From Phycisphaerales bacterium (GTDB lineage: Bacteria; Planctomycetota; Phycisphaerae; Phycisphaerales; UBA1924): a DNA stretch of 64,000 nt. Numbering within the stretch: position 1 is the stretch's first letter; every line of letters starts with the position of its first letter. Shown in pieces: positions 1 through 64,000 of this stretch. A model generated the notes under the pieces. The model was not told the origin of the DNA. It did not search any database and saw only the letters and a program-made list of their open reading frames with translations. The stretch is from assembly GCA_020831775.1 (NCBI GenBank), contig JAFIFZ010000033.1:1-64000 (forward strand), in the 5' to 3' direction. Position numbers and translations under genes: made by a program.

Positions 1-57
1 CCGGGCGCCGCCCTCTTTTTCTGCGCATGGGTCACCGCGCTAAAACAGGCCGCTGGG

Positions 58-90
58 AAAAAAAAACGCGGCGGCCCGGAGGCCGCCGCG
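58..90 (-). terminator. Rho-independent terminator
   Basis: A perfect 10-bp GC-rich stem (CGCGGCGGCC with its complement) closes a 4-base loop. Read on the minus strand the stem is followed by nine T residues (A58-A66 on the plus strand). It sits 28 bases beyond the stop codon of the MscS-type gene and should end that transcript. Confidence 0.85.
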
Positions 91-117
91 TGCATGGCGT
101 AGTGAGCGGAGCTTCCG

Positions 118-1083
118 TCAGGCGTCGCGTGCGACGGCGCCGTCGATGTGCACATCCATCTGCGGGAAGGGGATGCCGATGCCGGCGTTGTCGAGGGCGA
201 CCTTGACATCGCGCGTCAGGCGCTCCTTGACCGCCCAGAAGTCGGCCGCGTCCACCCAGACACGGACAGACCAGTTGATCGATGAGTCGCCGAGCTCGCT
301 GAGGAAGACCACCGCGTCCTTGTCTGGCAGGCGTCCATGGACGCCGCTCGCGGCCCGCATCAGCACCTCGCGTGTCTCATCCAGATCGGCCGAGTAGACC
401 GTGCCGACATTGACATCGACTCGTCGCGTCTTGTGGAACGAGATGTTCTCGAGGGTGTTGCCGAAGATCGCGCCGTTGGGGATGAAGATCCGACGGTTGT
501 CGAAGGTGTCGAGGATGGTCGAGAAGAGTTCGACCTCCTCGACTTTGGCGGTGACGCCGTTGACGGAGATGACATCGCCGACCTTGAAGGGGCGGAAGAC
601 CATGAGCATGATGCCGCTGGCGAGGTTGCCGAGGCTGCCCTGGAAGGCCAGGCCGATCGCGAGGCTGGCGCCGGCGATGACGGCGGCCAGACCGGTGGTC
701 CTGACATTGAAGGACTCGAGGATCGCCATGATCGCGACGATCATGACGGCCCAGGCGACGATGTTTCCGAAGAACTTGGCGATCGTCTGATCGAGCTTGG
801 CCCTGACCAACCCTCTGACGACGAGGCGTTTGAGGGTCTTGGCGATGATCCTGGCGACGATGAAGATCGCGATGACCTTCAACACCACAATCCCGGCCTC
901 TACCAGATACGGGATGAGGATCGAGGGATCCTCGATCGCGCCTCGCGCGAAATCCGTGGTCGCATCAACGATTCCCACCGGCTCTTCTTCGACCGCCGGT
1001 TCCGCCGGCGTCGGTTCGGTCGTCGCCGGATCGACTTGCTCTGCGCCGGTCTGCTCGGCGCCGAGTTCCTGCTCATTCTGCAT
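118..1083 (-). CDS. MscS-family mechanosensitive ion channel
   Basis: This is a small-conductance mechanosensitive channel of the inner membrane that would release solutes on hypo-osmotic shock. The 321-residue protein has an acidic, Pro/Glu-rich N-terminus (about 1-50). Three hydrophobic segments follow, at about 60-82, 103-122 and 130-160. The third is the Gly/Ala-rich pore helix typical of MscS (GASLAIGLAFQGSLGNLASG region). The beta domain then begins with FRPFKVGD, the usual signature directly after the pore helix. A strong GGGAGGGG ribosome site lies 7 bases before the ATG. The gene is last before a terminator and follows the DUF481 gene by 60 bases, so the two may be co-transcribed. 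Family assignment is firm; the exact gating properties are not predictable. Confidence 0.93.
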   Translation of the reverse strand: MQNEQELGAEQTGAEQVDPATTEPTPAEPAVEEEPVGIVDATTDFARGAIEDPSILIPYLVEAGIVVLKVIAIFIVARIIAKTLKRLVVRGLVRAKLDQTIAKFFGNIVAWAVMIVAIMAILESFNVRTTGLAAVIAGASLAIGLAFQGSLGNLASGIMLMVFRPFKVGDVISVNGVTAKVEEVELFSTILDTFDNRRIFIPNGAIFGNTLENISFHKTRRVDVNVGTVYSADLDETREVLMRAASGVHGRLPDKDAVVFLSELGDSSINWSVRVWVDAADFWAVKERLTRDVKVALDNAGIGIPFPQMDVHIDGAVARDA

Positions 1084-1143
1084 ATCGAACCCCTCCCGCG
1101 CAGCCCGTCAGCGGCGCGATGCTTGCTGCGTAAGTCGAACCGG

Positions 1144-1953
1144 TCAGAAGGACCACGCGAGGACGGCGAAGTAATCCAGGTCGTTGCGTTTGAAGCCTTC
1201 GCCCGGGTCGCTGTCGTAGCGGTTCTCGACACCGAGCTTGAGGGACAGGTTGACCTCGGGGTCGACGATGATCTCGTACGAGGCGCGGGCACGGATCCGG
1301 TAGTGCGCGAAGTTGGCGTACTCGGGGAGGTACTCCACATCGGCGCGGAAGAGCTGACGCTCGGTGATCTGGTGGCGGATGTCGGCGCCGGCGAGACCCT
1401 CAAGGCGGATGCGATTGTCGCTTCCACCGATGTCGTAGGAGAGGCCGGTGCCGAGCCGCCCGTTCAGGCGGGTCCGCTCGGTGTCGATGAAGCGGTAGCC
1501 GAGGCCGAGGAAGCCGTCGAGGCGCACATCCCAGTCCTGGAAATCGTCGTACTCGGCGCTGCCCTGGGCGAAGACGAACCAGCGCGAGTCAGCGAGCTTC
1601 CAGTCGTTGCGGAGCTGGAAACGGAGGCGGTTCTCGGTGTCGTTGCCGTCCTCCTTGGCGTAGGTGTAGGTGAGCGAGGTGGTCGTGAAGGTGCGGTCGG
1701 TGTCGCGCTCGGCGTTGATGCCGGCGCGGAGGTTGAACCGCTCGGTGTTGCCCGTCGAGCCGTTCATTCCGACCTCGGCGCTCCCGTCCCAGCCGCGGAA
1801 GAACGAGTGCTCCATCACCGGATCGATGACCTCTTCGGCAGGTGTCGTCTCCTCGGCGGGGGTCTCGGGCTGCTTCTCGGCGGCGCCGAGGACGCTGCCT
1901 GAGGCGAGGGCGAGGACTAGAGCTGTCGCAGTGTGCTTGACGATGGATTCCAT
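1144..1953 (-). CDS. DUF481 outer-membrane beta-barrel protein
   Basis: The 269-residue protein has a Sec signal peptide (about 1-24, hydrophobic core ATALVLALASGSVLG) and a Glu/Pro/Thr-rich linker. From about residue 55 to the C-terminus there is a DUF481 (YdiY-like) domain. The domain is recognisable from its alternating amphipathic strands with many Arg/Asp/Tyr residues, a repeated pattern of Gly-Tyr-Arg-Phe strands, and the terminal aromatic residue (WSF). Such proteins are predicted outer-membrane barrels whose cargo is unknown; some respond to acid or salt stress. The neighbouring MscS channel on the same strand would fit an osmotic or envelope-stress pair, but that is inference from adjacency. 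Confidence 0.85.
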   Translation of the reverse strand: MESIVKHTATALVLALASGSVLGAAEKQPETPAEETTPAEEVIDPVMEHSFFRGWDGSAEVGMNGSTGNTERFNLRAGINAERDTDRTFTTTSLTYTYAKEDGNDTENRLRFQLRNDWKLADSRWFVFAQGSAEYDDFQDWDVRLDGFLGLGYRFIDTERTRLNGRLGTGLSYDIGGSDNRIRLEGLAGADIRHQITERQLFRADVEYLPEYANFAHYRIRARASYEIIVDPEVNLSLKLGVENRYDSDPGEGFKRNDLDYFAVLAWSF

Positions 1954-2092
1954 GGAATAAATCTCCCCCCAAAGAGTCTGTAATGGGCCTGTCCGGCGTC
2001 CACCCGCCGGAGAATGGGTCCGAGTATACTGCTCTCGACCCGCAGCGACGACAGTTCAACTCCAAGAGGCGGTCGGACCGATCTGCAGCACC

Positions 2093-2842
2093 GTGAATGA
2101 ACACCTCAATAGACGGAACGCGCTGGGAATGCTCATTGCCGGCGCTGCGCTGCTCGCGACGGGTTGCAGCTCGCCGCCCCGCAACGGTCGCGTTGGCCAG
2201 CCGCTGCCGGGCACCTCCGGCGGCGGGCGGACTCCCGAGCCTTCGGGCACGAGCACCGCATCGAGCGGCTCGGACGCTGAAGAAGCGTTGCGGGCCTGGC
2301 GGGAACGCTCCAACGGCGCCGCCGGCCCCGGCATGGGCGAGGTCGTCCCCCGGGCGGCCTGGACGACGACCGGGCCGATCGCGTCGCTCGCCCGCCCGAT
2401 GGGTCGGATCGAGCGGATCACTGTGCACCACGACGGGATGGACGAGTTCGACTCGTACTCGCGCCAGGACTCGGCCCGCCGGGTCGAGGCGATCCGGCGC
2501 GCCCATGTCAACCTCGGCTGGGCCGACATCGGGTACCACTACATCATCGACCCCGCCGGACGCGTCTACGAGGGCCGGCCGACGAGCCTCCAGGGCGCCC
2601 ATGTCCGCGACGCCAACGAGCAGAATCTCGGCGTCATGGTGCTGGGCAACTACATGCGCCGCGCCCCCACCGAGGCCTCGGTCGCCTCGCTGGAGTCGTT
2701 CCTCCGCACTGCGATGCGCCAGCACCGGGTGCCCGTGCAGCGGGTGATGACCCACCGCGAGTATGTGCCGACCGCGTGCCCGGGCGACCGCCTGCAGACG
2801 ATGATGAACCAACTCCGGACCAGCCGCGCAGGGCTCGCCTAG
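2093..2842 (+). CDS. Lipoprotein N-acetylmuramoyl-L-alanine amidase (PGRP/amidase_2 fold)
   Basis: This is a predicted zinc amidase that cuts the bond between MurNAc and the peptide stem of peptidoglycan. The start is GTG. The N-terminus combines a twin-arginine-like NRRNALG with a lipobox (LLATGC, Cys25), so it is probably a lipidated, possibly Tat-exported protein. A Ser/Gly/Pro linker (26-80) leads to the catalytic domain at about 85-240. Expected zinc ligands are visible: His112/113 in TVHHDG, His221 in MTHREY and Cys229 in ACPGD. The motif DIGYHYIID holds the conserved Tyr/His region. It is a single gene between divergent and convergent neighbours, with a terminator 30 bases after the stop. 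Confidence 0.9.
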   Translation: MNEHLNRRNALGMLIAGAALLATGCSSPPRNGRVGQPLPGTSGGGRTPEPSGTSTASSGSDAEEALRAWRERSNGAAGPGMGEVVPRAAWTTTGPIASLARPMGRIERITVHHDGMDEFDSYSRQDSARRVEAIRRAHVNLGWADIGYHYIIDPAGRVYEGRPTSLQGAHVRDANEQNLGVMVLGNYMRRAPTEASVASLESFLRTAMRQHRVPVQRVMTHREYVPTACPGDRLQTMMNQLRTSRAGLA

Positions 2843-2872
2843 ACGGCCCCTGTCTGAGCCCGACCCGACTTC

Positions 2873-2897
2873 AAGCCTCGCAGAAGCGGGGCTTTTT
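2873..2897 (+). terminator. Rho-independent terminator
   Basis: An 8-bp stem (AAGCCTCG with CGGGGCTT, one G-T pair) closes a 6-base loop and runs into a T tract. It ends the amidase gene and lies 30 bases before the convergent YggS gene. Confidence 0.8.
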
Positions 2898-2926
2898 GTG
2901 CGCGAGCTCCGGTCGGGGGCGTTCGT

Positions 2927-3709
2927 TCAGGACGAAAAGAGCGCCGAGCCGACGCGGACGATGTTGGCGCCCTCCTCGATCCCGATCTCGTAATCGGCCG
3001 TCATCCCCATCGAGAGGAGGTTGAACTTCCCCTCGCCGATGCCGGTGGTCTTGATCTCGTCGAAGAGCTCGCGGCAGCGGGCGAAGACCGGGCGGGCGTT
3101 CTCGGGGTTGTCGGTGTGCGGCGCCATAGCCATCAGACCGCGCACATGCACATGGGCCATCGACTCGATCTGCTCGGCCAGCGGGAAGGCGGCCGGCAGC
3201 GGGCAGCCGTACTTGGTCTCCTCGCCCGAGCAGTCGACCTGCACCAGCACCTCGATGTCGATGTCCTTCTTCAGGCCGATCTGCTGGAGCTCTTCGGCCA
3301 GCCGGAGCGAATCGACAGAGTGGACCAGGCGGACCAGCGGCGCGATCTTCTTGGCCTTGTTGCGCTGCAGGTGCCCGATCATGTGCCAGCGGACGGGGTC
3401 GTCCGTTTCCGCGGGGAGCAGCGAGGGATCGATCTCGGCGATGTTGCTCCGGCGTGTGCGCTCAAGGAGGCGCAGCCTCTGGGCGTACTCGTCGATGATC
3501 GCGGCACGCTGTTCGAGCTGCTGCGCCTGGCTCTCGCCGAGATGGCGGTGGCCCATCTCGACAAGGGTCTTGATCTGGTCCGGCTCGGCGTACTTGGTGA
3601 CCGCGACGAGGATCACATCCTCAGGTCGCCTGCCCGACCGCTGCGCGGCGTCGGCGATTCGTCCGGTCACTTCGGCGTAACGCTCTTGGAGCGTGGCCAC
3701 TTCCGTCAT
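2927..3709 (-). CDS. yggS: YggS/PROSC-family pyridoxal-phosphate homeostasis protein
   Basis: This is a PLP-binding, alanine-racemase-fold protein thought to buffer free pyridoxal phosphate. The protein is 260 residues, a little longer than the usual 230 or so. The PLP-binding lysine lies in the N-terminal strand ILVAVTKYAEP. Family motifs follow: a WHMIGHLQRNKAKK block, a HSVDS block, LMAMAP, and the C-terminal phosphate-binding region SMGMTADYEIGI...VRVGSALF. I chose the second in-frame ATG because GGAGGG lies 6 bases before it; an ATG five codons upstream overlaps that ribosome site. The gene is transcribed divergently from the peroxiredoxin gene, sharing about 115 bases of upstream DNA. 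Confidence 0.92.
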   Translation of the reverse strand: MTEVATLQERYAEVTGRIADAAQRSGRRPEDVILVAVTKYAEPDQIKTLVEMGHRHLGESQAQQLEQRAAIIDEYAQRLRLLERTRRSNIAEIDPSLLPAETDDPVRWHMIGHLQRNKAKKIAPLVRLVHSVDSLRLAEELQQIGLKKDIDIEVLVQVDCSGEETKYGCPLPAAFPLAEQIESMAHVHVRGLMAMAPHTDNPENARPVFARCRELFDEIKTTGIGEGKFNLLSMGMTADYEIGIEEGANIVRVGSALFSS

Positions 3710-3824
3710 GGATCGGCCCTCCATCCGTGAGGCCGTCGCAGTTTTTTGCGGGCCGCGACGGCGGTCCGGAGGTAGCATACCGCCGCGCGACTCGCCACGC
3801 AGCCGGCGCGCACAGGAGCAACAG

Positions 3825-4301
3825 ATGCAGAACCAGTCCCTCCCCGTGCGGGCCGAACTGATCCGGCCCGGCGACGACGCCCCCGACTTCACGCTGCTCG
3901 ACCAGCAACGCAACGAATGGAAGCTCTCTGACGCGCTGAAACAGGGCGATGTCGTCCTCTGCTTCTTTCCCTTCGCGTTCACCGATGTCTGCTCGGCGGA
4001 GATGAAGTGCGTAGACGACGAGATCGAGGCCTGGAAGGCCAAGGGAACGACTGTCGTTGGGATCTCGTGCGACTCGTTCGCGGCCCTGAACGCATGGGCG
4101 GTGCAGATGGGGCTCAAACAGACGCTGCTGGCGGACATGCACCGCAAGGTCTGCAAGGCCTACGGGCTCTATTGGCCCGACCTGCATGTCGCCAGCCGCG
4201 GCACGGTCGTGGTCGACCGAACGGGCAAGGTGAAGTGGTCGCAGGGCCGCCAGCCGGGCGATGCGATGGCGTGGGAGGAAGTGCTCGGCCATGCCGGCTG
4301 A
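3825..4301 (+). CDS. Peroxiredoxin (AhpC/TSA, AhpE/BCP-like)
   Basis: This thiol peroxidase reduces hydrogen peroxide and organic hydroperoxides in the cytoplasm. The 158-residue thioredoxin-fold protein has the peroxidatic cysteine at Cys56 in FFPFAFTDVCSAEM, matching the Pxxx(T/S)xxC signature. The next features are the GISCDS and VVVDRTGKVKWS strands. No clear C-terminal resolving cysteine is visible, but Cys62, the cysteine of GISCDS and the cysteine of RKVCKAYG are candidates, so I cannot assign the 1-Cys or 2-Cys mechanism. AGGAG precedes the ATG by 7 bases. No signal peptide is present. Confidence 0.9.
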   Translation: MQNQSLPVRAELIRPGDDAPDFTLLDQQRNEWKLSDALKQGDVVLCFFPFAFTDVCSAEMKCVDDEIEAWKAKGTTVVGISCDSFAALNAWAVQMGLKQTLLADMHRKVCKAYGLYWPDLHVASRGTVVVDRTGKVKWSQGRQPGDAMAWEEVLGHAG

Positions 4302-4326
4302 GCGCCAGCGGTGGGTGCGGAAGGGG

Positions 4327-4362
4327 AAAAAAAGAAGGCGACGCGCCGGAGCGCGTCGCCTT
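4327..4362 (-). terminator. Rho-independent terminator of tRNA-Glu
   Basis: A perfect 12-bp stem (AAGGCGACGCGC and complement) with a CGGA loop is followed, on the minus strand, by a T tract interrupted by one C. It lies 8 bases past the 3' end of the tRNA-Glu gene. It also marks the convergent end of the peroxiredoxin gene. Confidence 0.85.
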
Positions 4363-4369
4363 GCTGAAA

Positions 4370-4444
4370 TGACCCCACGGGGATTCGAACCCCGGTTTCC
4401 AGGATGAGAACCTGGCGTCCTGGACCTGACTAGACGATGGGGCC
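4370..4444 (-). tRNA. tRNA-Glu(CTC)
   Basis: The minus strand folds into a complete cloverleaf. The 7-bp acceptor is GGCCCCA with TGGGGTC (one G-T pair), the anticodon stem is CCAGG/CCTGG, and the loop TTCTCAT gives anticodon CTC. The T arm is GGGG-TTCGAAT-CCCC. The discriminator base is A, and no CCA is encoded. It reads the GAG codon, which is heavily used in this GC-rich sequence. Confidence 0.95.
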
Positions 4445-4560
4445 AATCAGGATCGATCGTGTCGCCACCCGCCCGGCCTTTGGGCCGAGAGGGGCATATC
4501 TGTAGACCGGTTCTGTGGGGATTTCACGCCGCCGGAGCGGATGATTTCGCGGATTCAGTC

Positions 4561-4860
4561 TTAGCGGGCAACCAGCGCGGCTCTGCGCACCTGCGAGAGG
4601 GCGTAGACCGCCGCCTCGGTCTCGGTCTGGCCGACCACAGCGCCCATGGCGCGACCCTGCTCGTCGGTCCACTCTGCGCGATAGCAGTCAAAGAGCTGCA
4701 CATGGCGGAGGGTCAGGGTGTAGCCGAGCGCGCGGAACTCTTCGCCGATCCGGTCGACCCCGGGGAAGAAGCGTCCGTCGTCGAAGTGGCCGCAGCCCTG
4801 TGTGTCGAGGGCGGACCAGCCGCTGGCGTACAGCTCGTCGATCGCAACATCGAGTCCCAC
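4561..4860 (-). CDS. Hypothetical protein
   Basis: This is a 99-residue cytoplasmic protein with no motif I recognise. The sequence alternates short hydrophobic and charged stretches and has no signal peptide or membrane segment. It includes a run of aromatic and acidic residues in its first half and a helical Ala-rich C-terminus. The start is a GTG with a weak AGGGG-type ribosome site. Codon use resembles the neighbours, so I treat it as a real gene, but it stands alone between tRNA-Glu and a CPBP protease gene on the same strand. Confidence 0.6.
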   Translation of the reverse strand: MGLDVAIDELYASGWSALDTQGCGHFDDGRFFPGVDRIGEEFRALGYTLTLRHVQLFDCYRAEWTDEQGRAMGAVVGQTETEAAVYALSQVRRAALVAR

Positions 4861-5027
4861 TGTCGCACCCCTGCCGTCGAGGCTCTGTGGCCCTTCGCCC
4901 TCTTGGGGCGCTCGGGGCCGGTGTGAAGCCGACCGGCAGACACGGCCGAGTCACGCGCTGCCATCTGTAAGTCTAGCTTCGGTCAAATACTGATACCACT
5001 CTGGCGTTTGGTCCGATCATTCACGCG

Positions 5028-5855
5028 TCAGTCGCCGCTTCCGGGGGGTGCCAGGAGCACGATCGCGTCGTACAGGGCGTGGGCCCCCACCGCGATCCCC
5101 AGCCCCCGCTGCACAAACAGAACCCCGAAATAGATCCCGGTGAGGAAGTAGTAGCTCCGCAAGCGCCAGGCGTCGGGGCCCTCGACGGGCTCGTGGATCG
5201 CGGCAAACGCCAGGGCGCTGGCGACGACCGCGAGCGCCTTGCCCGAGAGATCCTTCATGCCCAGAAGGTCCACCAGCAGAGCGTGGAGCAGGGTGATCAG
5301 GATCAGGCGGAAGAGCATTTCCTCGTACAGCCCGGCCCCGATCGAGATGATCAGGCGGCTGAACCAGGGCAGATCCCAGAGCGACCCCGCCTCGCGGGCC
5401 GCGAGAGCCGTGGGCGAAAAGAGCACAACCGACAGGGCCAGCAGCGGGACGGTCCAGACCAGGGACTCGCCGGCCATCTTCAGGAGCACCCCCGGGCGGA
5501 TCCGCCAGGGGTGGCTCTTGAGCAGGTGCCACGCCAGCAGGACGACCACCAGCGCGATCGCCGGCAGGTGCACCGACGCGACCCCCAGCGACTCGAAGAC
5601 GCGCCCCATCACCTGCGGCGCCCGGAGCTGCACGCCCACCCCGTCGCCCTGCGACATCAGGAAGAGCGAGCCGAACTCGTAGAGCACGAGCAGCGGGGCG
5701 AGGAAGGCGAGGACATGGAGCGGGCGCTTGGAGAACTCCGCGTAGCCGGGCGGGCCTTCGGGGGGCGCCTCGGGCTTGACCCGCTTGGCTGGCTTACGCG
5801 GGGGTGGCGGGGCCTTGGGGCGGGTCGCCCTGGGTTTCTGGCGGCTGCGGCTCAC
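5028..5855 (-). CDS. CPBP-family intramembrane metalloprotease (CAAX/Abi type)
   Basis: This 275-residue integral membrane protein has a basic, Pro-rich cytoplasmic N-terminus (1-40) and about six to seven hydrophobic segments. The family's catalytic motifs are all visible: Glu178-Glu179 with Arg183 in GLYEEMLFR, His221 in FAAIHE, and His259/Asp263 in GAHALYDA. Members are intramembrane glutamate proteases (Rce1-like). In bacteria they act in peptide maturation, self-immunity or membrane protein turnover. No bacteriocin-like gene is near, so a specific substrate cannot be named. Confidence 0.88.
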   Translation of the reverse strand: MSRSRQKPRATRPKAPPPPRKPAKRVKPEAPPEGPPGYAEFSKRPLHVLAFLAPLLVLYEFGSLFLMSQGDGVGVQLRAPQVMGRVFESLGVASVHLPAIALVVVLLAWHLLKSHPWRIRPGVLLKMAGESLVWTVPLLALSVVLFSPTALAAREAGSLWDLPWFSRLIISIGAGLYEEMLFRLILITLLHALLVDLLGMKDLSGKALAVVASALAFAAIHEPVEGPDAWRLRSYYFLTGIYFGVLFVQRGLGIAVGAHALYDAIVLLAPPGSGD

Positions 5856-5930
5856 GCGGGGACTCTAATCGGCGATCGGCGGGCCCGAACCCCGCACCGA
5901 CAGTGCCCGCGACGATGACAGCGCAGCAAA

Positions 5931-5950
5931 GCAGCCCCGATCGGGGCTGC
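5931..5950 (-). terminator. Probable terminator of rpsT
   Basis: A perfect 20-base palindrome (10-bp arms GCAGCCCCGA) lies 31 bases beyond the rpsT stop codon. On the minus strand it is followed by TTTGCTG, so the T tract is short and termination efficiency is uncertain. Confidence 0.6.
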
Positions 5951-5981
5951 CAGGAAGAATCGTGCTTGGACCGGGGCCGGC

Positions 5982-6251
5982 TCAGCCGTGCTGGAGGGCT
6001 TTGAACCGGGCGACCATGCGGCTCTTGCGCCGGGCGGCCTGGTTCTTGTGGATCACGCCCTTCTGGGCGGACCGGTCGATGACCTTCTGGCAGGTGTGAA
6101 GAGCCTCGCGGGTCTCCTCGACCTTGCCGGCGGCGAGGTTCTCGTTGAACGAACGCATCGCCTGACGCATCGCCCGCAGACGCCAGCGGTTGCGCGAGCG
6201 CTGCTTGATGTTCTGGCGGATCCGCTTTTTCGCCGACCGAGAGTTCGCCAT
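5982..6251 (-). CDS. rpsT: 30S ribosomal protein S20
   Basis: This is a primary 16S rRNA-binding protein of the small ribosomal subunit. The 89-residue, very basic protein starts with the family hallmark MANSRSAKKRIRQN. It has the expected three-helix pattern and ends with the KNQAARRKSRMVARF motif. Length matches the family. AGGAAAGG precedes the ATG at normal spacing. The 230-base region upstream, shared with the divergent tRNA-Arg, should hold its promoter and any leader for autoregulation; I saw no clear structure there. Confidence 0.97.
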   Translation of the reverse strand: MANSRSAKKRIRQNIKQRSRNRWRLRAMRQAMRSFNENLAAGKVEETREALHTCQKVIDRSAQKGVIHKNQAARRKSRMVARFKALQHG

Positions 6252-6485
6252 CGATCCGAACCTTTCCTGCCGCGGGCCCCATCGGAGGGCCCGGACCTGT
6301 GCCTGAGCGGGCCGATTTGGCCCGGTTTGCCGAGTGATTTCTGCCGGTGGTCGCCTGGGCGGCCGCCGGTGGTTGCCGGAGCGCGGCTCCGGGCCCTGAT
6401 GATTGCCCCGAGAGCGGGTGAAATCAACCCCGAGCCGACCCCCCGCTTGCCCGCCCGCCCCGCCCCTCCTAACCTCCGGGCGACT

Positions 6486-6559
6486 GCGGGCGTAGCTCAA
6501 CTGGATAGAGCACCTGACTACGGATCAGGAGGTTGAGGGTTCGAATCCTTCCGCCCGTG
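6486..6559 (+). tRNA. tRNA-Arg(ACG)
   Basis: The acceptor arm is GCGGGCG with CGCCCGT (G1-T72 wobble). T8-A9 and a GCTC D-stem follow. The anticodon stem is CCTGA/TCAGG with loop CTACGGA, giving anticodon ACG. The T arm is GAGGG-TTCGAAT-CCTTC and the discriminator is G. No CCA is encoded. The ACG anticodon, normally modified to ICG, reads CGN codons. The gene is followed at once by a terminator and then by the unusual three-gene cassette. Confidence 0.95.
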
Positions 6560-6565
6560 CTAAAT

Positions 6566-6593
6566 GCCCCCGACGATCGTCGGGGGCGTTTTT
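6566..6593 (+). terminator. Rho-independent terminator of tRNA-Arg
   Basis: A perfect 22-base palindrome with 11-bp arms (GCCCCCGACGA) runs into GTTTTTATT. It is six bases downstream of the tRNA discriminator and insulates the tRNA from the following cassette. Confidence 0.88.
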
Positions 6594-6836
6594 ATTGGGC
6601 GGGAGGCTTGAATCCATGCCTAACACACCCCCAGTCATGGCGGCGGCTTTGGGACCCCCAGTCTGCAATTCTTGAAGTCGACGCAGCATCCGGGACCGAT
6701 CAAGTCCAAAACTCGACGCCAAGTTTGACGTAGAACATGTACCTCGTGGGTGTGCGCGAGTGCTAGACCTTGGAGTTCTATCGACAGATCATGGGGGCCG
6801 ATGTAAGGTAGTGTCTACCCCCAGCAGGAAGGACCC

Positions 6837-7457
6837 GTGCGACTTACTGACTCAAACATCGTGCTCTTAGGCGGATTCAACCCGCACATCATCGAACCCT
6901 CATGGCTCAGCCGTCACGATGTGGTCGAAGAGAAGTCGGACGAGTTCATGACCGAGATCCAGTTCGGTCCCAGCGCTCCACAGATGCTGCGTTTCAATCT
7001 TGACGGCCTCCGTTGGGAGGTGACGCTCGACCGTGTCCTCGTCGGGTCCAGCGAGACTCGCTCGCCCGCCGAGTGGTTGATCCGGCTCTTGGACCTGCTC
7101 CCGCACACGCCGCTTCGCGCGGTCGGGATCAATTTCAAGCTCAGGAGCGAGCGCACGGAGTGGCCCATCGACCTCCCCACGCTCCCTAACCAAGAGGCGA
7201 TCCAGTCCCTTATTGGTGAGGTAGTGACATCGACCGCCGTCACTCGCGGGCGACTAGAGAACGGAACCCAGATGAGCCTCATGCTAAACGCCACGCAGGC
7301 CGAGGTGGTGCTCGACGCGAACTTTCATCGCGGCGTCTTCAACAGCGGAGAGATGTCCGCGATGGAGATGGCGAAGCAAGCGATGACGGAGTTCGATGGA
7401 GACTGGTCGAGGCTCCGCGACATCGTCTCGAAGATGACCGGCAAGGAGGTGGGTTGA
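6837..7457 (+). CDS. Conserved-looking hypothetical protein, cassette gene 1
   Basis: This is a 206-residue soluble protein of unknown function. It starts at GTG with an AGGAAGGA ribosome site. The N-terminal strand NIVLLGGFNPHIIEPSWL and a central block (LLDLLPHTPLRAVGINFKLR) look like parts of a defined fold. They remind me of an uncharacterised bacterial family, but I cannot name it. Codon use is less GC-biased than in flanking genes (TTA, ACT and GTA occur) and ACGT avoidance is preserved within the gene. It is the first of three abutting genes directly after tRNA-Arg, so horizontal acquisition is likely. It may supply one subunit of a small complex with the next two products. Confidence 0.72.
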   Translation: MRLTDSNIVLLGGFNPHIIEPSWLSRHDVVEEKSDEFMTEIQFGPSAPQMLRFNLDGLRWEVTLDRVLVGSSETRSPAEWLIRLLDLLPHTPLRAVGINFKLRSERTEWPIDLPTLPNQEAIQSLIGEVVTSTAVTRGRLENGTQMSLMLNATQAEVVLDANFHRGVFNSGEMSAMEMAKQAMTEFDGDWSRLRDIVSKMTGKEVG

Positions 7458-8110
7458 TGCAAATTTGCTACTACGCCGACGGCGGAGCGACCTCGTCCGC
7501 AGAGCCGATGGACCTCGGCAACGGAACGAGCGGCCAGCGTGACCTCAATCCGAAGCATCAGCCGAAGGATCCGGTGTCAAATGACTCCACATCGGCCGAA
7601 TTGGTCATGTCGCAGTTCCGTGGCCTAGTTGGATCACTATTCCGCTCGCCGATTGCCAGCAAGCGATGCATCCGAGATTGGGTCGTGGACAATGTCGCGG
7701 TCGGTCGGCGGCTGAGCGAGCGAGTCGAGTGCATCCTTGAACACGCGGTTTTGTCTACAAAGCCGAGCCGACTGGATGACGCAATCGACATCCTCGATCA
7801 ACCCCGAGTCGATCTCACCACCTATCTCCGCGATGCTCAGTTCAGGGGCTCCCTAGACCGGAAACCTGAAGACGCGATCTACATCCTCGTTCGTGCCGCG
7901 GGGCGTCGATCCGATGACGCCGCGAGGTTTGTAGTTCCGTGGGCTCTCAAGTCCGACCAGGCCTCCGTCCGCGAAGCCGCGGTTGAGGCGTTGGCTGACC
8001 TTGGTACCGAGGCCGCAATCTCCATGCTTCGCCGGGTCTCCCAATTTGACGACTCGTCGTCGGTTCGGGAGACCGCGAAGGAGGTTCTCGAAGATATCGT
8101 CGAGGGTTAA
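7457..8110 (+). CDS. HEAT-repeat protein, cassette gene 2
   Basis: The product is a 217-residue protein whose ATG overlaps the stop of gene 1 by one base (TGATG). A textbook AAGGAGGT ribosome site lies 6 bases upstream, so translation is coupled but independently primed. The first 45 residues are polar and look disordered. Residues from about 110 hold helical pairs. The last 70 residues contain two HEAT-like repeats, with the pattern SVREAAVEALADLG...A..MLRRV and SSSVRETAKEVLEDI. HEAT arrays usually bind other proteins, so I expect a scaffold or partner for gene 1 or gene 3. No catalytic motif is visible. Confidence 0.75.
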   Translation: MQICYYADGGATSSAEPMDLGNGTSGQRDLNPKHQPKDPVSNDSTSAELVMSQFRGLVGSLFRSPIASKRCIRDWVVDNVAVGRRLSERVECILEHAVLSTKPSRLDDAIDILDQPRVDLTTYLRDAQFRGSLDRKPEDAIYILVRAAGRRSDDAARFVVPWALKSDQASVREAAVEALADLGTEAAISMLRRVSQFDDSSSVRETAKEVLEDIVEG

Positions 8111-8647
8111 ATGGCGAAGTCGATCGCGGAGGATTTCGACCCTTCCGGTCTCTCGTCGGCGGGACCTCCCATCTTTGTGAGGAAGGTGTCTCGCCGTCGC
8201 CACTGGCGAGGCGAGGACGGGATGACCTTGGACGAGCGCATTCATCATGCCGCCGCTGAGGTGTTCACCAACGACGATGGCCGCGTTAGCGTGTTCAAGG
8301 TGGAGAACGCCGACGACTTCTACCGCGTTGCGATTGGGCTCAACTCCGGGAGAGGGAGTCTCAAGGAACAGCTTGAGATTCTCGGAATCACTCCCGGCGA
8401 CATCGAAGCGTCTGGGCTCGCTCTGGAGCAAACTCCGGGCGACACGGACTGTCTCCACGCAAATGCGAGGCACTACGACATCATCCACGATGATGCAGCG
8501 ATCGAGCGTCTCGTTCGGCGTCTGGTTGATCAGGGTCGCCTCGACCATCGTTACAAGAAGCAGATGGAGCGAGCGGCTCAGTCGGCGCTCGCAATCGGTT
8601 GTCGGGCCACGGAATCGACGCTGCCTCAGTGCCAGTGCGAGATTTGA
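8111..8647 (+). CDS. Hypothetical protein, cassette gene 3
   Basis: The ATG begins on the base after the TAA of gene 2, with GAGGG four bases upstream, so the three genes form one translation-coupled operon. The 178-residue product is polar, with a basic patch near residues 24-33 (RKVSRRRHWR). A strand-rich middle follows (RVSVFKVENADDFYRVAIG), and then a helical segment with many charged residues. The C-terminus carries closely spaced cysteines (CQCEI). No known domain is recognised. Codon use and GC match genes 1 and 2, not the flanking housekeeping genes. Confidence 0.68.
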   Translation: MAKSIAEDFDPSGLSSAGPPIFVRKVSRRRHWRGEDGMTLDERIHHAAAEVFTNDDGRVSVFKVENADDFYRVAIGLNSGRGSLKEQLEILGITPGDIEASGLALEQTPGDTDCLHANARHYDIIHDDAAIERLVRRLVDQGRLDHRYKKQMERAAQSALAIGCRATESTLPQCQCEI

Positions 8648-8814
8648 CGAACACCTCCGCCACGTGATTATCGGGGAGCGCGTCGCGGTTGGTCTCAACT
8701 TCCGGAATCGTCTGCGCCTTGATCGTCTGCCCAAGCCCAGCCCCCACCCCCCTACCCTTGCACCCAACTCCACCACAGACCCGGGGCCTCTGCGTCCCGC
8801 AGGGGGTCATCTGA

Positions 8815-10488
8815 ATGGCCGAGCAGACACAGACCGGCGGGCTTTTGCAGCTCACCTCCGAGTACCTCCGCACCGAGGCGACGATCCGCCTGGGCGGGGG
8901 GGAGAAAGCCGCGCAGCGGCAGCACGAGAAGGGGCGGCTCACCGCCCGCGAGCGGGTCGGCCTGCTGCTCGATGAGCCCGGGTCGTTTCAAGAGCTCGGT
9001 CTGTGGGCGGCCTACGGCATGTACGCCGAGCACGGGGGGGCGCCCGGGGCCGGGGTGGTGACGGGGCCGGGGGTGATCCACGGGCGACGGTGGATGGTGA
9101 TCGCCAACGACGCGACGGTGAAGGCGGGCGCGTTTTTCCCGATGACCTGCAAGAAGATCATCCGGGCGCAGACGATCGCGCACGCGGCCCGGATGCCGCT
9201 GGTGTACCTGGTCGATTCGGCGGGCGTCTTCCTGCCCTTGCAGGAGGATGTGTTCCCCGACACCGACGACTTCGGGCGGATCTTCCGCAACAACGCGGTG
9301 ATGAGCGCCGAGGGGATCCCGCAGATCGCGGCGATCATGGGCTACTGCGTCGCGGGGGGCGGGTACCTGCCGGTGCTGTGCGACACCCTGCTGATGACCG
9401 AGGGGAGCGGGCTGTACCTGGCCGGGCCGGCGCTGGTGAAGGCCGCGATCGGGCAGCAGGTCAGCGATGAGGAGCTCGGCGGGGCGGAGATGCACGCGCA
9501 GATCTCCGGCACGATCGATTTCAGAGAGGCCGACGACAAGGCGTGCGTGCGCCGGATCCGGGGGCTGATCGAGAAGTACGGGTTTGAGGCTCGGACGCCG
9601 GCGAAGGTGAGCCGCCCGGCCCGGGACGCGTCGGACCTGTACACGCTGTTTACCGACAAGCCGGGCGAGCAGTACGACATCCTGGACATTCTCTCGTGCG
9701 TGGTCGACTCGCGGACGGCGCCCAACAGCGACGGGCACGAATCGCTCGAGCCGGAGCTGGACGAGTACAAGGCCGAGTACGGGCGTTCGCTGGTGTGCGC
9801 CTATGCCAAAATCGGCGGGCACGCCGTGGGGATCGTGGCCAACCAGGGCAAGCTGACCGAGCGTGCGATGGCGGGCGGGAAGGCGGGGCCCTCGAAGTCG
9901 ACGAACATGCCGCGGGTGATTTATGACGAATCGGCCGACAAGGCGGCGCGGTTCATCATGGACTGCAACCAGCGGAAGATCCCGCTGGTGTTCGTGCACG
10001 ACACGACGGGGTTCATGGTCGGCCGCGACAGCGAGCAAGGCGGGATCATCCGTGCGGGTGCGAAGATGGTCAACGCGATGAGCAACTGCGTGGTGCCGAA
10101 GATCGTGCTGATCATCGGCGGCAGCTACGGGGCGGGCAACTACGCGATGTGCGGGCGCGCGTTCGACCAGTTCGTCTCGATGGCGTGGCCGGGGTCGCGG
10201 TGCGCCGTGATGGGCGCCGCCCAGGCGACGGGGACGCTGGCGATGATCGAGCAGCGCTCGCGCGAGAGGCGGGGCGAGGAGATCGACGCGGAGACGCGCG
10301 ACCAGATCCTCGCGGCCGTCCGCGACAGCTACAACGAGCAGCAGGACATCCGCCACGGTGCGGCCCGGGGCTGGGTGGACCGGATCATCGAGCCGCACCG
10401 CACGCGGGAGGAGCTGATCGCGGCGCTGGAGAGCGCGTGGAACTGGGACTACAGCCGCGGGTTCAGGACGGGCGTGCTGCAGACCTGA
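8815..10488 (+). CDS. Acyl-CoA carboxylase, carboxyltransferase beta subunit (MCC/PCC type)
   Basis: The enzyme transfers carboxyl from carboxybiotin to an acyl-CoA such as methylcrotonyl- or propionyl-CoA. The 557-residue protein has the two crotonase-like halves expected of this family. The N-terminal half contains KGRLTARERVGLLLD, VIANDATVKAGAF and the LVDSAGVFLPLQ.E block. The C-terminal half contains FVHDTTGFMVG and the oxyanion region GGSYGAGNYAMCGRAF, then PGSRCAVMGAAQATGTL. The LPLQ(E)DVFPD stretch resembles methylcrotonoyl-CoA carboxylase beta chains, so leucine breakdown is the most likely role. The biotin-carrying alpha subunit is not in this window. AGGGGG precedes the ATG by about 10 bases. 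Confidence 0.9.
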   Translation: MAEQTQTGGLLQLTSEYLRTEATIRLGGGEKAAQRQHEKGRLTARERVGLLLDEPGSFQELGLWAAYGMYAEHGGAPGAGVVTGPGVIHGRRWMVIANDATVKAGAFFPMTCKKIIRAQTIAHAARMPLVYLVDSAGVFLPLQEDVFPDTDDFGRIFRNNAVMSAEGIPQIAAIMGYCVAGGGYLPVLCDTLLMTEGSGLYLAGPALVKAAIGQQVSDEELGGAEMHAQISGTIDFREADDKACVRRIRGLIEKYGFEARTPAKVSRPARDASDLYTLFTDKPGEQYDILDILSCVVDSRTAPNSDGHESLEPELDEYKAEYGRSLVCAYAKIGGHAVGIVANQGKLTERAMAGGKAGPSKSTNMPRVIYDESADKAARFIMDCNQRKIPLVFVHDTTGFMVGRDSEQGGIIRAGAKMVNAMSNCVVPKIVLIIGGSYGAGNYAMCGRAFDQFVSMAWPGSRCAVMGAAQATGTLAMIEQRSRERRGEEIDAETRDQILAAVRDSYNEQQDIRHGAARGWVDRIIEPHRTREELIAALESAWNWDYSRGFRTGVLQT

Positions 10489-10519
10489 GCGGGGTTTGGC
10501 GCCGATGTCGCGTTCGGAC

Positions 10520-12259
<1,740 letters not shown>

Positions 12260-12456
12260 GGCTTCCCCGGGGGTTCTACTGGCCGTCAATGACGCCCCAA
12301 GATCGACCCGCAACGCGTGCGAGTTGATCGCCCACGCTATCGGCGGGGAGACAAATACTGGGAAATCCCCCCGTCAGCGCCCCGTTCTGGGACGCAGACT
12401 CGCCGCATCAACAGAGTTCTTTCGTGCGGCAGATCCCCCGAACTTTGCCCAACGGC

Positions 12457-12485
12457 TTGACACCGGGCCGGATCGGGCCGATCAT
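12457..12485 (+). promoter_or_regulatory. Predicted sigma-70-type promoter of the ars operon
   Basis: A consensus -35 TTGACA is followed after 17 bases by GATCAT (4 of 6 to TATAAT). The -10 overlaps the left arm of an inverted repeat, so repression of arsR-arsC-arsM by ArsR binding is expected. The element is 25 bases from the arsR ATG. Confidence 0.6.
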
Positions 12486-12503
12486 TTCCTGGTTTCGGGA
12501 AAT
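12484..12503. promoter_or_regulatory. Candidate ArsR operator
   Basis: A perfect 6-bp inverted repeat, ATTTCC and GGAAAT with an 8-base spacer, overlaps the -10 box and ends 6 bases before the arsR start codon. Position and size suit a dimeric winged-helix ArsR repressor that lets go when trivalent arsenic binds. Its identity as the operator is inference. Confidence 0.5.
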
Positions 12504-12509
12504 ATCGAA

Positions 12510-12971
12510 ATGGAAGAACTCGTAGACATCGCCAAGGCCCTCGCAGACCAGACCCGCCTCCGCCTGCTGGCGGCGTGCCTGGAGGGGGAGTTGTGCGCCT
12601 GCCAGCTCATCGCGCTGGTCGGCCTGCCCAACTCCACCGTTTCGGGGCACCTGAACACGCTCAAGCGGGCGGGGCTGCTCTCTGCACGGCGCGAGGGCCG
12701 GTGGATGCACTACCGCCTCACCCCCGAGGCGGAGCGATCCCCGGCGGCGAGCGACGCTGTGGCGATGGTGCGGGCGGCTGCCGAACGCGAGCTGCAGCTC
12801 CGCGACGACCGACGCTCGATGAAGGCGATCTTGAAGCTCGAACCGGAGGAATTATGCCGGATGCAGCGGGAAGACCCCGGGTGCTGTTTCTCTGCACCGC
12901 AAACTCGTGCCGCAGCCAGATCGCAGAAGGCTGGGCGAGGGCGATCCACGGCAACCGGCTCGAAGCGGTGA
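12510..12971 (+). CDS. arsR: ArsR-family arsenical-responsive repressor
   Basis: This is a winged-helix repressor that releases its operator on binding As(III) or Sb(III). The 153-residue protein has the DQTRLRLL and NSTVSGHLNTLKRAGLL recognition helices and the wing GRWMHYRL. The metal site CAC (Cys29, Cys31) in GELCACQL corresponds to the classic ELCVC motif. Extra cysteines (116, 125, 126) lie near the C-terminus. Typical ArsR proteins are about 110-120 residues; here the last 39 residues are encoded by DNA that also encodes the start of arsC in another frame. The tail is low in complexity and may be dispensable. First gene of the ars operon, directly behind a promoter-operator. Confidence 0.9.
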   Translation: MEELVDIAKALADQTRLRLLAACLEGELCACQLIALVGLPNSTVSGHLNTLKRAGLLSARREGRWMHYRLTPEAERSPAASDAVAMVRAAAERELQLRDDRRSMKAILKLEPEELCRMQREDPGCCFSAPQTRAAARSQKAGRGRSTATGSKR

Positions 12972-13303
12972 GCGCGGGGGCCTCCCCCTCGACGCTCAAC
13001 CCGCTGGCGGTGCGGGTGATGGCCGAGGCGGGCGTGGACATCGGCTCGCACCGTTCCAAGAGCATCGAGGAAACCGACCCCGAGACGCTCGATCTAGTTG
13101 TCACGGTCTGCGCCGATGCGCACGAGAGCTGCCCGGTCTTCCCCGGTTCGGCGAGGGTCGTCCACAGAGGCTTCGACGACCCGCCGCGGCTGGCGAAGGA
13201 CGCAAAGAGCGAAGAGGAAGCCCTGCCCCACTACCGGCGCGTGCGAGACGAGATCCGCGCGTTTGTCGAACAAGAACTGCCGGAGCTGCTGAGCAGGGAC
13301 TGA
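12854..13303 (+). CDS. arsC: Thioredoxin-type arsenate reductase (LMW-phosphatase fold)
   Basis: The enzyme reduces arsenate to arsenite. The 149-residue protein has the CX5R nucleophile loop at Cys14-Arg20 (CTANSCR) and a redox pair Cys86/Cys93 (VCADAHESC). The acidic DDPP at Asp109 fits the general-acid loop. These match the B. subtilis-type thioredoxin-coupled enzyme closely in spacing. A GGAGGA ribosome site sits inside arsR and the gene overlaps the 3' end of arsR by 118 bases in another frame. Its arsenite product would be the substrate of the ArsM encoded 85 bases downstream. Confidence 0.93.
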   Translation: MPDAAGRPRVLFLCTANSCRSQIAEGWARAIHGNRLEAVSAGASPSTLNPLAVRVMAEAGVDIGSHRSKSIEETDPETLDLVVTVCADAHESCPVFPGSARVVHRGFDDPPRLAKDAKSEEEALPHYRRVRDEIRAFVEQELPELLSRD

Positions 13304-13387
13304 GCAGCCAGCCGCGGGCCCGCAGGCGATGTGTCCGGGCCGCAACGAACCACGCAAGCCGGGCACACCGCCCGGAGGAGATTCACC

Positions 13388-14218
13388 ATGAGTGCCGTCA
13401 ACAACCCCGACCGTGTCCGCGACACCGTCCGCGAGGGCTACGCCAAGATCGCCAGAGACGAGGGCGGATGCTGCGCGGGCACCTCCTGCTGCGGGACCTC
13501 CAGCGTCTCTGCACAGATCGGCTACGACCCCTCCGAGCTCGGCTCGCTGCCCGAGGGCGCCGACATGGGGCTTTCCTGCGGCAACCCAGGCGCGATCGCA
13601 TCGCTCATGCCCGGCGAGACCGTGATCGACCTGGGCAGCGGCGGCGGGCTGGACATCTTCCTCGCCGGGCCGAAGGTCGGCCCGACCGGACGCGCGATCG
13701 GGATCGACATGACGCCCGACATGCTTTCGAAGGCTCGCGCCGGCGTCGCTTCGTACCGCGATCGGACGGGGCTCGACAATGTCGAGTTCCGCCTCGGCGA
13801 GATCGAGCACATCCCGGCCGCCGACGCGACGGCCGACTGCGTGATCTCCAACTGCGTGCTGAACCTCTCGCCCGACAAGCCCCGGGTGTGGAGCGAGATC
13901 GCGCGGGTGCTCAAGCCCGGCGGTCGTGCCGCGATCAGCGACATGGCGCTGCTCCGCCCCCTGCCCGAGGATGTCGCGGGGATGATCGACAGCCTGATCG
14001 GCTGCATCTCCGGTGCGGTGACGGTCGACGAGACCCGGGCGATGATCGAGGCTTCGGGGCTGGACGTCGTCGAACTGACGCCCAAGGGCGAGTACATGAA
14101 GGCGCTGGAGCAATCCCGCGACCCGCTGTATCACAAGATCGCCTCGATGCTGCCCGAGGGCACGAGCCCGGCGGACTTTGTGACCAGCCTTGACATCAAG
14201 GCGCGCAAGCCCGCCTAA
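13388..14218 (+). CDS. arsM: Arsenite S-adenosylmethionine methyltransferase
   Basis: The enzyme methylates As(III), giving volatile or exportable methylarsenicals. The 276-residue class I methyltransferase has the SAM loop DLGSGGG (81-87) and the acidic GIDMT strand. The family cysteines are present: Cys64 (LSCGNP), Cys156 (ISNCVLNL) and Cys206 (IGCISGA). An N-terminal cluster CCAGTSCC (28-35) is also typical. GGAGGAG lies 9 bases before the ATG. The gene is third in the operon with arsR and arsC. With no arsenite pump gene alongside, methylation may be the main detoxification route of this locus. Confidence 0.93.
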   Translation: MSAVNNPDRVRDTVREGYAKIARDEGGCCAGTSCCGTSSVSAQIGYDPSELGSLPEGADMGLSCGNPGAIASLMPGETVIDLGSGGGLDIFLAGPKVGPTGRAIGIDMTPDMLSKARAGVASYRDRTGLDNVEFRLGEIEHIPAADATADCVISNCVLNLSPDKPRVWSEIARVLKPGGRAAISDMALLRPLPEDVAGMIDSLIGCISGAVTVDETRAMIEASGLDVVELTPKGEYMKALEQSRDPLYHKIASMLPEGTSPADFVTSLDIKARKPA

Positions 14219-14378
14219 GCCGGGCGCAAAGCTCACCGAATCTTCACGCGAACTTGACCGGTCCCGCAAACTCGACCGCGGGGTCTCCAGCTAGATTTTG
14301 CTGACGATCTCGGCAGACGCAGCCGTCCGGTTTGGGCGGGGCGATCCGAGCACGGATCGTCGCAAGAGAGAGACACCC

Positions 14379-15017
14379 ATGAAGCGTTCGATTCTCGCGT
14401 TGCTGGGCGTGGCCGGTCTGTCTGCCTCGGCTTTGTCGCAGGTGTACATCACCGAGTTCATGTACCAGGGCATCGGCGGCGCCAACACCGAGTTCATCGA
14501 GTTCACCAACTTCGGCCCCGGCCCGGTCGACTTCACCGGCTGGAGCTATGACGACGACAACCGTCGCCCCGGTCAGTTCGACCTCTCCGGGTTCGGGACC
14601 GTCGCGTTCGGCGAGTCGGTGGTCATCACGGAGATGGACCCCGAGGACTTCCGCACCCGCTGGGGCCTGAGCCCGAGCGTCAAGATTCTCGGACCGTTCA
14701 CCAACAACCTCGGCAGAAACGACGAGATCAACCTTTTCGACAACAACGGCGACCTCGTCGACCGGCTGGCCTACGGCGACCAGTTCTTCCCCGGCTCGCT
14801 CCGCCCCCGCTTCAACGGAGCGAACATCCCCTTCGCCTCGCTGGGCCAGAACGACCCGTTCGCGCTCGTCGAGTCGGCGCCCGGCGACATCTTCGGCTCG
14901 TTCGTCAACAGCGCGGGCGAAGCTGGCAACCCCGGCTCCTACTACATCATCCCCGCCCCGGGCGCCTTGGCGCTGCTGGGCATGGGCGGTCTGATCGGCC
15001 TTCGCCGCAAGCGCTGA
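14379..15017 (+). CDS. Secreted lamin-tail-domain protein with PEP-CTERM-like sorting tail
   Basis: The 212-residue exported protein has a Sec signal peptide (about 1-21, LALLGVAGLSASALSQ). The body is an all-beta lamin-tail-like domain: VYITEFMY, EFIEFTNFGPGPVDFTGW, and a distal strand NDEINLFDNNGDLVDRLAYGD. The C-terminus is a PEP-CTERM-type signal: PAPG, a hydrophobic helix, then RRKR. That tail should be recognised by an exosortase and the protein anchored or released at the cell surface. It stands alone with its own terminator. Confidence 0.88.
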   Translation: MKRSILALLGVAGLSASALSQVYITEFMYQGIGGANTEFIEFTNFGPGPVDFTGWSYDDDNRRPGQFDLSGFGTVAFGESVVITEMDPEDFRTRWGLSPSVKILGPFTNNLGRNDEINLFDNNGDLVDRLAYGDQFFPGSLRPRFNGANIPFASLGQNDPFALVESAPGDIFGSFVNSAGEAGNPGSYYIIPAPGALALLGMGGLIGLRRKR

Positions 15018-15043
15018 CGCCTTCGGCAACCACGAACACAAGA

Positions 15044-15080
15044 ACAGCCGCGCCCGTGTTGAAGGCGCGGCTGTTTCTTT
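15044..15080 (+). terminator. Rho-independent terminator
   Basis: A perfect 11-bp stem (ACAGCCGCGCC and complement) with a 9-base loop is followed by TTCTTT. It closes the lamin-tail gene and precedes the convergent pyrophosphatase-like gene. Confidence 0.8.
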
Positions 15081-15116
15081 GGGCTTCGATCCGACACCGG
15101 CGGGCGCACGCACCGC

Positions 15117-16427
15117 TTACGGGCGGACGGGCACGCCGGCCTCCGCCGGCATCGGCAATTCGACCGGCGGCATGACCGCCTGCGCCGACGGCGCGAAGCC
15201 CAGGATCTGCGCAACCGTCGGGTGCATCTGCATCGAGTGCATGCGTCCGAGGTCGATGCCGCCGAGGGGTGTGGGGTATCGCCAGATCACCGAGAAGCCG
15301 TACATGTCCGGGTTGGACTCCGGGTCGTACCCGTGCATCCCCAGCGGGCCGCCCTGCTCCTCTGGCGTTGACATCAGGCCCTCGACCCTGCGGCTGAAGG
15401 TGTAGCCCCGATCCATGATGACCACGAGGTCGCCGACCCGCCCCGGATGGCTGTAGCCGAGGCGTTCTGGAACGTCTTCGAAGCGGAACGCCTTGGCGAA
15501 AGAGTGCTTGTCGACTTCGGCGAGCATGGCCTCGATCGCGCGCCGGCGATCATGCTCCGGCTCGATGCCGCCGAGGTAGACATTGGCGACATTCCCGCTG
15601 TTGACCACGCGGATGTCGCGCCTGCCCTCGACGCCCAGGAGGACATTGGGGTTGACGATGTGCTCAACCTTGCTCATCCCGTGGTCGGTGGTCATGATGA
15701 AGTAGAGCTCGTCGTCGGGGTGCATCTTCTCCCGGCGGAGTTTCATGACCTCATCCAGAAAGCGGCCGACGAGGGCGTCGGCGTCGGCGATCACGCCCTC
15801 CATCTCCGGCGCGTCGGGGCCGTAGCGGTGGCCCGGGCTGTCGGTCGCGACGGCGTACCCCATCAGCAGTTGCAGGGGCTCGTCGCCCTCGTGTTCCCTC
15901 CAGGCGTCGAGGACTTGGCCGAGGCGGGCGTCGTCGCTCATGCGGGGGTTGTACCCGCTGCCGAAGCGGCTGGCGGTGACCCCGCCCTCCTGCGAGTGGG
16001 AGACGGGCCAGTCGAGCACGGCCGTCCGCACGCCCTGACGCTCGGCGGTGATCCAGATCGGCTCTGCGCCGAGCAGGCGCGACGGGCCGGGGTAGGCGAG
16101 GACCTCGCCCTCGTCGCGGCAGTAGAAAGCGTTGGCCGCGATGCCGTGCTGCGTGACGGGCGTGCCCGTCACCTGCGAGACATGGGCGGGGAAGGTCAGC
16201 GAGGGGAAGACGGGGACATAGGCGTGCGTGTACGCCCCTTCGGCCCGCAGGCGATCGAGCACGGGCGTTTCGGCCTTGTCGAGGTAGTCCCAGCGGAACC
16301 CGTCGATGCTGATCCAGACAACGACGGGGCCGGTCCGCTCACGCGCCGGCTCCGCCTCCAAAGAGGCTCGGGCGGGGAGCGCCGACATCACCAGCAGCAT
16401 CGCAACAACCAGGCATCGACTCAGCAT
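15117..16427 (-). CDS. Exported nucleotide pyrophosphatase/phosphodiesterase (alkaline phosphatase superfamily)
   Basis: This is a predicted extracytoplasmic metal-dependent phosphodiesterase. A signal peptide (about 1-22) is followed by the NPP-type fold: metal ligand Asp42 in WISIDGFRWDYL, and the nucleophile Thr78 in FPSLTFPAHVSQVTG. A TDSPGHRYGP block follows, then TTDHGM and the late LGMHGY motif. The 436-residue length fits the family. Substrates could be nucleotides, phosphodiesters or phospholipids; the sequence does not decide. It is a single gene, convergent with the lamin-tail gene and divergent from the lysine-rich protein gene. Confidence 0.88.
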   Translation of the reverse strand: MLSRCLVVAMLLVMSALPARASLEAEPARERTGPVVVWISIDGFRWDYLDKAETPVLDRLRAEGAYTHAYVPVFPSLTFPAHVSQVTGTPVTQHGIAANAFYCRDEGEVLAYPGPSRLLGAEPIWITAERQGVRTAVLDWPVSHSQEGGVTASRFGSGYNPRMSDDARLGQVLDAWREHEGDEPLQLLMGYAVATDSPGHRYGPDAPEMEGVIADADALVGRFLDEVMKLRREKMHPDDELYFIMTTDHGMSKVEHIVNPNVLLGVEGRRDIRVVNSGNVANVYLGGIEPEHDRRRAIEAMLAEVDKHSFAKAFRFEDVPERLGYSHPGRVGDLVVIMDRGYTFSRRVEGLMSTPEEQGGPLGMHGYDPESNPDMYGFSVIWRYPTPLGGIDLGRMHSMQMHPTVAQILGFAPSAQAVMPPVELPMPAEAGVPVRP

Positions 16428-16602
16428 CGGAGGCTCTCCAAAGTCGCGCGTGCGCCGGACTCCCGGACCGAGCGCGACACGACAGGGTAGTCTGGTGCGC
16501 ACACCCGGTGGCACGAAAAGGTTGGCGGTCCGAAGATGCGCGCTGTATGCTTCACCAGCGGCGGTCCACGACGGACGCCCATGAACGAACAGAGGTAACA
16601 CG

Positions 16603-17364
16603 ATGGCCATCAACATGCAGCGAGCCAGGACCCTTTGCACCGCCAGCGAGTACGAACTCGTCAGAGCCAGCGGGAAGCGAGAGATCGGGACGCTCACCCC
16701 CGCGCGGCTCCGCCAGAAGGTCTCCCGCGCCCGCAAGCTCCGCGACAAGTACCGCAGCCTCGCCGCACGCCAGACCGGCGAAATGCGGGGCAAACGCGCC
16801 CCGCGTTCGGGCAAGCCCGCGGGCGACAACCGCAATACCGAGACCAAGGCCGAGCTCTTCCAGGAGGCGCTCGACCGGTTCGAGGAGGCCCTGGCGAAGA
16901 CCGGCGAGACCCCCGCGGCCACCCCCGCCCACAAGAAGGTCACGCGCCGCAGAAGCCGGACCGACGCCGGCACAACCGACGCCCCCGCGACGAGAAAGAC
17001 CTCGAAGAAGGTCCGCAAGAAGGCTTCGAAGAAGCCCGCCAAGAAGTCCAAGAAGAAGGCCGCCCGCAAAAAATCGTCGGCTCGCAAGGGGACCGGGGCC
17101 GCGGCTCTCCGCTCGTCGGCAGGAGGCATGGGCAAGAAGACCTCCCGGAAGAAGTCTGCAAAGAAAGCCCTCCCCGGCCGCAACCCGCTGAAGGCCGAGC
17201 CCGCGCCGCAGGCCGCCATCGAGACCGGGCGGAAGAAGACCTCCAAGGCATCGCGGGGCGCCCGCAAGGACAAGCACTTCGCCGAGAGCGGCATCGCCAA
17301 AAACGTTCGGGGCGTCGCGGGCAAGACCCGTCGCAACCAGGCCAAGCGCGACAGCCGCGGCTGA
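16603..17364 (+). CDS. Lysine-rich, histone-H1-like basic protein
   Basis: The 253-residue protein has a structured-looking N-terminal part (about 1-105). Its opening resembles a short DNA- or rRNA-binding helical domain: LTPARLRQKVSRARKLRDKY, then an acidic helix TKAELFQEALDRFEEAL. From about 110 to the end it is a Lys/Arg/Ala/Ser-rich tail with many KKxxKK units, very like the tails of bacterial histone-H1-like proteins. It probably binds nucleic acid and may help compact the nucleoid; this is inference from composition. A strong terminator follows, and the gene is not in an operon. Confidence 0.75.
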   Translation: MAINMQRARTLCTASEYELVRASGKREIGTLTPARLRQKVSRARKLRDKYRSLAARQTGEMRGKRAPRSGKPAGDNRNTETKAELFQEALDRFEEALAKTGETPAATPAHKKVTRRRSRTDAGTTDAPATRKTSKKVRKKASKKPAKKSKKKAARKKSSARKGTGAAALRSSAGGMGKKTSRKKSAKKALPGRNPLKAEPAPQAAIETGRKKTSKASRGARKDKHFAESGIAKNVRGVAGKTRRNQAKRDSRG

Positions 17365-17393
17365 TCCGGCGAGCCACGCCGACCGAAACAAAC

Positions 17394-17432
17394 AGCCCCC
17401 GCGAGGATCACCTCGCGGGGGCTTTCGCTTTT
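17394..17432 (+). terminator. Rho-independent terminator
   Basis: A perfect 13-bp stem (AGCCCCCGCGAGG and complement) with an ATCA loop is followed by TTCGCTTTT. It ends the lysine-rich protein gene. Confidence 0.88.
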
Positions 17433-17465
17433 GCTTGACGCTGGGTCGGGCCGAGGCCCGAGCCA

Positions 17466-18143
17466 TCAGCGGCGCCGACGGATCGCCGCGAGGCCCGCGA
17501 TCAGTCCGAGCGCGGCCGTGCCCGGGGCGGGCACCAGCGCGAAGTTGTCGACATCGAAACGAACATCGATGTTCTGCCCGGCGAGGTTGGCCGGGGGCTC
17601 GAAGCCGAGCTGGATGTTGCCGATGTTGCTGAAGATCGCCTGGTAGGTCAACCCGCCGAGCGAGATGATGTCCGGGCTGCCCTCGGTCAGGTCGATCGAG
17701 ATGGTCGTCCAGACACCCGGCTGCACCTGGAAGGCGGTCTCGGTCGAGGCGCCGCGGTTGGCCGGCGTCGCGAAGCGACCGGTCAGCGCGACCGCCTCGG
17801 GCGCGTCGTGGCGGATGTCGAACGAGACGCCGGTGACGCCCGCGCCGATCCAGTCGCCCGCGTACGCGCTGTTCGACGAGTTGAAGTTCGTCTGGGCCCT
17901 GATCACGACCGGCGGGAAGCCACCGGTGAAGTTGGTCAGGTTGTAGACGCTGGAGGCGTACGCCGAGCCGTCGGGCCCGCCGGTGGGGAACCAGTCCAGC
18001 TCGGCCGAGCCGTCGAAGTTCCGCCAGTTGGCGGCGCCGGTGTCGAAGGTCTCGATGAAGTCGAGCAGGTTGGCGCTGGCGGTCGAGGCGATCGCGAACG
18101 ACACAAGAGCGCCGCCGGCGGCGATCCGGGTACGGGTCGTCAT
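17466..18143 (-). CDS. Secreted protein with PEP-CTERM-like sorting tail
   Basis: The 225-residue exported protein has a signal peptide (about 1-24) and an all-beta, Asn/Phe/Thr-rich body that looks like a carbohydrate-binding or choice-of-anchor jelly-roll domain (FETFDTGAANWRNF, VSFDIRHDA, WTTISIDLTEG). It ends with PAPG, a hydrophobic stretch and RRRR, the same sorting architecture as the lamin-tail protein 3 kb away. Both would depend on the same exosortase system, which is not in this window. Its surface role is unknown. Confidence 0.85.
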   Translation of the reverse strand: MTTRTRIAAGGALVSFAIASTASANLLDFIETFDTGAANWRNFDGSAELDWFPTGGPDGSAYASSVYNLTNFTGGFPPVVIRAQTNFNSSNSAYAGDWIGAGVTGVSFDIRHDAPEAVALTGRFATPANRGASTETAFQVQPGVWTTISIDLTEGSPDIISLGGLTYQAIFSNIGNIQLGFEPPANLAGQNIDVRFDVDNFALVPAPGTAALGLIAGLAAIRRRR

Positions 18144-18338
18144 GTTGGGTCTCCGTTTCTCTCTTCTCTTCTCAGCCGCACGGATCCGGCCCGAGCCGAA
18201 TCCTGCAGCTATTGCGACTCAGTCTCAACTGTACCCGGCTCAAGATTGCTGGTCAACAGGAATTTTTCCTGCCCCGCAGCGACGCCCGCCACGCGGCTCC
18301 GGATGCTGCAGGATCCCGCCGTCCACTACCATGCCTGC

Positions 18339-19988
18339 GTGAACACCAACGCCAAGCCGAAGCACGCTCCGTTTGTCCTGATCATCCGCGACGGCTGGGG
18401 CGAGAACCCCCACCCCGAGCACGACCGCTTCAACGCGATCAAGCTCGCTCGAACGCCCGTCGCCGACCGCCTGATGGCCGAATGGCCGACGACGCTGATC
18501 GAGACCAGCGGCGAGGCGGTCGGGCTGCCCGCCGAGACCATGGGCAACTCGGAGGTCGGCCACCAGAACATCGGGGCGGGCCGGATCGTCGACCAGGAGG
18601 CGGTGCGGATCACCAAGGCCTGCCGCGACGGGCTGGAGAGCAACAAGACGCTCGCCGACGCCGTCGCCGCGGCACGCGACAGCGGCAAGGCGGTGCACCT
18701 CATGGGCATCTGCTCCGACGCGGGCGTGCACGGGCTCCTGGAACACCTCGAAGCGCTCGTCAAGCTCTGCGCCGACCTCAAGGCGACAGAGGTCCGCCTC
18801 CACCTGTTCACCGACGGGCGCGACACCGGGCCCTACACCGGCAAGGGGTACATCGCGCAGGTCGAACAGATGCTCCAACGCCACGGCGTCGGGCGGATCG
18901 CCTCGGTGATCGGGCGCTACTGGGCGATGGACCGCGACAACCGCTGGGAGCGCGTCGCCCGGGCCTACGCCTGCCTGACCGGTCGCGACGCGCAGGCCGA
19001 AGGCGTCGCGCAGGCGCCGACCGCCGAGGAAGCGATCGCCAACCACTACGAGTCCCCGGTAGACCAAGGCCTCAAGGGCGACGAGTTCACGCCCCCCACC
19101 ATCATCGCCAAGAGCCCCGAGGAGGCGTGTTCGAGCCGTATTGCCGACGGGGACACAGTGATTTTCTACAACTACCGGGGCGACCGCCCACGCGAGCTCT
19201 GCTCGGCCTTCCTGCTCCCCGAGTTCCACGGGGCGGCGGAGGTCAAGCCCTCGCCCGACACCGGCGAGCGGGGCTTTGAGCGCGGGCCGAAGCCAAACCT
19301 CCGCTTCGTGCTCATGACGGCGTACTCAGAACGCCTCGCCTCGCTGGCGCCGGTCGCCTTCCCCAAGGCCCCGAAGATGAAGGACATCGCCGGGGCGTAC
19401 TTCAGTGCGCTTGGGCTGCGCCAGTTCCGCTGCGCCGAGACGGAGAAGTTCCCGCATGTGACCTTCTTCTTCAACGATTACCGCGACGAACCGTTCGAGG
19501 GCGAGACGCGGGGCATCATCCAGTCCCCGAAGGTTGCGACCTACGACCTGCAGCCGGAAATGTCGGCCGAGGGGGTCTGCGACGCCGTGCTGGAGCGGCT
19601 GGACGCCGACGATTGCGAAGAGGTGATCGTCGTCAACTTCGCCAACGGCGACATGGTCGGCCACACCGGCCACCTCGACGCGGCGGTCAAGGCGTGCGAG
19701 ACTGTCGACCGGCTGACGGGCAAGATCGTCGAGAAGACGCTCAAGCGGGGCGGCTCGCTGATCGTCACGGCCGACCACGGCAACGCCGAGCAGATGTGGG
19801 ACCCCAAAACCGACGCGCCCCACACCGCCCACACCACCTATCCCGTCCCGCTCTTCGTCGTCGGGGAGGCGTTCAAGGGCTGGAAACTCCGCGACGGCGG
19901 GTGCCTGGGCGACATCGTCCCGACGGCGCTGGAGATGATGGGGCTGAAGCAGCCCGAAGCGATGACGGGGAAGTCGTTGCGGGGGTAG
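18339..19988 (+). CDS. gpmI: 2,3-bisphosphoglycerate-independent phosphoglycerate mutase
   Basis: The enzyme interconverts 3- and 2-phosphoglycerate in glycolysis and gluconeogenesis, using two Mn ions. The 549-residue protein has metal and substrate motifs in order: LIIRDGWGENP, MGNSEVGH with the phospho-acceptor Ser71, FTDGRDTGP, IGRYWAMDRDNRW, NYRGDRPRE, NFANGDMVGHTG and TADHGNAEQM. I take a GTG start because homology begins a few residues later; an ATG 12 codons upstream is also possible and neither has a clear ribosome site. The gene is single and convergent with the SCO gene. Confidence 0.93.
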   Translation: MNTNAKPKHAPFVLIIRDGWGENPHPEHDRFNAIKLARTPVADRLMAEWPTTLIETSGEAVGLPAETMGNSEVGHQNIGAGRIVDQEAVRITKACRDGLESNKTLADAVAAARDSGKAVHLMGICSDAGVHGLLEHLEALVKLCADLKATEVRLHLFTDGRDTGPYTGKGYIAQVEQMLQRHGVGRIASVIGRYWAMDRDNRWERVARAYACLTGRDAQAEGVAQAPTAEEAIANHYESPVDQGLKGDEFTPPTIIAKSPEEACSSRIADGDTVIFYNYRGDRPRELCSAFLLPEFHGAAEVKPSPDTGERGFERGPKPNLRFVLMTAYSERLASLAPVAFPKAPKMKDIAGAYFSALGLRQFRCAETEKFPHVTFFFNDYRDEPFEGETRGIIQSPKVATYDLQPEMSAEGVCDAVLERLDADDCEEVIVVNFANGDMVGHTGHLDAAVKACETVDRLTGKIVEKTLKRGGSLIVTADHGNAEQMWDPKTDAPHTAHTTYPVPLFVVGEAFKGWKLRDGGCLGDIVPTALEMMGLKQPEAMTGKSLRG

Positions 19989-20138
19989 GCGTGCAGTGAT
20001 CAGAGACGCGAGCGTGTTTAAATCTCAGCCCGAACGGGGCTTGGGATCGGGATCGGCTGCGGAACTTGGATCTGAACGCGGAAATCGATCCCGCATCCAA
20101 CACCCTGCGCCCCGCGCCCCGCGCCCATCAAATCCTCC

Positions 20139-20161
20139 CACTGACGGACAAGCCGCCAGTG
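20139..20161. other. Intergenic hairpin between convergent genes
   Basis: A 9-bp imperfect stem (CACTGACGG with CCGCCAGTG, one mismatch) with a 5-base loop lies just before the SCO stop codon, between convergent gpmI and SCO genes. It lacks a T tract. It could be a weak terminator or part of a dispersed repeat. Confidence 0.35.
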
Positions 20162-20168
20162 CCACAGA

Positions 20169-20912
20169 TCAGTTTCCAGTCACCGCGCGCACGCGTTCTG
20201 CCAGCATCTTCAGCTCTTCCCGATCCTCAAACGCGTAGAGGCCGATCACGCGTCGGTCGGGGCCGATGAGGATCAGCCGCGTCGGGTGGTTGATGTTGTA
20301 CATGAACGCACCGTCGCCGAGGTCGAACCGGCGCGAGCGGTCTTCGGAGACATTGAAGCCGAGTTCTTCGGACGCGATGCGCATCACCGTCTCGGCGGGC
20401 ACATTGATGAACGACCAACGGCTCTGGTCGGCGCGGTTGTTCTCTGCGTAGGCGAGCAGGGCCTCGGGTGTGTCGCGCTCGGGATCGACGGACATGCTCA
20501 GGAAGCGGACGGGCGTGCCCTCCAGCTCGTTCTGGACGCGGCGCATCGCGGCGGTCATCCCCGGGCAGGCGAGCGGGCAGTTGGTGAAGAAGAAGTCCAT
20601 GATCGTGTAGCCGCCTTCGAGGATGGACTGGTCCACCGGCTCGCCCCGCTGGTCGACGCCCTCGAACGCGCCGATGCGCATGTCTTCCAGCCCGGGGTCG
20701 GGCTCGGTGGGGCTCTGCGATGGGTCGCGGCGGGGGCGGACGGTGATCACGCGGTCGTCGTTCGGATCGACCGGGCCGCCGAGCGTCGGGATGTTCTCCG
20801 GCGGGCCCTCCGAGGGTGAGCCCGGACGCGAGAAGAACGCGATCGCGATGAACATCGCGACAGAGACGGTGAACGCGAGCACGGCAATCGGCAGAAACCA
20901 GCGGGGCATCAT
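20169..20912 (-). CDS. SCO1/SenC-family copper chaperone
   Basis: This is a membrane-anchored thioredoxin-fold protein that delivers copper to the CuA site of cytochrome c oxidase. The 247-residue protein has one N-terminal membrane helix (about 7-27) and a Pro-rich periplasmic linker. The SCO domain follows, with the copper-binding pair Cys112/Cys116 (TNCPLACPG) and a later histidine in NINHPTRLILIGP. Its first ATG overlaps the asnB stop (ATGA), so it is translationally coupled as the last gene of the ugd-asnB operon. ctaB, another oxidase-assembly gene, lies 40 kb away in this window. Confidence 0.92.
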   Translation of the reverse strand: MMPRWFLPIAVLAFTVSVAMFIAIAFFSRPGSPSEGPPENIPTLGGPVDPNDDRVITVRPRRDPSQSPTEPDPGLEDMRIGAFEGVDQRGEPVDQSILEGGYTIMDFFFTNCPLACPGMTAAMRRVQNELEGTPVRFLSMSVDPERDTPEALLAYAENNRADQSRWSFINVPAETVMRIASEELGFNVSEDRSRRFDLGDGAFMYNINHPTRLILIGPDRRVIGLYAFEDREELKMLAERVRAVTGN

Positions 20913-22834
20913 GCCTGCAGGGTAGGTGGCGTTCCGGCCTTGCTCTTGAGCCAGATCGAGAGCACGAGGAGCGCATACAGGCGCTGGCTGTGGTCGCGGC
21001 CCTTCCACGGCACGATCGAGGCCTCGCCCGCCGCGTCGTGCTCGTCGAGCAGGCGGTCGATCGCCCCCCGTTCCGCCTGGAAAGGCAGCCCCGGGAAGGG
21101 ATCGGCCGCGAGCAGATGGTCACGGAGGAGTTGACGCATCGATCCGAAATCGTTGCGGAACCAAGACCCGATCGGGACCGCGAAGCCCTGTTTGGGCCGA
21201 TCAACGACTTCCTCGGGCAGGTGACGCCGGGCCAGGTCGCGGAGCAGGCCCTTGCGCTCACCCCGCGGCGTCAGCAGATGCGTCGGCGTGCCGATCGCGG
21301 CGCGGGCCAGGTCGTGGTCGAGGAACGGGGCTCTGACCTCCAGCGAGACGGCCATCGAGGCGGTGTCCACCTTGCGCAGGAGGTCGTCGGGCAGGTAATC
21401 GACGAGATCGGTCGCGCGCAGCGCCTCGGCGTCGGCCGGGCCGGGAGGGGCTCGGTCGCGCAGCTCCGGGAAGACGGCGCGGAGCGTCGGTCTGTCGAAG
21501 ACGGTGTTGATCTCGGCGGGGCCGCCGGTCTTGGCCGCGACGAAGAGCCGGCGGGCCGAGGTCGGACTCGATTTCGGATCGCGCGCCGGCAGCAGCGACG
21601 CGGGGAGCAGGCGCAGGAGCGGGCCCCACTTGGCCAGGAGGTCCGCCGCGCGGTAGCGGAAGTACCCGGCGAAGAGCTCGTCGCCCCCGTCGCCCGAGAG
21701 CGCCACCGAGACCCGCTGCTTCACGGCGCGGCTGAGCCAGTGCGTCGCCAGCAGCGACGAGTCGGCGAAGGGCAGGCCGAGCTGCTCGATCAGCGACTCG
21801 AGGTCCGAGGCCGGGTCCGGCGAGACCTCGACCGTCTCGTGCTCTGTCCCGAGATGCTCGGCCACGCGACGCGCAAAGGGAGACTCGTCGTAAGCCGCCT
21901 CGGGCATCCGCACGCAGAAGGTCGAGAGATCGCCGCTCGCCCGTTGCGCCATCGCGGCGATCAGCGAGGAATCGATCCCGCCCGACAGAAAACAACCCAG
22001 GGGCACATCGGCATCGAGGCGGCGCTCGACGGCCTTCACAAGCAGCGCTTCGAGCCGGTCGAGCGTCAGCGGCTCGGAGGCCTCGGGCGGGTCGCCGTTC
22101 TTGAGCGTAGCGAGCGTGCGCCCCATCGCCGAGGTGCGTTCTGTGTCGCACTGGCGGATGTCGGCGTACGCGTCGGCCCCCCACCCTTTGCGGACCATCG
22201 ACGCGACGCCTTCACGGTCGATCGGGGACTCGAGCCCCGCCAGCGATCGCAGGTGCACGAGGCCGGGAAGCGTGGTGCACCACGCGCGGGTGAGCACGCC
22301 GTCTTGCTCCCAGAGCGTCGCAAAGAGCGGCTTCTCGCCGAAGGGGTCACGCGTCACGAAGAGGCCGGGTCGCGACGGATCCCAGACCGCAAAGGCGTAC
22401 ATCCCGTGCAGCCTCGCGGGGAGTTCCTCGCCCCACGCGCGCCAGCCGTGCAGGAGCGTCTCGGTGTCGCTGTGGTCTGAGCGGAAGTCGGCGCCGTTCT
22501 CTTCGAGTTCGGCCCGAAGCTCGCGGTGGTTGTAGATGCAGCCGTTGAAGACGACGGCGAGCGTGGGCGGGGCGTCGGGATCGTCGGGGTCCGCAAGCGT
22601 CATCGGCTGGCCGCCGCCGGCGGGGTCGATGACCGCCAGCCTGCGGTGGACCATCCCGACGAGGTGTCGCTCGCCGGACTTCGGATCGACCGCCCCGTGC
22701 CTGAGCCGGCCCGAGGCGTCGGAGCCGCGGAGGGCGATCGAGGCGTCCAGCGCGTCCAGCCACTCGTCAGCAATACCGCCGTCGGCCTCAACGCCGGGAG
22801 GGAGGGTCTGCCAGATGACGCCGAGCCCGCACAT
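20909..22834 (-). CDS. asnB: Asparagine synthase (glutamine-hydrolysing)
   Basis: The enzyme makes asparagine from aspartate with glutamine as the nitrogen donor, or a related amidotransfer in surface polymer synthesis. The 641-residue protein begins MCG, exposing the catalytic Cys2 of the class II glutaminase domain. The glutaminase domain (about 1-230) includes RRLAVIDP, FNGCIYNH and RDPFGEKPLF. The synthetase domain has the PP-loop LSGGIDSSLIA and the ALSGDGGDELFAGY motif. It follows a membrane protein gene by 15 bases in the ugd operon. Such asnB genes beside UDP-sugar genes often serve exopolysaccharide clusters, so a polymer-modifying role is possible. Confidence 0.92.
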   Translation of the reverse strand: MCGLGVIWQTLPPGVEADGGIADEWLDALDASIALRGSDASGRLRHGAVDPKSGERHLVGMVHRRLAVIDPAGGGQPMTLADPDDPDAPPTLAVVFNGCIYNHRELRAELEENGADFRSDHSDTETLLHGWRAWGEELPARLHGMYAFAVWDPSRPGLFVTRDPFGEKPLFATLWEQDGVLTRAWCTTLPGLVHLRSLAGLESPIDREGVASMVRKGWGADAYADIRQCDTERTSAMGRTLATLKNGDPPEASEPLTLDRLEALLVKAVERRLDADVPLGCFLSGGIDSSLIAAMAQRASGDLSTFCVRMPEAAYDESPFARRVAEHLGTEHETVEVSPDPASDLESLIEQLGLPFADSSLLATHWLSRAVKQRVSVALSGDGGDELFAGYFRYRAADLLAKWGPLLRLLPASLLPARDPKSSPTSARRLFVAAKTGGPAEINTVFDRPTLRAVFPELRDRAPPGPADAEALRATDLVDYLPDDLLRKVDTASMAVSLEVRAPFLDHDLARAAIGTPTHLLTPRGERKGLLRDLARRHLPEEVVDRPKQGFAVPIGSWFRNDFGSMRQLLRDHLLAADPFPGLPFQAERGAIDRLLDEHDAAGEASIVPWKGRDHSQRLYALLVLSIWLKSKAGTPPTLQA

Positions 22835-22849
22835 GTGTTGGCAGGGTAG

Positions 22850-23461
22850 CTACAGCGGTCGCTGCGCGCCGGGGCCCGCGGGATCTTCGCCCCATTGCGT
22901 TCGCTTCTGCCCGGAGTCCCCGTCGTGCGGCTCCAAGTCCGCATCGTTGACGGCGATCTTGATGGTGCGGAATCGGCCGGTCTTGATCCAGTAGATGGTG
23001 TGCACGATCCGCGTGACGCAGATCGCCACGAAGAACGCGAGGGCGAACGCCCAGCCCTCGCGCATGATGTTGAAGTGCATCAGGGCGTACATGCCGCCCA
23101 TCGCGGTGCCGTAGAAGACCGGGAAGAGGAAGAGCCGTTCGAGCTGGATGCCCGAGACGGATCGGATGTACTTGCGCCACCATGACTTCTGTTCGTGCTG
23201 GTCGATCTCGTCGTGACACCCGTAGGGGCGCCAGTGGTTGGCGATCCAGTGCAGGATGAGGTAGACCGCGCCGTCGAACGCGGCGTCGATGAGCGCCGCG
23301 AGAACGACCTTCAGCCCGTTGTACCCCTCGCCGATCCAGTTGGAGACCCACTGCACGGGCCACTTGGCCAGCATGATCGCCAGCACGCCCGAGGCGAGGA
23401 TGTTCAGGTTGGTGCTGATCAGCGGGTGTCGCTGATAGAAGTTCAACAGTCGCCGGGCCAT
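22850..23461 (-). CDS. Hypothetical integral membrane protein
   Basis: This 203-residue protein has about four membrane segments, near residues 18-36, 52-72, 110-128 and 135-155. The N-terminal and C-terminal ends are polar, and the C-terminus is acidic with no hydrophobic residues. It lacks a motif I recognise. Operon position between the DNA methyltransferase (10 bases upstream) and asnB (15 bases downstream) argues that it is a real gene expressed with them. A role in envelope polysaccharide assembly would fit ugd and asnB but is only contextual. Confidence 0.7.
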   Translation of the reverse strand: MARRLLNFYQRHPLISTNLNILASGVLAIMLAKWPVQWVSNWIGEGYNGLKVVLAALIDAAFDGAVYLILHWIANHWRPYGCHDEIDQHEQKSWWRKYIRSVSGIQLERLFLFPVFYGTAMGGMYALMHFNIMREGWAFALAFFVAICVTRIVHTIYWIKTGRFRTIKIAVNDADLEPHDGDSGQKRTQWGEDPAGPGAQRPL

Positions 23462-23471
23462 GGCAGCAAGT

Positions 23472-24215
23472 CTATTCGGGGTTGAGGCGGGTTCTCGTAA
23501 GTTCGACGGCCTCGGGGTTCACATCGGCTCCGATCGCATTTCGACCCATCCGGGTCGCGGCCTCCAGCGTCGTGCCGCTGCCGCAGCAAGGGTCGACCAC
23601 CAGCCCCCCCGGGGGGCAGCAGGCGCCGACGAGGAGTTCCAGAAGGGCCAGCGGCTTCTGAGTGGGATACCCCAGACGCTCGCGGGCCATGTTGTTGATC
23701 GCGGGGATGTCCAAGACATCCGTCGACTTCTTGGGAGCCCCGGCCATCCGATTGCTCGTCGAGGGGACCATCGGGGGCTGGAACCAGTAGCGATCGGGAT
23801 CCCTGGCGTAGAACAGGATGTCGTCGTGCTTTCTGGCGAACCGGCGGGGCGAGGAGCCCCCAAGGCCGTACACCCAGATCAGGTGGTTCACAAACCCGTC
23901 TTCACCGAGCAACTCGTCGAGCAATCCGCGGGCGAGGTGGCTGGTCCGCCAGTCGATGTGCAGCAGGATCGAGCCCGTCGGCTTGAGCAGCTCCAGCGTC
24001 GGCGCCAGCCGCTCTCTGAGCCAGGCGAGCCAGGCTTCGCGGGACGGCCAGCGGTCGGTGTACGCCCCATTGCGGCCAGTCTGGGTGTCGCCGGTGTTGA
24101 ACGGTGGATCTGCGTAGACAAGGTCGACCGAGGCGGGGCCGAACTCGGAGCGCAGGTCCGACGCGAGCTTCAGCCAGTCGCAGCACCGGACCTGTGCCGT
24201 CGCCTGGGCGGTCAC
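23472..24215 (-). CDS. Site-specific DNA methyltransferase (beta class, N4-C or N6-A)
   Basis: This SAM-dependent DNA methyltransferase has catalytic motif IV DPPF at residues 36-39 (YADPPFNTG). The SAM-binding motif I comes near the C-terminus (VVDPCCGSGTT), the order that defines the beta class to which CcrM and many type II enzymes belong. Other motifs such as KPLALLELLV and GADVNPEAVELT are in place. The 247-residue length suggests a minimal enzyme without an extra target domain. It starts at GTG four bases after ugd and no restriction gene is near, so it looks like a solitary, host-type methyltransferase. Confidence 0.9.
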   Translation of the reverse strand: MTAQATAQVRCCDWLKLASDLRSEFGPASVDLVYADPPFNTGDTQTGRNGAYTDRWPSREAWLAWLRERLAPTLELLKPTGSILLHIDWRTSHLARGLLDELLGEDGFVNHLIWVYGLGGSSPRRFARKHDDILFYARDPDRYWFQPPMVPSTSNRMAGAPKKSTDVLDIPAINNMARERLGYPTQKPLALLELLVGACCPPGGLVVDPCCGSGTTLEAATRMGRNAIGADVNPEAVELTRTRLNPE

Positions 24216-24219
24216 CGGC

Positions 24220-25566
24220 TCAGCCCTGCACGACGGGGACGCGTCCGACGGAGTAGTAGCTGTACCCCAGGTCGTGCATCTGCTCGGGCCTGTAGAGGTT
24301 CCGCCCGTCGAAGACGGTCCTCTCCTTCATCAGCTCGCCGAGGCGGGCGAAGTCGGGGGCCTTGAACTCGTCCCAGTCGGTGCAGACGACGATGGCGTCG
24401 GCGCCGTCGGCGGTCTCGTACAGGTCGTCCATGATCTTCAGGACGGGGCCGATCTCGGCGCCCGCGTTCTCGGCGGCGACGGGGTCGTAGCCCCGGCACT
24501 CGACGCCGTAGCCCAGGCACTTGCGGATCAGCGTGAGGGCCGGGGCCTCTCGGATGTCGTCGGTGCGGGGCTTGAAGGCCAGGCCCCAGAAGGCGATGGT
24601 GCGTCCGGTCAGGCCGCCCCGCGCGTCGAAGTGCTTGAGCATCTTGTTGAAGAAGAGGTTGCGCTGGCGCTGGTTGGTGCCGTGGACGGCGTTGGAGAGC
24701 TGCATGGTCACGCCGGACTGCTCGCCCATCATGATGCAGGCCTGCGTGTCCTTGGGGAAACAGGAGCCGCCGTAGCCCAGGCCGGGGTAGAGGAACTGGG
24801 TGCCGATGCGCGAGTCCGAGCACATGCCTCGGCGGACCGCGTCGATGTCGGCGCCGTAGGCCTGGCAGAGGTTGGCCATCTCGTTGATGAAGCTGATTTT
24901 GGTGGCCAGGAAGTTGTTGGAGGCGTACTTGACCATCTCCGCCGAGCGCACATCCATGATGAAGATGGGGTGGCCGTTGCGGACGAAGGGGTCGTACAGG
25001 CGTCGGAACATCTCCGCGGTGCGCTCGTCCTCGACGCCGACCACGACGCGGTCGGGCTTGACGAAGTCGCGGATGGCGTCGCCTTCCTTGAGGAACTCGG
25101 GGTTGTCCGCGACGGAGAAGGGGATCTCCGGGCCGACCTTCTCGCGGATGCGGTCGCGCATCGCGATGGTGGTGCCGACGGGGACCGTCGACTTCATGAC
25201 GATGACCTTGGGCTTCTGGTCCGGGCCCAGGCTCTTGAGGACCTCGGCGATGGCGTCGGCGGCCGAGTGGATGTAGCGCATGTCGGTGTGCCCGCGCTCG
25301 TCGGGGGGCGTGCCGACGCAGACGAAGATCATGTCCGCATCGCGGTGGGCCTCCATCGCGTCGATGGTGAACTTCAGGCGTCCGGCCTCGATGTTGCGTT
25401 CGAGGAGCTCGGTGAGGCCGGGCTCGTAGATGGGGCACTCGCCCTTCTTGAGGCGGTCGATCTTGCCCGGATCGACATCCAGACAGGTCACGCTGTTGCC
25501 CGTGTTGGCCAGGCAGACGCCCGTCACCAGACCCACATACCCCGTTCCGACCATCGACAGACGCAT
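24220..25566 (-). CDS. ugd: UDP-glucose 6-dehydrogenase
   Basis: The enzyme oxidises UDP-glucose to UDP-glucuronate with NAD, a precursor of acidic polysaccharides and UDP-xylose. The 448-residue protein has the Rossmann motif GTGYVG (7-12) and the NAD-domain VGTPP. The catalytic cysteine lies in GYGGSCFPKDTQA, and the C-terminal UDP-binding domain has WGLAFKPRTDDIREAPA. I use the ATG preceded by GGAGGG at 7 bases, not the ATG five codons earlier that is part of that ribosome site. It is the first gene of a five-gene operon, with a 277-base divergent promoter region upstream. Confidence 0.95.
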   Translation of the reverse strand: MRLSMVGTGYVGLVTGVCLANTGNSVTCLDVDPGKIDRLKKGECPIYEPGLTELLERNIEAGRLKFTIDAMEAHRDADMIFVCVGTPPDERGHTDMRYIHSAADAIAEVLKSLGPDQKPKVIVMKSTVPVGTTIAMRDRIREKVGPEIPFSVADNPEFLKEGDAIRDFVKPDRVVVGVEDERTAEMFRRLYDPFVRNGHPIFIMDVRSAEMVKYASNNFLATKISFINEMANLCQAYGADIDAVRRGMCSDSRIGTQFLYPGLGYGGSCFPKDTQACIMMGEQSGVTMQLSNAVHGTNQRQRNLFFNKMLKHFDARGGLTGRTIAFWGLAFKPRTDDIREAPALTLIRKCLGYGVECRGYDPVAAENAGAEIGPVLKIMDDLYETADGADAIVVCTDWDEFKAPDFARLGELMKERTVFDGRNLYRPEQMHDLGYSYYSVGRVPVVQG

Positions 25567-25843
25567 CTGGCTGCCCTCCAAAAGGCGGGGATTCTCTCCC
25601 CGGGCGGCGAGTCTAGGCGCGGGGAATCGGGACGCCCCGGGCCGGTTCTCGGACTATGGCTCGCCGGGAGCCCGAGTCCGCACGATCCGCCGTGTACCTA
25701 TCGACCGTCCGGGGTCCGCGGTTCGACCCCACGCGCCGAATCCCGGCCCGCTGGGTCGCCCGGCACTCCAGCCGACAGGCGCGTGATGTCCCCTGGCGAT
25801 AGCGCGGGCCCGGGGCGATCCGGTCCGATAGAGTTGCCCCCTT

Positions 25844-26719
25844 ATGAGCACGACCATGACCAGATCCGACAGCCGCAAGGGCGCCAAGCCCAAGCGGAAG
25901 TACACCGCCGCCAACGCCGACCGCCACGAGCTCTACCAGCTCGCGGTGCAGAATGTCGAGTCCGAGATCGACTTCGTCGACGAGACCTTCCTGGCCATGC
26001 GCAAGCGCAAGGCCGAGCGTCTCCGCGAGGACTTCTGCGGCACCGGCAACACCTCCTGCGAGTGGGTGGCGCGTCGCAAGACCAACATTGCCGTGGGGCT
26101 GGACATCGACGCCGACCCGCTGGCGTGGGGACGGGAGCACAACTTCGCCAAGCTGAAGCCCGCCCAGCGCGAGCGGGTGAAGCTGCTGGAGCGCGATGTG
26201 CTCGACCCCGGGCCCGGCACGGGCAAGATGGACATCGTCCTGGCGATGAACTTCAGCTACTGGCTCTTCATGGAACGCAAGACGATGCGCCGGTACTTCG
26301 AGCGCGTCCGCGAGTCGCTCGTCTCCGACGGCGTCTTCTTCCTCGACCACTTCGGGGGCTACGAGGCCTACCAGGAGCAAGAAGAAGAGCGCGAGGTCGA
26401 GGGCGGCAAGTTCACCTACATCTGGGACCAGCAGAAGTACAACCCCATCTCCGGACGCGTCGACTGCGCCATCCACTTCAAGTTCAAGGACGGCACGGAG
26501 ATGCGCAACGCCTTCACCTACTCATGGCGGCTCTGGAGCCTGCCCGAGATCCGCGAGATCCTCGAAGAGGCCGGCTTCAAGAAGACCACCGTCTACTGGG
26601 AAGGCGTCGACGACGAGGAGGACGAAGAAGGCTTCGCCGGGGGCAACGGCGAGTTCGAGGCCACCGAGGAAGGCACCGCCGACGCGGGCTACATCTGCTA
26701 CATCACCGCGGAGAAGTGA
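25844..26719 (+). CDS. Class I SAM-dependent methyltransferase
   Basis: The 291-residue cytoplasmic methyltransferase has a basic N-terminal leader (about 1-25). The SAM-binding region is slightly unusual: LREDFCGTGNTSCEW replaces the common DxGxGxG with DFCGTGN. The following LDIDADPLAWG acidic strand and the DIVLAMNFSYWLF motif IV are clear. Near the C-terminus an acidic segment (EGVDDEEDEEGFAGG) interrupts the last strand pair. The family is common but its substrate is not known to me. It is divergent from ugd. Confidence 0.85.
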   Translation: MSTTMTRSDSRKGAKPKRKYTAANADRHELYQLAVQNVESEIDFVDETFLAMRKRKAERLREDFCGTGNTSCEWVARRKTNIAVGLDIDADPLAWGREHNFAKLKPAQRERVKLLERDVLDPGPGTGKMDIVLAMNFSYWLFMERKTMRRYFERVRESLVSDGVFFLDHFGGYEAYQEQEEEREVEGGKFTYIWDQQKYNPISGRVDCAIHFKFKDGTEMRNAFTYSWRLWSLPEIREILEEAGFKKTTVYWEGVDDEEDEEGFAGGNGEFEATEEGTADAGYICYITAEK

Positions 26720-26847
26720 GTTTGGCGGGGCGCTGGGAGTTGGGCGCAAGGCGCGGGGTGCCGCCCACCCTTGAGCGTCCTTGCGTCCACGGACATCCGA
26801 TTCGCGAATACCCTGCGCCCTGATCCCCGCGCCCAGCGCCCTCCCCC

Positions 26848-27873
26848 ATGCACTCCATCCTCGACATCCCCGACGATCTCGCCCCGGTGCACGGGGCGCT
26901 TGCCGATGCGCTGCAGCGTGTCGCCGAGCGGTTCGACGCCCACCTCGCCTCCGACCTCCTGCCCGTTAACGACCTGGTGCGCCACATCGAGCGGTACCGG
27001 GGCAAGATGCTCCGCCCCGCGCTGGTCCTGCTCTCGGGCATGGCCTGCTCGCCATCGGCCGACGACCCCGAGGCGTGCGTCACCGACGAGCTGATCGTCC
27101 TCGGCGCCGTCTGTGAGATGGTGCACATGGCGACGCTCGTGCACGACGATGTGCTCGACGAAGCCGCGGTCCGCAGGCGGGGGCAGACGGTCAACTTCCT
27201 CCACGGCAACGAAACCGCGGTGATCCTCGGCGACCTGCTGATCGCCGCGGCGTACCACCTCTGCTCGACCCTCGACGATCCCTACCCCTCGCGGGCGATC
27301 GGCGAGGTGAGCATGACGCTCTGCGCCGGCGAGCTCCTCCAGCTCGCCAACCGCGAGAACCTCAGCCTCGACATGGAGACCTACCGGGAGATTCTCGACC
27401 GCAAGACGGCGGCGTTGATCGGCGTGGCCTGTCGCCTGGGCGCACGACAGGGCGGGGCGGACGAGGCGCTGGCGTCGGGCATGGACCGCTTCGGGCGGCT
27501 GCTCGGGCTGGCGTTCCAGATCCAGGACGATCTGCTTGATCTCACCGGCGAAGAAGGCGTCGTGGGCAAGAGCGTCGGCAAAGACCTCGAAAAGGGCAAG
27601 CTGACCTATCCCATCATCGACCACCTCGCCAAGGCCGAGCCCGATCGCCGTGCCGCAACGCTCCGCCTGCTCAAGCGTGCGGCAGCAGGCGACGAAGCCG
27701 CCCCGAACAAACTCGTCGGCGTACTCCGCGAAGACGGCGCGATCGAACGAGCGAGACTCGCGGCAGAATCCCTGGTCAACGAAGCCCGAGCCGTGCTCGC
27801 CCCCCTGCCCGACTCCGGCCCCAAGCGGTACCTCGGCCGCATGGCCGACGCGGTGGTGCAGCGGGCGTTTTGA
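26848..27873 (+). CDS. Polyprenyl diphosphate synthase (long-chain, trans type)
   Basis: The enzyme condenses isopentenyl diphosphate onto an allylic primer to build the quinone side chain. The 341-residue protein has the first aspartate-rich motif DDVLD (100-104) preceded by MVHMATLVH. RPALVLLS and the RRRGQTVNFLHGN region are also present, and the second aspartate-rich motif follows as FQIQDDLLDLTG. The family-specific KSVGKDLEKGKLTYP comes next. The residues upstream of the first motif are small, which in this family favours a long product (C35-C40), so a menaquinone or ubiquinone chain synthase is likely. Confidence 0.93.
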   Translation: MHSILDIPDDLAPVHGALADALQRVAERFDAHLASDLLPVNDLVRHIERYRGKMLRPALVLLSGMACSPSADDPEACVTDELIVLGAVCEMVHMATLVHDDVLDEAAVRRRGQTVNFLHGNETAVILGDLLIAAAYHLCSTLDDPYPSRAIGEVSMTLCAGELLQLANRENLSLDMETYREILDRKTAALIGVACRLGARQGGADEALASGMDRFGRLLGLAFQIQDDLLDLTGEEGVVGKSVGKDLEKGKLTYPIIDHLAKAEPDRRAATLRLLKRAAAGDEAAPNKLVGVLREDGAIERARLAAESLVNEARAVLAPLPDSGPKRYLGRMADAVVQRAF

Positions 27874-27957
27874 AGGGCGGTCCCCGTCGCATCGATCCAG
27901 CTTGGGCGATCCGTCGCTTTGCGTTACGATGGCGACGAGCGATCGGAGGTCTGAGCC

Positions 27958-28278
27958 ATGCCCGAGACATTCAACATGTGGGAGATCTGCTTTCATCTGG
28001 ACGCGGCGGAGTGCGCCGCGGCGGAGTTGCGGAAAGCGATCGAGGCCGGCGAGTACACGTCCGATGACATCATACCGCTCGCGATCGCGTTCGAGCAGAT
28101 CCAGAGCAATCTGAACCGCGCCTGGCACCTGCGGCGGCTGACCGACGCCGAGACGGAGTCGCTCACAGACGAACAGCACGACGCCGCGTGCCTTGCTGTG
28201 CCGCGGTGGCATGTTGAATCCCGCATGGTGGGGCTGGACGATCTGGAGGAGCTTCGATCGGAGGAGCCGGAGCGATGA
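27958..28278 (+). CDS. Hypothetical protein
   Basis: This 106-residue acidic, helical protein has no recognised domain. It is rich in Ala, Glu and Leu, with a pattern suggesting three or four amphipathic helices. No signal peptide or membrane segment is visible. ATG start, 84 bases after the polyprenyl synthase gene on the same strand. It marks the left edge of the repeat-rich accessory stretch, and one of the few ACGT sites of the window (28057) lies inside it. Confidence 0.55.
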   Translation: MPETFNMWEICFHLDAAECAAAELRKAIEAGEYTSDDIIPLAIAFEQIQSNLNRAWHLRRLTDAETESLTDEQHDAACLAVPRWHVESRMVGLDDLEELRSEEPER

Positions 28279-28350
28279 ACCCCGTGCGGCACCATCGAAA
28301 ACTGCGATCGCAAACGCCCGCAGCAAACTCACCGCTGAGGACGCATCGAG

Positions 28351-28490
28351 CCCCAACACGGCGAGTTGAATGCCGCAAGCCCCAACGGGGCGACAAGGTT
28401 GTAGCCACGGGTGGAGCGAGGCCAAAGGCCGAGCGAAACCCGTGGTCAGCCGTTCCCGAAACACCACCGCTCTGAAGGAGCGGAGGACGG
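28351..28490. repeat. Dispersed direct repeat, copy 1
   Basis: This about 140-base element contains, in order, CGAGTTGAATG, AGCCCCAACGGGGCG, a conserved block ACGGGTGGAGCGAGGCCAAA, AACCCGTGG, and CACCACCGCTCTGAAGGAGC. A diverged second copy in the same orientation lies 1.45 kb downstream. It contains small palindromes (CCCCAACGGGG; ACGGGT...ACCCGT). Its last part provides the ribosome-site region of the next gene. It resembles intergenic repeats I associate with planctomycetes. Confidence 0.75.
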
Positions 28491-28494
28491 CCCC

Positions 28495-29250
28495 GTGAAC
28501 CCAAACCCACCGCAAGACAATCTGCCTGCGGACCTCTACAAGCGGATCAACACCGAACCTTACCAGTCTTTCGCCGGATTTCTTGACGAACCGGACGCCC
28601 GATCGGCACAGCGGCTGTTCTCCAGACTTCGTGAAGACATCCGCGTCCCGCGGCTCGTCAGTATCGCAGCAGACGATGACCTTTGGGACGACCTTCGCTT
28701 TTATCTTTCGCGGTATCTGCGTGCAGCGGGACGGTCCGGGGTTGACGCATCCGGCAGCGCCTATGCGCACCTGATCTCCGCGACAATGATCCGTCGCGAG
28801 CACTCCCTCTGCACGAACGGGCTCGATCTCCACATCGCGTTGCAGACAATCACACTCGCGGGATCGATGATCGGCGGTCGGTGTGCCGCGCATTCGCTCG
28901 CGGCGATCGCCGCTGCCGCAAGAGTCTGCTTGACGCGGGAAGGTGTGATTGGCGAGAACACCGAGCTCTCTACCTGCGGCCCATGGACTGTGCCAGCCCC
29001 GGCGGACCCAGATGGCAACGCGGCGATCTTCTGCGCTGTACGCCCGTTCTACGCACCCCTGCTGCTGGCGACCTGCGCTCGCGCATCCTTCGAGAACCGC
29101 CAAGGCGACCCGCTCGAGCTCCCGCAGCTCGACGGGGCGGAGGAATCTGACTTCCTGCTGTCCTGGGCGTCATTTGCGGAACGGACCGCGGCAGCCGCTG
29201 CCGAACTCGCGAGGCTGACCGGCCGAGAGAAGGAACACGACCGCCCATGA
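28495..29250 (+). CDS. Hypothetical protein between repeats
   Basis: The 251-residue protein starts at GTG; AAGGAGCGGAGG upstream comes from the adjoining repeat element. It has no signal peptide. The middle (about 100-150) is a hydrophobic, Ala/Ile-rich helix pair, followed by an acidic, Ala/Leu-rich C-terminus, so it is probably a mostly helical cytoplasmic protein. I do not recognise a family. The gene and the following zinc-ribbon membrane gene are together flanked by the two copies of the 140-base repeat, which suggests they could have moved or been duplicated as one block. Confidence 0.6.
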   Translation: MNPNPPQDNLPADLYKRINTEPYQSFAGFLDEPDARSAQRLFSRLREDIRVPRLVSIAADDDLWDDLRFYLSRYLRAAGRSGVDASGSAYAHLISATMIRREHSLCTNGLDLHIALQTITLAGSMIGGRCAAHSLAAIAAAARVCLTREGVIGENTELSTCGPWTVPAPADPDGNAAIFCAVRPFYAPLLLATCARASFENRQGDPLELPQLDGAEESDFLLSWASFAERTAAAAAELARLTGREKEHDRP

Positions 29251-29284
29251 ACTTAGAGTTTTCATCAAGCGTCACCCGAGTGCA

Positions 29285-29878
29285 ATGCCGAAGACCATGA
29301 CCAGCACACCCAAAGCAGCCCCCGCACCGAACCCGGCCGAGGACACCTCGCCCTCGGCCCACGACCATATCTGCCCAGGGTGCAGCTATCAGATCGCCAC
29401 GCCAGACGCCGCCAACTGCCCCGAGTGCGGGTGCGCCCTGCGCCTGAAGTACGCCAACGGCTGGACGATCAACTCCGGCCGCTGGCTGCGGCGTCTGACC
29501 CTCTGCCTCCTGACGATCGCCGTGCTGCACTTTGCCGCCTCGCTCGTCTGGCCGATCGTCGAGCTGACTTTCTGGTCCAGTTGGAGGAACACCGGCGCAC
29601 ACGGCTGGTTCACCAACATCGTCGTGTACATCGTGGATTGCTGGGACAACCTCGACGCGTACTGGCCGATGTTCCTCGGACTGCTGCTCTCGTCCGCCTT
29701 GCTCGCGATCGTCGCCGTCGGATCGTTCCGAAACCTGCGGCTGATCCGCACCAACCGCGACCCCGATCCCGGCGTAACACACAGGGCATGGCGCACAGTC
29801 TTTGTGATGCTGCTGCTGGTCGCCTCCTTGGCGGCGGCGCAGTCGGTCGCGCTCTGGGTGCAGTTCTTCAGGTTCTAG
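29285..29878 (+). CDS. Zinc-ribbon membrane protein, paralogue A1
   Basis: The 197-residue protein opens with a polar, Pro/Ala-rich tail and then a compact zinc ribbon, CPGC-x13-CPEC, with the shared core TPDAANCPECG. Three or four membrane segments follow (about 75-97, 115-135, 140-160, 172-192), with the motifs YWPMFLGLLLSSALLAIVAVG and FRNLRLIRTNRD. It is most similar to A2 (next copy) along its whole length. This architecture (short cytosolic zinc ribbon plus helices) is widespread in planctomycete proteomes, but I know of no function. Confidence 0.75.
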   Translation: MPKTMTSTPKAAPAPNPAEDTSPSAHDHICPGCSYQIATPDAANCPECGCALRLKYANGWTINSGRWLRRLTLCLLTIAVLHFAASLVWPIVELTFWSSWRNTGAHGWFTNIVVYIVDCWDNLDAYWPMFLGLLLSSALLAIVAVGSFRNLRLIRTNRDPDPGVTHRAWRTVFVMLLLVASLAAAQSVALWVQFFRF

Positions 29879-29940
29879 CTCCGTCGGAGGCGCATCCCTT
29901 TCGCGGCCGCCTCGTGGGATGTATTGGACGCACACCCCAA

Positions 29941-30080
29941 GCCTCAACGGGGCGAGTTGAATGTCGGAAGCCCCAACGGGGCGCAAGGTATGTAGCTACG
30001 GGTGGAGCGAGGCCAAAGGCCAAGCGCAACCCGTGGACAATCTTCCATTCACCACCGCTCTGAAGGAGCGGAGAACCGTC
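29941..30080. repeat. Dispersed direct repeat, copy 2
   Basis: This is the same-orientation partner of the element at 28351-28490. It shares GGCGAGTTGAATG, GCCCCAACGGGGCG, the block ACGGGTGGAGCGAGGCCAAA, AACCCGTGG and CACCACCGCTCTGAAGGAGC, with scattered substitutions. It sits between paralogues A1 and A2. Confidence 0.75.
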
Positions 30081-30159
30081 TGACTCAGCACAGCCTCTCG
30101 TTCGTCGCTGCTTTCTGGTATCTTCTTATCTCATCCCACGCCTCTACGGGACAACGGCC

Positions 30160-30744
30160 ATGACCAGCCAAACCACCGACCAGGCGCAGCCAGACCCGCC
30201 CTCAAGCGAGCCGGCCAAGCCCCGCCACGACCTCGCCTGCCCATCCTGCCGCTACCCGATCGGCACGCCCGACGCTGCCAACTGCCCCGAGTGCGGAGCA
30301 GCCCTGCGGCTGGAGTTCGTCAACGGCTGGACCGTCAACTCCAGACGCTGGCTGAAGCGCCTGACACTCTGCGTGCTGGGGATTTCTGTGGTGCATCTTG
30401 CGGCCTCGCTCTTCTGGCCAATGGATGAGCTTACTTTCTGGTACGAGTGGACGAACACCGACGCACAAAGCTGGTACTCAAACATCATCCTCTTTGTCGT
30501 CGAGTGCTGGGAGGACCTCGACTCCTACTGGCCGATGTTCCTCGGAATGCTGCTCTCGTCTGCTTTGCTTGCGATCGTCGCCGTCGGATCGTTCCGAAAC
30601 CTGCGGCTGATCCGCACCAGCCGCGACCCAGAACCCGGCCTGATACACAAGGCGTGGCGCAGGGTGTTTGCGATGCTGCTGCTCATCACCGCCTTGACGA
30701 CGGTACAGTTGATTGCGCTCTGGACGCAGTTCTTCAGGGTTTAG
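30160..30744 (+). CDS. Zinc-ribbon membrane protein, paralogue A2
   Basis: The 194-residue protein has the same plan as A1: a polar N-terminus, zinc ribbon CPSC-x13-CPEC with TPDAANCPECG, then membrane segments including YWPMFLGMLLSSALLAIVAVG. The two proteins and their coding DNA are close enough to indicate a recent duplication. An acidic ECWEDLDS stretch lies before the third helix. The B-type gene follows 38 bases later, so A2 and B1 could form a unit. Confidence 0.75.
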   Translation: MTSQTTDQAQPDPPSSEPAKPRHDLACPSCRYPIGTPDAANCPECGAALRLEFVNGWTVNSRRWLKRLTLCVLGISVVHLAASLFWPMDELTFWYEWTNTDAQSWYSNIILFVVECWEDLDSYWPMFLGMLLSSALLAIVAVGSFRNLRLIRTSRDPEPGLIHKAWRRVFAMLLLITALTTVQLIALWTQFFRV

Positions 30745-30782
30745 AGGCGTCGGCGAACCGATGTTCGCTCCGGAGAAGATGG

Positions 30783-31262
30783 ATGTGGTGGCGAGCGCCC
30801 ACGATCAGCACTCCCGCGAAGGACACTCACCCGCCGGAGACCTTGCTCTCCAGCACATTCCTCGGCGCTCCGACCCTGGTGGTTCTCTGGTCGTTCATCG
30901 GAGTGACGGCGGTCCTGCTTGTGGTCATCAACGTGTTTGATCCGCATCCCGGCTTCGGCCTTCCCGATAGCGCGGCCTCGAACATGGTCCGGATCGCCTG
31001 CGCCTTCGCTCTGTGGGCGGCGTTCTCGATCCGGTTTGCGTGCACGGGGGAATCGCAGCAGAGGTTGCCGCCGACACGGCGCATGCTCTTGGTCAGCCCC
31101 TTGCTTGTGGTGTCGGGCCCGATCGGCTGGATTGTGCTGCTGATGGCCTTGCGGGTCTGGATCTCACGGATGCGGCCGGGCAAGCTGCGGGCGGGCCTGT
31201 TCGTCGTTCTGGCGGCGCCGTGCGCTGTCGTTACGCTGATGGGCATGGAGCTCGTGGGCTAG
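30783..31262 (+). CDS. Membrane protein, paralogue B1
   Basis: The 159-residue membrane protein has a short polar N-terminus and about four hydrophobic segments. Its hallmark block is SAASNMVRIACAFALWAAFSIRFACTG without the gaps of its partner B2, which carries the same core (MVRI.C...LWAAFSIRFACTG). A GGAG ribosome site lies at normal distance from the ATG. The start choice (MWWRAPT) is supported by that site and by comparison with B2. It lacks the zinc ribbon of the A proteins but is always found next to an A gene here. No family name known. Confidence 0.68.
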   Translation: MWWRAPTISTPAKDTHPPETLLSSTFLGAPTLVVLWSFIGVTAVLLVVINVFDPHPGFGLPDSAASNMVRIACAFALWAAFSIRFACTGESQQRLPPTRRMLLVSPLLVVSGPIGWIVLLMALRVWISRMRPGKLRAGLFVVLAAPCAVVTLMGMELVG

Positions 31263-31320
31263 CTGTTTGTGATTTTTCTGCTGGCGATGTTTCTGGGATG
31301 ATGGGCTGCGGCCTTGCAAG

Positions 31321-31425
31321 GCCCTTGGCGATCACGGCCCCCCGCGGTAAGCTGGGCGGTAAGCTGGGCAGGCACGCTCCGGGGACGAATCGCCGGGGGC
31401 CGGAACTCAACCGCGGGATGTCGCG
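31321..31425. repeat. Duplicated upstream region, copy 1
   Basis: The roughly 105 bases before A3 are nearly repeated before A4: CCCTTGGCGATCA, CGCGGTAAGCTGGGCGG, GGGGACGAATCGCCGGGGG and GGAACTCAACCGCGGGATG. Copy 1 has an extra internal duplication of GGTAAGCTGGGC. The similarity continues into the first part of both genes, so the promoter and the 5' end were duplicated together. Confidence 0.75.
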
Positions 31426-32013
31426 ATGCCAAAGAAGACGGGGACAAGCCGGGCCGAGACCGAAGCGGGCGACGGGGCGGCCGAGCGCCGAGACGAGTCG
31501 TTTGTCTGCCCCCGCTGCCGTTTCGCGGTGGGCACGCCCGACGCTCCGAACTGCCCCGAATGCGGCGTCGCCCTGCGGCTCGGGTATGTCGGGCACTGGG
31601 TGGTGGACTCGAAGCGATGGATGCGCCGGATCACAATCCTGCTGCTGGCGATCGCCCTGCTGCTCTTCGGAACGACGGTCCTCGTGGTGGTTTACGAGAT
31701 TGCGCACCGGAGACCGTTCCGAGCGCAGGCGACCGATGTCGGCTGGCTGACTCAACTGGTCATCGCGGCCGAAGCAGTCTGGCACCGGGCTCCTTGGCCG
31801 CAGTTGGTCACCTATCTCGCGACGGCGCCGCTCGCCTGTTACGCGCTCTGGGTCGCAAAGAGAAACCTCCTGCCACACGGTGAGAACACCGATCCCGAGA
31901 AGAACCACGCGACCGCGGCATGGAAGCGGATCTCCCGGCTGCTGAAACTGACGGTCGCCTTGCTCATCCTTCGGCTTGCAATGCAGTGGGAGTACATCCG
32001 AAACTACTGGTGA
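31426..32013 (+). CDS. Zinc-ribbon membrane protein, paralogue A3
   Basis: The 195-residue protein shows the family plan in full: a charged N-terminus (about 1-24), the zinc ribbon CPRC-x13-CPEC with VGTPDAPNCPECG, then three to four membrane segments. It is closer to A4 than to A1/A2 in the N-terminal part. B2 follows 58 bases after its stop. The intact A3 sequence shows what A4 lost. Confidence 0.75.
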   Translation: MPKKTGTSRAETEAGDGAAERRDESFVCPRCRFAVGTPDAPNCPECGVALRLGYVGHWVVDSKRWMRRITILLLAIALLLFGTTVLVVVYEIAHRRPFRAQATDVGWLTQLVIAAEAVWHRAPWPQLVTYLATAPLACYALWVAKRNLLPHGENTDPEKNHATAAWKRISRLLKLTVALLILRLAMQWEYIRNYW

Positions 32014-32071
32014 GCGAACGGCAACCGAGACATACAAACATCGCCGCTCGCAGATCTCGGACAACACCACC

Positions 32072-32584
32072 GTGAACGGTAAGCCTCTCCTCCCCCAACT
32101 CACCATCCCGACGGTCGAATCACCATCGACCTTCCTCGGCCTGCCGACCATGGCGATCCTCTGGGCCTTCCTGGGCGTGGCGGCGCTCTTGATCATCGGC
32201 ATCCACGCACTAGACCCGAAACAGGGGCAGTTCGGCATCCCGGAGAGCGACGCGTCGTACATGGTGCGGATCGTCTGTGGCGTCGGCTTGTGGGCGGCGT
32301 TCTCCATCCGGTTCGCGTGCACCGGACCAATCAGTCTGCGCGTGAGAGCCTCCAGAACCACGGCATGCTTCCTGGTAATGGTCCTCATCGTTTTATCTGG
32401 CTTTGCCCTTGTCGTTGCGCTGCTGGCGCCGGTACGCATTGTGCTCTCGTATCTGCCTCGGGGGATGTGGCGAACACTCGCGTTCGTCGCCTTCAGCGCT
32501 GTTGCCGCGCTGGCGACACTGCTGCAGATGGAGTTCTCTATCTGGCTGAACAAGCTCATCGTGGCGTCGCTGCTGTTTCCCTGA
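32072..32584 (+). CDS. Membrane protein, paralogue B2
   Basis: The 170-residue membrane protein is related to B1 through the blocks ESPSTFLGLPTMAILWAF and MVRIVCGVGLWAAFSIRFA. About four to five hydrophobic segments are present. The start is uncertain: I take the GTG that gives an N-terminus similar in length to B1. The frame remains open upstream into the end of A3, so a longer form overlapping A3 cannot be excluded. Function unknown. Confidence 0.62.
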   Translation: MNGKPLLPQLTIPTVESPSTFLGLPTMAILWAFLGVAALLIIGIHALDPKQGQFGIPESDASYMVRIVCGVGLWAAFSIRFACTGPISLRVRASRTTACFLVMVLIVLSGFALVVALLAPVRIVLSYLPRGMWRTLAFVAFSAVAALATLLQMEFSIWLNKLIVASLLFP

Positions 32585-32604
32585 TCGCGGTCTGTTCGAC
32601 AAGT

Positions 32605-32698
32605 CGCCCTTGGCGATCAGGCCCCGCCGCGGTAAGCTGGGCGGGCACGCCCCGGGGACGAATCGCCGGGGGACGGAACTCAACCGCGGGATGCCAAG
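32605..32698. repeat. Duplicated upstream region, copy 2
   Basis: This is the partner of 31321-31425, without the internal GGTAAGCTGGGC duplication. It ends directly at the A4 start codon. Confidence 0.75.
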
Positions 32699-33275
32699 AT
32701 GCCGGAGCAGACGGGGATAAAGCAGGCCGAGACCGACGCGGGCGGCCGAGCGCCGAGACGAGGCGTTTCTCTGCCCACGCTGCCGTTTCGCGGTGGGCAC
32801 GCCCGACGCACCGAACTGCCCGGAATGCGGCTTCGGGCTCCGGTCCGGATTCGTCGGTTGCTGGGTGATCGATTCCAGGCGCTGGATCCGGCGGATGTCT
32901 CTCGGGCTGCTGGTGCTCAGCGCGTTGTACTTCAGCGGTGCGTTGTTCTGGCACCTGTACGAACTGCTCTACTGGTACAGGATTTCTCCGGATCTGCAGA
33001 TCATTGGGCTTCCGGTGACCATCCTCATCAGCTTCGTTCCGATGTACGGATGGTTGCCGTGGTGGACTTGGCTCTCGATCGGCTCCTGCCTGACCCTTTT
33101 GATCGCGGCCGGGTGGGTCACAAAGAAGAACTTTTCGAGCCTGCCAAACGACCATCCCGCGCTCCCAGAGGAAGGCGAGCGAGCGGCCCGCAGACTGTTC
33201 TATCTGATGCTGTTCGTGCTGCTGGTGTCGCTCGTGATCATCGCGGCGCCGTTCTGGTATTTTGTGCGGCGCTGA
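32699..33275 (+). pseudogene. Frameshifted zinc-ribbon membrane protein, paralogue A4
   Basis: Alignment of the DNA with A3 shows that 8 bases present there (GACGGGGC) are missing near 32743. The ATG at 32699 therefore opens a frame that departs from the family after about 15 codons. The family frame resumes as DEAFLCPRCRF, VGTPDAPNCPECG and membrane segments to a stop at 33275. In that frame no ATG lies between the preceding TAA and the zinc ribbon; a GTG at 32793 would start inside the ribbon and lose its first CxxC. So A4 is either a pseudogene, a truncated membrane protein, or dependent on frameshifting. Downstream residues remain intact, which suggests the lesion is recent. Confidence 0.7.
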
Positions 33276-33308
33276 GCGACCGCCACCGGCCCCCCGTAAC
33301 ATCGAACC

Positions 33309-34781
33309 ATGCCCTTCTCGACCTGGTGGCCCGTCACTTCTCTGGTGCTGCACATCTCCTGTCAGCTCGTGCTGGCGGCTCGGGTCATCATGCGCCGCCA
33401 GCCGCTGGCCAACACGCACGCGTGGCTGCTGCTGGTGCTCTTTGTGCCCGTCGCGGGGATGGTGCTGTACCTGCTGATCGGCGAGCTTCGCCTGGGCTCG
33501 CGCAGGGTTAAGAAACTCGAAGAGGCCGAGCGGGAGATCGAGCCGGTCGCGATGCGCCTCTGGGCCCACGAAGAGCGGGTGTGGCGCGACGAGGCCGCCC
33601 GATTCAAACACCTGGCCGACCTCGGCTCGGCCCTCTGCCACACGCCGGCGCTGACGGGCAACGACCTGACGCTGCACACCGACGCGGCGGCGACACTCGA
33701 CGCGATGATCGCCGACATCGACAACGCCGAGGACCACTGCCACCTGCTGACCTACATCTTCCAGCCCTCGGGAAAACCCCGGGAGCTGGCCGAGGCATTG
33801 GCGCGTGCGGCCGAGCGCGGGGTGAAGGTGCGGGTGGCGGTCGACGGGGCGGGGTCGCATCCGTTTCTGCGTTCGCGCCTGCCGCGGATGCTGCGCAAGG
33901 CCGGGGCGGAGGTGACCGAACTGCTCCCGGTGAATCCGCTGCGTTTCCTGTTCTCGCGGGTCGACCTGCGCAACCACCGCAAGATGCTGGTGGTCGACGG
34001 TCGGATCGCGTACTGCGGCTCGCAGAACATCACCGACGACTCGTTCAAGCCCTCGCGCAAGCCCGGCATCGGCCCGTGGATCGACGCGACGGTGCGGATG
34101 GAGGGGCCGGCGGCGCAGGCGATGGCGCTGGTCTTCGCGGCCGACTGGAACGCCGACGCGCAGAACCGGATCACCGGGCTGGAGGAGACGCTCAAGCCTC
34201 TGCCGCCGGTCGAGGCGTGCGACCAGCGCGAGACCTCGGCGGTGCAACTGCTCCCGTCGGGGCCGGGGCGCCAGCCGCTGGCGGTGCAGGCGTCGTTCCT
34301 CACGACGATCTACATGGCCAAGCAGGAGCTGATCCTGACGACGCCGTACTTCGTGCCCGACCCGACGGTGCTGGCGGGGATCTCGGCCGCGGCGATGCGC
34401 GGGGTGGATGTCACGCTCATCCTGCCGAAGGTGAACAACAAGTGGGTCGTGGCGGCGGCCGGGCGAGCGGGCTTCAGCGACCTGCTCGACGCGGGAGTGA
34501 AGATCATGGCGTACCGCCCGGGCCTGCTGCACGCCAAGACGCTGACGGCCGACCGCGACATCGCGCTGATCGGCTCTGCGAACCTCGACCAGCGGTCGTT
34601 CTGGCTGAACTACGAGATCACGCTCGCGGTCTACGACACCAACTTCGCAAGCCAGCTCCGCCAGATCCAGCGTGAATACATGCGTGAGAGCGACCGCATC
34701 ACGCTGAAAGACTGGCAAGCACGCCCGATCTGGCAGCACGCGGCGGACAACCTGGCGCAGCTCTTTGCGCCGTTGCTTTGA
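33309..34781 (+). CDS. cls: Cardiolipin synthase (phospholipase D superfamily)
   Basis: The enzyme condenses phosphatidylglycerol units into cardiolipin at the inner membrane. The 490-residue protein has two N-terminal membrane helices (about 8-27 and 38-58, the PLDNase N-terminal anchor). Two PLD domains follow. The first HKD motif is HRKMLVVDG followed by YCGSQN. The second is HAKTLTADRDIALIGSANLDQRS. Length and layout match Cls/ClsA. The ATG has no clear ribosome site; it lies 33 bases after the frameshifted A4 gene. Confidence 0.94.
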   Translation: MPFSTWWPVTSLVLHISCQLVLAARVIMRRQPLANTHAWLLLVLFVPVAGMVLYLLIGELRLGSRRVKKLEEAEREIEPVAMRLWAHEERVWRDEAARFKHLADLGSALCHTPALTGNDLTLHTDAAATLDAMIADIDNAEDHCHLLTYIFQPSGKPRELAEALARAAERGVKVRVAVDGAGSHPFLRSRLPRMLRKAGAEVTELLPVNPLRFLFSRVDLRNHRKMLVVDGRIAYCGSQNITDDSFKPSRKPGIGPWIDATVRMEGPAAQAMALVFAADWNADAQNRITGLEETLKPLPPVEACDQRETSAVQLLPSGPGRQPLAVQASFLTTIYMAKQELILTTPYFVPDPTVLAGISAAAMRGVDVTLILPKVNNKWVVAAAGRAGFSDLLDAGVKIMAYRPGLLHAKTLTADRDIALIGSANLDQRSFWLNYEITLAVYDTNFASQLRQIQREYMRESDRITLKDWQARPIWQHAADNLAQLFAPLL

Positions 34782-34809
34782 GGGGTGTGGGGTGTGGGGA
34801 TGTTATTTG

Positions 34810-34885
34810 AAATCTCAGATTTCAGATTTCAGATTTTGGATCTCAGACTTTGGATCTCGAATGCCATATATCAAATCTGAGATTT
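34810..34885. repeat. AT-rich repeat with 13-bp inverted arms
   Basis: In an otherwise GC-rich sequence this short convergent gap is AT-rich and repetitive. A perfect 13-bp arm AAATCTCAGATTT recurs inverted as AAATCTGAGATTT 50 bases later. Between them lie near-tandem copies of TCAGATTT and of TTGGATCTC. It could form a large stem-loop. I see no gene in it. Confidence 0.7.
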
Positions 34886-34904
34886 AAAATCTCAGATCTC
34901 TCGC

Positions 34905-35837
34905 CTATCCCGTCTTCCGCCACGCTTCGCCCGGGGCTCGGCCGACGATTCGGTCGTGGAGCTCTCCTGCCGCCTTGATCAGGCGGCGGAGGGGTTCGTC
35001 GGGCGGCTCTTCGCTGAGGTCGAAGGTCGAGTGGTGCACGCCCATCAGGTGCGTCGCTCCGAGCCTGCGGGCCATCGCCCAGACCTGCTCGGGCGTCGCG
35101 TGGGCGTGCTCCCACGGGTTGTACGCCCCGATGCCGAAGACGGCCAGGTCCGCGCCGGGCAGGTCGTCGAAGGCGCCGGTCTCGGCCGTATCGCCGGCGA
35201 AAACGACCCGCTCGTTCCCGGCTCTCAGGGCGTAGGCGTTGCACCCCCGCTTGCGGTCCAGGGCGAAGCGGGCGCCCCAGTGCTCGACGGGGACAGCCGC
35301 GATCTCGACCCCGTCTTGCTCGAAGGCCTCGCCCGGGCCGAGCTCGATCACCCTGCCGAAGCCGGGCGGGATGAGGCCCGCGGTCTTCCAGGCCGTGACG
35401 ACCTTCGTCCGCGGGTCGGCCAGCCTCGCCAGCGTCGGGCGGTCGAGGTGGTCGAAGTGGGCGTGAGAGATCAGGACGATGTCGATCGGCGGGAGGGCCG
35501 AGATGGGCACAGGCGCGGGCGTCAGGCGCGAGAGCCCGAGCGTCCGCCCCGCGACCCTCGGCCCGATGCGTTCAGAGAAGACCGGGTCGGTGAGGATCCA
35601 GAGCCCGCCTAGTCGGACGAGCGTCGTCGCGTGCCCGAGCCAGATGGCCCCGAGCGATGGCCCGCCATCACCCCACCGCCACCAAGGCGGCACGACCGCT
35701 CCCCCATCCGCACCGGCCCCTTTGCCCCCCTCACGCCCCAGGATCGAGAGCAGCAATTGATGGGGGTACCGGCGAACGCCGGAGCTGACCATCCTGCCCA
35801 GCCTGCCCAGATTTCTTGGTTCGAGCCTCATCGCCAT
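34905..35837 (-). CDS. MBL-fold metal-dependent hydrolase (NAPE-PLD/UlaG-like)
   Basis: The 310-residue protein is a metallo-beta-lactamase-fold hydrolase. The order of motifs (WLGHATTLVRLGGLWILTDP opening strand, HAHFDHLD metal site, VEHWGAR, FAGDT, and a final MGVHHSTF) matches the NAPE-PLD-like phospholipase and UlaG-type families. There is no convincing signal peptide. Substrate may be a phosphodiester of a lipid, but this is only by family resemblance. The gene follows the tricorn-like gene on the same strand by 100 bases and is convergent with cls. Confidence 0.87.
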   Translation of the reverse strand: MAMRLEPRNLGRLGRMVSSGVRRYPHQLLLSILGREGGKGAGADGGAVVPPWWRWGDGGPSLGAIWLGHATTLVRLGGLWILTDPVFSERIGPRVAGRTLGLSRLTPAPVPISALPPIDIVLISHAHFDHLDRPTLARLADPRTKVVTAWKTAGLIPPGFGRVIELGPGEAFEQDGVEIAAVPVEHWGARFALDRKRGCNAYALRAGNERVVFAGDTAETGAFDDLPGADLAVFGIGAYNPWEHAHATPEQVWAMARRLGATHLMGVHHSTFDLSEEPPDEPLRRLIKAAGELHDRIVGRAPGEAWRKTG

Positions 35838-35939
35838 TGGACGCGTGCTCCAACGCCTTGGGCGAGGCCGGGTATTCCCCCCGCCGGCCCCGCCTTGGAT
35901 CTGGAGCGACTGTACGCCCGTTTTTTGATCGGCCGTGCC

Positions 35940-38900
35940 TCAGTCGAGCCGCTCCATGATGTCCTCGAGCGCGACGCGGAGTTGCTCGTCCTCGCTGGCG
36001 ATCTCCGCCTCGGGACGCTGGGGCACATGGATGTCGGGGATAGCCCCGTTGTTGTCCATGTCGGTGCCGTCTTCGAGGTACCACCCGCGTCCGGGCAGGC
36101 GGACGCGCGTGCCGTCGATGAGGAGGAACGATCCGGTGGAGATGACGCCGCCGTAGGTCTGCTCGCCGACGAGGTTGCCCCGCCCGTACGCCTTGAACCC
36201 GTGGGAGATGATCTCGGCGTTGGAGTGGCTCTTGGTGTTGCTGAGCATGTTGACCTCGCCGGTGAAGCGCGGCATGAGCAGGCGGTCCTGGGGGTAGTGG
36301 CCGGTCTGGGAGCGGTCGGCGCCGCGCCCGATCGTGTAGGCGTGGTTGCCGGGGACGAGGGAGGCGAGGATGCGGTCGGCCGTCCAGCCGCCGCCGTTGT
36401 TGCGGACATCGATGATGAGCCCGTCGCGCCCCCTCGTCGCGGCGTACATGTCGCGCATGTAGCGATCCAGCGAGGGCTGGTTCATCGCCTGGATGTGCAC
36501 ATACCCGACACGCCCGCCGGACCACTCGTCGACGAGCCTCGCGTTGTGCTCGACCCACGCGTCGTACCGCATGTCGTTGAGTCGGGAGGTGCTGACGGGG
36601 TGGAGCAGGAGGCGCTTGTCTTGCCCGTCTCGCCGCACGGTGACGATCGTCTCCTCGCCGACGCGGCCTTCCATCTTCGACTCCATGGTCTCTCCGGGGC
36701 CGAAGGGTTCGAGCTCGATCTCGACGATGAGATCACCCTCGTGCAGGCGCATGGCGCCGGCGCCGGCCGGGCCGTCTCGGTAGACCTTTGTCACGCGGTA
36801 GGCGTGGTTGGTGTCATCGAGCCCGGCGCGTTCTGTCTCGACGCCGAGGCGTCCGACCGGGCGCCGGTTCTCGCGGTACTCGCCCTTGCTCCCGAAGCCC
36901 AGGTGAGAGCGGTCCAGCTCGCCAAACAGCCGGGCGCCGACATACTTGAACTCTTCGCGGGTCCGAGCGCGGGCCGCGAGCTCGGCGTATTCGTCGGTGA
37001 GCCGGGGCCAGTCGGTCCCGGCCATGTCGGGGTCGTAGAAGAACTCGCTGAGCATCCTCGCCGCCTCACGCAGCTTCCGCTCGGACTGCTCGGCGAGGTC
37101 GATCGTCAGCGTCGCGTCGATGTCGTGGAAGGTGTACCCACCGCCCCGCACGCTGGAACCCCCCGCGCGGCTGGACCGCACGAACACGAACTGATCCCCC
37201 GAGGGCGTCATGTGCTGCATGCTCACCGACCCGCCGAGGCTCCGACGGTCCGAGCCGTCCCACGCGATCGAATACGCGTTCCACGAGCCGTCGATCTGCC
37301 CGTTGAAGACGATCCGCCCGCCGCAGGGCGTGACCTCGATGTTGCCGACCGACTCCTCGTTATTGAAGACCTCGCGGACGCGCTGGTAGGCGTCGTCGAG
37401 GTCGAGCTCGCGGGGATCGGCGTACTCGCGCTCGTCGGGGTCGGCGGGGATCGGCCCGCGGTTGCGCACGCGCCGCGCCGCTTCGGCGTAGTAGGCGTGG
37501 ATCTGCTCGGTCGACATCGCGTCGAGCTCGCGGTCCAGGTGCACCGCGTAGATGTCGAAGTTCGGCTGGCGCTGCCCCGTGCGGATGCGGTTGGAGCGGA
37601 ACACGAGCACGCGCCCGTCGGCCGACCAGCGCGGGTCGACGCAGTTGCGCGGGTGGCGGGAGATGTCCACCGGTTCGGCCGAGCCGTCGATCGGCACGAT
37701 GAACACATTGGCGCTGTAGTCCATGTCGTTGGCCGAAAACGCGACATAGTTGCCATCGGGGCTGATGCGCCAGTCGATCCCCGCGTCCCAGTGGTTGACC
37801 AGCGTGTACTCGCGCCCGTTGGCCAGCTCCATGATCATGATCCTGCCCTGCGCCCGCTTGAACGAGAGGTACCGCCCGCACGCGGAGGGCTGCGGCATCT
37901 GGTCGTTGTCGTACCACTGCACCACCGGCTCGATGTCGAAGCGGATCGCGTCCTGCCAGCGTTCGCGGTCGTGCTTGTCGCCGTCGGACCCGTTGACCAG
38001 TTCCTCGCGCGTCATCGCGACCGTCGCGGCGTAGATCGACTCGGTCCCGTCGGCGTCGCCTGAAAAGTACAGCTTGGTCCCGTCGGGCGACCAGGCGATC
38101 TGCCGATTGCGGTCGTGTCCCGGGGTCACCAGCCTCGTCGGCGTGTGCTCGCCGATCGCGCGGACGAACACGCGCCCGTACGCGACCGTCGCCATCACCT
38201 TCCCGTCGGGGCTCAGCGCCGCCTCGGAGACCTCGCGCGAAACCGATTGGTCCTCGGTGTCTTCGAGCGTGTCTTCAGGCGCCGTGATCGAGAGCCGCCG
38301 CGGCGAGGCGCCTCCACGAGACAGGTCGAGGCGGTACAGCCCGTCCCAACGGCTGAAGACCACCGTCCGCCCGTCGGCGGACACATCGAACTGGTGGATG
38401 TCGCGCTCGTCGAAGCGGGTCAGGCGCTCGATCGAGGCCTCACCCTCGGTCGCGCGCATGCGGTAGAGGTTGACCGTCCGGTCCTCACGGTCGGAGAGGA
38501 AGAGGATGGTCCGGTCATCCGCCCAGCGCGGCTTGCCGTCGTCGCCCTCCCACTCGGTCAGTTGGGTGAACCCGCCGCCCTGGCGGTCGAACAGCCAGAT
38601 CTGCATGCGTTCGGGCCCCCGGTAATGGCGCCGGTGCCACCCGTAGGCCCGCCCGAGCTCCGTACGCATGTACCCGTTGCGGACGAACGCGATGTGGCGT
38701 CCGTCGGGACTGACGGCCGGGTACGACCCGAAGGCGTCGTGCAGGCGCGAAGGATCGCCGCCCTCGGGCGAGATCGCGTACGGGCGGTGCGACTGGTATG
38801 GGTCGCCCTCGATCCGGGCGTCGAAGAGGATGGCCTCATTGCCGTCGGCGTCGAGCCCGTAGCCCCGGACCGTGCAGCGTTCGTCGGTGACGGTGATGCG

Positions 38901-39230
38901 TCGGATGCCCGTGCCGTCGGCGTGCATCTCATAGATGTTGGGGTAGCCGCTGCGGGTCGAGTTGAAGGCGACGCGCCGTCCGTCGAGGCTCCACGCCGAT
39001 CGGGTGTCGTCGGCGGGGTGGGAGGTCAGCCTCCGCGCCTCGCCCCCGTCCGCCGGGGCTCTCCAGAGATCCCCCCGCCAGCTGAAGACGACCTGCGAGC
39101 CGTCGGGGCTGATCGAGGGGTAACGCGGCAGATCGACATTCCCGCCCGCGGCCGCGCCGGGGGCAAGGCCCCCGAGCACCACGAGCAAAACGACAACCAC
39201 CGCCGGGACGCGTCGCGCCGTCCGATCCAT
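35940..39230 (-). CDS. Exported tricorn-like S41 protease
   Basis: This large exported peptidase (1,096 residues) has a signal peptide (about 1-28). A seven-bladed WD40-like TolB propeller follows (blades such as YPSISPDGSQVVFSWRGDLW and YPAVSPDGRHIAFVRNG), then a second beta-propeller region to about residue 700. After this come the tricorn core, a PDZ-like segment and the C-terminal S41 domain. The S41 domain has GYVHIQAM, the loop IIDVRNNGGGWT, and the nucleophile serine in SHSNAEI before GVISTGS. It would degrade oligopeptides in the periplasm, consistent with the oppABCDF importer 2 kb away. The ATG is preceded by an AGGAG site 7 bases away. Confidence 0.9.
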   Translation of the reverse strand: MDRTARRVPAVVVVLLVVLGGLAPGAAAGGNVDLPRYPSISPDGSQVVFSWRGDLWRAPADGGEARRLTSHPADDTRSAWSLDGRRVAFNSTRSGYPNIYEMHADGTGIRRITVTDERCTVRGYGLDADGNEAILFDARIEGDPYQSHRPYAISPEGGDPSRLHDAFGSYPAVSPDGRHIAFVRNGYMRTELGRAYGWHRRHYRGPERMQIWLFDRQGGGFTQLTEWEGDDGKPRWADDRTILFLSDREDRTVNLYRMRATEGEASIERLTRFDERDIHQFDVSADGRTVVFSRWDGLYRLDLSRGGASPRRLSITAPEDTLEDTEDQSVSREVSEAALSPDGKVMATVAYGRVFVRAIGEHTPTRLVTPGHDRNRQIAWSPDGTKLYFSGDADGTESIYAATVAMTREELVNGSDGDKHDRERWQDAIRFDIEPVVQWYDNDQMPQPSACGRYLSFKRAQGRIMIMELANGREYTLVNHWDAGIDWRISPDGNYVAFSANDMDYSANVFIVPIDGSAEPVDISRHPRNCVDPRWSADGRVLVFRSNRIRTGQRQPNFDIYAVHLDRELDAMSTEQIHAYYAEAARRVRNRGPIPADPDEREYADPRELDLDDAYQRVREVFNNEESVGNIEVTPCGGRIVFNGQIDGSWNAYSIAWDGSDRRSLGGSVSMQHMTPSGDQFVFVRSSRAGGSSVRGGGYTFHDIDATLTIDLAEQSERKLREAARMLSEFFYDPDMAGTDWPRLTDEYAELAARARTREEFKYVGARLFGELDRSHLGFGSKGEYRENRRPVGRLGVETERAGLDDTNHAYRVTKVYRDGPAGAGAMRLHEGDLIVEIELEPFGPGETMESKMEGRVGEETIVTVRRDGQDKRLLLHPVSTSRLNDMRYDAWVEHNARLVDEWSGGRVGYVHIQAMNQPSLDRYMRDMYAATRGRDGLIIDVRNNGGGWTADRILASLVPGNHAYTIGRGADRSQTGHYPQDRLLMPRFTGEVNMLSNTKSHSNAEIISHGFKAYGRGNLVGEQTYGGVISTGSFLLIDGTRVRLPGRGWYLEDGTDMDNNGAIPDIHVPQRPEAEIASEDEQLRVALEDIMERLD

Positions 39231-39460
39231 AGCAGACTCCTGCTGTTGCTTCTCAGAACAAGTGAAACTCATGCGTCGGGTTTTCGAGTATACCAGAATC
39301 CCCGGGCGAGGTTCGGCCCCGGGGTGCGCGGGGGGCCCGCGGCTGTACAGGCGGGCCGCAAATGCAGAACAGAGCACGCAACAGCCGAAAGAATGCAAGC
39401 CCATTTCGGGATCGGAACGGATGATCGGCGGGTCGCCCGTCGCGAACCGGGGAGGAAGCC

Positions 39461-40072
39461 ATGGTCGTCGAGTCGAATCCTGTTCAAGCGACAACCGGCG
39501 AGAAGTACACCATCCGGCGCAAGGTCTTCAAGATCTTCGGCGCTTCCTTCCATGTCTACGGGCCAGACCGGCAGGTCGTCGGCTACTGCCGCCAGAAGGC
39601 CTTCCGCCTCCGCGAGGACATCCGTCTGTACACCGGGCCGGACATGGGCGAGGAGTTGCTCCGCCTCAACGCACGCAACATCATCGACTTCAGCGCCACT
39701 TACGATGTCTCGCTGCCGACCGGCGAGCGGCTCGGCTCGCTCCGCCGCAAGGGCATGCGCTCGTCGTTCGTCCGCGACTCGTGGCTCGTCTTCGACGAGA
39801 ACGACAACCAGGCCGCGACGATCACCGAGATCGGCTCAGCCGCGATGCTCCGCCGGTATGTCGACCTCGTGGCGATCCTCTCGCCCCAGCGGTACGAGGT
39901 GAAGCGCATCAGCGACGGCGCCGTGCTCGCCCGCTTCCGCCAGCACTTCAATCCATGGGTGTTCAGGCTCGGCGTCTCGATCGAGGCGGACGATCCAGTG
40001 ATCGACGAACTGGTCATCCTCGGCGCCGCCTGCCTGATCGCGGCGATCGAGGGGCGCGAGTACCGACGCTGA
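39461..40072 (+). CDS. LURP-one-related / tubby-like barrel protein
   Basis: The 203-residue protein has the strand pattern of the LURP-one-related (DUF567) family, a tubby-like 12-stranded barrel around a central C-terminal helix. Its opening is YTIRRKVFKIFGASFHVYG, followed by GYCRQKAFRLREDIRLYT. The last hydrophobic segment DDPVIDELVILGAACLIAAIEG is the central helix. No signal peptide. Family members are thought to bind membrane phospholipids or act as scaffolds; no function is assigned in bacteria. GGAGGAAG precedes the ATG. Transcribed divergently from the tricorn gene. Confidence 0.82.
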   Translation: MVVESNPVQATTGEKYTIRRKVFKIFGASFHVYGPDRQVVGYCRQKAFRLREDIRLYTGPDMGEELLRLNARNIIDFSATYDVSLPTGERLGSLRRKGMRSSFVRDSWLVFDENDNQAATITEIGSAAMLRRYVDLVAILSPQRYEVKRISDGAVLARFRQHFNPWVFRLGVSIEADDPVIDELVILGAACLIAAIEGREYRR

Positions 40073-40214
40073 TCGCACGACGAACTCCAGCCGACCCGGG
40101 TGTCCGCTGCGTACACGCTCCGCCCGCCCACGCCCCGTAGGATCTTTCCCAGAGAGATCCGGACCACCCCGAGCGCCGACGCAGACCGCGCCGGCCACGA
40201 AAGGAGCGTGATCG

Positions 40215-41042
40215 ATGGACACCCCAGCAGCAGACAACATCAACAACGCCGATGCAACAGCGGACAGCCCGCTCTCTCGGCGCGCAGCCCTCGCGGCACT
40301 CGGCGCAGGAGGCCTCGGCGCACTCGCTTCAGCCGCAGCGGCGCAGCCAAGGCAACCTCGCCGGCGCGCACGCGACGACGACGATGCGCGGCACGCCATG
40401 CCCGGCTGGGACGACGAAAAGGGCGAGTTCGTCCTCCCAGACCTCCCCTACCCCTACGACGCACTCGAACCCCACATCGACGAACAGACCATGCGCATCC
40501 ACCACCAGCGCCACCACCAAAGCTATGTTGACGGGCTTAATCGCGCGCTGAACGAACTCGCAAAGATCCGCTCGGGAGACGCCGACGCCGGCCTCATCAA
40601 GCACTGGTCGCGCGAGGTCTCATTCCACGGCGGCGGGCACATCAACCACACACTCTTCTGGCTCTGCATGGCGCCCGAAGGCCGGGGCGGGGGCGGCGAG
40701 CCGTCCGGCACGCTCATGGAGCACATCCGTCGCGATTTCGGCTCGTTCGACGCCTTCAAAACCCACTTCAAGGCCGCCTCCGGCGCCGTCGAAGCCTCCG
40801 GCTGGGGCTGGCTCGTCTACGACCCGATCTCGCAGCGCCTCATGGTCATGCAGATGGAGAAGCAGCAGGACATGCTCCTGACCGGCGGCGTCCCCCTCAT
40901 GGGCGTCGATGTCTGGGAACACGCCTACTACCTGAAGTACCAGAACCGCCGCGGCGACTATGTCGACGCGTTCATGAAGGTCGTCAACTGGCCCTACATC
41001 GCTCGCGTCTACGAGCGGGCCCGCACCGGACAGAGGGCCTGA
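40215..41042 (+). CDS. Exported Fe/Mn superoxide dismutase
   Basis: The enzyme converts superoxide to hydrogen peroxide and oxygen. The 275-residue protein carries a long N-terminal extension. It contains a twin-arginine-type signal (SPLSRRAALAALGAGGLGALASAAAA) followed by a basic, disordered stretch, so it is probably exported folded with its metal. The mature SOD domain begins at LPDLPYPYDALEPHID. Metal ligands are visible: His in RIHHQRHH, His in GGHINHTLFW, Asp and His in GVDVWEHAYYLKYQN. The GGG before H-I-N-H does not decide between Fe and Mn. AAGGAG lies 8 bases before the ATG. A single gene; a candidate small RNA follows. Confidence 0.93.
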   Translation: MDTPAADNINNADATADSPLSRRAALAALGAGGLGALASAAAAQPRQPRRRARDDDDARHAMPGWDDEKGEFVLPDLPYPYDALEPHIDEQTMRIHHQRHHQSYVDGLNRALNELAKIRSGDADAGLIKHWSREVSFHGGGHINHTLFWLCMAPEGRGGGGEPSGTLMEHIRRDFGSFDAFKTHFKAASGAVEASGWGWLVYDPISQRLMVMQMEKQQDMLLTGGVPLMGVDVWEHAYYLKYQNRRGDYVDAFMKVVNWPYIARVYERARTGQRA

Positions 41043-41055
41043 CCCCGAAATCTGT

Positions 41056-41084
41056 TTGTGTTTCGATAGGTTTTTGGCTAGATT
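41056..41084 (+). promoter_or_regulatory. Candidate orphan promoter after the SOD gene
   Basis: A -35-like TTGTGT and a -10-like TAGATT (4 of 6 to consensus) are separated by exactly 17 bases in an AT-rich patch between convergent genes. No protein-coding frame follows in this direction before the oppF stop codon. It would drive the candidate small RNA. Confidence 0.35.
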
Positions 41085-41090
41085 CCGCGA

Positions 41091-41217
41091 GATATGGTCT
41101 GAAAAAATGGGCCGTTTGCTGGCCCCAAACCGTTCTTGCGGCATTCTGGAAATGTCTTGTCTCTCTCTCCTCCTTAACTCGGCTGCGGGCGGACACGCTG
41201 CGGCCGGGTTTACTTTT
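41091..41217 (+). ncRNA. Candidate intergenic small RNA
   Basis: This about 125-base plus-strand stretch has an RNA-like layout in a gap with no gene. There is a short hairpin (GGGCC, 7-base loop, GGCCC at 41109-41125). A single-stranded-looking C/U-rich run (CTCTCTCTCCTCCTTAA, 41161-41177) is complementary to a Shine-Dalgarno sequence. Last comes a terminator-like stem (AACTCGGC/GCCGGGTT, 41176-41210) followed by TACTTTTTG. A promoter-like element lies just upstream. It may equally be the 3' UTR and terminator of the SOD transcript. The 5' end is an estimate. Confidence 0.4.
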
Positions 41218-41333
41218 TGAGCCCACGCTCCCCAGAGACACCCCGCAGCAAAGCAACAACCGAGACGCACAACGGCCGATCCGCCGCCGTTTCGGGGGCT
41301 CCCACAAATTCCTGAAAGACAACACCCGGCTTG

Positions 41334-42338
<1,005 letters not shown>

Positions 42339-42354
42339 CGGTGGGTTTCGGGGC

Positions 42355-43395
42355 TCACTCGCGTTCGGTCGCGCCGACGGTCAGCGCGGCGGGCTTGTCC
42401 AGAGGGAAGTGGCAGCGGACGGGGTGGTGCTCGTCGCCGTGGTCGAGCAGTTCGGGTTCCTCGGCCTTGCATCGGTCCTGGGCGTAGCCGCAGCGGTCGC
42501 GGAAGCGGCAGCCCTCGGGCAGGTCGAACAGGCTGGGCACGATGCCCTTGATCGCGGGCAGTCTCTTGCCAACCTCTTTGCCGCCTTGGCGAGACCCCTT
42601 CTTGGGGATCGATTCGAGCAGCGCCTTGGTGTAAGGGTGGCGGGGCGAGTGGAAGATCTCGCGCACCGGCGCGCTCTCGATCACCCTGCCCGCGTACATC
42701 ACCATCACGCGGTCGCAAACCTGCGCCACCACGCCGAGGTCGTGCGTGATGAGCATGATGGCGGTGTTCATCTTCTCCTTCAGCCGCCCCATCAGCGCCA
42801 GGATCTGCGCCTGGATGGTCACATCCAGCGCCGTCGTCGGCTCATCGGCGATCAGGAGCTCCGGCTCGCAGCAGAGGGCCATCGCGATCATCACGCGCTG
42901 ACGCATTCCGCCCGAGAGCTGGTGCGGGTACTCGTCGATCCGCTGCTCTGGGTTGGGGATGTCCACCAGCCGGAGCATCTCGATCGCCCGCTTGCGCCGC
43001 TCCCTCTTGCCCATCTTCGTGTGGTACTTCAGCGCCTCGTCGAGCTGCCACCCGATCCGGAAGACCGGGTTCAGGCTCGTCATCGGCTCTTGGAAGATCA
43101 TCGCGATCTTGTCGCCCCGCACGCGGCGCATGCGGCTCTCGGGGGCAGTCGCGAGGTTCTCCTTGCCGAACATGATCTGGCTCTTGGGGTCGATGATGCT
43201 CACACGCTCGGGCAGGAGGCGCATCACCGTCTTGCTGGTGACCGTCTTGCCGCAGCCCGACTCGCCGACGATCCCCAGCGTCTCGCCCGAATAGACCTCG
43301 AAAGAGACATCGTCGACGGCGGTGACGGTCCCCCGGTCTGTCCTGAACCGGGTGGTCAGGTTCCGCACCTTCAGGATGGGCTCTTGCGTGGTCAT
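42355..43395 (-). CDS. oppD: Oligopeptide ABC importer ATPase OppD
   Basis: This is the first ATP-binding subunit, pairing with OppF to power OppBC. The 346-residue protein has Walker [10 protein letters not shown], signature [15 protein letters not shown], Walker [14 protein letters not shown] and the H-loop [11 protein letters not shown]. The C-terminal domain has the [14 protein letters not shown] cluster, which in related transporters binds an iron-sulfur cluster. A long GGSRQGGKE-type insert lies near residue 265. The ATG is 21 bases downstream of the oppC stop. Confidence 0.94.
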
Positions 43396-43416
43396 CAGTG
43401 GATCGGTCGCCGCCGG

Positions 43417-45105
43417 TCAGCCGACATGCTTGGGGTCGAACGCGTCCTGCAGCGCGTCGGTGAAGATATTGAACGCCAGTACGAGCGTGAACATGAAGAA
43501 GGTCGCGCCGCCGATCTGCCAGAAGAAATCGTTGGCCACCTGCGCCTTGGACTGCTCGATCATCACCCCCCACGACGAGCCGATCCCCGGCTGCAGCCCC
43601 AGCCCCAGGAAGGTCAAAATCACCTCGCTCTTGATCGCCCCGATGAACAGCAGCGAGAAGTTGATAAACATCAGGTGCAGCGTGTTGGGGATCAGGTGCT
43701 TGACGAGGATGTACATCCGCCCGAACCCGATCGCCGTCGCCGCCTGGATGTACTCCAGCTCCTTCAGCTTCATCGCCTCGCCCCGCACCACGCGGCAGGG
43801 CCCGATCCAGAATGTCAGGCAGAACGCGATGTACAGCGGGATCAGCGTCCCGTACACATCCGTGTCGATGAACATGAACTGCAGCACAACCAACAGCACC
43901 AGGCTCGGGATCGAGCTCAAGGTCGAGTACAGCCAGACCACCGCGTGGTCGACCCACCCGCCGAAAAACGCCGCGGCCGCCCCGATCAGGCTCCCAAAGA
44001 GTACCGAGACAAACGCCGCGACAAACCCCACCTGCATCGCGATCTTCGACGAGTACAGCCCGCGGATCAGGATCGACCGTCCCTGCTGGTCGGTGCCCAG
44101 GAGGAGCTGGAAGCGGTACACCACGCCCCTGATCCCCGTCGGCTGGGGGAAGAGATCCAGCAGCGGCGCCTCGGCCGCGTCCAGGCGCTCGGCGACGATC
44201 TCGATGATCCGAGGCCGGATCTCATCGACCGCATCGAGGATGCTCTCGATGAGCTCTTTGGGCCAGAGCTCGTCTTCAACAAACTCGCCGATCGGAGTCT
44301 CCGGCTCCTCGCTGGCCATCTCCAGCGCGTCGTACGCGTCGAACAGGTCCTCGACCCCGAGTTCCTCGAACGCCGTGACATCCAGCCCGATCGCCGCGGC
44401 CGACGCCTTGAACTCCAGCACCCGCCGCTCGATCTCCTCCAGCGAGAAGTAGAGCTGCTCGCGCGCGTCGACGACGCGCTCGAACACCGCCGACGGCACC
44501 CCGTCCGGCCCCGGGTCCGCCGTCAGACGATCGCGCTCGGCCTCGGCGTTGACGACCTCCGTCTCCAAGATCGCCAGCCCGGCGATGATGATCTGGATCC
44601 TCGCCAGCCCCGCCTCCGCCGCGGCCGCGACATCCGCCTGGTTGAGCACCGACACAAACACATCGAAGCGTTCGATGACCGTTTCGCGCTGGGCCTGGAC
44701 GATCCGCCGGTGTCCAAGCCCGGCTTCGGCGATGACCTGGGCCGCCGTCGCCTCGTCGGCCGGGTCGACCCGGCGGAGCGCTTCGACCGCGTTGGAGCCC
44801 TCCGTTCGCCATGTCATGAACTGGCGGTAGCGGAACGCCGGCGCCCGCTCTCGACCGAACCCGGAAAGCTCGCTGGGGGCGATCCGCTCCTGGGGCGCGT
44901 CGGGCAGCAGCAGCCCGAGGACCGGGCGGTCCGAAAGGTCGTACCAATCGGTCCACTTGCCAAACGCCTGCAGCCCCTGGGTCAGAAAGATCCAGCCCAC
45001 CAGAAGCACAAACGCCCCGATGATGCCCATCGCGACGAGCGCGCTGCGGTTGCGCCGCAGTTTGCGGAAGCCGCGAGAGCCGAAGAATCGTCCGATCACT
45101 TTCAT
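43417..45105 (-). CDS. oppC: Oligopeptide ABC importer permease OppC with large insertion
   Basis: This is one of two membrane permeases. Residues 1-45 hold the usual basic N-terminus and first helix (ALVAMGIIGAFVLLVGWIF). The canonical LLGTDQQGRSILIRGLYS, normally about 45 residues later, appears only at about 334. The roughly 240 extra residues between them are charged and helical (coiled-coil-like, for example EREQ/ERRVLEF runs) with one short hydrophobic stretch. They should lie on the outer (periplasmic) face. From 350 on the permease is normal, with the EAA loop (GEAMKLKELEYIQAATAIG) near 442-460 and five more helices. Total 562 residues against about 300 for typical OppC. Confidence 0.92.
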   Translation of the reverse strand: MKVIGRFFGSRGFRKLRRNRSALVAMGIIGAFVLLVGWIFLTQGLQAFGKWTDWYDLSDRPVLGLLLPDAPQERIAPSELSGFGRERAPAFRYRQFMTWRTEGSNAVEALRRVDPADEATAAQVIAEAGLGHRRIVQAQRETVIERFDVFVSVLNQADVAAAAEAGLARIQIIIAGLAILETEVVNAEAERDRLTADPGPDGVPSAVFERVVDAREQLYFSLEEIERRVLEFKASAAAIGLDVTAFEELGVEDLFDAYDALEMASEEPETPIGEFVEDELWPKELIESILDAVDEIRPRIIEIVAERLDAAEAPLLDLFPQPTGIRGVVYRFQLLLGTDQQGRSILIRGLYSSKIAMQVGFVAAFVSVLFGSLIGAAAAFFGGWVDHAVVWLYSTLSSIPSLVLLVVLQFMFIDTDVYGTLIPLYIAFCLTFWIGPCRVVRGEAMKLKELEYIQAATAIGFGRMYILVKHLIPNTLHLMFINFSLLFIGAIKSEVILTFLGLGLQPGIGSSWGVMIEQSKAQVANDFFWQIGGATFFMFTLVLAFNIFTDALQDAFDPKHVG

Positions 45106-45115
45106 GGGCCTGCGT

Positions 45116-46108
45116 TCACTTGAGCCTGACGCGCGGGTCGACCAGCGCGTAGAGCACATCCGTCAGGATGATCGAGATGATAAAGACCGCCGCGAACAAC
45201 GCCGTAAAGGTCTGCACGACCGGGAAGTCCTTGCCCCGGATCGCCTCGATCAGCGTCCGGCCCATCCCCGGGATGTTGAAGTAGTACTCGACGAGGATCG
45301 ACCCCGTGATCACAAACGGCAGCGTGATCATGATCCGCGTGATGATCGGGATCAGCGCGTTCTTGAGCATGTGGACGAACATGATCTTCGTCCGCCCCAC
45401 GCCCTTGGCCTTGGCGGTGGTGATGTAGTCCCGGTTGGTCTCCTCGACCATCACCGCCCGGTAAAACCGCGTGTCGTAGCCGATCGCCACGATCACGCCG
45501 ATCATCACAGGCAGCGCGCAGTAGCGGAACCACTGCCCCAGCGCGTCGATCGGGCTGCCCGCCCAGAAGCCGACGGTCGACAGCCGCTCGTCGTACCCCT
45601 GCACCGCGAAGAACTCCACATCGAACCTCTGATTCAGCCAGTACGCCCCGAAATACTGCCCCATCACGATGTACACGAGGTAGCTGACGCTCATCCCGAG
45701 GACCGTCAGGAAGACAAGTGTCTTGTCGATCCCCCTCCCCCTGAAGAACGCCGCGATCAGCCCGATCGAGATCGCGATCGCCCCCGTTAATATCAGCTGA
45801 GGCAGCGTGATCAGCAGCGTCGGCGGGATCGAGGTGGCGATCAACTCGTTGACCGGCATCCTCTTGTCCCAGCTCCGCTCGGAGAAATCGAGCGTCACGA
45901 TTCTCTTGAGAAAGTCGAGATACTGCACCACGAACGGGCGGTTGAGCCCGAAGTCCTCGCGGATGCGGTCGTACTGCGCCTGATCCGGGCTCTTGCCGAG
46001 GAAGGCGTACACCGGGTCCTGCACGCGCAGCGCGAGCATCACCAGCAGGATGATGCCCAGGTAGACCGGGATGTTGTAGAGCAAGCGCCGGAAGATGAAC
46101 GCCCACAT
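45116..46108 (-). CDS. oppB: Oligopeptide ABC importer permease OppB
   Basis: This is the first permease of the importer. The 330-residue protein has the usual N-terminal helix (FIFRRLLYNIPVYLGIILLVMLAL). The periplasmic loop with FGLNRPFVVQYLDFL and LDFSERSW follows, then helices up to the EAA loop (EETNRDYITTAKAKGVGRTKIMFVHMLKNALIP). The C-terminal DVLYALVDPRVRLK is classic for OppB/DppB. It follows oppA by 52 bases and precedes oppC by 10. Confidence 0.94.
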   Translation of the reverse strand: MWAFIFRRLLYNIPVYLGIILLVMLALRVQDPVYAFLGKSPDQAQYDRIREDFGLNRPFVVQYLDFLKRIVTLDFSERSWDKRMPVNELIATSIPPTLLITLPQLILTGAIAISIGLIAAFFRGRGIDKTLVFLTVLGMSVSYLVYIVMGQYFGAYWLNQRFDVEFFAVQGYDERLSTVGFWAGSPIDALGQWFRYCALPVMIGVIVAIGYDTRFYRAVMVEETNRDYITTAKAKGVGRTKIMFVHMLKNALIPIITRIMITLPFVITGSILVEYYFNIPGMGRTLIEAIRGKDFPVVQTFTALFAAVFIISIILTDVLYALVDPRVRLK

Positions 46109-46160
46109 CGGTGTCGAGCCCTCGGCTGGAGTGCAGGTCGGAAGTGAGGGTCGTCAGCGA

Positions 46161-47972
46161 TCAGCGCTTCGAGTCGTCGACATCGACATACTTGAACCAG
46201 GCCCAGTACCGCTCGGTCGGACGCATGTTCACCGCCCAGGGATTGACCAGGTAGTACCGTGTGCGGGCCATCGAGCCGACATACGGCGCGTCCTCGATCA
46301 GCATGTCGCGCATCTTCTCGTACAGCGCCGTCCGCTCCGGGCCGGGCTCCATCACCCGCACCCGCTCGTACAACGCGTCGTACTCGGGGTTCTTGTAGTT
46401 GTAGTGGTTCGAGCCGGGCGCCTCGTTGGGGCCGTAAAACAACGCCAGGTTGTTCTCCGCGTCCGGATAGTCGCTCGACCACGCGAAGCCGAAGATCTGC
46501 GCCCGCCTGTTGTTGGTCGCCTCGATCAGCGTCGAGAAGTCCACCAGGATCGGCTCGAGCCGGATGTTCACCCTCGCCAGATGCCGGCGCAGCATCTCGA
46601 CCTGCTGGGCGTTGTTGCCGCCGATGCTCGTGTAGAACTGCAGCCGCGGCAGTCCTTCGCCCCCCGGATACCCCGCCTCCGCGAGCTTCTGGCGCGCCAG
46701 CTCCAGGTTCGGGCCCCGGTACGACACCGGCGCCCGCCCGCCCTCGGGGTGCCCGTCCAGCCCGGGCGGGATCGGCCCGTCGTACTGCACCGTCAGCCCG
46801 TTGTAGAACGCCTCGGAAAACTCTTCGAGGTCGATCGCGAGATTGATCGCCTGGCGCAGCTTGCGTCCGCGATCGTCCAGACCCCCCACGATCGGGTCGT
46901 CCATGTTGAACCCGCGGAAGATGAAGTCGAGCAGCTCGTTCGCCTGGTAGGTGACCCCGCGCTGCGCAAACTCTGGCCGGAGCTGGCGCGTCTGGCGGAT
47001 GAACGCCTGGTCGAAGTACTCCGCCGGCACCTCGACATACGCGATCCGACCGCGGTTGAAGTCCAGCCACATCGGCTGGTCCTCGACATACATCGTAAAC
47101 TCGATGCGATCGACAAACGGCACACGCTCGCCCGCCGCCATGTGCATCCGCGCCCGACGGTCGTCACGCGACCATTCCTCGCGGGCCGGGTAGCGCACCT
47201 CGTGGTAGTTCTCGTTCCGCTCGACGATCAGCCGCCGACGCGGCGTGAAGTCCACCAGCTTGAACGGGCCCGTCCCCGCCGGGTTGAACCCGAAGTCGTC
47301 GGGGTTGTCGTAGAACTCGACCACCTCGCGAGGCACGATCGCGGTCTGGAACATCGTCAGCACCCACAGGAACCGGTACACCGGCTCCCGCAGCACGATC
47401 TCGAACTCGCGATCGTTGATCTTGACGAAGCCCTCGACCGGCGCGTCGTAGTCGAAGGTCGCGCCCGAGGCGTTCTGCGACTCCTTGAACTCGTCGAAGC
47501 CGAGGATCGTGTTCTCAAGCAGCCACCAGTTCTTGAACTGGTACCGCCCGTCGGCGATCCGCTTGAGCGAGTAGAAGACATCGTCGGTCACCATCCGCCG
47601 GCCCTTGCCGTCCGGGAAGGCCGGGTGGTCGTGGAAGTAGACGCCTTCCTTCAGCGTGAAGCGGTACCGCTTGCCGTCCTCGAGCCGCTCGGGCAGCTTG
47701 GCCAAGAGGCGAGGCTCGAACTCGTACGGATTGGTGTACTTGTTCTCCAGCAGCGTCTCGAAGATCTGCGAGACCGCCATGTTCTCGTAGGTCGTCGAGC
47801 CCGCCACGGGGTCGAGCGTCTTGGGACCGTCGGTCCGGATCGGGAGCTGCAGGACCTTCTCGTTCGCCGCGGCTGTCGCCGGCAGCGCCGCCAGCGGCGC
47901 GGCGGCCAGCAACCCCGCGAGCACGGGCTTGATCAGGCACTGCGTCGCACGCTTCAGTCTCGTTCGGAACAT
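46161..47972 (-). CDS. oppA: Oligopeptide ABC importer substrate-binding protein OppA
   Basis: This is the periplasmic receptor that delivers peptides to OppBC. The 603-residue protein has a signal peptide (about 1-36, VLAGLLAAAPLAALPATAAA). The SBP family 5 lobes follow, with KTLDPV, the YRFTLKEGVYFHDHPAFPDG block, GFNPAGTGPFKLV and the C-terminal YKNPEYDALYERVR. No lipobox is visible, so it is soluble rather than a lipoprotein. It is the first gene of the oppABCDF operon. Nearby tricorn-like and S9 peptidases could supply peptides. About 250 bases separate it from the divergent alpha-oxoamine synthase gene. Confidence 0.93.
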   Translation of the reverse strand: MFRTRLKRATQCLIKPVLAGLLAAAPLAALPATAAANEKVLQLPIRTDGPKTLDPVAGSTTYENMAVSQIFETLLENKYTNPYEFEPRLLAKLPERLEDGKRYRFTLKEGVYFHDHPAFPDGKGRRMVTDDVFYSLKRIADGRYQFKNWWLLENTILGFDEFKESQNASGATFDYDAPVEGFVKINDREFEIVLREPVYRFLWVLTMFQTAIVPREVVEFYDNPDDFGFNPAGTGPFKLVDFTPRRRLIVERNENYHEVRYPAREEWSRDDRRARMHMAAGERVPFVDRIEFTMYVEDQPMWLDFNRGRIAYVEVPAEYFDQAFIRQTRQLRPEFAQRGVTYQANELLDFIFRGFNMDDPIVGGLDDRGRKLRQAINLAIDLEEFSEAFYNGLTVQYDGPIPPGLDGHPEGGRAPVSYRGPNLELARQKLAEAGYPGGEGLPRLQFYTSIGGNNAQQVEMLRRHLARVNIRLEPILVDFSTLIEATNNRRAQIFGFAWSSDYPDAENNLALFYGPNEAPGSNHYNYKNPEYDALYERVRVMEPGPERTALYEKMRDMLIEDAPYVGSMARTRYYLVNPWAVNMRPTERYWAWFKYVDVDDSKR

Positions 47973-48222
47973 GGGAGGGGGCTCCGTGTTCTGGGAGCGT
48001 CCGTCGAGCACCGCCCGACAGACGCAGAATTCAGCGAAATCGCCCGCCAAGAGGGGCTCGCCGTGTCGGGCGATCGTACCCGACAGGGCGTCAGCGCTCA
48101 AACCGGGCCTCCGCCGGCCCGTCCGACGCGCTCCGGCGCCGCTCCTTCATACGATGCCTCATCGCCCCGGGGCCCTTCCCGGGCGTCACGCACGGACGCG
48201 CGAACCACCGGGAAACCCAAGG

Positions 48223-49368
48223 ATGACCGATCTCTGCTGGAGCGGACGGGAAGGCATGCTCTTCCATCACACCGGCGAACCGCTCGTCGGTTTCGGTGGA
48301 TGCGACTATCTCGGCCTGGCGACCCACGACGCCCTCATCGACGCGCTCTGCAAGGGCCTCGGACGCTACGCGATCAGCGCCGGCGCCAGCCGCACCACCA
48401 CCGGCGACACCCGCGCCCACCGCAAGGCCGAACTCCGGGCCGCGGGCTTTATCGGTCTGCCCGAGGCCGTCCTCCTCCCAGAGGGCATGCTCGCCAACCT
48501 CGCCGCCTTCCAGGCCCTGAATGGCGACTGCCCCGCAGCGCTGATCGACGAACGCGCCCACTCCAGCCTGCGAACAGCCGCAGCGGCCGCCGGCATGCGC
48601 CTCCTGACATACCGCCACAACGACGCCGCTGACGCCGCGTCGAAGCTGAACGCCCTCGACACCCCCGCCCTCCTCGCGACCGACACGCTCTTCGCCGCTA
48701 CCGGCGAACTTGCCCCCGTCCCCGACCTGCTCGCCGCCCTCCGGCCCGACGACCGCCTCCTCCTCGACGACTGCCACGGCATCGGCGTCCTCGGCCCCCG
48801 CGGACGCGGCGCGATCGAGCACTTCGCCATCAGCGACCCCCGCGTTGTCGTCACCGCCACGCTCGCCAAGGCCATGGGCGTCTACGGCGCCATCGTCGCC
48901 GGGCCCGGACCCTTCGCCGCCATGGTCCGCAGAAGCGGCGCGTTCGTCGGCACGACGCCGATCCCCCCCGCCCTCGCCGCCGCGGCCGACGCCGCCTTCG
49001 AGGTCCACACCTGCGAGCTCGACCGCCTTTCCCGCCTGCGCTCCAGCACCGCCCGCGTCCGCGAGGCCTTGGTCGAGCTCGGCCTGATCTCCAGAGATCG
49101 CACCAGCCCCTCCCCCGTCTTCGCGATCACGATCGAGCCCGAAGCGGCCATGCGCCGCCTGCACGAAGAGCTCGCCCGGCGCGGGCATTTCGTTCCGCTG
49201 ATCGGCTACCCCGGCGGGCCGGCCGGACGCTACCTCCGCCTCTCGGTCTCGGCCGGGCACGCTGACGACCAGATCGATCGGCTCCTCGCCGATCTCGCCG
49301 ACCTGACCCCGACCCTCCATCCCGAGGCCCCGGATACCGAAGGCGCGAATACCCGCATCCGCTCCTGA
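48223..49368 (+). CDS. Alpha-oxoamine synthase (BioF/KBL-like PLP enzyme)
   Basis: This PLP-dependent enzyme condenses an amino acid with an acyl thioester. The closest named relatives are 8-amino-7-oxononanoate synthase (biotin) and 2-amino-3-ketobutyrate ligase. The 381-residue protein has GGCDYLGLATH, SAGASRTTTGDTRAH, the PLP-binding DDCHGIGVLG (Asp182, His185) and the Schiff-base lysine Lys216 in TATLAKAMGVYG. Length matches BioF. No other biotin gene is adjacent, so a different acyl-CoA substrate cannot be ruled out and I leave the symbol empty. The ATG is the closest to homology. Confidence 0.85.
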   Translation: MTDLCWSGREGMLFHHTGEPLVGFGGCDYLGLATHDALIDALCKGLGRYAISAGASRTTTGDTRAHRKAELRAAGFIGLPEAVLLPEGMLANLAAFQALNGDCPAALIDERAHSSLRTAAAAAGMRLLTYRHNDAADAASKLNALDTPALLATDTLFAATGELAPVPDLLAALRPDDRLLLDDCHGIGVLGPRGRGAIEHFAISDPRVVVTATLAKAMGVYGAIVAGPGPFAAMVRRSGAFVGTTPIPPALAAAADAAFEVHTCELDRLSRLRSSTARVREALVELGLISRDRTSPSPVFAITIEPEAAMRRLHEELARRGHFVPLIGYPGGPAGRYLRLSVSAGHADDQIDRLLADLADLTPTLHPEAPDTEGANTRIRS

Positions 49369-49431
49369 GTTGTCCCGAAGTGCTTCAACGGGCAATGCCC
49401 GAAGCAACGGATTACTCGGAAGAACCCAACC

Positions 49432-49947
49432 ATGATCAAACGCGCCGAAGACCTGAAAGGAACCACCACCATGCTCACGCGTGTGGCCCTCGACCAGAAG
49501 ACACGGGACGAGATCGCGTCGCTCCTGCAAGAGACGCTCGGCGAACTCATCGACTTCTCTCTCCAGCTCAAGCAGGGGCACTGGAACTGCGTCGGCCGCC
49601 ACTTCCGCGATGTGCACCTCCAGCTCGACGAGATCCTCGCCTCGACCCGCGAGCACGCCGACGAGGTCGCCGAACGCATCGCCGCGCTCGGCATCGCCAC
49701 CGAGGGCAACGCGGGCACGACCGCCAAGGCGAGCAAGCTCGAACCCTTCCCCTCGGGCCTCATGGACGCCGACGCCGTCTCACACTCGCTGGCCGAACGA
49801 TTCGGTGCGCTGCTCAAGCACGCCCGCGAGCGGCAGGCTCGCCTCGGCGAGCTCGACGCCGTCAGCGAGGATGTCATGATCGCCATGCTCCGCGACCTCG
49901 AAAAGCACGCATGGATGCTCAACGCGCGCACGGCCGACAAGGCGTAA
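49432..49947 (+). CDS. Dps-family DNA-protection / ferritin-like protein
   Basis: This is a ferritin-like four-helix protein that stores iron and protects DNA from peroxide. The 171-residue protein has the family signature in order: ELIDFSLQLKQGHWNCVGRHF, then HLQLDEILASTREHADEVAERI. The first block holds the ferroxidase His (HWN) and the second the Asp/Glu of the dimer-interface iron site. A second ATG 13 codons downstream (49471) is preceded by AAAGGA at 9 bases and may be the real start, giving 158 residues. It lies 63 bases after the alpha-oxoamine synthase gene. Confidence 0.88.
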   Translation: MIKRAEDLKGTTTMLTRVALDQKTRDEIASLLQETLGELIDFSLQLKQGHWNCVGRHFRDVHLQLDEILASTREHADEVAERIAALGIATEGNAGTTAKASKLEPFPSGLMDADAVSHSLAERFGALLKHARERQARLGELDAVSEDVMIAMLRDLEKHAWMLNARTADKA

Positions 49948-49996
49948 CCGCGCGATCAACTCGAACGCCGAGCCTCACCGGCGAAACCGAAACAAA

Positions 49997-50026
49997 GCCG
50001 CCCCCGCATCACAACGCGGGGGCGGC
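49997..50026. terminator. Bidirectional terminator between convergent genes
   Basis: An 11-bp perfect stem (GCCGCCCCCGC and complement) with an 8-base loop sits between the Dps gene and the convergent S9 peptidase gene. The minus-strand exit reads TTTGTTTC and the plus-strand exit GGTTCATTT, so it could end both transcripts. Confidence 0.7.
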
Positions 50027-50062
50027 GGTTCATTTGATCTCTGCCGTTTCAGCGGACGGGGC

Positions 50063-52861
50063 TCAAACGCCCGGGAAATCAGCTTCCTCGCGTTCTTCGG
50101 CCTCTTCCTCTTCCTCGGCTTCTTCTTCCTCGGGCTCGGCGGGTTCGCCCGTGCCGAGGTGGCGGAGCAAGTAGTCCTCGTACTTATTGTACCGGTTCAC
50201 CGTCTTGACCAGCCCGCCCAGACCGTGGCCGCCGGTCGGATCGAGGAAGAGCTCAACGAGCGCCTCCTTGCCTTGCTTGAGCAGTTCGGAGTACACCGAG
50301 ATGGTGTCCTGGAAGAGCACATTGCTGTCTTCCATGCCGTGCACCAGCAGCAGACGCCCCTGCAGGTTCTTAGCCAGGGGAATCAGCGAGTGGATGGCCG
50401 GGTCGGGCTTGCGGTCCTTGAAGCCGCCGACGGTGCCCGTCGTGTACCACGCGTTGTAGTTCTCCCACTCGGTGGGCCCGGCGCCTGCGATGCCCACATG
50501 GAAGACCTCGGGCTCGAGGAACATCGACATCTGCGTCTGGAAGCCGCCGAAGCTCCAGCCGTGCATGCCGATGCGGTTGCGGTCGACCCCGTGGTTCTTG
50601 ACGAGGTAGTCCACGCCGTCAACAAGGTCCTCGGTCTGCGGCCTGCCGACACGCTCATAGTTCGCCTTCTCGAAGACGCTGCCGTATCCGCTCGTCCCAC
50701 GCGGGTCGATGGTGACGGTCACATAGCCGTGGGTCTTGGCCATGTACCAGGCGAAGAAGTATCCCGGTGCGCTGAACGCCCCGTCGCGGACCTGGCGCCG
50801 GTTGCTCTGCAGCGGGCCGCCGTAGACATAGATCAGCAGCGGACGCTCGTCGCGCGCCGTCCAGTCGTCGGGCTTGAACATGTAGGCGGGGATCTCGTGC
50901 CCGTGCCGGTTGCGGTAGGTGAAGAACTCGGGAACGGGCGCCGTCAGCTTCAGCGTTTCCTCCGGGTGCGATTCGGTGAGCATCCGCTCCTCGTCCGCAG
51001 ACGGGTCGATCTTCACCAGCTCGCGGGGCTGACCGAAGCGGGCGAACCTCGCCAGCGCCCTGGTCCCGCACGGGCTCACCGCCGCGTCGTCGTACAGCCC
51101 CTCGCCTTGCGTCAGGCGGGTGACCTCGTAGGTCTCAAGGTCGACCACCTCGATGTGCTCGCGCGCCGAGTGCTCGGCCGTTGAGGTCACAAACAGCCTG
51201 CGGTGGCACGGCGAAAGGTCGAAGGGCAGCACCTCGTGCCGGCCCCGCGTCACCTGCTCCAGATGCTCGTACAGCGGGTCGAGCACATGCACATGGCGGA
51301 AGCCCGACTGCTCGGTCAGGAACACCATCCTGCGGCTGTCGGCCAGGTACGCCGGCTGGATCATCCGAGGCGTGTTCGGCCCGCCGTCGTGCAGAAACCG
51401 GAAGACGGTCTTCGCCTCGCGCACCTTCACCGGCTCGCGCTCGCCCGTGCTGTTCTCGTCGCCGGTATCGCTGGGCTCAAAGCCGAAGACCTCCGCCTCG
51501 TCGCCGATCCACCAGTCGACCCCGGTCGGCTCCTCCTCGCGCTCGGCGGTGTCGGCGGGCTCGGCCGGCTCGGTCGCCGGCGCCTCGGCGGGCTCTTCCT
51601 CGGGGTCTTCGTACCCGGCCTCCTTGATCCGCACGACGCCCGTCGCCTGCTCGAAGACCGAGAACGCGACGCGCGACGAATCCGGCGACCAGCGCGGCAC
51701 CTGCAGCACATCGCGCGGCCCGGTCTCCCGGTGCTCGAACACCTTCGTCAGATGACCGTCCTCGGCCGTCCGATCGCCCAGCTCGTACAGATAGACGCTG
51801 ATATCACGGTCGCGGAAGGGGTTGGTCGGGAGCTGGCGCCAGACCTCCTGCACATCCATGAAGCGCCCGCGGAAGCGGGCGATCCTGACGCGGGTCGCCT
51901 TCTGTGTCCAGTCCTCGCCCTTGCCCGTCAGGAAGACCAGCCGCTCGCCGTTGGGGCTGATGCGGTAGCCGATCATGCTTTCGCCCCGCGGCACCGACGG
52001 ATCGATCTGCTCGATCAGGTCCTGCCCGAAGATCACGCGCATCAGGTTGCCGTCGAGCAGGTAGGTGTACCCCGACCCGTCTGGCAGATACTGCACCGAC
52101 TGCATTCTCGCGCGCGTCGCGGTCAGGCGCCGGGGCCGCTCGTTGCCGATGCGGTAGCGGTAGACATCGTTCTGCGAGATGAACAGCAACTCATCGCCGG
52201 TCGGAGACCATGTAAACGACGAGACGCCCGCATAACGAGGCGCCCTCGACCGATCCGCGTCCTTGTCGTCCACGAAGTCCTCAAGGTGCTTCACACCGAG
52301 CAGACGCTCCGAATCAGAGCGATCATCCTTCTCGTCCTCTTTCTCTCCCTTGTCCTTGTCCTTCTTCTCGTCCTCGTCCTTCTCCCCCTCCGTCTCTCCT
52401 TCTCTCTCCGTCTCTCCGTCTCTCTCCCGCTCCTCCCTTTTCTTCCGCTCCTCCTCCTTCTTCCTCTCCGCCTTCTCCTTGTCGAGGCGCTTCTTCAGTT
52501 CCTTCTCCGCCCGCTCGCGTCGGTCGTCGCGGACGCTCCGGGTGCTCTCCTGGAACGGGGCCATGACCGAGACCTTCGTCACCCGCTCGACCTCGCCCGT
52601 CTCGGTGTCCATCAGCCACAGGTCCGACCCGTGCCGACGCTCGTCGTACGGTCGATAGAGCCACGCGGCGTAACGCCCGTCGTGGCTGAACGCCATGCCC
52701 GACGCGGCCGGCCCGAAGAGCCCGCGATCCGGGAACAGGTCCTCAAGCTTGACACTCTTGTCCTGATTGCCCGGGCCCTCCCCCGCCGGCGCAACGCCCG
52801 ACACGCAGACCAGGGCCAGACAAACCGAGAGACCGACGACAAACTGACGGATGCGATTCAC
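50063..52861 (-). CDS. Exported S9-family prolyl oligopeptidase-like peptidase with charged insert
   Basis: This exported serine peptidase (932 residues from the chosen GTG start) has a signal peptide (about 1-26) and a beta-propeller starting at about 40. Residues about 111-186 are a low-complexity insert of Lys, Glu, Arg and Asp, strongly coiled-coil in character. It is encoded by a long purine run on the coding strand. The C-terminal alpha/beta hydrolase domain has the nucleophile serine in HGWSFGGFQTQ, the Asp in LLLVHGMEDSNV and the His in DPTGGHGLGG. The start is a GTG with GGAGG 9 bases upstream; in-frame ATGs lie further upstream. The C-terminus is an acidic Glu-rich tail. Related enzymes trim peptides in the periplasm. 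Confidence 0.88.
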   Translation of the reverse strand: MNRIRQFVVGLSVCLALVCVSGVAPAGEGPGNQDKSVKLEDLFPDRGLFGPAASGMAFSHDGRYAAWLYRPYDERRHGSDLWLMDTETGEVERVTKVSVMAPFQESTRSVRDDRRERAEKELKKRLDKEKAERKKEEERKKREERERDGETEREGETEGEKDEDEKKDKDKGEKEDEKDDRSDSERLLGVKHLEDFVDDKDADRSRAPRYAGVSSFTWSPTGDELLFISQNDVYRYRIGNERPRRLTATRARMQSVQYLPDGSGYTYLLDGNLMRVIFGQDLIEQIDPSVPRGESMIGYRISPNGERLVFLTGKGEDWTQKATRVRIARFRGRFMDVQEVWRQLPTNPFRDRDISVYLYELGDRTAEDGHLTKVFEHRETGPRDVLQVPRWSPDSSRVAFSVFEQATGVVRIKEAGYEDPEEEPAEAPATEPAEPADTAEREEEPTGVDWWIGDEAEVFGFEPSDTGDENSTGEREPVKVREAKTVFRFLHDGGPNTPRMIQPAYLADSRRMVFLTEQSGFRHVHVLDPLYEHLEQVTRGRHEVLPFDLSPCHRRLFVTSTAEHSAREHIEVVDLETYEVTRLTQGEGLYDDAAVSPCGTRALARFARFGQPRELVKIDPSADEERMLTESHPEETLKLTAPVPEFFTYRNRHGHEIPAYMFKPDDWTARDERPLLIYVYGGPLQSNRRQVRDGAFSAPGYFFAWYMAKTHGYVTVTIDPRGTSGYGSVFEKANYERVGRPQTEDLVDGVDYLVKNHGVDRNRIGMHGWSFGGFQTQMSMFLEPEVFHVGIAGAGPTEWENYNAWYTTGTVGGFKDRKPDPAIHSLIPLAKNLQGRLLLVHGMEDSNVLFQDTISVYSELLKQGKEALVELFLDPTGGHGLGGLVKTVNRYNKYEDYLLRHLGTGEPAEPEEEEAEEEEEAEEREEADFPGV

Positions 52862-53107
52862 CTTGACCACCCTCCGAAACCCACAACACATTCCAACACC
52901 GGCCGCCAACCCCTTCATAAGGCAGGCGGACACCCGCCGCCAGCCCATCGGGGCCGACCGACGCCAAAGGGCGCACAAACACGCCCGATAGCCATGCCCC
53001 CCACGATGATCGGCCCGACAACGGCCAGTCCTCACCGCAATCGGACGGATCGGACCCCGCGGCAGAACATACCGGGAGCCCCGCCCCGCGATGCGTTCTC
53101 TGTTGGC

Positions 53108-53899
53108 TCAGCCGACGCCCGCGAGCTTCGCCGCCTCCCAGCCCGCCATCAGGACCGCCATCACCAGGACGAAGACGGCGAACCCCCGCTTGAGCTTCCG
53201 CTGGTCGAGCCCCGTGTTCAGGCGTTTGCCCAGCACGCTCCCGGCCACCCCCACCGCGATGAAAACGCCGATGGTCGTCCAGGAAAGCTCCCGCCCTGTC
53301 TCGGCGAGGAAGTGGGCGTGCCGCCAGAAGCCCACCGCCGCGTTGATCGCGATCACCAGCAGGCTCGTCGCGACCGCCCGCTTCATGTCCAGGCGTGCAA
53401 AGAGCACCAGCGCCGGCAGAATCAGAAACCCTCCCCCGACACCCACAAAGCCGGTGACCATCCCCACGCCGACCCCGACGAGCCCGACCAAGAGCGGCCC
53501 GGCCCCCGGGCGGGGCCCTTCCTCGGCGGCTGCTTGGGGGCTCTGGCGTGAGCCCGACCGCCACATCGAAAACGCAGCCGCGAGCATCACCCCGGCAAGG
53601 GCCAGAAGCTGGACCACGCCCGGCACGAGTGAGGCGATCTGCGCCCCCGCGACGGTCCCGAGGATTCCCGGCAGCGCCAAAGCGAGCGCGGTTCTCCAGA
53701 CCACCAGACGCGCCATCGCGTACTGCGCCGCCCCGACCAGCGCGATCGACCCGACGATCAGGAGCGACTCGGCAATGGCCGTCTTCTCCTCGTGCCCGAG
53801 GAGGTAGACCAGCACCGGAACAGTCAGGATCGACCCGCCCGAGCCGAACAGCCCGAGCGAGAACCCGATCAGCAGGGCGCCGAGCACGGCGTAGACCAT
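53108..53899 (-). CDS. TauE/SafE-family sulfite or sulfonate exporter
   Basis: The 263-residue membrane protein has about eight hydrophobic segments in two inverted halves. Each half contains the family's Gly-rich motif: GFSLGLFGSGGSILTVPVL near the N-terminus and GFVGVGGGFLILPALV near residue 160. A short polar loop (PQAAAEEGPRPGAG) separates the halves. In this context it probably exports sulfite or thiosulfate made by the persulfide dioxygenase upstream. It is the third gene of the sulfur operon, 53 bases after the rhodanese gene. Confidence 0.9.
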   Translation of the reverse strand: MVYAVLGALLIGFSLGLFGSGGSILTVPVLVYLLGHEEKTAIAESLLIVGSIALVGAAQYAMARLVVWRTALALALPGILGTVAGAQIASLVPGVVQLLALAGVMLAAAFSMWRSGSRQSPQAAAEEGPRPGAGPLLVGLVGVGVGMVTGFVGVGGGFLILPALVLFARLDMKRAVATSLLVIAINAAVGFWRHAHFLAETGRELSWTTIGVFIAVGVAGSVLGKRLNTGLDQRKLKRGFAVFVLVMAVLMAGWEAAKLAGVG

Positions 53900-53952
53900 C
53901 GCATCAGCCCCCGGCCTGCGTCGTGAACACCAAAGCCATCACCGGCGCGCGA

Positions 53953-54549
53953 TCAAGCGGCGCACGACGCTCCGCCCTTTGAGTCCGATCCGCAGCCCGT
54001 CTTGTTCCAGGGCATCTTCGCCAGCAGCATGGCCATGCCGCACCACCCGCTGACGCCCGCGAACATCAGCCCCGCGCCGACGAAGCCCGAGAGGATGAGG
54101 AACCACTCGCTGGCAAACGCGCCGAGCAGGACGCCGATGAGCACGAGGAAACCGGCGGTGATCTGCACCTGGCGCATGACGCCGATGCGGGGGGCCTGGG
54201 CCGAGCGTTCGACCGGCCGCCCCGAGGCCTTCCACGCCTCGATGCCCCCGGCGAGGTGCGACGCCACGACGCCGGACTCGGCGAGCTTGGCCATCGCCTT
54301 GCCCGAGCGGTTGCCGCTGCGGCAGTGCAGCAGGATCTCCCGACCCTCGGCGGTCTTCTCGACCTCCGCGGCGTCGAGCTTTGAGAGGGGGTGCAGCGCG
54401 GCGCCCTCGATCTTCTCCTCGGCGTGCTCGAACTCCTCGCGCACATCGATCAGCACCGCTCGACCCTCGGCGAGCTTGGACTCGATCTGGGCCGGCGTGA
54501 GGTCACGCTGCGCGGGCGCTTGATTCGTTTCGGTCTGGGTGGTCGTCAT
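53953..54549 (-). CDS. Rhodanese-like domain protein with DUF2892-type membrane tail
   Basis: The 198-residue protein has a rhodanese domain (about 15-110) with LIDVREEFEHAEEKIEGA and the active-site cysteine in LLHCRSGNRSG. Two membrane helices at about 127-170 follow, typical of the DUF2892 tail seen on such proteins. The last 30 residues contain several cysteines (WCGM, TGCGSD, ASCAA). It would carry persulfide sulfur near the membrane, linking the dioxygenase to the exporter. It lies 41 bases after the dioxygenase gene. Confidence 0.88.
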   Translation of the reverse strand: MTTTQTETNQAPAQRDLTPAQIESKLAEGRAVLIDVREEFEHAEEKIEGAALHPLSKLDAAEVEKTAEGREILLHCRSGNRSGKAMAKLAESGVVASHLAGGIEAWKASGRPVERSAQAPRIGVMRQVQITAGFLVLIGVLLGAFASEWFLILSGFVGAGLMFAGVSGWCGMAMLLAKMPWNKTGCGSDSKGGASCAA

Positions 54550-54590
54550 CGCGGACTCCCTTTGTTTGTGTTCGAGCTTCGCCCGGAGCG

Positions 54591-56039
54591 TTACTCCGCG
54601 CCGGCGACGGTGCGGAGCGAGCCGAGCTTCTCCAATGCGGCGTACCCGCCCCGCACATTCACCGCGTCGAACCCCATTCGTCTGAGGAACGCCGTCGACT
54701 TGGCCGAGCGGATCCCGCTCTGGCAATGGACCAGGAGCGGCTCGGTGCTCGGCGCTTCATCGAGGCGGGAAGCGAGGCGTGTGTGCGAGATGTTCACGGC
54801 GTCGGGCAGGTGGCCCCGGTCGTACTCGGTCCTGCGCCGAACATCCAGGACGCCGGGCCCGCCCGAGCCGATCATCTCCGCCGCCCGCTCGGGCTCGACC
54901 TCCGGCGCCTGCGCCAGCGCGTGCCCTTCGCCGACAAAGCGGTCGAGCTCGGCCGAGTGGAACCAGCCGGTCACCCGGTCGCGACCGATCCGCACGAGGT
55001 CGCGCACCGCCTCCTCCACGCCTCCCGGCGACACGATCAGCACGATCTTTTCGTCTTCGCGGATGAACGAGCCCGCGTCGGTCGGGAACGACTTGTCCAA
55101 GGGCAGATACAGCGATCCGGGCACATGCCCCTCCCTGAACGCGGCCCACGGACGCGTGTCGACCAGCGCGACGCCCTTGGCGTCCAGCAAGCGGAGTTCT
55201 TCAGGCGTCAGCCTCGTGGGCGAGGGGAGCTCGCCGAGCACCTTCGGCCCCTCCTTGTTCACTCGCTTCATGTCGGCGAAGTACAGGGGCGGCTCGGGCT
55301 GGCCCGCGAGGATGAAATCGACGAAGTCCTTCTCGCCCGTCGCGGCTCGCAGCGCCGAGTTGAAGCGGCGCTCGTAGCCGACGGTGCTCATCGGTACTGC
55401 GCCGAGTGCCTTGCCGCAGGCGCTGCCGGCCCCGTGCCCGGGCCAGACCTGCGCGAACTCGGGCAGCCCCTCCAGCACACGGAGCGACCTGAACAGGTCC
55501 TTCGCGCCCGGCTCCATCGCCCCCTTCTTTCCCGCGGCCGATTCAAGCAGGTCCGGACGTCCCAGATCGCCGACGAACAGGAAGTCGCCGGTGACCACAC
55601 CGATCGGCTCTGTCGCCCCCGACCCGTGGTCGGTCACAACGAAGACCATGTGCTCGGGCGTGTGCCCCGGCGTGTGCATGGCGCGGAACTCGATCGCGCC
55701 GATGCGGAACGAGTCCCAGTCGCGCAGAAGATGGTGGTCGTACGCCCCCCCGCCGTTCTTCTTGTCGAGCCACTGGTACGACCAGTCCGGCCCGCCCTCG
55801 GCGGAGACATAGACCTTCGCGCCGACGCGCTCGGCGAGCTCGCGCGAGCCGGAGACGAAGTCGGCGTGGATGTGCGTCTCGGCGACCGCGGCGATCCTCA
55901 GCCCGTTGTTGCGGGCGATCCCGATGTACCGGTCGACATCCCGCTCGGGATCGATCACGATCGCCTCGCCGGTGCGCTGGCAGCCGAAGATGTACGCCGC
56001 CTGGGCAAGCTTCTCGTCGTAAACCATCCGCATGAACAT
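54591..56039 (-). CDS. Persulfide dioxygenase-rhodanese fusion (CstB/ETHE1-like)
   Basis: This fusion should oxidise glutathione or low-molecular-weight persulfides to sulfite, then transfer sulfur. The 482-residue protein begins with an MBL-fold iron dioxygenase: metal-binding THIHADFVSG (His56, His58, Asp60), then MHTPGHTPEH and GDFLFVGDLGRPDL. Two rhodanese domains follow. The first (about 275-365) lacks its catalytic cysteine (IVSPGG), and the second (about 385-475) has it in VHCQSGIRS. The same arrangement (MBL plus one inactive and one active rhodanese) is typical of CstB-type enzymes. GGGAGGG precedes the ATG by 8 bases. First gene of the sulfur operon. Confidence 0.92.
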   Translation of the reverse strand: MFMRMVYDEKLAQAAYIFGCQRTGEAIVIDPERDVDRYIGIARNNGLRIAAVAETHIHADFVSGSRELAERVGAKVYVSAEGGPDWSYQWLDKKNGGGAYDHHLLRDWDSFRIGAIEFRAMHTPGHTPEHMVFVVTDHGSGATEPIGVVTGDFLFVGDLGRPDLLESAAGKKGAMEPGAKDLFRSLRVLEGLPEFAQVWPGHGAGSACGKALGAVPMSTVGYERRFNSALRAATGEKDFVDFILAGQPEPPLYFADMKRVNKEGPKVLGELPSPTRLTPEELRLLDAKGVALVDTRPWAAFREGHVPGSLYLPLDKSFPTDAGSFIREDEKIVLIVSPGGVEEAVRDLVRIGRDRVTGWFHSAELDRFVGEGHALAQAPEVEPERAAEMIGSGGPGVLDVRRRTEYDRGHLPDAVNISHTRLASRLDEAPSTEPLLVHCQSGIRSAKSTAFLRRMGFDAVNVRGGYAALEKLGSLRTVAGAE

Positions 56040-56166
56040 CTGTCGAGCCCTCCCTGCGGGAAACCGGCCCCGCCTCCGGGTTAGAGACACGGCAAAGGGC
56101 GTTCACTCCCGCCAATCACCGATTTTACGAGCAATCTCCTCGGAAGCCCCGCCCCACCCCGCGAAA

Positions 56167-56973
56167 CTATCGGTTCGGGGTCGAGAGCCGGGCCGCCAGA
56201 CGCTTGCGGACGCCCTCGGGAAGCCGCCCCGCCGACAGATCGCGGCAGATCTCCCGGGTCAGGTCGAGCGTTTCGAAGACCGATCTGCACCGCTCGCAGA
56301 TGATGCTCGTGTCGAACGGGACGTCCCGGTCGAGGGCGGACTGCTTGGCGTTGAGCAGGTCCATGCAGGTCTGCTCGGGGTAGGCCGGGGGCGGCGCCTC
56401 GCCCTTGGGAAGCGCCCCTTCGATCGCCTTTCGGAGCTTCAGCCTCGCCCGGTGCACGCGGCTCCGGACCGTCCCTTCCTCCAGCCCGAGGATCTGCGCG
56501 ACCTCGGGCATCGAGAATCCCGCGATCTCCTTGAGCACCAGCGGCACGCGGAAGTCTTCGGGCAACCCCACGATCGACGCTTCCAGCCGCTCGCGGGCCT
56601 CGCGCCGGACCTGCTCGCCGAGCGGGCCGCCGTCCTCGACACGGGCGACCAGCGGCTCATCGAAAGGCAACAGGGCGTCGAGCGAGCCGATCGAGGACGG
56701 CTCCCCGCTGCGGGTGCGGTGCATTCGCTTGCACGCGCGGGCGGCGATGGTGTACAGCCAGGTCTTCGGGTCCGACCGGCCATCAAAGCCCGACCAGCCC
56801 TTGAGCGCGTTCAGAAAGACCTCCTGCACGAGGTCCTCGGCCTTGGCCGGATCCCCGCAGAAACGCAGCCCGAGCGTGTACAGCCCCGCGGCGTGCTCCT
56901 CGGCGAGCTTGGCGACACCCTGTGCGGCGGTTTGCGTCGCTGAGGGATCGATAGGGGCGGGCTGCTCGGACAT
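56167..56973 (-). CDS. ECF-type RNA polymerase sigma factor with C-terminal cysteine-bearing tail
   Basis: The sigma factor (268 residues) has region 2 at about 28-90 (AEDLVQEVFLNALKGW and KTWLYTIAARACKR) and region 4 at about 128-185 (IVGLPEDFRVPLVLKEI...EGTVRSRVHRARLKL). A tail of about 70 residues is not needed for a basic ECF factor. It contains Cys203, Cys226, Cys229 (ICERC) and Cys243 in an acidic-to-basic helical stretch. This looks like a remnant or built-in zinc-finger anti-sigma-like module. The gene is 127 bases upstream of the sulfur operon on the same strand, so it could direct that operon. Confidence 0.88.
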   Translation of the reverse strand: MSEQPAPIDPSATQTAAQGVAKLAEEHAAGLYTLGLRFCGDPAKAEDLVQEVFLNALKGWSGFDGRSDPKTWLYTIAARACKRMHRTRSGEPSSIGSLDALLPFDEPLVARVEDGGPLGEQVRREARERLEASIVGLPEDFRVPLVLKEIAGFSMPEVAQILGLEEGTVRSRVHRARLKLRKAIEGALPKGEAPPPAYPEQTCMDLLNAKQSALDRDVPFDTSIICERCRSVFETLDLTREICRDLSAGRLPEGVRKRLAARLSTPNR

Positions 56974-57098
56974 CGGGCGAGTCTACGCGTGACCCGATCC
57001 GACCATCGAGAAGCGGGCCGACGCAGCGGACGCAACCCCCCCGGTAGAGTTCCGGGGGCGGTCGCTCATCAGCAACATTTGCCGTGCCTTGGGTGTCG

Positions 57099-57869
57099 TT
57101 ACTTGATCTGTGCGACGACATGCGAAACGCCGATGGTCTCGCCATCCCGTTCCGCCCGAGCGACAATCACCACACGGTCGTGCGGGCCGAAGGGCATGAG
57201 TTCGGCGATGCCTTCCCATGCGCCGCGGTGGCCCTCGTGCCTCCAGACGCGTCGGTTGCCGAACTCGCCGATGATCTCAGCATCGCCGATGCTGTACGCA
57301 ACGCTTGCTTCGTTGTCGCCCTCGACGGCGCGGTGGACCGCCCAGAAGCGGACGGCGTCGACCTCCGGGTTCTGCGTGACGACGGAGAATTCGTACTGGA
57401 ATTCATCGGTAGCGATGAGCTCCGGAGGTGCATGCCACTCGGGCGACGCGAGGGCGATCTCCTCATCCTGCGTCGCGCCGGCGCACCAGTTGAAGATCTC
57501 GATCGCCGCATCGGCGCGGATCGAGATGCACGCGGCGTAACCGATAGCCGCATCGCACGGCTCCTGCAACAGTTCGCGGTACTTCGCCCAGCAGTCCGCG
57601 GGCTTGTCGGTGTCGCTCAAGCGAGTGAGATCGTGGTGAAGACCGATCACCACCGTCCGCATGCAGCTATCAAGAAACCGGCCTTCGAAACGAGACACGC
57701 AATCCAGCAGCCGCTCGTTGTAGGTGTTCCATGCCGATCGAAGACCTTCGAGCGGCTTCTCATCCGCGGTCGACACGGAGGCGGAGCACACAACCACCGC
57801 CGCGGACGCAACAGCTCCGAAACGGACCAACAAACCTGAACGGTGCCGGCGCTTTGCAGACCTTGTCAT
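57099..57869 (-). CDS. Secreted hypothetical protein
   Basis: The 256-residue exported protein has a basic N-terminus and a signal peptide ending near residue 35 (ASAAVVVCSASVSTADE). The mature part has seven or so cysteines spaced along the first half (LLDCVSR, DSCMRT, DCWAK, PCDAA, AACIS, NWCAG), which suggests disulfide bonds. The second half is beta-rich and acidic. No family is recognised. AGGGGA precedes the ATG at 5-6 bases, which supports this start over one 35 codons upstream. Upstream lies an AT-rich promoter-like stretch (TATAAG on the minus strand near 57972-57980). Confidence 0.65.
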   Translation of the reverse strand: MTRSAKRRHRSGLLVRFGAVASAAVVVCSASVSTADEKPLEGLRSAWNTYNERLLDCVSRFEGRFLDSCMRTVVIGLHHDLTRLSDTDKPADCWAKYRELLQEPCDAAIGYAACISIRADAAIEIFNWCAGATQDEEIALASPEWHAPPELIATDEFQYEFSVVTQNPEVDAVRFWAVHRAVEGDNEASVAYSIGDAEIIGEFGNRRVWRHEGHRGAWEGIAELMPFGPHDRVVIVARAERDGETIGVSHVVAQIK

Positions 57870-58066
57870 TTGATTCCCCTCGTGCTCGCCCTCGTGCCGC
57901 CGCTCGACTTTGAGCTGCGGCCCGGTGGGCAGTTCGTCCGAAAACAGACTACACGATCTTCGACTGTCCGGCAACGCGTCTTATACGATATTTGGAAAAA
58001 AAAAGGGTGTGGTTCCGCGACGGGGCCGGATCGTGCCTCTTGAGCGCTGAGCGGCGTTCGGCGCAC

Positions 58067-58092
58067 GAAAAAACCCGGCCATGGAGCCGGGT
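58067..58092 (-). terminator. Rho-independent terminator of tRNA-Val
   Basis: A 7-bp stem (ACCCGGC/GCCGGGT) with a 6-base loop is followed on the minus strand by TTTTTTCG. It is directly downstream of tRNA-Val. Confidence 0.8.
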
Positions 58093-58095
58093 CAG

Positions 58096-58169
58096 TGGGC
58101 GTAACAGGACTCGAACCTGTGACCTCTTCCTTGTCATGGAAGCGCGCTAGCCAACTGCGCCATACGCCC
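58096..58169 (-). tRNA. tRNA-Val(GAC)
   Basis: The acceptor arm is GGGCGTA/TACGCCC. The D-stem is GCGC and the anticodon stem CTTCC/GGAAG with loop ATGACAA, giving anticodon GAC. The T arm is ACAGG-TTCGAGT-CCTGT and the discriminator is A. No CCA is encoded. Confidence 0.95.
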
Positions 58170-58276
58170 GGGTTGTCGCCCTCGCGGGCAGGGCGAGTAT
58201 ACGCCCCAACAGCCCCCACGCCAAGGGCCCGCCCCACCTCTGCCGGCCTCGGCCCAGCAGCCCCGGAGCGGGTCGC

Positions 58277-58915
58277 TCAGAACGGGAACATGAACGCAAA
58301 GTGCACCAGCGGCATGTCCCGCGCGGGGTTGTTCGCCTCGCCCTCGATCCTCGCGTTGGAGATGTGGTGGTGGCGTACGCCGGCGACGAAACGGGCCGGG
58401 CCGTTGCCGATCCGGCGCGTGAAGCCCAGGCCCCCGCGCGGAGTGAAGTTGAGGCTTGTGCCTCCGGCCGGGACGTTCTTCTCCGTCCAGAGGGCGCCGA
58501 GGCCGAGCTCGGCGAAGACGGTCCAGTCCCGGGGCTCGTCGTGCCAGAAGTGCCAGCGGAGGCCGAGCTGCGGGTTGACGCCGTAGGTGTTCGGCCCTTT
58601 CTGGTCGGCGTACCAGAGGGCGAGCTCGCCGATGACTTCGAGGTCGTCGATGAGGAAGTGATGGAAGGCGCCGTGGATCTGGTAGTCGGTCTCGTCGCCG
58701 AAGGTCGTCGCGACTGCCCCGCCGGCGGACCACCAGGTCTTGCCTGCCGTGCCGAACGGCTCGAAGTGCCTGGGAAAGACCTCGTCGAGCGAGGTGTTGG
58801 ACCACTCCCGCTCGTATGTGAGCCCTCCCACGCCGAGCCCGCCGCCCGAAGCAGCGGCCCCCGAGCAGAGCAGACAGACGATCCCCGTATACGCCGCGAT
58901 CAACATCCGATGCAT
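58277..58915 (-). CDS. PagL-like lipid A 3-O-deacylase / acyloxyacyl hydrolase family outer-membrane protein
   Basis: The 212-residue protein has a signal peptide (about 1-22) and an eight-strand-type amphipathic barrel. The last third contains GVRHHHISNARIEG, which matches the PagL catalytic His-x-Ser region (HHISNA), and the chain ends with alternating aromatics (VHFAFMFPF), typical of outer-membrane barrels. PagL removes a 3-O-linked acyl chain from lipid A. That this bacterium makes lipid A cannot be judged from the window. A second ATG three codons in is possible. Confidence 0.8.
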   Translation of the reverse strand: MHRMLIAAYTGIVCLLCSGAAASGGGLGVGGLTYEREWSNTSLDEVFPRHFEPFGTAGKTWWSAGGAVATTFGDETDYQIHGAFHHFLIDDLEVIGELALWYADQKGPNTYGVNPQLGLRWHFWHDEPRDWTVFAELGLGALWTEKNVPAGGTSLNFTPRGGLGFTRRIGNGPARFVAGVRHHHISNARIEGEANNPARDMPLVHFAFMFPF

Positions 58916-58987
58916 GGGCGGAGGGTACCCGCTTGAGCCGCCGGGCGAACGGAACGACAGCCCGCCGGATCGCTGATATCGTTGGGC

Positions 58988-59251
58988 ATGCCGAGGTACG
59001 AGTACCGCTGCGAAAGCACCCACGAGATCGTTGAGGTCTCCCACCCGATGTCCGAGACGCTCCGGACCTGGGGCGAGGTCTGCGAGCGGGCCGGGATCGA
59101 CCCGGGCAAGACCCCCGCAAAGACGCCTGTCGAAAAGGTCGTCAGCCTCGCCAGCATCGGAGGCGCCGGGCCTTCGGGGGGGCCTTCGGCAGGTCAGTCA
59201 GGGGGAGCACCGCCCCACTCCTGCGGGCCGGGCTGCTGCATGGGTGGCTGA
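58988..59251 (+). CDS. Small FmdB-like zinc-ribbon protein
   Basis: The 87-residue protein opens like the FmdB regulatory family (MPRYEYRCESTHEIVEVSHPMSET). The second CxxC of the ribbon is degenerate: instead of CPxCG there is a single GEVCERAG. The C-terminus is Gly/Ser/Pro-rich and ends with a cysteine cluster (HSCGPGCCMGG). Small proteins of this kind are often found beside metabolic operons, but their role is unclear. It is transcribed divergently from the PagL-like gene, with only 72 bases between. Confidence 0.7.
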   Translation: MPRYEYRCESTHEIVEVSHPMSETLRTWGEVCERAGIDPGKTPAKTPVEKVVSLASIGGAGPSGGPSAGQSGGAPPHSCGPGCCMGG

Positions 59252-59284
59252 AGGACGGGCGGCTGATCGATCTAGAGCGTGGAA

Positions 59285-59530
59285 TCAGGCGTCGCCGGGC
59301 AGGCGTCGCTCGTCTCCGTCGTCGGCCTCGGGCCGCTCGTCGGCGTCCTCGCCCTCTTCCAGCCGCACCGCGAGGGACTCGATCCTGCGCTCGATCCGTT
59401 CGAGCCTCGCCATCACTCCGTCGAGACGCCGGAAGGCTTCGACCACCTGATCGCTGAGCGCCTCGGACTCGTGCTGTGAAAACGCGAGCGTCTCTTCGAC
59501 CCGCCTGATCCGGCTTTCCTGATCGCTCAT
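59285..59530 (-). CDS. SlyX-like coiled-coil protein
   Basis: The 81-residue protein is almost entirely a coiled coil (heptads in RIRRVEETLAFSQHESEALSDQ and MARLERIERRIESLAVRLEE), with an acidic C-terminus, like the SlyX family. Its ATG overlaps the stop of the ABC exporter (ATGA), so it is coupled as the last gene of the ctaB-ABC-slyX operon. Function of SlyX is not known. Confidence 0.75.
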   Translation of the reverse strand: MSDQESRIRRVEETLAFSQHESEALSDQVVEAFRRLDGVMARLERIERRIESLAVRLEEGEDADERPEADDGDERRLPGDA

Positions 59531-61407
59531 GTGGCCCTCCGCGAAGCGATGATAGCGATCGCCACGCCCCCCACCCCGAACGCCGCCGCCCCGGCCCACG
59601 CGAACACCCCCGCCGGCTCGCCGAGCACCGAGCCCCGCAACGCGTCGGTCGGCCAGCTCAGGGGGTTGATCGCGATCACCACGCGCATCCACCCCGCGGC
59701 TTCGGACGCCGGGAAGACCGACCCGCTCAGCAGCCACATCGGCATCAGCACCAGGTTCATCAGCCCGTGGAAGCCCGCGACCGAGCCGACCCGCCACGCG
59801 AGAGCCGTCCCCACGCCCAGCACGCCCGCGGCGATACACGCCGAGGCGACCATCGCCCCCGCGATCCCCGCCCCGGTGAGCTCGACGCCCACCAGCGGCC
59901 CAGCGAAGAGCACCGCCCCCGCCTGGATCAACGCCAAGAGCCCTCCGGCGATGATCTTCGCGCCCGCGATCCCCGCCCTCGGCGCGGGGCTGACCAGCGC
60001 CGCCTGCAAAAAACCTTCCTTGCGGTCCTCGATCAGTGTGATCGCGCCGAAGACGGCCGTGAAGAGCGCCGCCATCGAGACCATCCCCGGCAGCAGCCAG
60101 GCGACATACCCCGCGTCGGTCCCGACCGCGGCCCGCGCGAACCCGCCCCCCAGCACCAGCCAGACGATCGCGACGGTGCCGAGCGTGCCGACAATCCGCG
60201 AGGGCTGACGGAACAGCCGCAGAAACTCGCGCGACGAGAGCGCCCGGATCGCGCCCGCCAGCCCGGCCGAGGGCGGGATGACCGCGCCCGATGCCCCGGG
60301 CAGGTCTGCGGGCTCTGCCGGAACGACGGCGGGGACAAAGACCGCGTCTTCGCCCGCCTCCTCCCGCTCCTGCGGCTGCGCCGTCGACTCGTTTTCGGCC
60401 TCGTCGGTTCGCACTTCACCGGTCAGCGGCTCGCCGGTGATCGCAAGGTAAGCATCGGCGAGGGTCGGTCGCCGGACCTCGAAGCCGACGCCGCCCTGCA
60501 CCAGCAGCCCCGCGGCTTTCTCGATCGCTTCGTCGCCCCGCACAACGACGCCCGCATCTGTGGGAACAACGCCGACGCCAGCACCGTCGAGCACACCGCT
60601 CGCCCGCGGATCTTCAGAGCAGAGCGTCCGCTCGCCGGCGCGTGAGGCGAGATCCTCGGGCGTGCCGTCGGCGACGATGCGGCCCTCATGCACCATCACG
60701 ACGCGGTCGGCCCGCTCCGCCTCGTCGATCAGGTGTGTGCTGAAGACGATGGTGCGTTCGCTGCCTTCAGATTCTGGGCCGAGGAGGGCGTCCCAGAAGG
60801 CGTTGCGCGAGGCGAGGTCGAGGCCCGCCGTCGCCTCGTCGAGCAGGAGCAGGTCCGGCCCGTGCAGCAGGGCGCGAGCGAGGTCAGCCCGCCGGGCCAG
60901 GCCGCCCGAGAGCGTGCCGACGCGGTCGTGCGCGCGGTCGGCGATCGCGAACTGTTCGAGCAGCGATGCGATGCGTTCGCGGCGCTCCGAGCCGCGGATG
61001 GCGAAGAGCGCCGCGTGCACGCGCAGGTTCTCCTTGACCGTCAGGAGCGGGTCGAGGCTCGGGCTCTGGAAGACGACGCCGGTTTCAGCGCGGATGCGGC
61101 GGACGCCGCCCGGCATCGTCACCGAAGCGCCGAGAACCAGCACGCGTCCCGCCCGGACGGGCATCGCGGTCGAGGCGAGTTTGAGGAGGGTCGACTTGCC
61201 CGAGCCGTTGGGGCCCAGCAGGGCGACGCGCTCGCCCCGCGCGATCTGCAGCGAGACCCCGGCGAGGGCGTCGCCTGAACGCTTGGCGTAGCGGTGCGTG
61301 ACGCCCTCGAACGAGAGGGCGGGCGGGCCGGGGCGTTGAGATTCCGGGGCTTCGTCGGCGTGGACAGGCGTTTCGGCGGAGTCGGTGTTGGCTTCAGCGT
61401 CGGCCAC
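59527..61407 (-). CDS. ABC-2-type exporter with ATPase and permease fused
   Basis: The 626-residue half-transporter joins two modules. The ATPase (about 30-260) has Walker A GPNGSGKST, the signature LSGGLARRADLARAL, Walker B DLLLLDEATAGLD and the H-loop FSTHLIDEAERAD. A Glu-rich linker region (about 310-380) follows. The ABC-2 permease (about 385-626) has six hydrophobic segments and the loop IEDRKEGFLQAALVSPAPRAGIAGAKI. NatA/DrrA-type exporters are the nearest group. It starts 6 bases after the ctaB stop, so a link to haem or oxidase biogenesis is possible but unproven. Confidence 0.88.
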   Translation of the reverse strand: MADAEANTDSAETPVHADEAPESQRPGPPALSFEGVTHRYAKRSGDALAGVSLQIARGERVALLGPNGSGKSTLLKLASTAMPVRAGRVLVLGASVTMPGGVRRIRAETGVVFQSPSLDPLLTVKENLRVHAALFAIRGSERRERIASLLEQFAIADRAHDRVGTLSGGLARRADLARALLHGPDLLLLDEATAGLDLASRNAFWDALLGPESEGSERTIVFSTHLIDEAERADRVVMVHEGRIVADGTPEDLASRAGERTLCSEDPRASGVLDGAGVGVVPTDAGVVVRGDEAIEKAAGLLVQGGVGFEVRRPTLADAYLAITGEPLTGEVRTDEAENESTAQPQEREEAGEDAVFVPAVVPAEPADLPGASGAVIPPSAGLAGAIRALSSREFLRLFRQPSRIVGTLGTVAIVWLVLGGGFARAAVGTDAGYVAWLLPGMVSMAALFTAVFGAITLIEDRKEGFLQAALVSPAPRAGIAGAKIIAGGLLALIQAGAVLFAGPLVGVELTGAGIAGAMVASACIAAGVLGVGTALAWRVGSVAGFHGLMNLVLMPMWLLSGSVFPASEAAGWMRVVIAINPLSWPTDALRGSVLGEPAGVFAWAGAAAFGVGGVAIAIIASRRAT

Positions 61408-61413
61408 GGGCGA

Positions 61414-62490
61414 TCAGAACAGCAGCGTCCGCACGACCGCCTCGGCAACGAGGCAGACGAGCAGCAGCGGCAGGTGCATGACCGACGCGAGGAAGACACG
61501 CCGAGCCGCGGCGGGCGTCGGGTCGCGAAGCACCTTGCCCGTCAGCACCACATACGCGACACCGGTGATAACCGCGACGCTCAGCGAAAACCAACCCAGG
61601 CGGTCGGGCAACGCCAAGACCGGGGCGATCGTCGCGGGGATGAGGAGGATCGCGGTGACGAACATCGTGATCGCGGTGACGCGTCCGACGGGCGCTCCGC
61701 CCTCGCCGGCGTCTTTGTGCTTCTGCGCCTCGACAACGGGCAGCACCCTGAAGCCGCCGAGGGCGTAGTCCTCGCGGTACATCCACGCGATCGCCAGGAA
61801 GTGCGGGAGCTGCCACACGAACATCAGCACGAAGAGGCTCCACGCACCGGGCGCGAGCAGGGCCTGCCACTGGTCCTGCCCGGCGGCGTGCGTCGCGGCG
61901 GTCCAGCCGATGATCGGGGGCAAGGCGCCGGGCACGGCGCCCACCAGCGTCGAGAAGATGCTCGCCGGCTTCATCGGCGTGTACAGCGCGATGTAGCTCA
62001 CGATGCACGCCAGCGCGACCAGCGCCGAGGCGACGCCCGTCGCCATCGCAAGGAGGCCAACGCCCAGAACACACAGCACGACAGACATCAGCAAGACCGA
62101 CTGCGGACGCACGCGACCGCTGGGGATCGGTCTCCCGGCGGTCCGCGGCATCTTCGCGTCGCGCTCGCGCTCGGCCCACTGGTTCATCGCGTTGGCGCCC
62201 GCCGCCGAGAGCGCCGTGCCGACGGCGCAGGCGAGCAAGGCCGCGGCGAACGACCAGGCCGTCCAAGACAGCCCGACGGCGGCGATCAGAAACCCGACGA
62301 CGGAAGTGATCGTCACCAGGCGCGTGATGCCCGGCTTGGTCGATTCGACCAGCGCCCGAGCGACACGGGACCTGGCGTCGATCGACGCTGTGACAGTTGC
62401 AACGGGCTGCGCGGGGCTCAATCGCGTCACGCTGGCCTCCGGGGTTGCCGCAGCGCATTCGGTGGGCGAGGTGGCAGGATCTTCCTGCAC
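61414..62490 (-). CDS. ctaB: Protohaem IX farnesyltransferase (haem O synthase)
   Basis: The enzyme adds a farnesyl group to haem B to make haem O for haem-copper oxidases. The UbiA-family protein has about nine membrane helices. The first prenyl-diphosphate motif is NAMNQWAERERDAKMPRT, with the AGRPIPSGR block. The second is the loop MYREDYALGGFRVLPVV; TPMKP and GALPPIIGW are also typical. The start is uncertain: I use a GTG (358 residues), but the frame is open further upstream and no clear ribosome site decides. The SCO chaperone gene elsewhere in the window serves the same oxidase. Confidence 0.9.
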   Translation of the reverse strand: MQEDPATSPTECAAATPEASVTRLSPAQPVATVTASIDARSRVARALVESTKPGITRLVTITSVVGFLIAAVGLSWTAWSFAAALLACAVGTALSAAGANAMNQWAERERDAKMPRTAGRPIPSGRVRPQSVLLMSVVLCVLGVGLLAMATGVASALVALACIVSYIALYTPMKPASIFSTLVGAVPGALPPIIGWTAATHAAGQDQWQALLAPGAWSLFVLMFVWQLPHFLAIAWMYREDYALGGFRVLPVVEAQKHKDAGEGGAPVGRVTAITMFVTAILLIPATIAPVLALPDRLGWFSLSVAVITGVAYVVLTGKVLRDPTPAAARRVFLASVMHLPLLLVCLVAEAVVRTLLF

Positions 62491-62734
62491 CGAGTTGTTG
62501 CCTGCCTGGAACGGTTGCGGTTTTACAGGAATCAAGTCTAGGCCGCCACAGGGTAACCGGAAACGGTCCCGGACCGGGCGCCGGGCCCTCCCATCCGCCC
62601 TTCCGACACCGCCAATCGCCCCCTCGGCACGGCGCCGGCGAGGGTCAGGATCTTCGCCCGCCGGGGCCCTCGGATCCACCCGTGAAAGGTTGTGGGCGGC
62701 CTACCGTTGGCCCGACGGCCCCGGCCCGTCCGCC

Positions 62735-62808
62735 GTCCCGGTAGCTCAGCTGGATAGAGCAGCGGACTTCTAATCCGCAGGTCGAAGGTTCGAATCCTTC
62801 CCGGGACG
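62735..62808 (+). tRNA. tRNA-Arg(TCT)
   Basis: The acceptor is GTCCCGG/CCGGGAC. T8-A9 and a GCTC D-stem follow. The anticodon stem is GCGGA/TCCGC with loop CTTCTAA, giving anticodon TCT. The T arm is GAAGG-TTCGAAT-CCTTC and the discriminator is G. No CCA is encoded. It reads the rare AGA/AGG codons. Confidence 0.95.
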
Positions 62809-62834
62809 CTTGAACCGACGCCAAACTCATGAAA

Positions 62835-62870
62835 GAAACAGGGCGTCGGCCTGAGCCGACGCCCTGTTTC
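62835..62870. terminator. Bidirectional terminator
   Basis: A perfect 16-bp stem (GAAACAGGGCGTCGGC and complement) with a CTGA loop separates tRNA-Arg(TCT) from the convergent clpX gene. Both exits contain T-rich runs within or after the stem (TGTTTC), so it could terminate either transcript. Confidence 0.75.
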
Positions 62871-62891
62871 GGTCTTGTTATCGCGGCCGGC

Positions 62892-64000
<1,109 letters not shown>

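Follow-up and report, generated by a model that had tools for sequence, protein, structure and literature searches.

A horizontally acquired three-gene cassette beside tRNA-Arg(ACG) with exchangeable last genes, a candidate anti-phage system

CmdTAC is a toxin–antitoxin–chaperone defence system built around an mRNA ADP-ribosyltransferase, and in it the chaperone senses a capsid protein, after which the ADP-ribosyltransferase is released (PMC11618068). The same account describes CmdC as SecB-like and CmdT as carrying an H-Y-[E,D,Q] triad (PMC11618068), and a second source names the ADP-ribosyltransferase clades H-H-h, H-Y-[EDQ] and R-S-E (PMC9503650). Here we describe a cassette in the window, that is, the whole 64,000-nucleotide stretch of Phycisphaerales DNA that was analysed, which resembles CmdTAC in having three small genes side by side, for a predicted ADP-ribosyltransferase, a candidate non-enzymatic sensor and a middle partner. 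It differs in that the middle protein, gene 2, is a HEAT protein, and in that the conserved columns of gene 3 are R, W, S, W, G, T, H and D, with no Y and hence no H-Y-[E,D,Q]. Pfam matched SecB neither in gene 1 nor in 10 of its relatives, and SecB was also absent from the 50 VIA matches listed, an absence that does not count against a SecB-like fold. Because the triad is missing and no SecB similarity is detected by Pfam, the window cassette is, judged by its sequence, not CmdTAC.

The three genes run co-directionally on the forward strand downstream of tRNA-Arg(ACG) (6,486–6,560, forward strand; ARAGORN). Gene 1, the core and sensor candidate (6,837–7,457; GTG start, 206 amino acids), overlaps gene 2, the adaptor candidate with C-terminal HEAT repeats (7,457–8,110; ATG start, 217 amino acids), by 1 base, and gene 3, the candidate effector with a predicted ADP-ribosyltransferase-like fold (8,111–8,647; ATG start, 178 amino acids), follows with a 0-base gap; all of these positions, sizes and spacings had been given correctly in the preliminary description. 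Purine-rich stretches read from the sequence lie upstream of gene 1 (aggaagg) and gene 2 (aaggagg). A lower GC content and codon usage than in the surroundings had also been claimed. The first holds, with 60.2% G+C in the 2,190-bp insert against 66.9% in the whole window; the GC3 of the three genes is low though not extreme, being equalled or undercut for genes 1, 2 and 3 by 7, 2 and 4, respectively, of the 48 other window ORFs called with a simple custom ORF caller.

The cassette is an insertion beside tRNA-Arg(ACG), and the integration at this site that had been suspected is borne out by a genome of the same genus (G001) in which the site is empty. By blastn, window positions 4,906–6,562 align with positions 2,069–3,726 of the G001 region (L133) at 93.0% identity, and 8,753–10,489 align with 3,777–5,513 at 97.1%. 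The two flanks are thus separated by 2,190 bp in the window (6,563–8,752, no strand assigned) and by 50 bp in G001 (between 3,726 and 3,777). On the left, the insert borders on the 3′ end of the tRNA gene, with identity to G001 stopping at 6,562, and the insert opens just after the tRNA with a terminator-like inverted repeat and T run of its own (6,566–6,593, forward strand, read by eye) that differs from the repeat in G001. A search with the protein encoded to the left of the tRNA, which we take to be ribosomal protein S20, yielded 28 loci, 16 of which have tRNA-Arg(ACG) close to this gene.

Insertion at a tRNA 3′ end is a trait shared with tRNA-targeting integrative elements and phage satellites, and one relative of the cassette has more of their equipment. 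In G056 the triad sits within a 15.4-kb element bounded by a pair of identical 44-nucleotide repeats, of which one lies at the tRNA-Arg(CCT) 3′ end. The element encodes an integrase of the tyrosine type (PHROG, E 6.2e-22) as well as a primase (E 5e-24). Unlike such elements, the window copy has no integrase, the three genes leaving no ORF space for one by our ORF calls, and comparison of its ends with shuffles gave no significant end repeat. A possible tRNA 3′-end remnant at the right end of the insert (8,648–8,667) was rejected, as 85 of 500 shuffles scored equally well or better. The earlier statement that neither an integrase nor a second copy of the tRNA 3′ end is present therefore holds within the insert, where the best tRNA-like stretch is at shuffle level.

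Outside the window's own genome, profile searches found relatives of gene 1 in 10 of 396 genomes from the class and in 19 of 391 from the phylum, one place in G543 (a 43-residue match) being left out of the follow-up of the phylum survey; further relatives came from an Adhaeribacter plasmid and from records of Ralstonia and of Sulfuritalea. Among 100 other relatives only G056 carries gene 1 and the site in G001 is empty, and a reading of the three genes as core genes was rejected. The view of the cassette as acquired, against which its presence in all close relatives would have spoken, stands. All three genes were matched in G056, G435 and G110, with identities to the window of 37%, 48% and 31% for gene 1 and 29%, 51% and 29% for gene 3. 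In viral contigs, queries A1 and A12 returned 17 and 22 pattern matches with no gene-1 relative among them, and query A13 returned one relative among 111; tblastn against phages detected neither gene 1 nor its HEPN-type relative L019.

For gene 1, searches of Pfam (E below 0.1), NCBIfam, PADLOC and PHROG each returned nothing. Its structural model (pLDDT 85.5, pTM 0.83) resembles AdoMetDC by Foldseek (E 2.6e-5, TM 0.36) and McsB, TBP and AdoMetDC by VIA (Z of about 7), likenesses that we judged to reflect a common arrangement and rejected as an identity for gene 1. The model also fits an unnamed viral protein well, A0A515MGR4 (E 9.7e-11, TM 0.62, 19% identity). The HEAT repeats previously noted in gene 2 were confirmed by Pfam (PF13646, E 3.3e-9), and PADLOC gave two weak HEAT-type matches to this protein, the better at E 0.0043.

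Gene-1 relatives head short operons whose last gene varies. We read 36 such loci downstream of gene 1 (the window, L003, L016–L026, L049–L068, L071, L073 and L101). By profile, the last gene belongs to the gene-3 family in eight (the window, L003, L017, L018, L060, L065, L066 and L068, six of them seeds of the profile), encodes a HEPN-type protein in seven (five seeds), a metallo-beta-lactamase in six (five seeds) and a protein of about 300 amino acids with a ‘QGD...TQSCDLVRR’ motif in six (three seeds). Hits independent of the seeds are L065 and L068 for gene 3, L049 and L050 for HEPN, L101 for metallo-beta-lactamase, and L055, L056 and L057 for the 300-residue family, two full-length members of which (L023 and L071) gave no Pfam match. 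Single loci end in an HNH protein (PADLOC PtuB, E 7.5e-9), a retroviral-type aspartyl protease (Pfam, E 7.1e-7) and a PIN protein (L062; Pfam, E 9.4e-10), although the last may belong to an ordinary neighbouring toxin–antitoxin pair. Four loci have no assigned class (L021, L059, L063 and L064, the contig of L064 stopping after gene 2), and a further two are truncated where the contig stops (L024 and L052). By eye, the last genes of L021 and L059 resemble a diverged form of the 300-residue class. Some assignments have support from outside these profiles: the last gene of L016 matches Lactamase_B in Pfam at E 1.9e-11, with RTasMBL, LmuA and Avs1a of PADLOC matching the same protein; the HEPN protein of L019 scores E 0.007 in Pfam, below Pfam's cut-off, and 2.6e-5 in PADLOC; and the last gene of L061 has a HEPN match at E 0.0062.

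The other two genes also travel together. Relatives of gene 3 occur in seven other genomes of the class and in the window's own, eight of 397; three-gene operons with other first genes were found at L089, L091 and L093, and genes 2 and 3 alone were recognised at L090 and L092. Nine records of a plasmid collection match gene 3, and of the six whose regions were opened five hold a triad (L083, L084, L086, L087 and L088) and one holds genes 2 and 3 only (L085). Small Klebsiella and Acinetobacter plasmids of 4.4–8 kb carry gene 3 and the HEAT gene 2 with a different gene 1; DNA of the Klebsiella triad was not found in E. coli genomes. The A. baumannii record in the plasmid collection is chromosome-sized, and its triad adjoins an endolysin-like ORF, as it does in phage Ab105-1phi. 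Temperate phages likewise carry gene 3 and the HEAT gene 2 behind a different gene 1. Among 69 pattern matches in viral contigs, seven are gene-3 relatives; six of these belong to triads, the seventh contig starting at gene 3, and in L096, L099 and L100 the triad directly follows an integrase-like ORF (phage genes read by eye). Acinetobacter phages yielded eleven records matching gene 3; in all three that were opened a triad comes after the endolysin or the corresponding ORF. Two of these three have gene 3 annotated with 186 nucleotides in place of 594, its two neighbour genes keeping their length.

Profile–profile comparison places these combinations in relation to one another. Gene 2 of the window type and gene 2 of the phage type share their C-terminal HEAT domain (hhalign P 6.2e-10). 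Among the first genes, that of the phage type is related to that of the L089/L091 type (P 1.7e-5). With a gene-1 set that left out the cut loci L024 and L052, no relation of gene 1 was detected to the phage type (P 0.15) or to the L089/L091 type (P 0.27), and we therefore do not claim homology of gene 1 to those first genes. Since the C terminus of gene 2 is held in common and the first genes are not detectably related, exchange goes both ways: one gene 1 occurs with many last genes, and the gene-2/gene-3 module occurs with at least two first genes. Anatomy, mobility and partner exchange are features of the cassettes that can be read directly from the genomes.

The preliminary description had credited only gene 2 with a recognisable fold, a statement that no longer fits gene 3, whose predicted fold shows a weak likeness to ADP-ribosyltransferases by VIA. 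Sequence searches with gene 3 returned no NCBIfam, PADLOC or PHROG match and nothing in Pfam below E 0.1 (one chance-level row at E 0.18), and its phage relatives correspond to phrog_10743, a PHROG of unknown function. An AlphaFold2 model built from ten sequences (pLDDT 70.4, pTM 0.68) has an alpha/beta core. Foldseek against the PDB gave a KH domain as the best match (E 0.56), with no recognised ADP-ribosyltransferase among the 50 matches listed. When VIA was applied to the Foldseek candidates, 24 of the 28 listed entries had the ADP-ribosyltransferase fold (rows 1–23 and 25). Members of Tpt1/KptA and DarT, the toxin family of DarTG, were the best structural neighbours at Z 4.3–5.3, led by Tpt1/KptA at Z 5.3 (3.2 Å over 91 residues) and DarT at Z 5.0 and 4.8, values below the Z of 7–8 often reached by unrelated models. 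SdeA, RhsP2, CteC and pertussis toxin were further entries with this fold; we take 1wfx to be a Tpt1 and RhsP2 to be an ADP-ribosyltransferase.

Sequence comparison does not support the likeness to DarTG and KptA. The gene-3 profile gave only chance-level matches to the PDB (best E 0.78), Pfam matched neither DarT nor PTS_2-RNA in the four gene-3 proteins scanned, and profile–profile comparison detected no relation to DarT (P 0.27) or KptA (P 0.14), in a test whose positive control, DarT against KptA, was itself weak (P 0.048; nine DarT loci used of 11 given from 16, and all 11 of 11 for KptA). The window cassette also has no partner gene for a DarG-like macrodomain. In 21 aligned gene-3 proteins, W32, S60 and H121 are each conserved in 21, as is W or F at position 62, with R24, G110 and T112 in 19 and D123 in 18. 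The model places R24 and S60 in strands 1 and 2, respectively, and H121 where the strand formed by residues 121–125 begins, an arrangement that resembles the three active-site positions of the ADP-ribosyltransferase superfamily; two positions fit the R-S-E clade, and the third is an unusual histidine instead of E. A conserved acidic residue on the third strand is typical of many ADP-ribosyltransferases, and such a residue is absent from the conserved columns of the 21 gene-3 sequences. A Z of about 5 alone proves little, and it is because several separate families agree in VIA that we regard an ADP-ribosyltransferase fold as the probable structure of gene 3, as modelled.

Neither gene 1, gene 3 nor the plasmid triads match a catalogued defence system in PADLOC 2023. 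Families of known systems do match the last genes of other gene-1 operons, namely PtuB HNH of Septu, LmuA of Lamassu, the DRT-associated metallo-beta-lactamase and HEPN, yet the remainder of those systems, such as the PtuA ATPase, was not seen in these operons, and no match to any of these families was obtained for the window's gene 3. Mobile carriage and a sporadic distribution are features that the cassette family has in common with anti-phage defence systems. The likeness to a defence mini-system proposed earlier gains from the HEPN, HNH, PIN and metallo-beta-lactamase partners and from the phage-borne, plasmid-borne and integrated triads; defence itself, and with it sensing, coupling, enzymatic activity and protection from phage, is what we infer.

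We consider it probable that the triad is a conflict cassette that was acquired horizontally and is directed, most likely, against phages; it would consist of sensor, adaptor and effector, with a candidate ADP-ribosyltransferase in the last position. Gene 1, which all gene-1 cassettes share, would sense a product of infection, and the HEAT protein of gene 2, or its counterpart in other operons, would be the adaptor that couples gene 1 to the last gene; its links to genes 1 and 3 are suggested by gene order rather than by contact. The last gene, here the ADP-ribosyltransferase-like gene 3, would be the effector, held inactive until released, and on release might modify a target of the cell or of the phage, nucleic acid or protein, with the result that phage growth stops. 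Such a logic would be like that of CmdTAC, with its sensor, middle protein and ADP-ribosyltransferase, relatedness not being implied.

The same three short, tightly packed genes might instead form a toxin–antitoxin–chaperone addiction module, in which gene 3 is the toxin, gene 2 the antitoxin and gene 1 a folding helper, and which maintains its mobile element rather than opposing phages. Carriage on the 4.4–8 kb plasmids and in prophages is consistent with this, as is the shortened gene 3 beside full-length neighbours in the two Acinetobacter phages, as if gene 3 were costly. A HEAT protein is no typical small antitoxin, however, and the last genes include proteins that are not known to be classical toxins, such as the aspartyl protease and the 300-residue family, and we hold this reading to be unlikely. 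It overlaps with the conflict cassette, because addiction modules can also defend.

Less likely still is a prophage function of the ‘moron’ kind that has spread to chromosomes, such as superinfection exclusion or a change in lysis or at the surface. Triads do adjoin an integrase-like ORF in three viral contigs and follow the endolysin in Acinetobacter phages, but they occur on small plasmids too, and the HEPN, HNH and metallo-beta-lactamase partners of gene-1 relatives point to attack on nucleic acids and not to surface change. Equally improbable is that the genes form a small accessory operon for regulation or metabolism with no role in conflict. This would suit HEAT proteins as common scaffolds and a gene 1 that shares only common folds (AdoMetDC, TBP, McsB) but sits poorly with the scattered occurrence of the genes, their mobile contexts and the exchange of nuclease-type partners.

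Our literature search found no published description of such cassettes, most subscription papers and bioRxiv lying outside its scope. Tripartite conflict modules are a known kind, to which the gene-1 cassette would add unusually exchangeable effectors. We give an even chance to the joint proposal that the conflict cassettes constitute an undescribed modular immune platform, in which a gene-1 core of the FNPxI...PHTPxxAxGxN type is combined with at least seven classes of last gene, a HEAT and R-S-H ADP-ribosyltransferase-like module is combined with at least two sequence-unrelated gene-1 families, and phages, small plasmids and tRNA-targeting elements have spread the whole from planctomycetes to proteobacteria and Bacteroidota. 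The triads of phages and small plasmids are short and complete, which makes the trigger of gene 1 and the target of gene 3 directly testable. If the proposal is true, gene 1 would mark out a family of tripartite defence cassettes that is missing from the catalogues and swaps its effectors like cartridges, the family would include a candidate ADP-ribosyltransferase subfamily with unusual conserved residues, and it would account for ‘hypothetical’ genes that lie beside phage integrases and on 4–8 kb plasmids of common bacteria.

The gene-1 operon at L054 5411–7132 (contig 15 of genome G656) ends in a retroviral-type aspartyl protease and is flanked by prophage ORFs, portal-like on one side and prohead-protease-like on the other. 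A family of around 300 amino acids with a QGD...TQSCDLVRR motif was found repeatedly as a partner of gene 1 (loci L023, L026, L055–L057 and L071) and pairs with it in Ralstonia too; the members scanned had no Pfam match. At L059 5012–5929, a gene-1 operon is directly adjoined by what looks like an ORF for a type I restriction methylase (HsdM).

Among gene-3 relatives, the one at L068 8190–8858 has a hydrophobic helix at its end, as if this segment served as a membrane anchor. The annotated length of gene 3 is 594 nt for the Acinetobacter phage Ab105-1phi (L102 3501–4094) but 186 nt for two related phages (L103 3501–3686 and L104 3501–3686), in which the two preceding genes are unchanged in length relative to Ab105-1phi.

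Within the window, ARAGORN called a tRNA at 20688–20780 whose anticodon has just two bases (gg); this call is probably spurious. In the relative G056, a 15.4-kb element encoding an integrase and a primase is integrated at tRNA-Arg (L003 3601–19049), and is possibly a phage satellite of planctomycetes.
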